From the IMG/VR virus record IMGVR_UViG_3300030109_003848, positions 1 through 29,477 of that record: DNA of 29,477 nt. One strand, given 5' to 3'. This document shows positions 1 through 29,477 of the stretch, in pieces. How positions within the stretch are numbered: the first letter of the stretch is position 1; the number at the start of each line of letters is the position of its first letter. Source of the stretch: a virus. The notes below the pieces were generated by a model. It was not told where the DNA came from and searched no databases. It was given only the letters and a program-made list of their open reading frames with translations. The position numbers were made by a program, and so were the translations under genes.

Positions 1-31
1 CCCAGCCAAAGGCATGGCGATCTTGAAGCAC

Positions 32-61
32 AAAAAACCCCACCGACGTGAGCCGGTGGGG
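32..61 (-). terminator. Rho-independent terminator after the 71-559 gene
   Basis: Perfect 8-bp stem (38-45 pairs with 54-61, CCCCACCG against CGGTGGGG) with an 8-base loop. Read on the minus strand the stem is followed by six T residues (positions 37-32). It lies just 10 bases past the stop codon of the minus-strand gene at 71-559, which is the classic intrinsic terminator layout. If the genome is circular it also separates that gene from the zinc-finger gene whose possible start is at position 15. Confidence 0.85.
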
Positions 62-70
62 CTGTGCGTG

Positions 71-559
71 TTACTCGGCAGCTTGGGCCGTGTACTTGTC
101 CATGATGCCCTGCATCTTCTTTGCGGTCGGCCGCTTGAATGTAGTGGGCTTCTTGTTCGAGGCTGTGAACTCATCACCTGTACAGGCTTTGAATGCTGCT
201 TTCTGTGCGGTGATGTAGTCCTGAAGCAGATCGATCTCGCTGTCTATCGACTCGATCCGCTGGTCGATCCGCTCGGAAGCCAGATCGCTATTGTGCATGC
301 CGCCTCTGGCTGCACCGAACTTTGCGCAGATAATCACTAGCTTGTCGTCGCTGATCTGGTCAGCGCCTTCAAGCTGAATCTTATCGTCGATCAGTTGAAG
401 GATGTCCTTCTTCTTCATGCCGATGAGCCACTCCGCGTGGTCCACGCTCTTTCTGATGAGGTTCTTGGTGAGTGCTGTGGACGAGTATGAATTATTGCCG
501 TCCTTGGAAGGGAAGCTGGCTGCGTAGCCGTCGGTGAAGTGCTGTGTTGCGTTGCTCAT
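71..559 (-). CDS. Hypothetical protein, 162 aa
   Basis: No family recognised. The start MSNATQHF is chosen because GAGAGG lies 8 bases upstream of the ATG at 559; the open frame runs further upstream to position 1000, but that part is Pro/Ser/Arg-rich, lacks a good ribosome site and would cover the structured region. The protein has a Ser/Asn-rich N-terminus, a charged helical centre with coiled-coil character around residues 95-120 (IDQRIESIDSEIDLLQDYI) and a basic C-terminus (KKPTTFKRPTAKK). No helix-turn-helix, membrane segment or signal peptide is visible. It is the only minus-strand gene at this end, faces away from the late genes across a 402-base divergent gap and ends in a strong terminator. 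If the genome is circular it would be the first early gene, so a regulatory or host-takeover role is possible but unproven. Confidence 0.75.
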   Translation of the reverse strand: MSNATQHFTDGYAASFPSKDGNNSYSSTALTKNLIRKSVDHAEWLIGMKKKDILQLIDDKIQLEGADQISDDKLVIICAKFGAARGGMHNSDLASERIDQRIESIDSEIDLLQDYITAQKAAFKACTGDEFTASNKKPTTFKRPTAKKMQGIMDKYTAQAAE

Positions 560-591
560 GATAGAGTCCTCTCTCTCGATGTGGGACGGAC

Positions 592-789
592 TGTGCCGTC
601 GATAGGGGCAGGGAATGCACATCCGGATTGCAGGGCGCAACCCGCAACTCGAGCGCGAAGCGCGATTGCGCGGGCAGCGGGTTGCAGCGCCACCTAAGAC
701 AAGTGGCCTAGCCCTGCTAGGCCCCGTCTTGGCGCGGCCCTGCAAGCCGGATGGGCATAAGGAATGCCCAGACGGCACTGGACGGCACA
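592..789 (+). ncRNA. Highly structured candidate RNA, three-way junction (domain I)
   Basis: Nested inverted repeats too long and ordered for chance. A closing helix pairs 593-600 (GTGCCGTC) with 771-778, or alternatively with the near-tandem copy at 781-788. A 17-base helix pairs 620-636 with 737-753 with a single A-G mismatch (627/746). Inside it a perfect 9-bp helix pairs 637-645 with 677-685 and extends through 648-651/671-674 and 653-655/667-669. After one unpaired A (686), a third arm pairs 687-691 with 731-735 and 696-700 with 726-730, capped by a 7-bp hairpin 705-711/717-723. One G (736) separates this arm from the return strand. A small hairpin 754-758/764-768 follows. Two wobble pairs (U649-G673, G655-U667) exist only if the + strand is transcribed, which favours a plus-sense RNA. 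It lies between divergent genes, just before the small-terminase candidate. Function unknown. Alternatives are a DNA packaging or replication site, or a mobile element with terminal inverted repeats. Confidence 0.6.
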
Positions 790-809
790 CCGAGAGGGAG
801 GATGGCAGA

Positions 810-899
810 ATGACAAAACGCAGCACAGCACAAAGCGATGGCGAAGCAGTCAGGTTCCCGCAGGGCGGCCTGTGGGCGCTTTGTGCGTTGACAGCGTGA
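810..899 (+). CDS. Possible small ORF, 29 aa, in the divergent region
   Basis: ATG at 810 has a good ribosome-binding site (GGGAGGA, 7-base spacing) and the frame closes at TGA 897-899. The peptide begins MTKRSTAQSDGEAV and resembles no family I know. The ORF completely contains the 828-886 hairpin domain, an arrangement seen in leader peptides that control a downstream gene, here the small-terminase candidate at 962. It could equally be a chance ORF in GC-rich sequence; no homologue is recognised. Confidence 0.22.
   Translation: MTKRSTAQSDGEAVRFPQGGLWALCALTA
828..886 (+). ncRNA. Two-part hairpin upstream of terS (domain II)
   Basis: A perfect 10-bp helix pairs 828-837 (GCACAAAGCG) with 877-886, and an 8-bp helix pairs 857-864 with 869-876 around a 4-base loop. 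The second helix stacks directly on the first on its 3' side (876/877) and leaves a 19-base bulge, 838-856. One of its pairs is G860-U873, a wobble possible only in a plus-sense transcript, in agreement with domain I. The hairpin ends two bases before a consensus TTGACA box. It may be the 3' part of the same RNA as domain I or a control element for the late operon. Confidence 0.5.
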
Positions 900-916
900 T
901 CTGAACCGATGCAGAA
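888..916 (+). promoter_or_regulatory. Candidate sigma-70 promoter for the late operon
   Basis: A perfect -35 hexamer TTGACA lies at 888-893. At 16-18 base spacing the -10 candidates (TGCAGA or GCAGAA around 910-916) are poor, so the promoter is either weak, activator-dependent or has an alphaproteobacterial-style relaxed -10. It is correctly placed about 50 bases before the terS ribosome site. Confidence 0.3.
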
Positions 917-917
917 A

Positions 918-938
918 GGGGGGGAACACAAGGGGGGG
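918..938 (+). other. G-quadruplex-type double G7 tract
   Basis: Two runs of seven G (918-924 and 932-938) are separated by AACACAA. This fits the canonical intramolecular quadruplex pattern (GGG, loop 1, GGG, loop 7, GGG, loop 1, GGG). It lies 13 bases upstream of the terS Shine-Dalgarno (AAGGA, 951-955). Confidence 0.4.
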
Positions 939-961
939 TTCAACGATATGAAGGACGCAAG

Positions 962-1339
962 ATGAGCGACGTAGTGAAGCGTAAGGTGACCAGCCGACAA
1001 GCGGCCCTCGTAGATACGCTTGTAGCAAAGGGGTGCAGCATAACAGAGGCCGCTGCAGAGGCTGGCTACGCGAGCGGTGAGAGCGGGAGAGTCACAGCGA
1101 GCAAGGCTTTGCGGCTACCGCACGTTCAGCAGTACATGATTGAACGAGTGGGCGAGGCTCTCGGGCTGAACGCTACGGTAGCGGCAGCAAAGCTGCTGCA
1201 TCTGGCGAGGGGGGCTAAGAGTGAGTACGTGCAGCTAGAGGCGAGCAAGGATATCTTGGACCGCGCTGGCTTCAAGCCCCCTGATCGCCATATGCACTTG
1301 CACGCTGGTGACATATCTGTATCCATCGATCTAACCTAA
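962..1339 (+). CDS. terS: Terminase small subunit (candidate), 125 aa
   Basis: Small terminase subunits bind the packaging site and hand the DNA to the large subunit motor. The N-terminal half (TSRQAALVDTLVAKGCSITEAAAEAGY, about residues 10-37) has the 'T-x-x-Q ... hTEAAxxAGY' helix-turn-helix pattern typical of the family. The middle (LGLNATVAAAKLLHLARGA) and the ASKDILDRAGF stretch near residue 100 match the usual oligomerisation region. Length is normal for the family. AAGGA sits six bases before the ATG. The gene stands about 3 kb upstream of the large subunit instead of next to it. It is more GC-rich than the other structural genes and is flanked on both sides by strongly structured sequence, as expected if TerS recognises a nearby pac or cos site. 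Identification is by pattern only. Confidence 0.75.
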   Translation: MSDVVKRKVTSRQAALVDTLVAKGCSITEAAAEAGYASGESGRVTASKALRLPHVQQYMIERVGEALGLNATVAAAKLLHLARGAKSEYVQLEASKDILDRAGFKPPDRHMHLHAGDISVSIDLT

Positions 1340-1352
1340 GCGGCGAAGCAGC

Positions 1353-1456
1353 GAGCGGTTGCTCTGCAACGCAGAGCAAGGCCGCTCAACTATAGTTAGT
1401 GCAGTCTGCGCGATGCGAAGCCTTGCGTTGCAAGGCAAGCATAGCTTGACTGCGCT
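1353..1456 (+). ncRNA. Structured stretch downstream of terS (domain III)
   Basis: Part of a 255-base gap (1340-1594) between terS and the peptidase gene. Hairpin a: 1353-1358/1382-1387 plus 1359-1367/1371-1379, 15 bp with a 2-base bulge and 3-base loop. It abuts a perfect 10-base palindrome AACTATAGTT (1388-1397). A three-way junction follows: 1398-1406 pairs with 1448-1456 (9 bp, with U1400-G1454 wobble in the plus-sense RNA), enclosing hairpin 1420-1426/1430-1436 (GCCTTGC) and hairpin 1437-1440/1444-1447. The first hairpin could end or attenuate terS transcription, though no T-tract follows. The rest of the gap (1457-1594) is C-rich then T-rich and I see no further gene in it. Confidence 0.5.
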
Positions 1457-1594
1457 GCGGTCGATACCTGTCAATCTGGACTGTCATCGTGGTGGCCCCC
1501 AAAACTGCGTGCCTCCCCCCTCGACCCCGCCCATCACTCTTGTTTTTGCCGCAAAGGCTCTGTAGCATCTCTGCAGTAACAGATGGGGTAAGTT

Positions 1595-2104
1595 ATGGTT
1601 ATTCGTTTATTCGTATTCTTAAGCGTAGGAATATTGGCATATTCTGCTCATGCAGATTGCGCACAGCAGTTAAGTGATGCTGGGTATAGCGTTAAGCGGC
1701 TTGCACCGTTTAGTGATGGTCGTTGCGGCATTGATGATCCGGTGCTTGTATATGCAACTCCTTCTGCAAAATTTTCATCTCCAATAACTTTGTCATGCAA
1801 GTTTGCTCGCAGGGTTGGTGAGTGGGCGCAGGATATGGGTGCGCGGCGCATAGATCATGTTGGTGGATATAACTGTAGGAAGATTGCTGGCTCGATCTTT
1901 TGGTCACAGCATAGTTATGGCAACGCCATCGATGTAACGGCCATAGATGGTGTTCCTATAAGCAAACAATGGCATTCTGCATACAAGACGGCGTGCCGTC
2001 ACTTTACAACGGCAATAGGGCCGGGGCATGATTCTCGTCACCAGCATCATCTGCACATTGATAATGGTTGGGGTTTTGGGTGCATTGCTGATATTGTGCG
2101 TTGA
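1595..2104 (+). CDS. Secreted extensin-like (M15-type) peptidoglycan peptidase
   Basis: 169 aa. Residues 1-20 form a clear signal peptide (VIRLFVFLSVGILAYSAHA, cleavage after AHA). The mature part matches the extensin-like C-terminal family, related to D-Ala-D-Ala carboxypeptidases of the M15 group: a GYNCR motif (91-95), SQHSYGNAIDV (104-114) carrying the first zinc ligands His106 and Asp113, and HHLHID (151-156) carrying the third His. Six cysteines in the mature chain suggest disulphides in the periplasm. The family is common in alphaproteobacteria and their phages. Expected action is cleavage of peptide crosslinks in the cell wall during entry or lysis. It stands far from the lysozyme and holin, between terS and head genes, so it may be a second endolysin or a virion-associated enzyme. 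Ribosome site is weak (GGGG six bases before ATG). Confidence 0.8.
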   Translation: MVIRLFVFLSVGILAYSAHADCAQQLSDAGYSVKRLAPFSDGRCGIDDPVLVYATPSAKFSSPITLSCKFARRVGEWAQDMGARRIDHVGGYNCRKIAGSIFWSQHSYGNAIDVTAIDGVPISKQWHSAYKTACRHFTTAIGPGHDSRHQHHLHIDNGWGFGCIADIVR

Positions 2105-2135
2105 AATATTCGCCAGACTGTGGACATAAAAGAGC

Positions 2136-2999
2136 ATGCTTATTAACACCACGCTCGATGGCCTTCTTAAAAACATGCCGCTGCACCAGAATTTTTATCT
2201 GCGTGGCATTCTTAACTCGTTTATTCCTGCATTTATGGGCGGCACAGATCGTGTGCTGACAGAAGATGCGTTGAGTGGTGAAGCAGTTGAGATGCTGCGC
2301 ACTCTGGTCAAAGACATTGCTGGCGACATGCTTAATGGCTATTCAACATCAATTACCTATGATGACATCAACAAGAAGTACAATCTTGAAAATGTTTTCA
2401 AGCAGGAGGGCATGGACCTTTCTGGATTTGAAAATCAGGTGAAGATGGCTCTTGGTGGGTTTATTGTTGAAAAGAAGAATAACAAGATCATCATCCATGA
2501 TGACTATGACTTCCCACCTCCCGGCTCTTGGAAGATGTATTCCAACCTAAAAGACTTTGGCGATTATGTTGAGGCTAGTTCTGAAGACATTAGTAAAGCA
2601 CCATATTTTGCCAGCCGCTTTCTTGCTGAACGGTTTATGGCAGAAGGTGATGAGAAGAACTTTGCCATCCGCATTGAGCTTCCAGAAGAGGAGCAAGTAG
2701 TCAACATAGACTATGATGATGACATTCCTGCAGGCGCACAGAACTATGTGTTCCGTGGTGCTATGACCAACAAACGCAAATCTATCTGGGACAAGTTTAT
2801 GAGCATGTTTGTTTCCCCAGCAGAAGCACAGTCTAATGATAATACTGATGCGACAGATTTAACTGATTTGAAAAATGTGCGCATTATGCAGCTAAAGGGC
2901 AGGCAACCATTTCCTATGGATGGTGATGATGAATACGGCAGAATGAATGATGCACAAAGAAGAATAGCAGATACTGATTTAAGTGACTTAGATGGCTAG
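2136..2999 (+). CDS. Hypothetical phage protein, 287 aa
   Basis: No function recognised. The protein is acidic, soluble and without signal peptide or clear membrane helix. Visible stretches include an N-terminal hydrophobic segment (NFYLRGILNSFIPAFMGG, about 19-36), a central HDDYDFPPPGSW (121-132), a glutamate-rich ELPEEEQVVNIDYDDD (about 181-196) and an Asp-rich C-terminus ending in DLSDLDG. Its stop overlaps the next start by 8 bases, so it is co-translated with the basic mini-protein series that precedes the large terminase. Its acidic nature contrasts with its strongly basic neighbours. AT content is close to that of the other late genes, unlike the GC-rich region to its left. Confidence 0.75.
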   Translation: MLINTTLDGLLKNMPLHQNFYLRGILNSFIPAFMGGTDRVLTEDALSGEAVEMLRTLVKDIAGDMLNGYSTSITYDDINKKYNLENVFKQEGMDLSGFENQVKMALGGFIVEKKNNKIIIHDDYDFPPPGSWKMYSNLKDFGDYVEASSEDISKAPYFASRFLAERFMAEGDEKNFAIRIELPEEEQVVNIDYDDDIPAGAQNYVFRGAMTNKRKSIWDKFMSMFVSPAEAQSNDNTDATDLTDLKNVRIMQLKGRQPFPMDGDDEYGRMNDAQRRIADTDLSDLDG

Positions 3000-3333
3000 G
3001 ACACCGGCATGGCAGCGCAAGGCAGGACAGAACCCCAAAGGTGGTCTCAACGCCAAAGGCAGAGCATCTTACAAAACCAAGTCAGGCAAAAAAGGCAATC
3101 TCAAAGCGCCGGTCAAAGGTGGCGCAGACACGCCGCAAAAGCTGCGCAGGAAGGGCAGCTTTCTTGTCCGTATGGGGAGCGCCAAAGGGCCATTGATGAA
3201 GGATGGCAAGAAGACCAGATTGAAGCTCTCACTAGAGGCATGGGGGCATCGAGGTGATAAAGCCAGCGCCGTTGCTAAAGGCAGACGGTTGCTGGCACGA
3301 TATCAAGCTGCAAAGAAAAGGAAGAAGAAATGA
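2992..3333 (+). CDS. Very basic protein of the AWQRKxGxNPKGGLN family
   Basis: 113 aa, dominated by Lys, Arg, Gly and Ala. The opening TPAWQRKAGQNPKGGLNAKG matches a conserved family I know from marine phages (DUF6321-like; number from memory and unverified). A second recognisable block is SFLVRMGSAKGPLMKDGKK (about 57-75). The C-terminus is a lysine run. Charge suggests nucleic-acid contact, for example DNA condensation in the head, but no function is established. It starts inside the end of the preceding gene (8-base overlap) and overlaps the next start by 4 bases (ATGA), so translation is coupled. Confidence 0.8.
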   Translation: MARTPAWQRKAGQNPKGGLNAKGRASYKTKSGKKGNLKAPVKGGADTPQKLRRKGSFLVRMGSAKGPLMKDGKKTRLKLSLEAWGHRGDKASAVAKGRRLLARYQAAKKRKKK

Positions 3334-3443
3334 AGAAGATGGCAAAGAAGGCTGCGAAGAAGTCTATGCTTACTGCCAAGCAAAAGACCCTTCCTAAGTC
3401 TCTGCAAATGAAGATTCTCAAAGCCAAGATGAAAGGTAAATAA
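3330..3443 (+). CDS. Basic mini-protein, 37 aa
   Basis: Sequence begins MKKMAKKAAKKSMLTAKQ and ends in KILKAKMKGK; roughly 40 percent Lys. The start overlaps the stop of the previous gene in an ATGA junction, the normal sign of coupled translation, and the next gene starts one base after this stop. Short conserved phage proteins with the LPKSLQMKILKAK pattern occur in this position in other marine phages as far as I recall. No function known. Probably real because it sits in an unbroken series of coupled genes with no spare bases. Confidence 0.65.
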   Translation: MKKMAKKAAKKSMLTAKQKTLPKSLQMKILKAKMKGK

Positions 3444-3444
3444 C

Positions 3445-3555
3445 ATGCCGGGAAAAGCTATGAAGCCTGCAAAGAAGGCTGCCAATAAAGGCGCAAAGAA
3501 AGCCATGCCTAAAAAGAAGATGCCTGCTGCTGGCAAATATAGCCGAGGCTATTGA
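3445..3555 (+). CDS. Basic mini-protein, 36 aa
   Basis: Starts MPGKAMKPAKKAANKGAKKA and ends AAGKYSRGY. The composition (Lys, Ala, Pro repeats) resembles histone-tail-like or DNA-condensing peptides. It starts one base after the upstream stop, and its own stop overlaps the next start by one base (TGATG). GGTAAATAAC before the ATG offers only a weak ribosome site, so re-initiation from the upstream gene is likely. No recognised family. Confidence 0.6.
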   Translation: MPGKAMKPAKKAANKGAKKAMPKKKMPAAGKYSRGY

Positions 3556-3731
3556 TGGCTAAGTCTCGCGTCAATGAAGCTGGCAACTATACCAAGCCAG
3601 CTATGAGGAGGCGTATCTTTCAGCGCATCAAGGCTGGTGGCAAGGGGGGAGCGCCGGGACAATGGTCGGCGCGTAAAGCTCAGATGCTAGCTCTTCAGTA
3701 CAAGAAAGCTGGCGGGGGCTATAGAAACTAA
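3555..3731 (+). CDS. Conserved basic protein of the SRVNEAGNYTKP type
   Basis: 58 aa. The chain MAKSRVNEAGNYTKPAMRRR followed by KAGGKGGAPGQWSARKAQML and a C-terminal KKAGGGYRN is a strongly conserved small family found in marine phages and, as I recall, in algal giant viruses (I believe DUF5872; number not verified). The conservation makes this gene certain despite its length. Function is unknown; the Gly-Lys-rich core and Trp suggest nucleic-acid or membrane contact. It is joined to its neighbours by 1-base TGATG and TAATG junctions. Confidence 0.8.
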   Translation: MAKSRVNEAGNYTKPAMRRRIFQRIKAGGKGGAPGQWSARKAQMLALQYKKAGGGYRN

Positions 3732-3880
3732 TGGCACTTACTAAGCGACAAAAGCAAACCCTGTCTAAGCATGCGAAGCATCACACGCTCAAACATATGC
3801 GTGTGATGCGAAAGATGATGAATGAAGGCAAATCATTCACTCAGGCGCATCGAGAAACTCAAAAGAAAGTTGGCCGTTAA
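3731..3880 (+). CDS. Conserved basic His-rich protein, 49 aa
   Basis: MALTKRQKQTLSKHAKHHTL is a well-conserved opening in small phage proteins (LTKRQ-x-TL-x-KH-x-KHH), followed by KHMRVMRKMMNEGKSFTQAH and ending QKKVGR. The protein is helical, with Lys, His and Met clusters, and has no recognised fold. Junctions to both neighbours are one-base TAATG overlaps. Role unknown; a head or packaging role is suggested only by its position before the large terminase. Confidence 0.78.
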   Translation: MALTKRQKQTLSKHAKHHTLKHMRVMRKMMNEGKSFTQAHRETQKKVGR

Positions 3881-4131
3881 TGGCACTGTCCAAGTCACAA
3901 AAATCTTTGCGTTCTTGGACTCGCCAGAAGTGGCGCACAAAATCCGGCAAGCCATCTACTCAAGGCCCAAAAGCAACAGGTGAACGCTATCTGCCTGAGA
4001 AAGCCATCAAGGCCATGTCATCTTCTCAGTATGCAGCATCAACAGCCGCAAAGCGGCGTGCCATTAAAAAGGGCAAACAGTTTTCCAAACAACCAAAAGC
4101 CGCACGTAGAATATCCAAGAGGTATAGATGA
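3880..4131 (+). CDS. Conserved basic protein, TGERYLPEKAIKA family
   Basis: 83 aa. Residues about 5-30 (KSQKSLRSWTRQKWRTKSGKP) and 34-46 (TGERYLPEKAIKA) form a motif pair seen in many marine phages, followed by SSQYAASTAAKRRA and KQFSKQPKAARRI. Strongly basic. Related proteins occur next to the other mini-proteins listed here, so the whole series probably works as a set. No activity is known. The stop overlaps the next start by four bases (ATGA). Confidence 0.8.
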   Translation: MALSKSQKSLRSWTRQKWRTKSGKPSTQGPKATGERYLPEKAIKAMSSSQYAASTAAKRRAIKKGKQFSKQPKAARRISKRYR

Positions 4132-4322
4132 GTTTTATGCATACTTTGAAGAAGGAAGAGCGCGACCTGTTGCGGCGCGTTGTTCGATCTATTCATATGC
4201 AATACTTTCCCAGAGAATTTCAAACTGACTACGAAGCCGACAAGATTATTGCCAGCATCGGCCCTTCTACTGTTGAGCATCTGATTAAGCAGGGTAAGGA
4301 CCGCCAGATTGACCAACTTTAA
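4128..4322 (+). CDS. Small conserved protein preceding the large terminase, 64 aa
   Basis: Begins MSFMHTLKKEERDLLRRVV and continues through QYFPREFQTDYEADKIIASI with a helical C-terminus. Unlike its basic neighbours it has balanced charge. Its position (ATGA overlap upstream, 14-base overlap with terL downstream) suggests translational control of terL, whose start is a TTG inside this gene. No homologous fold recognised. Confidence 0.7.
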   Translation: MSFMHTLKKEERDLLRRVVRSIHMQYFPREFQTDYEADKIIASIGPSTVEHLIKQGKDRQIDQL

Positions 4323-5829
4323 GTTCAAGCCAGACGGCGAAGTTCTAAAAGAATTTATGAAGGACGATTCGTTCTTCCGTGGTCTGCGTGGCCCTGTTGG
4401 CTCTGGTAAGTCTGTTAGTTGCTGCGTTGAATTGTTTCGCCGCGCATTGCAGCAGAAAAAAGGTACAGATGGTATCCGCAAGTCTCGCTGGGCTGTTATT
4501 AGAAATACCAACCCACAGTTAAAAACTACTACGATCAAGACATGGCTTGATTGGTTTCCCGAAGAAGATTGGGGTAAGTTTTTATGGTCTGTGCCTTATA
4601 CACATCACATTAAGAAGCAAGATATCGATCTTGAGATAATCTTCTTGGCCCTCGATAGGCCAGAGGATGTAAAGAAACTGTTGTCACTTGAGCTTACAGG
4701 CATCTGGGTCAATGAGGCGCGTGAGATTCCAAAGTCTATTATTGATGCATGCACTATGCGCGTTGGTCGCTATCCTTCAATGAAGGATGGTGGCTGTACA
4801 TGGACAGGAATGATATGTGACACTAATGCCCCAGAGGAGGATCATTGGTGGCCGATAATGTCAGGAGAAGTGCCAGTGCCGGACCATATTGGCAAAGAAG
4901 AAGCCAAGATGCTTATCAAGCCGGACAACTGGCAGTTCTTCACACAACCAGCCGGGATGCGCGAAAAGAAGAACGAAGACGGCGATGTAGAAGGATACGT
5001 TCCAAACGAAGTCGCAGAGAACAAAAACAATATGCGCAGCGACTATTATCCGAACATTGTGCAGGGCAAAACAAAGTCATGGATTGATGTATATGTGATG
5101 AACCGTCTGGGTAGCATTCAAGATGGCAAGCCTGTCTATCCTATGTTTGCACCTGATATTCATATTGCTAAAGAAGAGATACCAGTAGCATCAGGGATGC
5201 CGGTATATATTGGCATCGACTTTGGTCTGACGCCTGCTGCTATTATTGGGCAAAAGATTCGCAACCGCTGGATGCTACTACAAGAGATTGTAGCTTTCGA
5301 CATGGGCATTGTACGGTTTGCGGAAGTGTTGCGGCATGAGATCAGTACACGATACGGTGATTGCGAGATCATTATCTTTGGTGATCCTGCGGGTGATTTC
5401 CGTGCGCAAACAGATGAATCAACTCCGTTCCAGATACTTCGTGGCGCTGGCCTCAATGCAAGACCAGCGCCGAGCAATGATGTAACATTGCGCCTTGAAT
5501 CTGTATCTGCGCCATTAACGCGCATGGTTGAAGGTTTGTCTGGCCTGTTGATTGACCAACGTTGTCGCATGATTATCAAAGGCTTTGAGGGTGGGTATCA
5601 TTACAAACGGATACAGGTTTCTGGTGAAAGATATGCTGATAAGCCAGACAAAAACCACTTTTCTCATATCCATGATGCACTGCAATATATGATGCTTGGT
5701 GCTGGTGAAGGTCGTTCGATCTTGTCAAATGTCTCTATGGCGACTAAACCTTTTCAAGCGACAAGAGACTTTGATGTCTTTTCACGCAAGCCAAAAAAGC
5801 GTAGACAAGGATTGTGGGCAAGGATGTAA
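4309..5829 (+). CDS. terL: Terminase large subunit
   Basis: 506 aa. ATP-driven DNA packaging motor with a headful or cos nuclease. Walker A is GPVGSGKS (28-35), Walker B is GIWVNEA (131-137) with catalytic Glu136. The RNase H-like nuclease domain shows the three expected acidic sites: Asp304 in YIGIDFG, Asp359 in IIFGDPAG and Asp456 in HDALQY. The long ATPase-to-nuclease spacing and the PVYPMF segment are typical of podovirus terminases. The start is TTG at 4309 with AAGGA 8 bases upstream, inside the previous gene; no ATG precedes the conserved KFKPDGEVLKEF region. The C-terminal tail is basic (RKPKKRRQG), as expected for portal contact. Confidence 0.95.
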   Translation: MTNFKFKPDGEVLKEFMKDDSFFRGLRGPVGSGKSVSCCVELFRRALQQKKGTDGIRKSRWAVIRNTNPQLKTTTIKTWLDWFPEEDWGKFLWSVPYTHHIKKQDIDLEIIFLALDRPEDVKKLLSLELTGIWVNEAREIPKSIIDACTMRVGRYPSMKDGGCTWTGMICDTNAPEEDHWWPIMSGEVPVPDHIGKEEAKMLIKPDNWQFFTQPAGMREKKNEDGDVEGYVPNEVAENKNNMRSDYYPNIVQGKTKSWIDVYVMNRLGSIQDGKPVYPMFAPDIHIAKEEIPVASGMPVYIGIDFGLTPAAIIGQKIRNRWMLLQEIVAFDMGIVRFAEVLRHEISTRYGDCEIIIFGDPAGDFRAQTDESTPFQILRGAGLNARPAPSNDVTLRLESVSAPLTRMVEGLSGLLIDQRCRMIIKGFEGGYHYKRIQVSGERYADKPDKNHFSHIHDALQYMMLGAGEGRSILSNVSMATKPFQATRDFDVFSRKPKKRRQGLWARM

Positions 5830-5840
5830 AGGGGAATATC

Positions 5841-6062
5841 ATGTGTTTATTTCGTTCAGCGCCAACACCAACACCTGATCCAAACGTCGAAATCGAACGT
5901 GAAAATCAGATGCAGGAAGAAGAAGCAAAAAAAGCAAAAGCCAAACAGGATCGGCTCGAAGATGCTGTTCGTAAAGCAGGTGGTGGCAGCGGGGGTACAA
6001 CTGTGCCATCTTTGCTAACATCAACACGCGGTGGTATTGGCTATTATGATGAGACACTCTAA
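5841..6062 (+). CDS. Small protein between terL and portal, 73 aa
   Basis: Begins MCLFRSAPTPTPDPN, continues through a charged helix (EEEAKKAKAKQDRLEDAVRKA, about 27-48) and ends with a Gly/Thr-rich GGIGYYDETL. Phages of this type often carry a short protein of the same shape here (Pro-rich start, coiled coil, 'LLT...GG.G' end). The ATG at 5841 is preferred because AAGGGG lies six bases upstream; an in-frame GTG at 5814 has no such site. The stop overlaps the portal start (TAATG). Role unknown. Confidence 0.75.
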   Translation: MCLFRSAPTPTPDPNVEIERENQMQEEEAKKAKAKQDRLEDAVRKAGGGSGGTTVPSLLTSTRGGIGYYDETL

Positions 6063-7627
6063 TGGATGATGCAGCACTTGTAGATCGCATGCTTAAAAAG
6101 TTTGATCGTGCTAAAGGCAATCGAACAAACTTTGAGTCTATCTTTGAAGAGTGTTATGAATATGCACTGCCAATGCGGCAGAGCTTTTATCACGAAGTTG
6201 CTGGGCAACGCCGTGATGATAAAATCTTTGATGAGACTGCAGTTGTTGGTACACAAGAATTTGCATCCAGATTGCAATCTGGGCTAGTGCCGAATTTTGC
6301 AAGATGGGCAGACTTTATAGCAGGCTCAGAGGTTCCACCAGAGCAACAGGATACGGTGAATAATGAACTGGATGAGGTTACTGACTATGTTTTCGAAGTC
6401 ATCCAGAACTCAAACTTTGGGCAAGAAATCCATGAGTCTTTCATGGACTTGGCCGTTGGCACGGGCATACTTCTGGTTGAAGAAGGGGATGCAATTAATC
6501 CTGTTCGCTTTAATGCAATTCCTCTTCCAAATGTGTATCTGGATACTGGCCCCGATGATAAGATTGATCACGTTTATAGAGAGCGCAGTCTCAAAATTAG
6601 CGATCTGGCTGTTGCGTATCCAAAAGGAGTTGTTAGCGAAAAAACAATAAGACAGATGCAATCTGAGCCTGACAAAAAGGTAAAGATTCTTGAGATTGTT
6701 TGCCGCAACTATTCCCAATTAAATGAAGAGAAACATGATTACTACGTCATCAATTGTGATGATCGTGAGATGATCTACTATGAATTGTTCGAAGGCAGTG
6801 GCTCAAACCCTTATGTGTGTTTTCGCTTCAGTAAAGCCTCTGGTGAAATTTATGGTCGTGGGCCTTTAATCAACGCACTTTCTGCAATCAAAACCACCAA
6901 CCTTACCATCGAGCTTGTGCTTGAGAATGCACAGATGGCAATTTCTGGCGTTTACCAGATGGATGATGATGGCATTATTAATACTGACACCATCAATCTT
7001 GTTCCCGGCACAATCATTCCAAAAGCGATGGGGTCCGCTGGATTGCAGCCAATAAAGAACGCTGGCAATTTTGATGTGGCAAATCTGGTCTTGAATGATA
7101 TGCGCAACAATATCAAACGTGCGCTTTATAACGACATGCTTGGCGATCCAAATCGCACCCCTGCTTCTGCAACCGAAGTGGCAGAACGCATGGCTGACCT
7201 ATCAAGACGTATTGGCTCTGCCTTTGGTCGCCTGCAAGCTGAGATGGTGCAGCCTGTATTGCAACGAGTTGTATACATTTTGAAGAAACAAGGCAGGATT
7301 GAAATGCCTGTCATCAATGGGCGTGAAGTAAAAGTGCGCTCTGTCTCTCCGTTAGCACAAGCTCAAGCAAACCAAGACATTAGTTCTGTTGCTAGATATC
7401 TGCAGCTTGTTGGGGGAACCTTTGGCCCAGAGGTGCTTAACCTCCTCATCAACAGTGAAGATACTGCATTGTATTTGGCAAAGAAGTTTGGTGTGCCAGA
7501 TACTCTGGTAAGAGACAGCGTGGAGAGACAGCAACTGCTGCAAGCAGCGCAGCAAGTTGCACAAGCGCAACAACAAGGCCAGATACCAGATGCAGAAACA
7601 CTTGGGCTTAGATCAGTTTCCTCGTAA
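6062..7627 (+). CDS. Portal (head-to-tail connector, T7 gp8-like)
   Basis: 521 aa, the usual size of T7-type connectors, which form the dodecameric ring through which DNA enters and leaves the head. Recognisable family features: N-terminal RAKGNRTNFESIFEECYEYA with the PMRQSF segment, FASRLQSGLVPNFARWADF near residue 80, and the C-terminal clamp region TPASATEVAERMADLSRRIG around residues 365-385, followed by LQAEMVQPVLQRVV. The C-terminal tail is Gln/Ala-rich (LLQAAQQVAQAQQQGQ). One-base TAATG junction with the preceding gene; the downstream gene begins inside its last 38 bases. Confidence 0.95.
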   Translation: MDDAALVDRMLKKFDRAKGNRTNFESIFEECYEYALPMRQSFYHEVAGQRRDDKIFDETAVVGTQEFASRLQSGLVPNFARWADFIAGSEVPPEQQDTVNNELDEVTDYVFEVIQNSNFGQEIHESFMDLAVGTGILLVEEGDAINPVRFNAIPLPNVYLDTGPDDKIDHVYRERSLKISDLAVAYPKGVVSEKTIRQMQSEPDKKVKILEIVCRNYSQLNEEKHDYYVINCDDREMIYYELFEGSGSNPYVCFRFSKASGEIYGRGPLINALSAIKTTNLTIELVLENAQMAISGVYQMDDDGIINTDTINLVPGTIIPKAMGSAGLQPIKNAGNFDVANLVLNDMRNNIKRALYNDMLGDPNRTPASATEVAERMADLSRRIGSAFGRLQAEMVQPVLQRVVYILKKQGRIEMPVINGREVKVRSVSPLAQAQANQDISSVARYLQLVGGTFGPEVLNLLINSEDTALYLAKKFGVPDTLVRDSVERQQLLQAAQQVAQAQQQGQIPDAETLGLRSVSS

Positions 7628-7859
7628 CAAAGAGGAAGATCAAAGAATTTCTAAAGACATAAAGAGCTTATTTTCAACACCTAATGGCAAACAGGTGTTG
7701 AAGTATTTGCGGTCTATCACAATTGAATCTGTGCAGGGACCGCATGCCACTGACGCTGAGTTGCGTCATCTTGAGGGACAGCGCTATCTTGTCGGCCTCA
7801 TATCTCGTCGTATAGATCATGCAGAGAGGATAAGTAAGAATGAACGAAGTAGCAGATAA
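7590..7859 (+). CDS. Bbp19-like small phage protein
   Basis: 89 aa from ATG 7590 (an in-frame ATG at 7557 would lengthen the overlap with the portal gene). The pattern SLFSTPNGKQVLKYLRS (about residues 23-39) followed by ELRHLEGQRYLVGLISRRI (about 56-74) is the signature of the Bbp19 family, small proteins encoded between portal and scaffold in many podoviruses. Function is not established; a connector or head accessory role is usually assumed from gene position. No strong Shine-Dalgarno precedes 7590, so the start is uncertain. Overlaps the scaffold start by 20 bases. Confidence 0.75.
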   Translation: MQKHLGLDQFPRNKEEDQRISKDIKSLFSTPNGKQVLKYLRSITIESVQGPHATDAELRHLEGQRYLVGLISRRIDHAERISKNERSSR

Positions 7860-8565
7860 TGTGGAAGTTGCAGCAACTGAAGCACCTGTTGATGGTAGCC
7901 AATCTGGAACCATAGAACGGCCTGAATGGTTGCCTGAAAAGTTCGAAACGCCAGAAGCACTGGCAACATCATATGGAGAACTTGAAAGCAAGATCGGTCA
8001 GAATCGTGACACTATTCGTGACGAATTAATGGCTGAGTTCGAGCAGGAAGCATATTCAAATCGGCCAGAAACTGCAGATCACTACACAATACCAGAAGGT
8101 GTAGATGAATCTTTGGCTGTCGACAATCCATTGTTCAAATGGTGGGCAGAGCATGCCTTTGAAAATGGTTACAACCAAGAAGAGTTTGAAGACGGTATTG
8201 CACAATATGCAGGCTTTATTGAAAGCCAACAACCTGACCTTGATGCAGAACGTGTTAATCTCGGTGAGAATGCAACTGCAAGAATTGATGCGGCGAATGC
8301 TTGGGCTAATAGCTTTTTCCCAGAAGAGTTGCATGGCGCATTTCTTATGATGGGGCAGACTGCTGTTGGTATCAAAGCCCTTGAGTATATGCAAAGCCAA
8401 ACAAGGCAATCTGCAATGAATGGCACAGCCGAGGCTTCACCTCAGATTACCATTGATGATGTACGCACAATGCAGGCTGATCCGCGCTATCATGATCCTG
8501 TAAGAAGGGACAGAGCTTTTGTCACAAAAGTTGATGAAGCCTACGCTAAGCTATTCCCATCCTGA
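7840..8565 (+). CDS. Scaffolding (capsid assembly) protein
   Basis: 241 aa, strongly acidic, with the layout of T7 gp9-like scaffolds: disordered acidic N-terminus, PEWLPEKFETPEALATSYGE (about 28-47) that is near-universal in these proteins, a charged helical middle, and a C-terminal region with repeated short motifs ending DEAYAKLFPS that should contact the coat protein. Also typical is the block TIDDVRTMQADPRYHDPVRR (about 205-224). Scaffold is located, as expected, between connector and coat genes. AGAGGA lies about nine bases before the ATG. Confidence 0.9.
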   Translation: MNEVADNVEVAATEAPVDGSQSGTIERPEWLPEKFETPEALATSYGELESKIGQNRDTIRDELMAEFEQEAYSNRPETADHYTIPEGVDESLAVDNPLFKWWAEHAFENGYNQEEFEDGIAQYAGFIESQQPDLDAERVNLGENATARIDAANAWANSFFPEELHGAFLMMGQTAVGIKALEYMQSQTRQSAMNGTAEASPQITIDDVRTMQADPRYHDPVRRDRAFVTKVDEAYAKLFPS

Positions 8566-9091
8566 TATTCTTTATCAAGATGATCAGAAGGAAATTGTAA
8601 AAGCAACATCTGAACATGCTGCTTATCTTCAGCATCATATGAGAGATGAAGATAAGTTTGAATGCTCTCTATATGATATGTCTCCTTGGAAAGCCCTGCA
8701 TACACCTTTGCGTTGGCCCGAAGCAGAAACATGGACAGGCGTGTATAAAGGCACGCCTGTTTGTATGTTTGGCGTCTGTCCAAATAAAGAAAACGAAGAA
8801 CTACTAGATATATTTGGCCCTCAAGTAGATATCGGTTCTATATGGTTACTTGGCTCTACTCATGTTGATAGTGTCTATAGACCGTTTTTAAGATTAAGTC
8901 GCTTGGCTGCAGATCATCTTTGTAGACAATATGATATTGTTGAAAATGTGGTTCCGCTTCAAAACGCTAAAACTATCATGTGGTTGACTTGGCTTGGTTT
9001 TAATTTTTTCTCTCAAACAATCAAAGTAAAAGGTACGGAGTGTGTGCGATTTGTACGTTGCACTTCTGATCTAGATGTGACACTGGATTAG
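8519..9091 (+). CDS. Phage Gp13-family (DUF2833, GNAT-like) protein
   Basis: About 190 aa. The pattern PWKALHTPLRWPEAETWTG followed by a short strand pair (VYKGTPVCMFGV), LLDIFGPQVDIGSIWLLGST and RPFLRLSRLAADHL matches the family of T7 gp13 (internal virion protein A), which has an acetyltransferase-like fold. In T7 gp13 lies after the tail tube genes; here it is between scaffold and coat gene. The listed start is a TTG at 8519 with AAGGGA nine bases upstream, overlapping the scaffold end by 47 bases; ATG 8537 is an alternative. It is AT-richer in its second half. Role in this phage: probably virion assembly, not enzymatic proof. Confidence 0.7.
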   Translation: MSQKLMKPTLSYSHPDILYQDDQKEIVKATSEHAAYLQHHMRDEDKFECSLYDMSPWKALHTPLRWPEAETWTGVYKGTPVCMFGVCPNKENEELLDIFGPQVDIGSIWLLGSTHVDSVYRPFLRLSRLAADHLCRQYDIVENVVPLQNAKTIMWLTWLGFNFFSQTIKVKGTECVRFVRCTSDLDVTLD

Positions 9092-9188
9092 TACGGCCTG
9101 TTTCAAACTGACAGCCCCGACAGGGATAACTGGACGACGGACGAAACGGATAACCTGATTTGTAGTAACAACTCTTGAGGACTGACAA

Positions 9189-10001
9189 ATGGCGAATACA
9201 ATCGATACCGCCTTTATCAAGCAGTTCGAGTCCGAAGTCCACATTGCCTATCAACGTATGGGCAGTAAGCTGCGCGGCACTGTCCGCACAGCAGGAAACG
9301 TGGCTGGCAACATTGTTCGTTTCCAGAAAATCGGTACTGGCTCTGCTTCCACTAAATCTCGTAATGGCAACATCACCCCGATGGAGCTAACGCACACAAC
9401 CGTCGAAGCAACGATGACCGATCACTATGCTGCTGAGTTCATCGATAAGCTGGACGAACTAAAAACCAACATTGATGAGCGTCAGGCTGTGGCAACCTCT
9501 GCTGCTGCTGCCCTTGGTCGTAAGACTGACGAGCTTCTGTACACAGCAATGGATGCTGGTGCTAATTCAACTCAAATCCACGATACAGGTTCTGCACTTG
9601 CAAAAGCAGACTTGCTCTCGCTGTTTGAGACTTTTGGCACTGCAAACATTCCAGAAGATGGCAATCGTTATCTGGCGATGCATCCGAAAGGCTATGCTGA
9701 TCTGTTTTTGATCAACGAGTTTGCATCATCTGATTTTGTTGGCGAACAAAATCTGCCTTTTGCTGGCGGCATGACTATGAAAGAATTTCTTGGTTTCAAG
9801 ATTTTCTCTACTGCTGCAATCACTGCAGGCAAGAACATGGCATATCATTCCTCTGCAGTTGGGCTTGGCGTAAATGCTGATGTCTCTACTGAAGTGAATT
9901 ATGTTCCTGAGAAAGCCTCACACCTTGCAACCTCGATGATGTCGATGGGCGCAGTTGTCATTGATGACAACGGTGTCTACGAAGTCCTCGATAATAACTA
10001 A
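9189..10001 (+). CDS. Major capsid (coat) protein
   Basis: 270 aa. Typical podovirus coat protein opening (ANTIDTAFIKQFESEVHIAY) followed by QRMGSKLRGTVRTAGNVAGN and the conserved IGTGSASTKSRNGNITPMEL. DELLYTAMDAG near residue 120 and the C-terminal HLATSMMSMGAVVIDDNGVY are also usual in the family and compatible with the HK97 fold. Codon use is cleaner and GC slightly higher than the flanking genes, as expected for the most highly expressed protein. GAGGA lies seven bases before the ATG. The 97-base gap upstream (9092-9188) may contain a promoter, but I find no convincing boxes. Confidence 0.92.
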   Translation: MANTIDTAFIKQFESEVHIAYQRMGSKLRGTVRTAGNVAGNIVRFQKIGTGSASTKSRNGNITPMELTHTTVEATMTDHYAAEFIDKLDELKTNIDERQAVATSAAAALGRKTDELLYTAMDAGANSTQIHDTGSALAKADLLSLFETFGTANIPEDGNRYLAMHPKGYADLFLINEFASSDFVGEQNLPFAGGMTMKEFLGFKIFSTAAITAGKNMAYHSSAVGLGVNADVSTEVNYVPEKASHLATSMMSMGAVVIDDNGVYEVLDNN

Positions 10002-10015
10002 GAGAGGGATTAGAT

Positions 10016-10279
10016 ATGGCTTACGTAGCATCTGGTCTTACGCGTATGGCAGGGGGTGGTGGTCATAGTATCTGGTACTATGATTCTACTGATACCTTAG
10101 AAACGGTTGATCAGGAGGGTTATTTTAATGATGCCGCTGGCATGATTAATGTAGGTGATATTGTCTTTGTGTATGACAATGACGCACCTGCAATGACCAT
10201 CTGTACTGTGCTTTCCAACACCGGAACGGTTGTTGACTTGAGTGATGGTACAGCACTTGATCTGACTGACGACGACTAA
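10016..10279 (+). CDS. Small capsid-associated protein, 87 aa
   Basis: Acidic protein with WYYDSTDTLETVDQEGYFND, INVGDIVFVYDNDAP and a terminal DDD. Short beta-rich proteins with the 'GYFND...GD.i.v' pattern follow the coat gene in many podoviruses and are often annotated as head fibre or decoration proteins; the assignment here is by position and pattern. GAGAGGGA lies six bases upstream of the ATG. It is followed directly by a strong hairpin, so it is probably the last gene of the highly expressed head transcript. Confidence 0.7.
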   Translation: MAYVASGLTRMAGGGGHSIWYYDSTDTLETVDQEGYFNDAAGMINVGDIVFVYDNDAPAMTICTVLSNTGTVVDLSDGTALDLTDDD

Positions 10280-10286
10280 AAGGATA

Positions 10287-10317
10287 GGAGAGGCGTGGTC
10301 CCCATCCCCGCCTCTCC
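10287..10317 (+). terminator. Hairpin after the capsid genes, possible partial terminator
   Basis: Perfect 9-bp stem (10287-10295 GGAGAGGCG with 10309-10317) and a 13-base loop in a 47-base gap. No T-tract follows, so full rho-independent termination is unlikely. In T7 a leaky terminator (T-phi) stands directly after the coat gene; this hairpin is at the equivalent place and could lower downstream expression or protect the 3' end of head mRNA. Confidence 0.45.
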
Positions 10318-10326
10318 ATACCCAAG

Positions 10327-10911
10327 ATGCCATCGGTAGCAAACTCAGATATTGATATTGCGGCTGCAGCCTTAATCTTGATTGGTGCAGACCCAATTAC
10401 GTCGTTTACTGAAACCTCAACAGAGGCCCTTGTGGCCTCAAATATTTATGAAGATGTTGTGCAAGCTGCGCTTTGCACATCTCGTTGGAGGTTTGCAGCA
10501 AATCAAGCTGAACTGAATAGATTGAGTGATGTGCCGACAGGCAGATTTGATCATGCATATCAGCTACCATCAGACATGCTTATGCTGCATGCATTAACGG
10601 TGAGCGACAATCCAATAGAGTATAATGTCTATGGTGATCTTGCTTTTACAAATGGTTCTGAAACAGACCAAGTAGTAGCTGACTATAGTATTCGTGTTGG
10701 AGAAGAAAAGTTTCCTAGCTATTTTATTCTGGCTGTTGAATATGCGTTGGCTTCTGCCTTTGCAGTTTCGATTGCAAGAGACGATGGCCTTGCCGCTATC
10801 TTAGAAAGAAAAGCACAGCAGTTAATGCAGCAAGCAAAAACCCTCGATAGTCAGCAACAAACCACACGCAAACTTGTAACATCGAGGTTTATTACTGAAA
10901 GGCGCAGTTAA
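10327..10911 (+). CDS. Tail tubular protein A (T7 gp11-like)
   Basis: 194 aa, normal length. Pattern AAALILIGADPITSFTETST, then a block of the RWRFAANQAELNRL kind and GRFDHAYQLPSDMLMLHALT, is diagnostic of podovirus tail tubular protein A, which forms the ring between connector and nozzle. C-terminal part is helical (ERKAQQLMQQAKTLDSQQQ). No good ribosome site precedes the ATG, and the hairpin 10287-10317 lies just upstream. One-base TAATG overlap with the next gene. Confidence 0.92.
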   Translation: MPSVANSDIDIAAAALILIGADPITSFTETSTEALVASNIYEDVVQAALCTSRWRFAANQAELNRLSDVPTGRFDHAYQLPSDMLMLHALTVSDNPIEYNVYGDLAFTNGSETDQVVADYSIRVGEEKFPSYFILAVEYALASAFAVSIARDDGLAAILERKAQQLMQQAKTLDSQQQTTRKLVTSRFITERRS

Positions 10912-13157
10912 TGGCGAGGATTAGAATACCGCTCAACAACTTTGCTTTTGGTGAAATCAACCCTTCTTTGACATCACGCACAGATACACCTGTTTATGTG
11001 TCTGCTGCTGAAACTGTGCAAAACTTTTTTATCCGATCTGAAGGTGGTGTTATAAGTCGTCCCGGTACAAAGCGGATATACAATTTTACACAAACATTTG
11101 ATGCTTCGATAACTCAACAAATTAGACTTGAGCCGTTTATTTTTTCAGATGACGAGAAATACATAATTGCATTTTCTACTGGCAAGATAGAATGCTTCTA
11201 TATCAACCCCACTACAGGTGCTATTAGTCTAGCACAGACATTAACTGCCGACATAAGCAGTGCTGCAATTCCGATAACCAATACAAATCTGCAGCGTTTT
11301 ACGTTCACCCAAAAGGGTGACTTCATGTTTATTGCAGACAAATCTTTTTTATGTAGATTGCTTGTACGTACAGGTCTTACCAGCTTTGAGCTTAGAACAT
11401 ATAGCTTTGCTACAGATGTAACTGGCGACATTATACATCAGCCATATTATAATTTTCAGACTGCTGGCACTCGGATTACAAGTAGTAACGCCACTGCTGG
11501 CACAAGCAGAACCTTGACTACAACTGATACAAGTGGTGCTGATGCATCATATTTTGTATCTGATCATGTTGGTGTGCGATTACGCATAGGTGATGCAGAG
11601 GCAACAATAACTGGCTTTACAGATAACCATACTGTAACGGCTACTTTGCATGATGATATCGAAGTGCAGCTTGATGTTGATGCGCTGCGCACAAAAGATG
11701 GTTCAGACAAGGTTGAGGTAACGCATGCTTTGCATGGTCTGAAAGCAAGTAATACTGTTGTTGTGTCTGATGCTGGTGGACTCGGCGGCATCACAGCCGC
11801 AAACATAAATGGCACACGCACCATCAATAGAATCATTGATGAAAATGTGTATGAAATAACTGCGGGTGCAACTGCCAGTAGTGGCGCTCTAGGTGGTGGT
11901 TCGCCTCGCATCCAGACAACTAATACAACTGAATGGTTCGAGCAATCATATAGTTCGTATCGAGGCTTTCCAGCAGCAATCACATTCCATGAAGACAGGC
12001 TTTGGTTTGGCGGCACACCAAGTCAGCCAGATGGCATATGGGGTTCTAAGACAGGGCGATATTTTAACTTCGATCTTGGTGATGCAGAAGATGATGACTC
12101 ACTCGATCTTGATGCTGCAACTGGTGTAAACAACCAGATAAGGCATCTTGTTTCTAATCGTGATCTACAGGTGTTTGCATCTCAATCAGAGTTTTTTTTG
12201 CCATCATTTAATGATCGTCCAGTAACACCAGCAAATGCCAAGATATCTGCACAAACACCTTTTGGTACAGGGTTTGTAAAACCTCAGTCGTTAGATGGCT
12301 CTACTTTATTCGTACAGGCAACTGGCACGGCAGTGCGTGAGTATGTCTTTACTGATAGAGAAAATGCATATACAGCAGGAATGGTTTCTCTGTTGTCATC
12401 ACATCTAATCAAAGCACCAATACAGCTTGCAGTTGTAAAAGGTTCACTTGCTCGTCCCGGTGCATATGGTTTCTTTTTGATGAACGATGGCACGTTAGGT
12501 GTTTATCATTCCATGCGGCAAGAGAAAAAAGCTGGCTGGATGCGCTGGACTACAAGCGGCAAGTTTCATTCTATTGTTGCTATCGATGAAGACTTGTTTG
12601 TTTGCTGCTCGAGAGATGATGGTTCTGGCACAACTAAATTCTTTCTTGAGCAATTTGATAAAGATATGAAGATGGATTTTTGTAATGACTTTACTGGCAG
12701 TAGCGGTGTGTTTTCGGTAAGCGGACACTTTTCAAATGGTGCTGTCGTAGATGTTGTTGATGACACCGAGTATCTAGGTCAATTTACTGTTGCTAGCACA
12801 AATGCAGATGTCTCATCTGTCAAAGCATCAACAAGCGCACAAATTGGTTTTAAGTTTACACCCGAACTAAAAACATTACCTATAGATGCTGCTGTTGCAG
12901 GAGGACCGCTAACTGGTTTACCAAGGAAAATAACACGCGTCATTCTTGATCTTGAAGATACTTTAAGTGTCAGTGTAAATGGAACAGATTTGATTTTGCG
13001 TACAGTGCAACAAGATCAATCTCAAGCACTGACTGCAGTGTCTGGTAAACGTGAGTTTAGAGTTCTTGGGTATAGCAAAGACCCGCGTGTGACAGTAACT
13101 CAATCAGCGCCATTGGCGTTGCAGATTAACGGTTTGATTGCAGAGGTAGCGTTCTAA
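10911..13157 (+). CDS. Tail tubular protein B (T7 gp12-like nozzle)
   Basis: 748 aa. N-terminus NNFAFGEINPSLTSRTDTPV and VQNFFIRSEGGVISRPGTKR are characteristic of nozzle proteins, as are YRGFPAAITFHEDRLWFGGT and QPDGIWGSKTGRYFNF near residues 345-385. The region around 185-320 (ADASYFVSDHVGVRLRIGDA, then repeated beta segments) looks like an inserted domain present in many marine relatives. The protein forms the six-part nozzle that binds the fibres. Junctions at both ends are one-base TAATG overlaps, so it is translated together with A and the internal proteins. Confidence 0.93.
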   Translation: MARIRIPLNNFAFGEINPSLTSRTDTPVYVSAAETVQNFFIRSEGGVISRPGTKRIYNFTQTFDASITQQIRLEPFIFSDDEKYIIAFSTGKIECFYINPTTGAISLAQTLTADISSAAIPITNTNLQRFTFTQKGDFMFIADKSFLCRLLVRTGLTSFELRTYSFATDVTGDIIHQPYYNFQTAGTRITSSNATAGTSRTLTTTDTSGADASYFVSDHVGVRLRIGDAEATITGFTDNHTVTATLHDDIEVQLDVDALRTKDGSDKVEVTHALHGLKASNTVVVSDAGGLGGITAANINGTRTINRIIDENVYEITAGATASSGALGGGSPRIQTTNTTEWFEQSYSSYRGFPAAITFHEDRLWFGGTPSQPDGIWGSKTGRYFNFDLGDAEDDDSLDLDAATGVNNQIRHLVSNRDLQVFASQSEFFLPSFNDRPVTPANAKISAQTPFGTGFVKPQSLDGSTLFVQATGTAVREYVFTDRENAYTAGMVSLLSSHLIKAPIQLAVVKGSLARPGAYGFFLMNDGTLGVYHSMRQEKKAGWMRWTTSGKFHSIVAIDEDLFVCCSRDDGSGTTKFFLEQFDKDMKMDFCNDFTGSSGVFSVSGHFSNGAVVDVVDDTEYLGQFTVASTNADVSSVKASTSAQIGFKFTPELKTLPIDAAVAGGPLTGLPRKITRVILDLEDTLSVSVNGTDLILRTVQQDQSQALTAVSGKREFRVLGYSKDPRVTVTQSAPLALQINGLIAEVAF

Positions 13158-13609
13158 TGGCAAATCCTTTTATGATTGCTAGTGCTTTTTTTAGTGTTGT
13201 TGGCACTCTTCAAACAGGTCGCGCTGAAGCTCGTCGTCAAGCAGCAATTGCTTCACAGCAAGAGCAAAACAAAAAAGTTGAGCAACTAAGGGCATTACAA
13301 GAACATAATGCTCGATTGGATTCTTTTGATAGATTTATAAGCACTACAAATGCTGTTGCTGCTATCAATAATCGTTCACAAAGCGACCGCTCTATTGCTG
13401 CTTTGAAAAGGGCCGGTAGGGATAAAAGCATGCAACAAATTGATCGTGCAAGAACACAATCATTATTTACTCAAAGTCGTATGCAGTTTGCTGCTAATGA
13501 TGCAAGATTTGCAGGTCAACTTGCAAGGCAACGAGCACTTACTGGTGCAGCATCAAGCATTGCAACTATGGGATATCGAATGCAACAGGTAACACCTACG
13601 AGTGATTAA
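13157..13609 (+). CDS. Internal virion protein (T7 gp14-like)
   Basis: 150 aa. A hydrophobic N-terminus (NPFMIASAFFSVVGTLQTG, 3-21) is followed by a long Ala/Gln/Arg-rich coiled coil (ARRQAAIASQQEQNKKVEQL onward). This shape and the position between nozzle and the two large internal proteins match T7 gp14, which is ejected and forms a pore in the outer membrane. Sequence identity to T7 cannot be claimed from inspection. TAATG at both ends. Confidence 0.8.
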   Translation: MANPFMIASAFFSVVGTLQTGRAEARRQAAIASQQEQNKKVEQLRALQEHNARLDSFDRFISTTNAVAAINNRSQSDRSIAALKRAGRDKSMQQIDRARTQSLFTQSRMQFAANDARFAGQLARQRALTGAASSIATMGYRMQQVTPTSD

Positions 13610-15756
13610 TGGCTGAAATAAAAAGATTTGAAGGAAGTAACGTATTCAACAAACCCATTGGGGTAGTGCGTCCATCTTCTGCAGGCGTTGAAGCAGCACA
13701 AGCATTGTCAAGAGCCGGCACTGCTATGTTCCAAGCATCTTATGAACAAGAGGTTATAAAACAAAAAGAACTTGGTCAACAAACTGGCCTTACAATGAAT
13801 TTGCGAGATACAGAACAAAATCTCGTTATCAGGTCAATTCCATCTGGATTATCTCCTGTAGCAGCCAGATCAGCACAAGGTGTTGTGGACAGACGATACG
13901 TTGAGTCACTAAATCTTGATATGAAGAATCGCGCAGCAAATTTGCGCAATCAGTTTGAAAATGATCCAGATGGATTTGATGTAGCTTATACAGAATATAT
14001 TAACGAGACAGCTAAGAATGCTGGCAGATACTCACAACAAGCACGTGAGATTGGTCTTACTTATGCAGGACAAAACTATGCCGCTTTAACAGCAGACAAG
14101 CTGGAGTTTGAGGACCGTATAGACTTCAACAACATGTTTGCAAATCTTACGCAAGAGATTGATGAGATTGGCGTGCTAACTGCAGCAGGGCAAACATCTG
14201 CATTTGCCAACGCTAGATTCAATGAACTTGTAAAAGATGGTGGTAGCATTGATCAGCTTGTTGCCAAACATGGTGACAGGCTTGGTGTTACCCAAGGACC
14301 AGAGCTAAAGAACCGTGTACGCACCGCTTTCTATGGTGGGCAGATACAAAATCTGGCTACGCAATTGGAGGTGTTCCATCGGGAACAGAATCCATTTACT
14401 TCTGAAAGCACTACAACGCAATACATGCGATATGTGCAGGATGCTTTGCGTAAAGGCAATGTAAGCAGCTTACCACCGGCTGTTGCTGCCAATCTGGATC
14501 AGCTTGGTTTTAATGACGCATTTCTACAGCGTCCCGGTATGGCTCGCGTGAGAGATACCTTGGCATCAAAACTTGCTGTTATTGAAGGCAATAGAGAAGA
14601 GATATTTAACTCTAATAAAGCGGCTGTAAATTTACGAAGAATCGGAATGAATGTTGAATCTGGTCGTCCTGTGAGTAGCACGGACGCGAGCACGTTTTTG
14701 ACAGCAGCAAAGATACCAGATGCCTATGCTTTGGCTGATTTGATGCCAGAGCTTTTTAGAGAAAAAGAAGATGGCACTCCCGGGTTTGCTAGAGAGGACT
14801 TAGAACCTGTCCGACAGGTTATCTTTGGCAGAGGTGGGATGCCTCAACAATTATTAGATATGCTAGGTGATCCAGCTATCGTGCAAGACATTGTTGCGCG
14901 TGATCCAAGCATGTTGCGCACACTCACCAATGTGTACAGACAGGCTACCATCACCAACCAAGGTGGCTTCCAACAAAGAACATATAGAGGACTTGATGAT
15001 TCTGCTATCGTCTTCTGGAATACGATAGATGCTTATTCCAACTCTGTTCGTACAATGGATACCAATGCGTTCTTTGCCAAGTACACAGAAATACAGGGGA
15101 TGGAAAAAAAGACACGCGATACCATCCTTAATTCAAATTTCAAAGCAGCGGGTATAAAGAACGGTGGACTCGCAGAGTTCATCTATTCATCGACAGGTAT
15201 GGACAGAAACGATGCTGCGCAATTTGCTTTTATGGAAAGCTATGCGGATGAGCTTATCATTATGCATGGTCACGAGAAGGCTGCAAAGATTCTCAAGCGC
15301 ACATCAGAAGATTTGTTTGTTGATAGCGAGATCGTGTTTGGCGACTTCCCAACTCGTTATGATCCGAATGCAGCATTCCCTGATGCAGATGAAAGAAACG
15401 TCTTTGCGGATCAGGTTGTAAGTCAGTTGTATCGCCATCCAGAAGGCAAGAATATGCGACTTGGCCGGGATGTATTTCTTGCACCAGACCCAAGAGAGGG
15501 GCCTGTCCTGCCGGTGTACACATTGGTTGATAGAGATGGCATTGCTTTAGTTGTAAACGGAGAGCCTTTGCAAGTTAGCTCCAATCAAGTTCTAGCAACC
15601 CGCGCTGCTCGCACTAAACAAGATCGAGCGAAGCTACAGGCAGATGCCATAGAAGCCTTTGAGGCACGACTGCGTTTTGAACGTGCTGTGACTGCGGCAA
15701 GAACTGAAGAAGCAGATGATATTGATACTATGGCATCTCAATTGAGGTTCCCATAA
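13609..15756 (+). CDS. Internal virion protein (T7 gp15-like)
   Basis: 715 aa, close to the length of T7 gp15. Largely helical, with many Ala/Arg/Gln and no membrane segment. The start KRFEGSNVFNKPIGVVRPSS followed by an Ala-rich helix is the usual opening of the large internal proteins in marine podoviruses. Later segments include GRYSQQAREIGLTYAGQNY near residue 140 and the C-terminal charged helix AIEAFEARLRFERAVTAART. In T7 this protein forms the periplasmic tunnel for DNA with gp16. No enzymatic motif visible. One-base overlaps on both sides. Confidence 0.8.
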   Translation: MAEIKRFEGSNVFNKPIGVVRPSSAGVEAAQALSRAGTAMFQASYEQEVIKQKELGQQTGLTMNLRDTEQNLVIRSIPSGLSPVAARSAQGVVDRRYVESLNLDMKNRAANLRNQFENDPDGFDVAYTEYINETAKNAGRYSQQAREIGLTYAGQNYAALTADKLEFEDRIDFNNMFANLTQEIDEIGVLTAAGQTSAFANARFNELVKDGGSIDQLVAKHGDRLGVTQGPELKNRVRTAFYGGQIQNLATQLEVFHREQNPFTSESTTTQYMRYVQDALRKGNVSSLPPAVAANLDQLGFNDAFLQRPGMARVRDTLASKLAVIEGNREEIFNSNKAAVNLRRIGMNVESGRPVSSTDASTFLTAAKIPDAYALADLMPELFREKEDGTPGFAREDLEPVRQVIFGRGGMPQQLLDMLGDPAIVQDIVARDPSMLRTLTNVYRQATITNQGGFQQRTYRGLDDSAIVFWNTIDAYSNSVRTMDTNAFFAKYTEIQGMEKKTRDTILNSNFKAAGIKNGGLAEFIYSSTGMDRNDAAQFAFMESYADELIIMHGHEKAAKILKRTSEDLFVDSEIVFGDFPTRYDPNAAFPDADERNVFADQVVSQLYRHPEGKNMRLGRDVFLAPDPREGPVLPVYTLVDRDGIALVVNGEPLQVSSNQVLATRAARTKQDRAKLQADAIEAFEARLRFERAVTAARTEEADDIDTMASQLRFP

Positions 15757-18700
15757 TGGACATTGGGCGTAGAGATTTCTTTATTGCAGCAGAGCCGGGG
15801 TTCATTAATGAAGCTGTAGACCCGACTTGGGCTGAAACATGGCGTGCGAGTGTTGGCTACAACAACATGCCTCTTATTGAATCAATTGATGAGTTTCAAA
15901 GGTTCGGCAAGGTTGAGCGGCTTGAAGGCTATGATCCTGTTGAAAGCATGACTGATGATGATCTTCCGTTTTACGAAGATTTAGTCAGGGCAAAAAATCC
16001 AGAACATTTTGATTATATTAGAGAGCGAGTAGATAGGGCCAATCAAAGAAGAGACATTCTAGCGAGAGGGCATTGGTCTGCCGCCCTTGCTGGTGGAGTC
16101 ACTGATCCACTGTTTCTTACAACATTTGTTCCCGGTCTCAATGCTATTGGTCTTGGCAGAACAGTGCTTTCTGCTACTGGCAGGGCGTCTGCACTTGGAT
16201 TTGGTTTTGGTATAGCAAGTGAAGCTCGTCGTGCGCCATTTGCTGTTGCTGATGAGGAGTATGAGGCTGCAATGAATGTTGCATCTGCTACTGCTATCAG
16301 TGGGTTTTTTGGTGGTGCTTTTAAGGGTGCTGGATACATGATGCCCTTTGTCGAGTCGTCAGCCAAAAAGGTGGGGCGATTAGCGCGCGGCGAAAAGATC
16401 AAGCATATCTGGGGTGACGGAGCAGCAAATCTTGATGATGGCGTAGCTGTCAAAAGGGGAAGCGAATACGAACCTGTTGTAGATGCAACAATAGTTAGTG
16501 GCCCAGTCCATAAACAAATGTCTATGGATCATGTGCCGCAAGACGTAAAAAAAATGATGCTCGATCTTGTTGGGAATAGTTCGATCCCGGTGCAGGGCAA
16601 CAGAGCAGGCATTGCAACACAGTCTGTTGCCCAAGTTTCTGCCACATTCGAGGGACTGTATTACAATCTTGAAGCCTCTCTAAGAGATTTTCATAAGCAA
16701 CATATTGGTGCGGGTGAAAAGGCTCGGTCTGTAATGGGGATATACAGTCCATTTACGCGAGAGCTTGATGGTTTTATTGAAGATACGATGAAGAGAAGAA
16801 TCCTAATGGATCATCCAGACCCTGCTATTGCAAGGTCAGCTATGGATGGCATCAGTGATGCGCAAAGAGAAGCCATCAAGATGATCGACACCGTAATCGA
16901 AGGATTGGGTGAAGACCTTACTTACACTGGCGTTCTCAAAACAAACGAACAAATTACAAAAAATTTAGCAAGAGACGCTGAACGCATCGAAGCAAAAGCC
17001 AAACTGATGGCAGATATCGAAGCTAAGAAGCGGGCAGATGGTACATATTCTCAAAAGCAGTTTGCTAAAATCAAACAACTTGAAGATGAGATAGAAGCAA
17101 TACGAGGTCGTATGTCTCGTAATGAAGCTGCCTTGAACTCTCCTCCTAGGAGAAATTTTAAGTTTGGAATCTACTACAACAAAGAACTGCTTCTAAATGA
17201 TGCCGCTGCCAGAGAAGAGCTTACAGGTATATTTGAAAGGCACTACACAAGGCAGCGCCTTGACGCAAAAGAAACTATTGCTGATGCAGGAACGAGCGCC
17301 AGAGAAGACGCAGAACGGACTGTTAATCGTATCCTTACTGATGATGCTGATGACTTTGAAGGTCTGACTCCCTCGGAACCAAAAGACTACGTCGGTGGTG
17401 CAAAGCATTTGCGACATCGCAAAACAAACATTCCTGAATATGAGATTGCTGATTTTATGCTGCTCGGCAGAGATGCTTTGCATGCGTACATCTCGAGAGT
17501 TGGTAAGCAAATTGCTTTTGCTCAGAAGTTTAAGGGTCGAAATATTGATGAAGTGTTAGAAGACCTAACAGACTCGATGAGAAAGAATGGCAATAGTGAC
17601 AAGCAAATATCTGATGCAAGAAAAGCATTCAGTGGTGATTATCTTAGGGTAATGGGCGCGTATCGGCGTGATCCTGACCGTCTCGATAATCAGATTGCAC
17701 AAGTTATGAAAGGTGTATCTGGATGGACCTATCTGCCACTTGCTGGCATTTCAGCAATGACAGATGTTGGCTCTATCGCACTTGCGCACGGCTTCAAAGA
17801 TACTGTGTCTGCTGGCATCAAGGTTCTCGATGACATTGGATTTGTTGGCAAGGTAGTCAAAGACTTACAAGCCAGTGGTGAGGGGCTTGATATTTCATAC
17901 AGCATCATGGGGCGTGAACTTGTTTCTGATACTGTAAGGAGAATAAATTCAAGCAGGGCAGAGAAGTTTGTAAACTTTGGAAACAAAGTCTACTACACAG
18001 CAAACTTTCTTGGCCCAATCACTCAAGCTGGCAAGATTCTAAATGCTATTGCGGTCAATAACTCTTTCATCAAACTGTCACGGCAACTTGTCTCTGGCAA
18101 AATAAGCAAAAGAGATGAAGAGTTCCTGCGCAGATTCGGCATTTCAGATGAGTTGGCCGAGTATATGCAGAAGATGCCGATTGAGAAATCTTCTACATCG
18201 AGCATGGAGTTTGCAAACACAACCGCTTGGGACAGGTCTACACCGCAGGCGCGTGAGTTTGTCAGGCAGTATCAGGCTGCTGTTTCAGCACATACAAACA
18301 ACACCATCATCATGGGGCAAACATTTGATAAGCCTATGATTGTTGATGGCATGATGTATATGAAAGACAATGCTTACTTCCAGATGATGCGCAAAGCATT
18401 TCCATCTCTTTACAAAATCGACAAAAGAGCATCTTACGGAACAGAGCAGCTCATCCGTCTGGATAGCGGCATGCTTAGCCTTCCATTCACATTTATGAAC
18501 TTTGCATTTGGTGCAAACAATAAGATTGTGAATGCAATGCGTGATCCAAATAGAAAGTACAGAGTACAAGGGGCGATTGCTCTTATTGGCCTGTCATATA
18601 TGTCTCTTGCAATCAAGAAGCCGGACTATTGGTTTGAGAAGCGTGAAAGCCCTGAAGTCATTGCTAGGGTCATTGATCACTCTGGCTTGCTAGGTGTTTA

Positions 18701-19004
18701 TAGCGACATTGGATATATGGGCCTGCAAATGGCAGCAAATGTTGGCATGTTCCCAGAGGAGGGGATCGGCCCATTCGTGCCTAAGTATGTTAGCCCAGAT
18801 AAAGAAGACAGGTTGTTTGATGCTTTGACTGAACCTTTTGGCGCACCGGCTGGGTTGGCTTTGTCATACAGTAGAGCCATAAATGACTTTCTAAATGGAC
18901 GGTACAATGAAGGTTCTGCAGAGCTTTTCTACAACTCACCATTCTTAGGATTGCCCTACATCAAAGGTGATGCAAAAGAGGTCTTGCTTGGTGGAAGGAA
19001 CTAA
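15756..19004 (+). CDS. Internal virion protein (T7 gp16-like), 1082 aa
   Basis: Largest protein of the window and last of the internal set. N-terminal FFIAAEPGFINEAVDPTWAE and VERLEGYDPVE, then a Gly/Ala-rich hydrophobic stretch (GHWSAALAGGVTDPLFLTTF around residue 106, GLGRTVLSATGRASALGFGF around 133) that could insert in membranes, a long charged middle with coiled coil (KLMADIEAKKRADGTYSQKQ), and a second hydrophobic part near 640-690. I do not see the Glu-containing lytic transglycosylase signature that many gp16 proteins carry at the N-terminus. Together with the two preceding proteins it should form the DNA ejection channel. A 42-base gap with a fresh ribosome site separates it from the fibre gene. 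Confidence 0.85.
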   Translation: MDIGRRDFFIAAEPGFINEAVDPTWAETWRASVGYNNMPLIESIDEFQRFGKVERLEGYDPVESMTDDDLPFYEDLVRAKNPEHFDYIRERVDRANQRRDILARGHWSAALAGGVTDPLFLTTFVPGLNAIGLGRTVLSATGRASALGFGFGIASEARRAPFAVADEEYEAAMNVASATAISGFFGGAFKGAGYMMPFVESSAKKVGRLARGEKIKHIWGDGAANLDDGVAVKRGSEYEPVVDATIVSGPVHKQMSMDHVPQDVKKMMLDLVGNSSIPVQGNRAGIATQSVAQVSATFEGLYYNLEASLRDFHKQHIGAGEKARSVMGIYSPFTRELDGFIEDTMKRRILMDHPDPAIARSAMDGISDAQREAIKMIDTVIEGLGEDLTYTGVLKTNEQITKNLARDAERIEAKAKLMADIEAKKRADGTYSQKQFAKIKQLEDEIEAIRGRMSRNEAALNSPPRRNFKFGIYYNKELLLNDAAAREELTGIFERHYTRQRLDAKETIADAGTSAREDAERTVNRILTDDADDFEGLTPSEPKDYVGGAKHLRHRKTNIPEYEIADFMLLGRDALHAYISRVGKQIAFAQKFKGRNIDEVLEDLTDSMRKNGNSDKQISDARKAFSGDYLRVMGAYRRDPDRLDNQIAQVMKGVSGWTYLPLAGISAMTDVGSIALAHGFKDTVSAGIKVLDDIGFVGKVVKDLQASGEGLDISYSIMGRELVSDTVRRINSSRAEKFVNFGNKVYYTANFLGPITQAGKILNAIAVNNSFIKLSRQLVSGKISKRDEEFLRRFGISDELAEYMQKMPIEKSSTSSMEFANTTAWDRSTPQAREFVRQYQAAVSAHTNNTIIMGQTFDKPMIVDGMMYMKDNAYFQMMRKAFPSLYKIDKRASYGTEQLIRLDSGMLSLPFTFMNFAFGANNKIVNAMRDPNRKYRVQGAIALIGLSYMSLAIKKPDYWFEKRESPEVIARVIDHSGLLGVYSDIGYMGLQMAANVGMFPEEGIGPFVPKYVSPDKEDRLFDALTEPFGAPAGLALSYSRAINDFLNGRYNEGSAELFYNSPFLGLPYIKGDAKEVLLGGRN

Positions 19005-19046
19005 TTGTGCGTAGACAATCTCATATTGCATGGGTAGGAGAATATT

Positions 19047-19736
19047 ATGACTATTAGTTTGAGTTCAAACGTCGCTCGACAATCATATTCTGTATCGCAG
19101 GGTGTAACGCAATCTGCCTTTACAGTTAGTTTTGTCTTTTTTGATAACGATGATTTGAATGTTTTTGTTGATGGCACACTCAAGACATTAACCACTCACT
19201 ACACTGTGAGTGGTGGCAGCGGCTCTGCTGGCACTGTCACCATGACAAGCGGCAATGAAGTTACTGGCATCAGTGGCGGTAGTACAGTGGTCATTACACG
19301 TAGTATTGATCTTGATCGTATTACAGATTTCCCATCATCTGGCCCGTTTGCTGTTGCAACACTGAATACAGAATTAGATCGCTTTACTGCTATATCTGCT
19401 GATCTGAAAGATGGCACTGATCGAACGGTCCGATTGCAGGATCAAGATGAAACACAATCGATGGAACTGCCTTTGAAGGCAGATAGATTAGGCAAAGTTT
19501 TAGGATTCAACACTACTACTGGCGCTGTTGAGGCTACTACCCTTAGTTCTTCAGCAACAATTACTGCTGGTATATCAGAGAATAATTTTCTGCAAGCCAC
19601 TACTGGCATAGTTGATAATGATTTTTTGCGTGTTGATGGCACTAAGATTGAGGGACGTTCTTCTTCTGAAATGGCATCAGATATAGGTGCGGCATCTCTT
19701 GATGATGTAACAGCTTTAGCAATAGCATTAGGATGA
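19047..19736 (+). CDS. Tail fibre attachment protein, T7 gp17 N-terminal type
   Basis: 229 aa. Residues 1-150 follow the conserved T7 fibre N-terminal domain: SYSVSQGVTQSAFTVSFVFF, DDLNVFVDGT, HYTVSGGSGSAGTVTMTSGN, TVVITRSIDLDRITDFPSSG, LNTELDRFTAISADLKD, and PLKADRLGKVLGF leading into the shaft. T7 gp17 is 553 aa; here the protein stops soon after the start of the shaft, so receptor binding must be done by separate downstream proteins. It attaches to the nozzle. AGGAGAAT precedes the ATG. The C-terminus ends in a short Asp/Ala-rich helix. Confidence 0.9.
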   Translation: MTISLSSNVARQSYSVSQGVTQSAFTVSFVFFDNDDLNVFVDGTLKTLTTHYTVSGGSGSAGTVTMTSGNEVTGISGGSTVVITRSIDLDRITDFPSSGPFAVATLNTELDRFTAISADLKDGTDRTVRLQDQDETQSMELPLKADRLGKVLGFNTTTGAVEATTLSSSATITAGISENNFLQATTGIVDNDFLRVDGTKIEGRSSSEMASDIGAASLDDVTALAIALG

Positions 19737-19742
19737 GGAAAC

Positions 19743-20102
19743 ATGGCTAACACTTTCAAAGTAGTATCGCACGATGTGATGCCAGCAAGTGCTGGCACGC
19801 CAGAAGACCTCTACACTACGCCGGGGTCAACTACGACTGTTGTTATTGGATTGTTGATTGCAAACATCCACACGGCGCAAGTTACTGCAACAGTTAAACT
19901 TGTTTCAGATACATCTGGTGGTGGTCGAGCAGCAACAAATACAACAACTGATCTTATCAAGGCAGCGCCTATTCCTGTTGGTTCATCGATGGAAGTGCCG
20001 CTTGGTGGCAAGCTGGTTCTGGAAACAACGGATAAAGTGCAAATAGATTGCTCTGTTGCTGACAAGGTTTCTGTGACCATGAGCATTATGGAGATCACAT
20101 GA
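19743..20102 (+). CDS. Small fibre-region structural protein, 119 aa
   Basis: Beta-rich Thr/Val/Ser sequence: FKVVSHDVMPASAGTPEDLY, then STTTVVIGLLIANIHTAQVT, a Gly-rich loop, and VPLGGKLVLETTDKVQIDCS. Small proteins of this layout ('IANxxxxxVTVxVxL...LxxGDxIqV') are common in marine phages next to fibre genes, where they may be fibre tips or decoration. Four-base ATGA junction with the next gene; GAGGAAAC lies before the ATG. Function unproven. Confidence 0.7.
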   Translation: MANTFKVVSHDVMPASAGTPEDLYTTPGSTTTVVIGLLIANIHTAQVTATVKLVSDTSGGGRAATNTTTDLIKAAPIPVGSSMEVPLGGKLVLETTDKVQIDCSVADKVSVTMSIMEIT

Positions 20103-20287
20103 GCAAGGATCGTTTCATTGGCAAAGATGGGCGTCAGACTAGTTACGAAAGTATTATTCGACAGAATGAACAGACTGTATCTGCAAGTTTGACAATTGAT
20201 GCCACAAACAACGCGATGTCCGCTGGCCCTATCACGATTGATACCAGCACCACCGTCACTGTCAATGGATATTGGAGCATCGTATGA
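20099..20287 (+). CDS. Small fibre-region protein, 62 aa
   Basis: After a charged start (SKDRFIGKDGRQTSYESI), the C-terminal half NNAMSAGPITIDTSTTVTVN then GYWSIV is the common 'AMSxGPITI...VTVxGxWxIV' ending of marine phage tail proteins. ATGA overlaps at both ends couple it to its neighbours. Probably a structural part of the fibre complex; no direct evidence of role. Confidence 0.68.
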   Translation: MSKDRFIGKDGRQTSYESIIRQNEQTVSASLTIDATNNAMSAGPITIDTSTTVTVNGYWSIV

Positions 20288-20682
20288 CCAGCGTATTGAA
20301 TGTAGACACAATTGCTGACAAGGCGGGTACGGGGCCGGTTACGCTGACTAAACAAACTGCGGCAAAGGGGTTTGTTTCTTTCAAGGGAACAAGCACTGTT
20401 ACGGTTCACGACAGCCAAAATACAAGTTCTGTCACAGATTTGGATACAGGTCGATATAGACCAAACTTTACCAATTCCATGTCAAATGACACATACAGCC
20501 CTGCTGGGGGGTGCTTTGATAGTGGGGAAACTGGGTCTGGTGGTCACCTTATATCTCTCTACACTGACGGTGGTAGCACTATGGCAACTGGTTCTTTATC
20601 GGTTTCTACAAGAGAACATGCCGGTGGTTCCAGAAATGACGTGACGCAAGCTAATGTCACTATTCACGGAGACCTCGCATAA
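20284..20682 (+). CDS. Fibre-like protein, GDLA paralogue 1
   Basis: 132 aa. Starts MTSVLNVDTIADKAGTGPVT and ends NVTIHGDLA. It shares with the next two genes an N-terminal LNVDTI/LRVNTL segment, a central DS-x-N-x-SS-x-TD-x-x-TG block (DSQNTSSVTDLDTGRYRPNF) and the C-terminal GDLA. The start at 20284 is preferred over an in-frame ATG at 20272 because GGAG lies six bases before it and it makes an ATGA junction. These modular beta proteins are frequent in marine phages and are likely fibre or receptor-binding parts. Confidence 0.78.
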   Translation: MTSVLNVDTIADKAGTGPVTLTKQTAAKGFVSFKGTSTVTVHDSQNTSSVTDLDTGRYRPNFTNSMSNDTYSPAGGCFDSGETGSGGHLISLYTDGGSTMATGSLSVSTREHAGGSRNDVTQANVTIHGDLA

Positions 20683-21077
20683 TGGCAAGTGAACTCAGAG
20701 TAAACACCCTGAAGGATGCCAGCGGAAACAACAGCGTGGGCATGGCATATGTCTCACAGGGCAGTGCAAAAGTATGGCTGCTTACCAACGCAGGTGCTGC
20801 GGCTCCTGACTCATTGAATGTTGCCAGCATGACAGACAACGGCACAGGTGATTACACCGCCGCCTACACGAGTTCTATGGCAAGCACTAATTATTCAATA
20901 TCTGGTATTAGCGCAATCTCAGGCTCAAGCATGAACCAGCACTGGGTTGGTAGTTCTTCGTATATTGCAACAGGTAGTTACAGGATGAACACGCTGTATG
21001 TAAACAACACTTCAGGCGGCGGTCAAATTGTAGATGCAACCTACGTATCTCTTCAGAACATGGGAGACCTTGCATAA
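20682..21077 (+). CDS. Fibre-like protein, GDLA paralogue 2
   Basis: 131 aa. N-terminus ASELRVNTLKDASGNNSVGM followed by SQGSAKVWLLTNAGAAAPDS, LNVASMTDNGTGDYTAAYTS and a C-terminal MGDLA. This is the best-known form of the family (the 'RVNTLKDASGNNS...AKVW' opening occurs in very many marine phages). The middle, around residues 75-110, shows no clear similarity to its neighbours. Starts by TAATG overlap. Gene-boundary sequence repeats that of the next gene. Confidence 0.82.
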   Translation: MASELRVNTLKDASGNNSVGMAYVSQGSAKVWLLTNAGAAAPDSLNVASMTDNGTGDYTAAYTSSMASTNYSISGISAISGSSMNQHWVGSSSYIATGSYRMNTLYVNNTSGGGQIVDATYVSLQNMGDLA

Positions 21078-21460
21078 TGGCTAGCATTCTTAATGTTGAT
21101 ACAATTTCTGGCAAGACTACGGCTGGGTCTATTTCAATTACTGGCGAAGGTAACTCGACTACTACGAATTTACAGCAAGGGTTGTTGAAGGCTTGGGCTG
21201 AAACAAATGATGACGGGCTTGTTTTAAAAGACAGTCTTAATGTTTCTGGCCTAGTTGATACCGGCACAGGTCAACAGACTTGTAATTATTCAAATTCTTT
21301 TGCGTCAGCTAACAACTCTGTTGTCACAACAGGGCAGGCTGTCGGTACAAATAATACGTTTGCAAGTTCTAATATAAGTAGTTGGATTGTTTATAGCTTC
21401 GATGGCAGCAATTATATTGACATGGCACAGGCTACAATGGCGGCGGGGGACTTGGCATGA
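21077..21460 (+). CDS. Fibre-like protein, GDLA paralogue 3
   Basis: 127 aa. ASILNVDTISGKTTAGSISI, LLKAWAETNDDG, KDSLNVSGLVDTGTGQQTCN, then a variable Ser/Asn-rich part and the ending ATMAAGDLA. Same ends and central block as the two preceding genes but a different distal part, as expected for receptor-binding variants. Starts by TAATG overlap; its stop overlaps the next start (ATGA). Confidence 0.8.
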   Translation: MASILNVDTISGKTTAGSISITGEGNSTTTNLQQGLLKAWAETNDDGLVLKDSLNVSGLVDTGTGQQTCNYSNSFASANNSVVTTGQAVGTNNTFASSNISSWIVYSFDGSNYIDMAQATMAAGDLA

Positions 21461-21918
21461 TTGCAACTCCAGACTTTCGAGGCACGCATTTATGGGAAAG
21501 GCTTTGCTGGGCTAAGGATAATCTTGAGGGTGTGCAGTCAGACTATCGGGTTGTCTTTGAAAACAGCGTGGATAAACCTGCATCTGTAATGACACCTGAT
21601 CCAAACTGGATGGCCTGTGCATTGCAAGGCGGCATCTTACCGCCTGTCTGGGTGTATTGGGAGTTAGCTAAAGATGAGGCGCAGCCTGACTTCAAGAAAC
21701 ATACACGCGGCTACTTGCTTCATGACACGGAACCGATGGGACCGATGACCGAAGAAGAGGCCATCGAATACCTCATCCAGAAGGATGTACCACAGTCTGT
21801 ATGGCAGTCGTGGGACGAGGGCAACCGCCCGAAGATGGTGATCTGTCGGAGGGAGCAACTTCCGGCAACACGCGAATGGAGAAACGCATGGCGTATCTCT
21901 GATAAACTAGCAGCATGA
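21457..21918 (+). CDS. Hypothetical phage protein, 153 aa
   Basis: Sequence opens IATPDFRGTHLWERLCWAKD and contains NWMACALQGGILPPVWVYWE (around 49-68), TEEEAIEYLIQKDVPQSVWQ and a C-terminal PATREWRNAWRISD. Conserved with other marine phages as far as I recall, but no function is known. Trp-rich and acidic, no signal or membrane segment. The C-terminal EWRNAW block resembles the opening of the next gene (RHFRGAWSLSG), a pattern seen in fibre chaperones. ATGA junction upstream. GC is higher here than in the fibre genes. Confidence 0.72.
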   Translation: MIATPDFRGTHLWERLCWAKDNLEGVQSDYRVVFENSVDKPASVMTPDPNWMACALQGGILPPVWVYWELAKDEAQPDFKKHTRGYLLHDTEPMGPMTEEEAIEYLIQKDVPQSVWQSWDEGNRPKMVICRREQLPATREWRNAWRISDKLAA

Positions 21919-21928
21919 GGAGTACTCA

Positions 21929-22297
21929 ATGACAACGTATATTGTAGATAAAGATGGTGCGTCTATTGATGCTTCTACAGCTACCGTTCCATCTGACCGT
22001 CACTTTCGTGGCGCTTGGTCTTTGTCTGGCAAGGTCATTAGCGAAAACCTGACAGAAGCAAAGAAGATTTTTCAAGACAAGATTCGAGAGGTGCGCAAGC
22101 CTCTGCTTGAAGCAGAAGATGTTGCATATATGAAAGCCCTCGAAGCTGATGATGCATCTGCCAAGACTGCCGCTGTAAATAAAAAGAAAGCATTGCGTGA
22201 TGCGCCTGCTGCATCTGCTATTGCAAACGCAGATACAATTGACAAGCTCAAGGCTGCTTGGGACACAAGTGTCTTAGGCGCAAGTCCTTACGCATAA
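21929..22297 (+). CDS. Tail fibre assembly chaperone-like protein
   Basis: 122 aa. PSDRHFRGAWSLSGKVISEN is followed by KIREVRKPLLEAEDVAYMKA and KKKALRDAPAASAIANADTI. The 'R-x-x-R-x-x-LL-x-x-x-D ... LRD' pattern is that of the phage tail assembly chaperone families found next to fibre genes. Such proteins help trimer folding and usually are not part of the virion. GAGGAGTACTCA precedes the ATG. Function inferred from motif and neighbourhood. Confidence 0.65.
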   Translation: MTTYIVDKDGASIDASTATVPSDRHFRGAWSLSGKVISENLTEAKKIFQDKIREVRKPLLEAEDVAYMKALEADDASAKTAAVNKKKALRDAPAASAIANADTIDKLKAAWDTSVLGASPYA

Positions 22298-22308
22298 GGA
22301 GAAGTAAG

Positions 22309-22620
22309 ATGACAAAACTTGCAGTAGACCAAGATCAGTTTTACCCAATACAGGCTTTAGCGCCGGGTACAACTCAAACAATTACAACAAGTGGATCAAG
22401 TGCCGCAACTAGTAGCGCTTTTGCTGCTGGTACAACCGTGGTTCGCATTGTGGCGACTAAAGATTGTCACATTACCTTTGCGGCATCCCCTACAGCTACA
22501 ACATCCCTGCCATTCATGCCTGCCAATCAGGTAGAGTATTTCAAGGTGACTGCTGGTGAAAAGTGTGCAGCTATTCAAAGCTCAGAAGCTGGCACAGTCT
22601 TTGTGACCGAGATGTCGTAG
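22309..22620 (+). CDS. Small beta-rich tail or decoration protein, 103 aa
   Basis: Start at 22309 (MTKLAVDQDQFYPIQALAPG) is chosen for the AAGGAGAAGTAAG site just upstream; the open frame extends to 22258 without a better site. Repeated Thr/Ser/Ala segments and VRIVATKDCHITFAASPTAT followed by FMPANQVEYFKVTAGEKCAA and an EAGTVFVTEMS end are typical of small virion proteins in marine phages. Its stop is immediately followed by the next ATG. Confidence 0.72.
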   Translation: MTKLAVDQDQFYPIQALAPGTTQTITTSGSSAATSSAFAAGTTVVRIVATKDCHITFAASPTATTSLPFMPANQVEYFKVTAGEKCAAIQSSEAGTVFVTEMS

Positions 22621-22634
22621 ATGCTTGGTGGTGT
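22620..22634 (+). repeat. Direct repeat GATGCTTGGTGGTGT, left copy
   Basis: Identical 15-base sequence at 22620-22634 and 23377-23391. Both copies coincide with the start of a reading frame encoding MLGGV. They bracket the receptor-binding candidate and the small gene after it (757 bases apart). Confidence 0.8.
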
Positions 22635-23145
22635 CGGAAATATAGGAACTATGAGTGCCAGACGCCGTGTCATCGCTGCTGGTGCTGCGGGCAGTAGATA
22701 TGCTCGAATCGTTTCAGAATCGTCTTCTTCGTATACAGGGATATATGAAATAGAGCTTTACACCGGAGCAAATCAAACTGGAACTATATATCCAGATGCA
22801 GTTGGGAACATGACATCAAATACTGCCCCTTCCCCTCTTGTTGCTTCTAGTCCACAGGAATTTAGCGTTTATTTAGCTTATAGAACATTTGATAATTCCG
22901 GATCTTCTTTTTGGTGGAATATTGCGTCTAGTTATAGTCTGGGTTGGTATATCCAGTTAGATACTGGTCAAACAAGTGACCCGATTCTTTCTGCAAAAGT
23001 TACTGTAAACCCCAGCCTTACTGCAAGCACAGATCAAACAATATTTTTAAGGACTTCGACTACTGGCGCTTTTTCTGGTGAAGAAATTACACGTGGCTCA
23101 GTTGTTATTAATTCGACTGATTCTACCCCTTACAATATTGGGTGA
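22621..23145 (+). CDS. Receptor-binding candidate with galactose-binding-like fold
   Basis: 174 aa. After a short Gly/Ala/Arg N-terminus (MLGGVGNIGTMSARRRVIAA) comes GSRYARIVSESSSSYTGIYE with EIELYTG, later AYRTFDNSGSSFWWNIASSY and GWYIQLDTGQ. The order 'RyxRI ... I-x-EIEL ... AF/TFDn...xxW ... yIqlDxG' is the discoidin (F5/8 type C)-like beta sandwich used for sugar binding. Its place at the end of the fibre region supports a host-binding role. The lack of an upstream overlap and flanking direct repeats suggest a mobile cassette. AT-richer than its left neighbours. Confidence 0.68.
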   Translation: MLGGVGNIGTMSARRRVIAAGAAGSRYARIVSESSSSYTGIYEIELYTGANQTGTIYPDAVGNMTSNTAPSPLVASSPQEFSVYLAYRTFDNSGSSFWWNIASSYSLGWYIQLDTGQTSDPILSAKVTVNPSLTASTDQTIFLRTSTTGAFSGEEITRGSVVINSTDSTPYNIG

Positions 23146-23150
23146 TAATT

Positions 23151-23378
23151 ATGCAAATTGAAAAATTTATAATAGCTATCCACGATATGGAAAATCTTCA
23201 TTTAAAAACTTATTCAAATGAAACAGAAATGCAAGAATTTCGTAATGAATTTGCTGCAAACATTAACGCTGCAATATCTCATGCCAAAGAGGGTAACTCT
23301 AATTTTGATAGCTTGTCTGAAACAGATCAGATTGATGCTGCAACTCAGAGTTATAAAACATTGCAGGGTATAGAGTGA
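23151..23378 (+). CDS. Hypothetical small protein, 75 aa
   Basis: Helical, acidic: MQIEKFIIAIHDMENLHLKT at the N-terminus, then EFRNEFAANINAAISHAKEG and DQIDAATQSYKTLQG. ATG 23151 is taken as start; an in-frame GTG at 23142 is possible. AT-rich like the preceding gene, with which it forms the unit between the two 15-base repeats. It may assist the receptor-binding protein (for example as a chaperone), but this is only position-based. Its stop overlaps the ATG of the MLGGVR remnant (TGATG). Confidence 0.65.
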   Translation: MQIEKFIIAIHDMENLHLKTYSNETEMQEFRNEFAANINAAISHAKEGNSNFDSLSETDQIDAATQSYKTLQGIE

Positions 23379-23391
23379 TGCTTGGTGGTGT
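23377..23391 (+). repeat. Direct repeat GATGCTTGGTGGTGT, right copy
   Basis: Second exact copy of the 15-base sequence at 22620-22634. Here it begins a six-codon frame instead of a full gene, which suggests a recombination or duplication junction. Confidence 0.8.
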
Positions 23392-23398
23392 GAGATGA
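23378..23398 (+). pseudogene. Six-codon remnant MLGGVR of a fibre gene start
   Basis: ATG at 23378 opens a frame of six codons (MLGGVR) closed by TGA 23396-23398. The first five residues and 15 bases repeat the start of the 22621 gene. It links the previous gene (TGATG) to the next (ATGA), so it may still be translated as a coupling bridge. Interpreted as the leftover of an exchanged or deleted gene, not as a functional protein. Confidence 0.45.
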
Positions 23399-23565
23399 GC
23401 AAGCCAACCGTTACATCAGTCAAGTCCGAGCTAGACACACATGAAGCAGTTTGCGCTGAACGCTGGAAAGAAACCATTCTGCGTATTAAGCGCATTGAAC
23501 ACATTATGATCGGCACTGCTGGCACAACAATCCTGCTGCTTATCGGGATTATTGTTAATGGATGA
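23395..23565 (+). CDS. Small single-helix membrane protein, XhlA-like
   Basis: 56 aa. Soluble part TSVKSELDTHEAVCAERWKE then an amphipathic ILRIKRIEHIM and one membrane helix (GTAGTTILLLIGIIV, about 40-54). The layout 'ELxxHExxCxxRxxxi...TM' is that of small hemolysin XhlA-type or holin-accessory proteins encoded before holin and lysozyme genes in phages. Likely located in the inner membrane with the N-terminus in the cytoplasm. Overlaps the remnant frame before it and the next gene after it by 4 bases. Confidence 0.7.
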   Translation: MSKPTVTSVKSELDTHEAVCAERWKETILRIKRIEHIMIGTAGTTILLLIGIIVNG

Positions 23566-23750
23566 TCCATGTGTTCTTACTGTTTGTATATGTAGGTGTC
23601 GGTGAGGATAAGCGGCTCACTAGCAATGATATGTATTTTCGCAGTGTTGATGACTGCGTGTACTATGCTCAAAGACTGCACAAACAAGGCAACAACATCA
23701 CTGCTTATTGTTTGCCAAAGCTGGTAGACGACAAGGTAAGGGTCTACTGA
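23562..23750 (+). CDS. Small conserved phage protein, 62 aa
   Basis: Hydrophobic N-terminus IHVFLLFVYVGVG followed by SNDMYFRSVDDCVYYAQRLH and ITAYCLPKLVDDKVRVY. The 'LxSNDMYFRxxDDCxYFAxxL' motif is recurrent in marine phages in the lysis region. Two cysteines and a signal-like N-terminus suggest an exported or membrane-linked protein. Function unknown. ATGA and TGATG junctions. Confidence 0.7.
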   Translation: MIHVFLLFVYVGVGEDKRLTSNDMYFRSVDDCVYYAQRLHKQGNNITAYCLPKLVDDKVRVY

Positions 23751-24181
23751 TGCTTGCGGAACTTGCAGCAGCCAATGCGGCATTTGCCGTTATAAAACAA
23801 TGCGTTAGCAACGGCAAGGAGATAGCTGCTGCTGGCAACGCAATTGCTGAATTTGTTGGAGCAAAAGAAAAGTTACAAGCTCGGGCTGCAAAAAAAGGTA
23901 ATGGCTCTGACTTAGAAGAATTTATGGCTCTCGAACAAATACGAGCGCGTGAAGAAGAGTTAAAGCAAATGATGATTATACTTGGCAGACCGGGACTGTG
24001 GCATGATTGGCAGCGTTTCCAAGCAAAGGCTAGAGTAGCAAGGCGAGAGGCAGAAGAAGAACGCATCAAAAAACGTAAACATCACTTTGAGGTGGCTGTG
24101 ATTACATTTTTCTTGATTGTGGTTGCTTGTATTCTAGCTTCTATAATTCTGTTGGTTTTGCATCATCAAGGGAGGCTGTGA
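23750..24181 (+). CDS. Membrane-anchored protein of the lysis region, 143 aa
   Basis: N-terminal Ala-rich helix (AELAAANAAFAVIKQCVSNG), a coiled-coil charged middle (KEKLQARAAKKG to EEFMALEQIRAREEELKQMM), GLWHDWQRFQAKARVARREA, and one strong C-terminal membrane helix (VAVITFFLIVVACILASIIL, about 116-135). The in-frame upstream ATG at 23708 is rejected since the start at 23750 makes a TGATG junction. Similar proteins occur in marine phages close to holins; a spanin-like or holin-regulating role is possible, not shown. Confidence 0.7.
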   Translation: MLAELAAANAAFAVIKQCVSNGKEIAAAGNAIAEFVGAKEKLQARAAKKGNGSDLEEFMALEQIRAREEELKQMMIILGRPGLWHDWQRFQAKARVARREAEEERIKKRKHHFEVAVITFFLIVVACILASIILLVLHHQGRL

Positions 24182-24387
24182 TGGATGTTACTATGGAGCG
24201 GTTTTTGGCATGGAAGATACTGCCAAGAGCAATGATGTTTGTAATGACCTTCATGTATATACGTGTCATTGAGTGGTTCATTTCTTTGCCTGTTGAATCG
24301 ATGAGTTCACAGGCTACAGCTTTAACAGCTACGGTTACTGGCGCAATGACGGGCGCGTTTGCAGTTTGGTTAGGGAGTGAAAAATGA
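24181..24387 (+). CDS. Small membrane protein, 68 aa
   Basis: Two probable membrane helices: AMMFVMTFMYIRVIEWFISL (about 17-36) and TALTATVTGAMTGAFAVWLG (about 46-65). Small two-helix proteins directly before a three-helix holin often act as a second holin or antiholin. It overlaps the previous stop by one base (TGATG) and the holin start by four (ATGA). No named family recognised. Confidence 0.7.
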   Translation: MDVTMERFLAWKILPRAMMFVMTFMYIRVIEWFISLPVESMSSQATALTATVTGAMTGAFAVWLGSEK

Positions 24388-24776
24388 TTGCACAGGTTTT
24401 AGGATTGGCTGGCCCAATTCTTGATAAATTTATTGAGGATAAGGATGCAAAAAATCAGATTGCTGCACAGCTTGAACAGCAACTTGTAGGTCTTCAAGCA
24501 GCACAGGCGCAAGCAAACATCGAGCAAAGCAAACATCCTAGTTTGTTTGTTGCTGGTGCACGACCGGCAATCATGTGGATATGTGCTTTGGGTTTGATGA
24601 CAAATTTTTTTATTATGCCGATAGCTGAGTGGGTTGTGAGTGTTTGGTTTCCCGGCAGATGGTTGCCGTCTTTGCAGACTGAAGAGTTGATGACTTTGAC
24701 GCTTGCATTATTGGGACTTGGTGGCATGAGGTCATGGGAAAAGTCCAAAGGTGTGGCAAGGGAGAGCATGAAGTGA
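24384..24776 (+). CDS. Holin, GTA three-transmembrane type
   Basis: 130 aa. Amphipathic N-terminus (VLGLAGPILDKFIEDKDAKN), charged helix (LEQQLVGLQAAQAQANIEQS), then KHPSLFVAGARPAIMWICAL, which is the hallmark 'S-x-FxAgxRPxixWxca' of the 3TM holin family named after gene transfer agents of alphaproteobacteria. Membrane segments follow at about 62-82 and 104-118. It makes holes that let the lysozyme reach the wall. Its end overlaps the lysozyme start (GTGA). Confidence 0.82.
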   Translation: MIAQVLGLAGPILDKFIEDKDAKNQIAAQLEQQLVGLQAAQAQANIEQSKHPSLFVAGARPAIMWICALGLMTNFFIMPIAEWVVSVWFPGRWLPSLQTEELMTLTLALLGLGGMRSWEKSKGVARESMK

Positions 24777-25225
24777 ACATCGATAAGCTACGTCAGGATT
24801 TAGAGATTGACGAGGGCATCAAGCATGAGGTGTATCTAGATCACCTAAATCTCAAAACCGTCGGAATCGGCCACCTGTGCCGTGAGGACGAGCCTGAGTA
24901 TGAGATGGAGGTTGGTACGTCTGTGTCTGATGAGCGCGTTCAGCAGTTGTTTGAGCGCGATCTAGACATGGTTCGTCTTGACTGCCTCAAACTGTATCCA
25001 GATTTCGATACACTGCCGGAGGACGCAAAGCAAATCATCGCAAATATGATGTTTAATCTTGGCTTGCCTCGATTATCCAAGTTCAAACTGATGAAAACTG
25101 CTGTTGATGCTGGTGATTGGGAAGAAGCAGCCAACCAGATGGAATCATCGAGGTGGCATAGCCAAGTTCCTAACCGTGCGAAGCGGCTTTGTGATCGCAT
25201 GCGGCTTCTTGCCGTTCCTGTCTGA
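24773..25225 (+). CDS. Endolysin, T4-type lysozyme (GH24)
   Basis: 150 aa. Muramidase with the exact T4 lysozyme catalytic layout: Glu14 (in DEG), Asp23 (YLDH) and Thr29 (KTVGIGHL), with the same 9- and 6-residue spacing as T4 Glu11, Asp20, Thr26. IIANMMFNLGLPRLSKF is the second family signature. The likely start is GTG 24773, overlapping the holin stop; the open frame upstream (24734) belongs to the holin region. No signal peptide, so release depends on the holin. The 3' end overlaps the convergent minus-strand gene by 56 bases. Confidence 0.93.
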   Translation: MNIDKLRQDLEIDEGIKHEVYLDHLNLKTVGIGHLCREDEPEYEMEVGTSVSDERVQQLFERDLDMVRLDCLKLYPDFDTLPEDAKQIIANMMFNLGLPRLSKFKLMKTAVDAGDWEEAANQMESSRWHSQVPNRAKRLCDRMRLLAVPV

Positions 25226-25367
25226 GCATCTCAAGTCCAGCTTTCTGGCATCTGTACGCTAGTTCGAGCATTTGGTCGCTCTCCATTTCAACTATGGTTA
25301 AATTTCCATCGATAGAAACGGCAACGCCGTCGTTTCTTGGGATAATTAATGCCTTCAGTTTTGGCAT
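25170..25367 (-). CDS. Hypothetical small protein, 65 aa
   Basis: Begins PKLKALIIPRNDGVAVSIDG, then a helix MESDQMLELAYRCQKAGLEM and a charged tail. AGGTGG lies seven bases before the ATG at 25367. It is the last gene of the minus-strand early block and runs 56 bases into the lysozyme gene from the other side. Short proteins of this type are frequent at the end of recombination operons, but no function is known. Confidence 0.65.
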   Translation of the reverse strand: MPKLKALIIPRNDGVAVSIDGNLTIVEMESDQMLELAYRCQKAGLEMLRQERQEAACDHKAASHG

Positions 25368-25455
25368 GGGTGTTCCACCTATTTAATCGAATGCCTGATT
25401 ACGGAGCCAAATTTTACCCTAGCATGCAGACTATGAGAATTTTGAGGGGCCTGAC

Positions 25456-25587
25456 ATGATAGACATAGGTGGCCTTGTATATAGACGAGGGCAAACCCAT
25501 TGCCCCCCGCCTTTCTTCGGAAAGGAGTGGCTCCCACCTCACGTGTCTCTAAAAGGGTATGTCATCGACCTCTTCTTTCTTTTCTGA
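25456..25587 (+). CDS. Possible small ORF, 43 aa, after the lysis genes
   Basis: ATG 25456 has a good site (GAGGGG, six bases) and opens MIDIGGLVYRRGQTHCPPPF; the frame closes at 25585-25587, antisense to the end of the SSB gene. It could be the last gene of the late transcript. No family recognised; the second half is probably only open because of the antisense SSB tail. Confidence 0.22.
   Translation: MIDIGGLVYRRGQTHCPPPFFGKEWLPPHVSLKGYVIDLFFLF
25489..25525 (+). terminator. Tandem hairpins between convergent operons
   Basis: Hairpin 1 pairs 25489-25494 with 25500-25505 (GGGCAA/TTGCCC). Hairpin 2 pairs 25510-25515 (CCTTTC) with 25520-25525 around a TTCG loop closed by C-G, the extra-stable cUUCGg tetraloop only when the + strand is transcribed. 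No T-tract follows. They are the best candidates for the 3' end of late mRNA in the 181-base gap 25368-25548, which otherwise holds nothing clear. Confidence 0.35.
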
Positions 25588-25983
25588 GGTGTCGATAGCA
25601 ACAAGCTCTGCTGCTGTGACTGACTTCATACCCTGCTTTTCTGATGTCTCATCATCATCAACCATAATGCTGAGATTTAAAAAACGCTTTTTATCTGCAG
25701 TCTCTTCAGCATAAGCAAAGATTTTGCCTGTGCCGCATGGTCCTGAGTATGCGTATTTTTTCTCTTCGTCTGCTGGGAACAACACGCCAAGCTGTACGAA
25801 CACCTCAAGACGAGGGTCGCCATTGGCTGTTTCATTCCGCAGCACAACGATGCGAGGATCATACTCATCGTCTGGTTTGCGTTTCCATTCTTGGATATTG
25901 ATCCGTCCGCTGAGTATGAGCTTGCCGGTTTTGTCATCGAGTTCGAATGCCGAACCTTTGTTTGGTTTACGTTCATAAGCCAT
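25549..25983 (-). CDS. Single-stranded DNA-binding protein-like
   Basis: 144 aa. Beta-rich N-terminal part (GKLILSGRINIQEWKRKPDD, then RLEVFVQLGVLFPADEEKKY) and an acidic C-terminal tail that ends KKEEVDDIPF. The DDIPF tip is the conserved protein-interaction tail of bacterial SSB, which recruits nucleases and recombinases. The core does not match cellular SSB by eye, so it is a diverged or analogous phage SSB. It follows the annealing protein (TAATG overlap), the usual partner. AGGAGG lies about ten bases before the ATG. Confidence 0.75.
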   Translation of the reverse strand: MAYERKPNKGSAFELDDKTGKLILSGRINIQEWKRKPDDEYDPRIVVLRNETANGDPRLEVFVQLGVLFPADEEKKYAYSGPCGTGKIFAYAEETADKKRFLNLSIMVDDDETSEKQGMKSVTAAELVAIDTSEKKEEVDDIPF

Positions 25984-26456
25984 TAGTACAATGCCTCCTT
26001 CTTTTTCTTCTCTTGAAGTTTTGCCAACTTGCTATCGCCAGTATCACGGACGCGGCCAGCACCAGCTTCACCATCGTCATCTTCTGATGGCAGACTAAAC
26101 GCTGCCTGCAAAGAATAACGCTTGGCGTAGGTAATACCACTACCCATTTTCTGTGGGTCTTGATTGTCTTTGCTGCGAATTGGACAGATGCTGGTACGAG
26201 TCTCACCAGTGGGCGCATGCACAATTTCAGTGCGTACAATTTGTACGACTTGCTCGCCAACAGTAATCAGATCAAGCGGCTGCATGAAGAACAGCCCGAA
26301 CTGGTTTGCCTGCCGTGCAGCAGCCATCACTTCTTCCAGCGTCGAGTAGGTGCTTTTGAAGTGTGGGTTTTTGCCTTCTTTGGTTGCAGATACAGCCAGC
26401 TTTTGGAAAGCTAGCATTGCATCGTTGAAGTCTGCTGGTTTCTTTTTCTCAGTCAT
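25983..26456 (-). CDS. erf: ERF-family single-strand annealing protein
   Basis: 157 aa. The ERF signature is clear: GKNPHFKSTYSTLEEVMAAA, then QFGLFFMQPLDL, a beta segment with ETRTSICPI, and MGSGITYAKRYSLQAAFSLP followed by the DDD loop. These proteins form rings on ssDNA and anneal strands, working with a 5'-3' exonuclease, which here lies directly upstream (8-base overlap). Strong GAGGAGGT site before the ATG. They allow genome circularisation and recombination-dependent replication. C-terminus is charged (KLAKLQEKKKKEALY). Confidence 0.92.
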   Translation of the reverse strand: MTEKKKPADFNDAMLAFQKLAVSATKEGKNPHFKSTYSTLEEVMAAARQANQFGLFFMQPLDLITVGEQVVQIVRTEIVHAPTGETRTSICPIRSKDNQDPQKMGSGITYAKRYSLQAAFSLPSEDDDGEAGAGRVRDTGDSKLAKLQEKKKKEALY

Positions 26457-27234
26457 CAGATACCTCCTCAGTATGGATGATAATACGGCATGAGCCGTTC
26501 TTACTGCGCTTGATACTAACCAAGTCGCTAGTTACTTCACGCTCATCATCTCTGATCATCGAGCGTAGTTCTTTCTTAATGCTTTCGTGCTGCTTGTGAG
26601 AGAACAGCGTACTTACATAGTCATGTGCCAAGCTGACAAAATGATTATCGTTGTTGGCATTTCGAACCTTGAGTCCATCGATCTCTACCTGTGACCAATC
26701 AGTCTTAGGCATATCGTTTGTTGGCGGCACACTATCGGCTCTGACGTAATCCCAAAAGCTATGCATCATCTCAAGATATTGATCCATCAGTGCAGCGTTG
26801 CGTGAGACTGTTGCTGTCTCCCATTTGTTGCCAAAGATGACAGATAAATGTGCTGCCGGTCGATCTGACAGCCACATATAGAACTGCACTTGTCCCATGT
26901 ATCTGTCGAGTATGTCTGACATGCTGGTGAAGCTGGATGTGTGTTTTGCTTCTATGATGTTGCCATTAGAGCAAATGCCATCGAGCGTGCCCCGACATGG
27001 TATGCCGCTCCAATTTTTTTCTACGACAAGCTGTGTCTGCTCGACCATGATATCTGTCTGTATCTCGAACCAACGCATGTTGAACAGTTCAGTCTCGATG
27101 CCAAGATTGACGTTGAACATATGTGATAGATCGTCTGGTTCTTTGCGGCCGGTCTTGATCTGCCATAGATCAAACCATTTGCCATGTTCGAGGGCGTACA
27201 TATCTGATCCCCCGATAAATCCTTTCCTATCCAT
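26449..27234 (-). CDS. YqaJ-type (lambda-exonuclease-like) recombinase nuclease
   Basis: 261 aa. FIGGSDMYALEHGKWFDLWQ is the typical YqaJ N-terminus, GIETE (45-49) gives the helical Glu, and the PD-(D/E)XK core is GTLDGI (Asp85) with IIEAKHT (Glu95, Lys97). YMGQVQFYMWLSD (about 112-124) is the matching Gln-containing helix. It chews 5' strands to give 3' tails for the ERF protein. AGGAG lies six bases before the ATG. The 172-base gap upstream carries unusual RNA structure that may control it. Confidence 0.9.
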   Translation of the reverse strand: MDRKGFIGGSDMYALEHGKWFDLWQIKTGRKEPDDLSHMFNVNLGIETELFNMRWFEIQTDIMVEQTQLVVEKNWSGIPCRGTLDGICSNGNIIEAKHTSSFTSMSDILDRYMGQVQFYMWLSDRPAAHLSVIFGNKWETATVSRNAALMDQYLEMMHSFWDYVRADSVPPTNDMPKTDWSQVEIDGLKVRNANNDNHFVSLAHDYVSTLFSHKQHESIKKELRSMIRDDEREVTSDLVSIKRSKNGSCRIIIHTEEVSDD

Positions 27235-27250
27235 ATTGCACTCCTGTTGA

Positions 27251-27289
27251 TGGTGGTGGGCCGAGATGCTCTACCAAACTCGGCCCACC
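27251..27289 (-). promoter_or_regulatory. tRNA-like minihelix in the exonuclease leader
   Basis: Perfect 11-bp stem: 27279-27289 pairs with 27255-27265. On the minus strand it reads GGTGGGC CGAG, loop TTTGGTAGAGCAT, CTCG GCCCACC, then ACCA at 27254-27251. A 7-bp acceptor-like helix followed by A-CCA plus a loop matching the tRNA D-arm (GTTTGGTAGAGCATCT) makes it look derived from a tRNA. It ends about 10 bases before the exonuclease ribosome site. Confidence 0.5.
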
Positions 27290-27304
27290 TGTTTGCTCAT
27301 ACCC

Positions 27305-27384
27305 TTGCCGTTGTAAGCATGGAGAAAGATGGGGAACGGCAAAGGCTGTAACGGCTAGAGCAAGCCGCTCATCAACGCCCCATC
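27305..27384 (-). promoter_or_regulatory. H-type pseudoknot leader upstream of the exonuclease
   Basis: On the minus strand, 27384-27378 (GATGGGG) pairs with 27334-27328 (CCCCATC), and 27342-27335 (TTGCCGTT) pairs with 27312-27305. The two middle strands are directly adjacent, which gives a classical coaxial pseudoknot of 7 + 8 bp. The first loop also contains a hairpin (27352-27356/27363-27367). Candidate cis-regulator or processing site of the exo-erf-ssb genes. Not matched to a known riboswitch. Confidence 0.45.
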
Positions 27385-27391
27385 AATTCAC

Positions 27392-27435
27392 TGCATTATT
27401 GCACAGCTATCCTGCAGATGGAATGCATTTCTGCA
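27392..27435. promoter_or_regulatory. Operator-like TGCA-N4-TGCA pair (downstream cluster)
   Basis: Two copies of the half-site pair: 27392-27403 (TGCATTATTGCA) and 27424-27435 (TGCATTTCTGCA). The first lies within a 15-base sequence ACTGCATTATTGCAC that recurs with one change at 28970-28984. Located at the 3' end of the 27407 gene, ahead of the exonuclease leader. Confidence 0.4.
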
Positions 27436-28012
27436 GTGCATCCATCAAATATTTTCTGTGCAGATAACGCCATTCGATATGCCGATAGAACTCGGCAAAG
27501 CTAGGGAAAAAGGTCGATGTCTTCTTCACATCCTCGAAAGACCGTATCACAATGTCAGCCGGATACTTTGCAAGCTCAGTTGCTAGTGTGCGTGATTTGA
27601 GTGATAGCATCTTATCATCGAGGTCACGCGGCAGTGTCAGCAGGGGTAGCATCATTGCTATCTGCTTTTCACACTGCACTGTGTCCATCGGCTGCAGCGA
27701 TTGACTGACGGCTTTGATGGCCTTCGTCAACGCTGCCGCCTGCACCTTGCCTGTAATCTTAAATCCAAGCAGATCAAAGTTACTGCTGTATCTTGGGGTC
27801 AGCGATGGAATCAAGGTATGCACCAAATCGGTCACTTTGCGTGTTACCACTTGCGGATCGGGGTGAGAAAGTAGATGGGCGACTGCTTTTTTCTTTTCGC
27901 CATCCGAGAGAACGACGGACCCAGTTCCTGTAGGCTGCGTTGATGTCTGCAAACCTGTTGCCTTTACTGCGGTGGTAGTCACGGAAGAGAGCGGCTTCAT
28001 GCTCATGGTCAA
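27407..28012 (-). CDS. Replication-module protein, possible helicase loader
   Basis: 201 aa. N-terminus low in complexity (MTMSMKPLSSVTTTAVKATG), then DGEKKKAVAHLLSHPDPQVV and a conserved C-terminal part TELAKYPADIVIRSFEDVKK followed by FFPSFAEFYRHIEWRYLHRK. Proteins with this ending commonly follow lambda-O-like initiators in alphaproteobacterial phages; by analogy with lambda P it may load the host DnaB helicase, which is an inference only. GGAG seven bases before ATG 28012 supports the start, although this puts the first 77 codons inside the initiator gene in another frame. Confidence 0.68.
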   Translation of the reverse strand: MTMSMKPLSSVTTTAVKATGLQTSTQPTGTGSVVLSDGEKKKAVAHLLSHPDPQVVTRKVTDLVHTLIPSLTPRYSSNFDLLGFKITGKVQAAALTKAIKAVSQSLQPMDTVQCEKQIAMMLPLLTLPRDLDDKMLSLKSRTLATELAKYPADIVIRSFEDVKKTSTFFPSFAEFYRHIEWRYLHRKYLMDALQKCIPSAG

Positions 28013-28430
28013 TCTCCACTGATGCTTTGCTGTTGATAGATGTCACCAATTCATCTGAAGGAAGCCAACCATCCGGCACTCCCTTCTTAGAGTTATTGGT
28101 TATTGGTAGCTTTGTGTCGCACTGTGAGACAGGTGGTGTCTCACTCTGAGACACAGGTGTCTCACTCTGAGACAGCTTATCTCTTCGCATGGTATGAGCA
28201 ATGTAGTACGTTTTGCCTTGATCAAGTCGAGTGATAAAACCCTCCTCTTCAAGTTTGTTCAGCTTTCTTGCGACTGTTGCGCGGCTCATGCCTGTTCTAT
28301 GAGATAACGTGAACGTACTAGGCCAACACAAGGCTTTGTCGTTAGCATAATCACACAATGTCACAAGCAGCCACTTGGCGAGCGGATCATCGATGTCCGC
28401 TCTCATTGCATCTGCTATGTGATGAAACAT
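27780..28430 (-). CDS. Lambda-O-like replication initiator (winged helix)
   Basis: 216 aa. Residues about 1-70 form an HTH_36-type winged helix: DPLAKWLLVTLCDYANDKAL, CWPSTFTLSHRTGMSRATVA, RKLNKLEEEGFI. A flexible linker with SQSET repeats (about residues 92-106) follows, then a C-terminal block FRDYHRSKGNRFADINAAYR with NWVRRS that is typical of phage replication proteins. The linker DNA carries iterons, as in lambda O, so the protein probably binds the origin in its own gene. ATG 28430 is preferred to GTG 28439: it makes a TGATG junction and has GGTGG five bases upstream. Confidence 0.85.
   Translation of the reverse strand: MFHHIADAMRADIDDPLAKWLLVTLCDYANDKALCWPSTFTLSHRTGMSRATVARKLNKLEEEGFITRLDQGKTYYIAHTMRRDKLSQSETPVSQSETPPVSQCDTKLPITNNSKKGVPDGWLPSDELVTSINSKASVEIDHEHEAALFRDYHRSKGNRFADINAAYRNWVRRSLGWRKEKSSRPSTFSPRSASGNTQSDRFGAYLDSIADPKIQQ
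28081..28174. other. Predicted replication origin inside the initiator gene
   Basis: Three 17-base iterons (28115-28174) lie next to an AT-rich segment 28081-28114 with a repeated TTATTGG. In the direction of the gene the order is iterons then AT-rich DNA, the same as in lambda ori. No DnaA box was searched for systematically. Confidence 0.6.
28115..28174. repeat. Three 17-bp iterons
   Basis: Copies at 28115-28131 (TGTCGCACTGTGAGACA), 28137-28153 and 28158-28174 (both TGTCTCACTCTGAGACA). The first differs at two positions. Each identical copy is an inverted repeat TGTCTC-N5-GAGACA. Start-to-start spacing is 22 and 21 bases, two helical turns, so all face the same side of the DNA. Confidence 0.8.
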
Positions 28431-28645
28431 CAAATCCACCCACTAATCCAAACGCGATGATTTTCATCATCATTTTTGCGAGTTGCTAAGCGAATCTTTC
28501 TGACATATGCAGCGCCCCTAAGATTTGGCAACTTACTACTCGGCCATAAAAAGCTGTCTCCTTTTTCAACTTCATCAAGCCAGCGATATTTGTCGACTGC
28601 ACCCCTCGCCATAGGAATGTTCTTTTCAATCTTTGGTGCGTTCAT
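28430..28645 (-). CDS. Small conserved phage protein, 71 aa
   Basis: Starts MNAPKIEKNIPMARGAVDKY at 28645, chosen for GGAGGG seven bases upstream and a TAATG junction (an in-frame ATG at 28660 lacks a site). EVEKGDSFLWPSSKLPNLRG followed by AAYVRKIRLATRKNDDENHR and VWISG resembles small phage proteins with a 'vGDSFfvp......lrsaa...g....tR..dgg.RvWR' pattern found next to replication genes. Probably nucleic-acid related; function unknown. One-base TGATG overlap with the initiator. Confidence 0.75.
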   Translation of the reverse strand: MNAPKIEKNIPMARGAVDKYRWLDEVEKGDSFLWPSSKLPNLRGAAYVRKIRLATRKNDDENHRVWISGWI

Positions 28646-28956
28646 TACACAGCCCTCCATTCACGTTGTTGTCTGCCACTACGGCCTTTACGCTTCTGCC
28701 CTGTGAGTTCGATTAGGCCTTTCTTTTGAAGCTCATTAAACCGGCTGCTGACAGATGATGATGATTCGACGCCATACATACTATGCGCCCAGATTAAAAC
28801 TTCATCATAGATAGCCGGTCCAGTTTCACGCAAGCATTCGAGGACAACCTTCTGCATTTTGCTAGGGTCGATACTTTTTGCTGCTTCGTAGCTTGTTGAA
28901 GGATCGTTACGGCGTACCAGTTTGTAAGCTGGCAGATCAAAGAGGTCTTCGTTCAT
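28645..28956 (-). CDS. Winged-helix phage protein, 103 aa
   Basis: After an acidic start (MNEDLFDLPAYKLVRRNDPS) comes the conserved RNDPSTSYEAAKSID motif, then a winged-helix region: MQKVVLECLRETGPAIYDEV, a second helix and VSSRFNELQKKGLIELTGQK with a basic tail. The family is common in phage early operons and is thought to bind DNA. The start at 28956 has GGAG seven bases upstream; ATG 28968 has none. The gap before it carries promoter and operator-like sites. Confidence 0.78.
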   Translation of the reverse strand: MNEDLFDLPAYKLVRRNDPSTSYEAAKSIDPSKMQKVVLECLRETGPAIYDEVLIWAHSMYGVESSSSVSSRFNELQKKGLIELTGQKRKGRSGRQQREWRAV

Positions 28957-28971
28957 TGCATTCTCCATTAC

Positions 28972-29034
28972 TGCATTGTTGCACTACTTTACGGAAACGG
29001 TTGACGATGTGCAAGCATTTGCTGCACACTTGCA
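28972..29034 (-). promoter_or_regulatory. Candidate early promoter flanked by operator-like sites
   Basis: On the minus strand TTGCAC (29014-29009), 17 bases, then TAAAGT (28991-28986) resemble -35 and -10 boxes of only moderate quality. TGCA-N4-TGCA sites lie on either side: 29023-29034 upstream and 28972-28983 just after the -10. The 87-base gap between resolvase and winged-helix genes otherwise has no role. Confidence 0.4.
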
Positions 29035-29043
29035 TGCGGATGG

Positions 29044-29385
29044 TTAGTTATTTTCCTCCGCTATCCATCTGATTAACTTGGCAGCCAGTGGGTTGTTGAT
29101 CTCGATGCAGATGAAGGCTGGGCCTGACTTCTGCTTTAACAGATAGATATCTGCTGGCTGCTCTTTGTGTGTCTTGGTTAGGAAAGAGAAGCCTCTACCG
29201 GCTGCTTGGTATTTGGACTCAGCAATTATTGCTCCGTCTCTGGATTCGATTTTGATGTCGCCACCAAACTCGCCGCCCATTGATCCGCTGAGCGGTTGCC
29301 TCTTCGCTTTCGCGCCGAGCGTTTGAAACCATTGCACCCACCATCTTTCGTGGTAGCTGCCTTTGTTGCGTTGCGATGATCCCAT
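29044..29385 (-). CDS. PD-(D/E)XK nuclease, Holliday-junction-resolvase-like
   Basis: 113 aa. RNKGSYHERWWVQWFQTLGA with Glu13, then RQPLSGSMGGEFGGDIKIES with Asp43 and AESKYQ with Glu56 and Lys58 give the complete E..D..ExK active site. The RxPLSG-x-x-GG-x-x-xGD block is diagnostic of a small phage resolvase-like family. Expected role is cutting branched DNA before packaging. AGGAAGG lies five bases before the ATG. It begins inside the zinc-finger gene in another frame. Confidence 0.83.
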   Translation of the reverse strand: MGSSQRNKGSYHERWWVQWFQTLGAKAKRQPLSGSMGGEFGGDIKIESRDGAIIAESKYQAAGRGFSFLTKTHKEQPADIYLLKQKSGPAFICIEINNPLAAKLIRWIAEENN

Positions 29386-29477
29386 GTGCCTTCCTCATAA
29401 CAAGTTAGACACAAGGTTACTTTGTCAGCCCTGACAACAAACCAAGGTGTCTCGATTTTACAGCAATCACATTTGCC
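29226..29477 (-). CDS. Zinc-finger protein, partial at the window end
   Basis: 83 residues are visible; the 5' end is outside the window. GKCDCCKIETPWFVVRADKV followed by TLCLTCYEEGTW shows two Cys-x2-Cys knuckles (residues 3/6 and 23/26), a typical zinc ribbon. The last part (RSARKRRGNRSADQ) overlaps the resolvase gene by 160 bases in another frame and looks like unconstrained read-through. If the window is circular, the start would be ATG at 15-13 giving MPLAG in front of the first Gly, only five additional codons, right after the terminator at 32-61. Regulatory or DNA-binding role is possible. Confidence 0.6.
   Translation of the reverse strand, partial: GKCDCCKIETPWFVVRADKVTLCLTCYEEGTWDHRNATKAATTKDGGCNGFKRSARKRRGNRSADQWAASLVATSKSNPETEQ

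Follow-up and report, generated by a model that had tools for sequence, protein, structure and literature searches.

The window analysed here is the whole stretch of 29,477 nucleotides from the viral record IMGVR_UViG_3300030109_003848. Near its left end two genes, termed here gene A and terS, are read away from each other, and the region between them also carries a promoter and a pair of G-runs:

71-559, minus strand: gene A, a divergent open reading frame with a ribosome-binding site (RBS), 162 aa, mostly helical; start codon at 557-559
880-894, plus strand: -35 region of the late promoter, TTTGTGCGTTGACAG, with TTGACA at 888-893
918-938, plus strand: paired G-runs, GGGGGGGAACACAAGGGGGGG, near the expected late transcription start
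962-1339, plus strand: terS, terminase small subunit (phrog_2538, E 1.4e-9; phrog_51, E 5.7e-9)

Gene A is probably the first gene of a leftward early operon and occupies the same position in relatives. Its protein has no match in Pfam or PHROG, and family and structure searches returned nothing useful; an AlphaFold2 model predicts an all-helical protein (pLDDT 78). Among the early genes of the phage are Erf, an exonuclease, an O-like initiator and a resolvase. A partly palindromic 21-bp repeat occurs in about three copies inside the initiator gene, at 28114-28176, and by analogy with lambda these iteron-like repeats suggest a replication origin there, away from the fold-back described below. 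The phage carries an ordinary TerS/TerL pair matching PHROG terminase families. Between terS and terL, 1595-2104 codes for a protein with an Extensin-like C-terminal domain (peptidase M15-like), and a structured stretch directly follows terS (1336-1480; -67.2 kcal/mol, z -3.7).

The region between the two genes folds on itself. The features of this fold are:

385-957, plus strand: full potential fold-back, from the minimum free energy (MFE) structure of 381-960; outermost arms weakly supported
510-859, plus strand: well-supported fold-back, with the gene A start as left arm and the mirror as right arm
566-578, plus strand: strand over the gene A RBS, pairing with 791-803 of the mirror; relatives show double compensatory changes in this RBS helix
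585-600, plus strand: hairpin X-Y, just upstream of the gene A RBS, competing with helix Y-Z (593-600/771-778)
620-753, plus strand: core with a three-way junction, formed by closing helix 620-636/737-753 and arms 637-645/677-685 and 687-700/726-735
635-687, plus strand: loop-motif arm, GCGCAACCCGCAAC / CGGGCAGCGGGTTGCAG
about 786-859, plus strand: mirror, a non-coding inverted copy of the RBS, start and early codons of gene A, defined by pairing

An earlier, sequence-only reading had described a branched structure at 592-789. These 198 nt reach an MFE of -115.8 kcal/mol, with shuffles averaging -83.9 (z -6.8; 0 of 200 shuffles equal it). No other 250-nt stretch of the contig has a lower energy, and by z the region ranks second among 234 windows. 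All helices proposed in that reading recur in the MFE structure: the closing 17-base helix with one mismatch as 620-626/747-753 plus 628-636/737-745, the 9-bp arm at 637-645/677-685, the bulged arm as 687-692/730-735 plus 697-700/726-729 with a cap at 705-712/716-723, and the outer 8-bp helix at 593-600/771-778. Relative L002 keeps the core pairing despite an altered sequence. The three-way junction is real in the window but is a local variant, as the number of arms differs between lineages. Two G-U pairs had been taken to indicate a plus-sense RNA; plus-strand wobbles do exist (the one placed at 655/667 becomes 657/667 in the MFE structure), but the minus strand folds with nearly equal energy over 592-789 (-114.2 kcal/mol), and two pairs do not settle the sense.

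The limits of 593 and 778 assigned to the structure in the same reading proved too narrow: pairing runs outward to at least 510/859 and, more weakly, to 385/957. The 510-859 element is built from helices 510-523/846-859, 527-533/836-842, 539-553/817-831, 556-559/810-813 and 566-578/791-803. Its arm-to-arm duplexes have z-scores of -7.5 to -9.6, with energies better than 200 of 200 mononucleotide shuffles for every tested segment, while the outer arm duplex of 381-470 with 890-957 reaches z -4.3. This long imperfect stem takes in the RBS, the start codon and the first ~20 codons of gene A. Near the RBS two pairings exclude each other, the 585-600 hairpin and helix 593-600/771-778; a hairpin like X-Y is also present in relatives. 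A perfect 10-bp inverted repeat (828-837/877-886) would allow part of the mirror to pair with the upstream region of the late promoter instead of gene A.

Relatives were collected by TerS searches (80 loci per scan) and pattern scans, which left 201 terS-upstream regions after duplicate removal. Folds of 600 nt gave z < -4 in 50 of 70 non-redundant regions (12 shuffles each). Among non-redundant cores delimited by gene A, all 62 had z -3.5 or lower (median -6.9), a count that holds for a subset selected for having a long-range pair. A large group of phages that are uncultured and mostly marine carries the element at the same position, adjoining terS in the relatives examined. A cultured Pelagibacter phage, EXVC031P Hodr (TerS 56% identical to that of the window), has the same layout. 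Because the element sequences diverge so strongly, blastn aligns the element well with the closest relatives only.

Certain internal loops are kept within these changing stems. The loop motif of the window consists of GCGCAACCC with CGGGCAGNGNGTTG, and the CGGGCAGNGNGTTG half recurs in L002, L004, L375, L153 and Hodr, in plus orientation only. Another, motif III (CAACGTCCGT/CGCAACGGCC), is unchanged inside differing stems, even in phages with a TerS only 38% identical. Bacterial genomes yielded 26 matches to motif III, against a chance expectation of ~15 (20 fixed bases, 31 gap lengths, 257 Gb); none of the 26 had a terS match in the retrieved stretch, and these candidates were rejected. Loci L050, L069, L094 and their relatives carry tandem fold-backs, one with motif II at gene A and one with motif III beside the late promoter, which look as if they were modular domains.

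The pairing bears the marks of selection. Among near relatives, double changes that keep the pair account for 29% at paired sites on the gene A side and 43% in the core, against 2% in a control with the 3' partner shifted; only helices still paired to 70% or more in the relative were counted, a prefilter that lifts the real fraction somewhat. Without the prefilter, the compensatory fraction is 19-23% in the core, the RBS and the first 60 nt of gene A, then 6-7% at 60-180 nt and 1% at 180-260 nt into the gene. In gene A, third positions change half as often in codons 1-20 (0.09-0.10) as in the rest (about 0.21), and the drop is confined to these codons; in codons 1-20 of terS the rate is only slightly lower (0.18-0.20 vs about 0.23). 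In an aligned subclade with motif III, compensatory double changes affect 15 of 34 pairs around the invariant loop motif. The outer helix, which covaries, goes with the gene A start and tracks the gene A sequence across lineages. Relatives frequently lack the start codon in the mirror itself, having for example CTG or CCG there, so the mirror serves pairing rather than coding. We are confident that a selected fold-back including the gene A start exists, and the claim of an undescribed structured element holds, its pairing being conserved and under selection.

No sigma70-like promoter in about 3.7 kb is conserved except the late promoter, located 50-100 nt before terS and pointing right, which has a consensus -35 box and scores at least 9 in 55% of 128 relatives against a background of about 10%. 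Its -35 box is part of a near-palindrome, TTGT-N6-ACA(A), conserved beyond promoter needs (TTTGTGCGTTGACA); the near-palindrome at 880-894 is perhaps an operator. Exact matches to the paired G-runs downstream were found in 85 IMG/VR stretches, and the two run lengths agree within a phage (7/7, n=80; 6/6, n=19; 8/8, n=5; 5/5, n=5), very few being unequal. The window's GGGGGGGAACACAAGGGGGGG matches a G-quadruplex pattern with loops of 1-7-1 and is similar to R-loop-promoting G-clusters. No conserved leftward promoter was found in the same 3.7 kb, including the part right of the mirror, nor a conserved plus promoter inside gene A among relatives. Plus-strand sigma70-like sites scoring at least 9 are present in the first 200 nt of gene A in 29% of cases, vs 18-19% in controls. 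A seeming plus promoter at the gene A start codon was discarded as largely the complement of ATGTCAAA.

Several comparisons bear on which strand, and which molecule, is folded. Among the nearest relatives, G-U outnumbers A-C on the plus strand 142:67, part of which is explained by composition; a raw count of 147:53 was set aside in favour of matched controls because mismatch composition accounts for much of it. With shifted partners as control, the G-U:A-C ratio is 2.82 vs 1.75 on the gene A side (p 0.008) and 1.55 vs 1.24 in the core (p 0.18, not significant). Dinucleotide shuffles favour the plus strand in 62 of 73 elements (p 2.6e-10) and 47 of 62 cores (p 9e-6), although they do not remove arm-specific composition, and the A/C-rich gene A start may cause part of the excess on that side. 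G-U makes up 5.8% of core pairs, the hairpin loops of the element have no RNA-type tetraloop bias, and transversion-type and transition-type compensations stand at 72:67. Extra-stable DNA triloops (GCGAAGC), common by eye, are not enriched, C(GNA)G and its reverse complement numbering 13 to 12. With the wobble excess set against the few G-U pairs, the loop type and the compensation types, plus polarity is likely and an RNA form plausible, with folded DNA a fair alternative; the plus sense proposed in the sequence-only reading is thereby mildly favoured by the shuffle comparisons, not decided.

Any model has to account for the inclusion of the gene A start in the helix, and two RNA readings do so, a plus-strand antisense transcript and a minus-strand leader concealing its own RBS. 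Antisense stem-loops offer a model for such an arrangement. In RNA-OUT of IS10/Tn10, the 3' side of an antisense stem-loop mirrors the start of the target, and P22 sar and lambda OOP are antisense RNAs of phages. The present element resembles RNA-OUT in that a divergently read gene has its translation start complemented by one side of the stem and mirrored by the other: 510-578 overlaps the RBS, start and early codons of gene A, pairs with 791-859, and covaries. We tentatively hypothesize, at well below even chances, that a plus-sense antisense stem-loop of the RNA-OUT layout shuts off gene A. A plus-sense RNA would start inside gene A, be transcribed toward terS and fold into the long stem. 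Its 5' side would be antisense to the gene A translation start, and the 3' side would mirror that start for this very reason. By pairing with gene A mRNA the transcript would block translation, switching the leftward early operon off as the rightward late operon turns on. The conserved internal-loop motifs may be protein landing sites or points at which the stem begins to open, and the choice between X-Y and Y-Z pairing may set an open or closed stem. The transcript, its pairing in trans and the timing are what we infer from the sequences.

The antisense reading draws support from the extent of covariation, which spans the gene A RBS and the initial 60 nt of the gene and is much lower farther in, and from the compensatory fractions (29% and 43% vs 2%) together with suppressed synonymous change in gene A codons 1-20. 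The strand comparisons lean to plus (62/73, 47/62; gene A side p 0.008), and there is a slight excess of plus sigma70-like sites in the gene A start. Against it stand the lack of a conserved plus promoter inside gene A, the 5.8% share of G-U core pairs without RNA-type tetraloops, and the 72:67 ratio of compensations, unlike evolution via G-U; the core plus excess has p 0.18, and A/C-richness of the gene A start may inflate the gene A side. RNA-OUT is also far smaller: the element is several times larger and branched, has conserved internal-loop motifs and reaches ~60 nt into the coding region, and its promoter and RNA we only infer here.

The main rival is a folded DNA element, a hairpin or cruciform or a replicating plus single strand, bound by protein at its internal loops and controlling replication, divergent transcription or packaging. 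Both strands fold well, G-U pairs are few, RNA loop bias is absent, compensations show no preference for a G-U route, and invariant internal-loop motifs sit in fixed orientation within variable stems, all as folded DNA would have it. We rate this possibility only slightly below the antisense reading; it leaves the inclusion of the gene A RBS and first 20 codons unexplained, plus polarity is not expected of a two-stranded cruciform, and the iteron-like repeats in the O-like initiator gene suggest an origin elsewhere.

The stem could also belong to a long 5' leader of the leftward gene A mRNA, starting right of the mirror, so that the mirror hides the RBS and start in cis and X-Y is the open state. 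Some leftward transcription has to take place, the translation start of gene A is precisely what the helix covers, and the exclusive pairings (585-600 vs 593-600/771-778) lie just upstream of the RBS; but the wobble bias favours the plus strand, which is why we prefer the antisense reading over a minus-strand leader, and no conserved leftward promoter lies right of the mirror. We regard the leader as improbable.

More improbable still is a palindrome with little or no function, maintained by the replication machinery through template switching in the hairpin, which copies arm onto arm. Such copying would let the mirror track gene A across lineages, as it does, and fits the lack of a G-U route preference among the compensations. 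However, 119 of 132 runs of compensation comprise a single pair, and such isolated changes make copying in tracts unlikely; the gene A start shows reduced synonymous change, the loop motifs are invariant, and the element is present in nearly all relatives.

The packaging RNA or folded pac/cos site suggested in the sequence-only reading can draw on the great stability of the structure and on terS adjoining it in the relatives examined, yet it is highly improbable, since covariation follows gene A, the TerS/TerL genes are of the ordinary kind, and the late promoter separates terS from the supported element, downstream of which it lies, so that a terS transcript from it would exclude the element. 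A transposable MITE is not supported, given the single copy in the contig and the lack of any DNA match in the phage and plasmid collections.

The element has no counterpart in the resources we searched. Rfam gave no match at gathering score to known families (tmRNA, RNase P, 6S, GOLLD and others), in keeping with the earlier reading; the best hit at a lax threshold had E 0.23, far below its gathering score. No tRNA or tmRNA was detected, nucleotide searches with the element gave no match in phage and plasmid collections, and a description of it was not found in the open-access literature searched. It is undescribed as well as widespread, and it has gone without annotation because sequence searches miss a constant shape with changing letters.

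Among other known systems, Frpo and ssi are single-stranded DNA promoters of conjugative plasmids, the Frpo stem containing -35/-10 boxes and acting on entering single-stranded DNA (PMC11541004, Nature 2024). The element shares with them a large intergenic one-strand fold-back beside early genes, mimicking a double strand. Unlike in Frpo, promoter scores for -35/-10 boxes in the element stems were at or below background on both strands. We also know of no single-stranded DNA entry stage for such a phage, a further difference from Frpo. The pRNA of phi29, which serves the gp16 ATPase motor, is likewise a phage-encoded branched structure near packaging functions; the phage here has TerS/TerL, and its structure goes with gene A. 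GOLLD, ROOL, IMES and other large metagenomic structured RNAs are sequence-conserved families whose function is open. They too are large structured elements of phages and metagenomes, whereas the present element has little conserved sequence beyond short loop motifs and no Rfam match.

Well over a hundred distinct phage contigs examined and one cultured Pelagibacter phage carry this element without a family or annotation. We speculate, while considering it unlikely in this full form, that a fast-evolving fold-back of several hundred bases, defined not by sequence but by shape, position and a few invariant internal-loop motifs, keeps re-mirroring the gene A start and sets the early/late switch in a large group of marine phages through a folded single strand, be it RNA or DNA. 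As an antisense stem-loop, the element would be a variation on a known type of RNA; as a shape-defined switch or a DNA site, it would be of a new kind. As DNA, the element would be a viral site read by its structure, and to our knowledge no site of that kind has been described for such phages. If it is an early/late switch, it would make infection timing directly testable in a phage group that is widespread and poorly understood.

Follow-up and report, generated by a model that had tools for sequence, protein, structure and literature searches.

Three short palindromes lie within the replication initiator gene of this virus and, judging from the sequence, they are very probably (at roughly 0.83) iterons for the protein encoded by that same gene, which together with an AT-rich stretch would make up the replication origin of the phage. 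The window (the whole stretch of DNA analysed) is an IMG/VR record of 29,477 bases, in which the initiator gene (27780..28439, GTG start, 219 aa) is encoded on the minus strand. Read in the direction of the gene, the first two palindromes (28159-28173 and 28138-28152) are exact copies of GTCTCA-N3-TGAGAC (GTCTCANNNTGAGAC), both translated in reading phase 2 as SQSET. The third (28116-28130, GTCGCACTGTGAGAC) has one mismatch and is translated in phase 0 as VSQCD, the mismatch changing an in-frame TGA to TGC. The spacing in gene direction is 21 and then 22 bp. The preliminary description had reported three palindromic 17-mers spaced 21-22 bp apart; these are present, two exact and one with the single mismatch, and correspond to the 15 bp palindromes lengthened by a base at either end. 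When the whole window was scanned for clustered near-palindromes of any sequence, the array was the sole cluster, with a score of 22, where 20 shuffles reached at most 11.

The initiator comprises a winged helix followed by a disordered linker and a C-terminal helical domain. Residues 20-69 (28233..28382, minus strand) matched HTH_36 (PF13730) in a Pfam scan (E=4.5e-13, 49.2 bits against a cut-off of 25), and the protein matched phrog_1032 (replication initiation, E=1e-24) and phrog_270 (E=2.1e-17) in PHROG, profiles which place it among the HTH_36 phage replication initiators. The lambda O model, Phage_rep_O, gave no match in the Pfam scan to E=0.1, in which HTH_36 and other HTH models were listed, and the match to the RepC family was sub-threshold. 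Because the lambda O model is not matched, we describe the system as working like ori-lambda and not the protein as being lambda O; the data support an HTH_36 initiator that acts in the manner of O, a statement which does not extend to membership of the O family. The array codes for about residues 89-109, the linker part behind the winged helix, where the AlphaFold model (mean pLDDT 79.7) has a pLDDT of about 48-59, as expected of disorder. A fold search with this model returned generic winged helices only, none at E below 0.001. The recognition helix (residues 53-65; 28245..28283, minus strand) is a helix in the model, and both residue 54 (codon 28278-28280) and residue 57 (codon 28269-28271) are Ala. 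The arrangement of the lambda design, with iterons inside the initiator coding region and behind the DNA-binding domain, is therefore found in the window, and the HTH_36 match and low-pLDDT linker bear out the earlier placement of the 17-mers in the linker-coding part of a winged-helix initiator gene.

Directly downstream of the initiator is a 201-aa ORF (27407..28012, minus strand), in the position occupied in lambda by P, the helicase loader. It has no match in Pfam, PHROG or phage databases, its AlphaFold model (pLDDT 37.6) is unusable, and it is kept at 67% in a relative, L029; Pfam and PHROG identified no loader or helicase beside the initiator in the window. The two genes overlap in different frames over 233 nt (27780-28012), and substitutions relative to L029 within this overlap are distributed across all three codon positions, which is not the case in either gene by itself, a pattern that suggests constraint on both frames. 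Upstream of the initiator, the window encodes a second small HTH-like protein (28645-28968, phrog_1123, E=2.9e-12).

IMG/VR was scanned for pairs of sites, which gave 27 loci with GTCTCA and 44 with GTGTCA. GTGTCA-N3-TGACAC was dropped as a control pattern, being a second real class found within initiator genes; for this reason the palindrome written backwards was taken as the true control, and it gave 0 loci in the IMG/VR scan. Most sites in these loci lie within one ORF, behind the winged helix, and a spacing of 21-23 bp predominates across relatives. Among 45 proteins from site-bearing loci, 30 match HTH_36 and 38 match a phage initiator family. The scaffold was present in only one of 48 HTH_36 loci chosen by domain and not by motif (from two bacterial classes) and is therefore a minority class. 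At the same linker position, the HTH_36 genes of L180, L194, L198, L136 and L146 carry other repeated palindromes, some of them changing frame; these include GTGAAC in L180 and GTGAAA in L194, and GTGACA is a further example. One initiator gene (L007:2378-2587) holds nine exact GTCTCA sites with reading phases 1 and 2 mixed, and bacterial genome contigs (L081-L117) contain many paired sites outside any HTH_36 ORF findable with the profile used.

Comparison of these relatives indicates that the repeat is kept as DNA and not as peptide, in whatever frame it falls. The palindrome encodes S-Q/H-x-E-T in phase 2, x-L-x-V/M/L-R-x in phase 1 and V-S-x-stop in phase 0, and the exact sites in 45 non-redundant genes are divided into 73 in phase 2, 55 in phase 1 and 0 in phase 0. 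Near-exact phase-0 copies nevertheless number 13 in these genes, every one altered in the TGA codon; they include copy 3 of the window, whose sole mismatch removes the stop. Since an open frame forces the alteration into that codon, it is the mere existence of the phase-0 copies that is informative. In scans without a fixed spacing, to which these counts are restricted, reading phases are mixed within the gene in 27/41 non-redundant relatives and 69/99 neighbouring pairs are out of frame. Of 74 phase-2 linker peptides of the S-Q/H-x-E-T type, 73 are spelled in exactly the codons of the palindrome, against an expectation of 0.4% from codon usage; the observed fraction is inflated because the genes were picked for at least two exact sites. 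Among the S-Q/H-x-E-T linkers of the genes so chosen, we found no case of the peptide being kept and the DNA repeat lost, the pattern which the preliminary description had set against an origin. The opposite, the DNA repeat without the linker peptide, is seen in five non-coding arrays (L054:2618-2654, L072:3202-3302, L089:7060-7136, L127:13416-13476 and L132:8544-8677), which are situated outside any open frame, 6-26 bp beyond the stop codon of a short gene that encodes an HTH only. These short genes match HTH_36, with sub-threshold scores in L089 and L132; in L072 the array is followed by a very AT-rich tract. Moreover, between the window and the 67%-identical L029, conserved residues keep their codon in 16/16 cases in the block versus 73/116 elsewhere, which argues that selection still acts on the block.

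The same comparisons support a match between the sequence of the repeat and the recognition helix of the protein. Residue 54 is Ala or Pro in all 17 GTCTCA genes (Ala 16, Pro 1) and Ser, Arg or Lys in 21 of the 22 GTGTCA genes (Ser 13, Arg 6, Lys 2), the exception being L040 with Ala; Ala/Pro at this residue thus separates the classes by the third base of the half-site (GTC vs GTG, 17/17 vs 1/22, Fisher 3.5e-10). When alignment columns are ranked by class information, positions 54 (0.85 bit) and 57 (0.47 bit), which are one helical turn apart in the recognition helix, come first and second of 56. Outside the recognition helix, identity between classes equals that within classes. The best domain tree implies 11 class changes, but the tree is poorly resolved and supported, with a single contrast on well-supported branches, and the number of independent residue-54 switches is therefore uncertain. 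The non-coding arrays follow the pattern, combining Ser with GTG in L054 and L072, and Ala with GTC in L089. L154, not itself selected by motif, its genome having been reached via a motif hit, also agrees, with Ser54 and four GTGTCA-type sites, as does Escherichia phage mEp013, likewise not motif-selected, where Arg54 goes with a single exact GTGTCA site plus two of lower quality, a total not above the shuffle maximum. Selection by recognition helix alone yielded few loci: L150 (helix SRATVFR) carries a pair of GTCTCA sites, each with one mismatch, at a spacing of 21 bp, L151 and L153 have no sites, and all three S-type matches were GTGTCA loci already in the set. Arrays of GTATCA and GTTTCA also exist, and residue 54 there is Ala, Pro or Thr.

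On the 3′ side of the iterons, read along the gene, a stability scan points to a short AT-rich stretch (28084..28113) as a candidate, though weak, unwinding site. At a length of 30 bp, the stretch beginning at 28084 ranks within the least stable 2.8% of the window; at 50 bp the region is unremarkable (41%). AT content is 60% over the first 40 bp on the 3′ side of the block and 51% in the gene. Across 45 genes, AT content over the 60 bp that follow the array on its 3′ side lies 10.5 points (SE 1.0) above that of the gene. The initial claim that AT-rich DNA follows the 17-mers is therefore clear for the 45 genes, but in the window itself the segment is short and weak. GC skew, which had been proposed as a check, does not mark the site; the cumulative skew peaks at 25491, and because this peak lies near a switch of gene direction, skew is unusable for locating the origin in the window.

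The best reading of these data is that the palindromes are initiator-binding iterons of an origin of lambda design, served by a protein family other than that of lambda O. The array would be the origin actually used by the phage. By analogy with lambda and the Stx phages (PMC7466680), P22 and L (PMC8022706) and repABC plasmids (PMC3155836), dimer binding would lead to unwinding and helicase loading. An initiator dimer would bind each palindrome through its winged helix, by way of the recognition helix, and, with sites two helical turns apart, the dimers would be stacked on one face of the DNA. The dimer complex may then open the adjoining AT-rich stretch, where a phage loader or host proteins would load the replicative helicase. 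The unstructured linker would accept any peptide spelled by the DNA and, because the array is within the linker-coding region, gene and origin would travel together. Points against the origin reading are that there are three sites only, one of them imperfect, and that the AT stretch is short and weak.

The array could instead bind the initiator for autoregulation, copy control or incompatibility, and not for origin opening. The iterons of plasmid initiators often have these additional roles, and the weak AT-rich stretch of the window fits such a function. However, the array is located behind the winged helix, within or just 3′ of the gene and not at the promoter, and adjoining AT-rich DNA is a trait of the family, so that we regard a purely regulatory array as unlikely. 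Still less probable is that the phage replicates from another origin and that the block is left over as a relic or serves as a secondary site: one site in three is imperfect, the adjoining DNA is weakly AT-rich and part of the record may be missing, but the full retention of codons at conserved residues relative to L029 and the lack of a competing palindrome cluster in the window speak against it. That the block is merely a peptide-level repeat of S-Q-S-E-T in the linker is barely credible and was rejected, for although two of the three window copies share a frame and a peptide, the frame changes within genes, copies occur in the stop frame, a single codon set (that of the palindrome) is used and copies persist in non-coding DNA.

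Beyond the window, we think it reasonably likely that the initiator-binding iterons described here represent a widespread phage and prophage origin family. One iteron scaffold, GT-N-TCA-N3-TGA-N-AC, would be free to move across frames (including the stop frame, where it is bent) and into non-coding DNA, and a code linking residues 54 and 57 to base 3 of the half-site would set which initiators fire which origins. Such a code would be readable, making the specificity of an origin predictable from sequence. If true, the initiator gene would directly reveal the origin and a single helix position would reveal part of the specificity of that origin, and origin exclusion and plasmid-prophage compatibility would become testable from sequence. 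It would also be a clear case in nature of the same bases serving both as a DNA site and as protein code, with the DNA dictating the peptide in any frame. To our knowledge, the origins of phages with HTH_36 initiators are mostly unmapped, and we found no report in the open-access literature of a frame-hopping palindromic iteron family or of the link between residue 54 and base 3.

The layout itself, with iterons inside the initiator gene, is already known from lambda, P22 and L. Lambda has four iterons within gene O and Stx phages have six, with AT-rich DNA next to them (PMC7466680). The window resembles these origins in its mid-gene repeats, putatively initiator-binding, about two helical turns apart and followed by a candidate AT-rich stretch (PMC7466680), but differs in iteron sequence and initiator family, in having three sites and a weak AT stretch, and in having an ORF without assigned function where lambda has P. 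The lambda-type design put forward in the preliminary description thus survives in the position of the iterons, within the gene and behind the winged helix in a conserved layout, but not in a match to Phage_rep_O, and the AT segment is modest. Gene 18 of P22 and phage L encodes an O-like initiator and contains repeats within its coding sequence, a proposed origin, with each phage having its own repeat (PMC8022706). Here the likeness is the location of repeats within the initiator coding region; the P22 and L repeats are unlike one another and unlike those of the window, and neither a frame-hopping palindrome nor a helix-base link is described for them (PMC8022706). In repABC plasmids, oriV is within repC and silent changes there abolish replication (PMC3155836). 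The window shares with them the placement of the (here proposed) origin inside the coding sequence of its initiator, whereas their oriV is an AT-rich region without iterons and their initiator belongs to the RepC family (PMC3155836). Lastly, phage-inducible chromosomal islands have iterons and AT-rich DNA 3′ of the initiator gene (PMC6092414). They differ in having two iteron sets around the AT region and a primase/rep initiator, with the iterons not within a coding linker, but their 3′ placement is that of the non-coding arrays of L054, L072, L089, L127 and L132 (PMC6092414).
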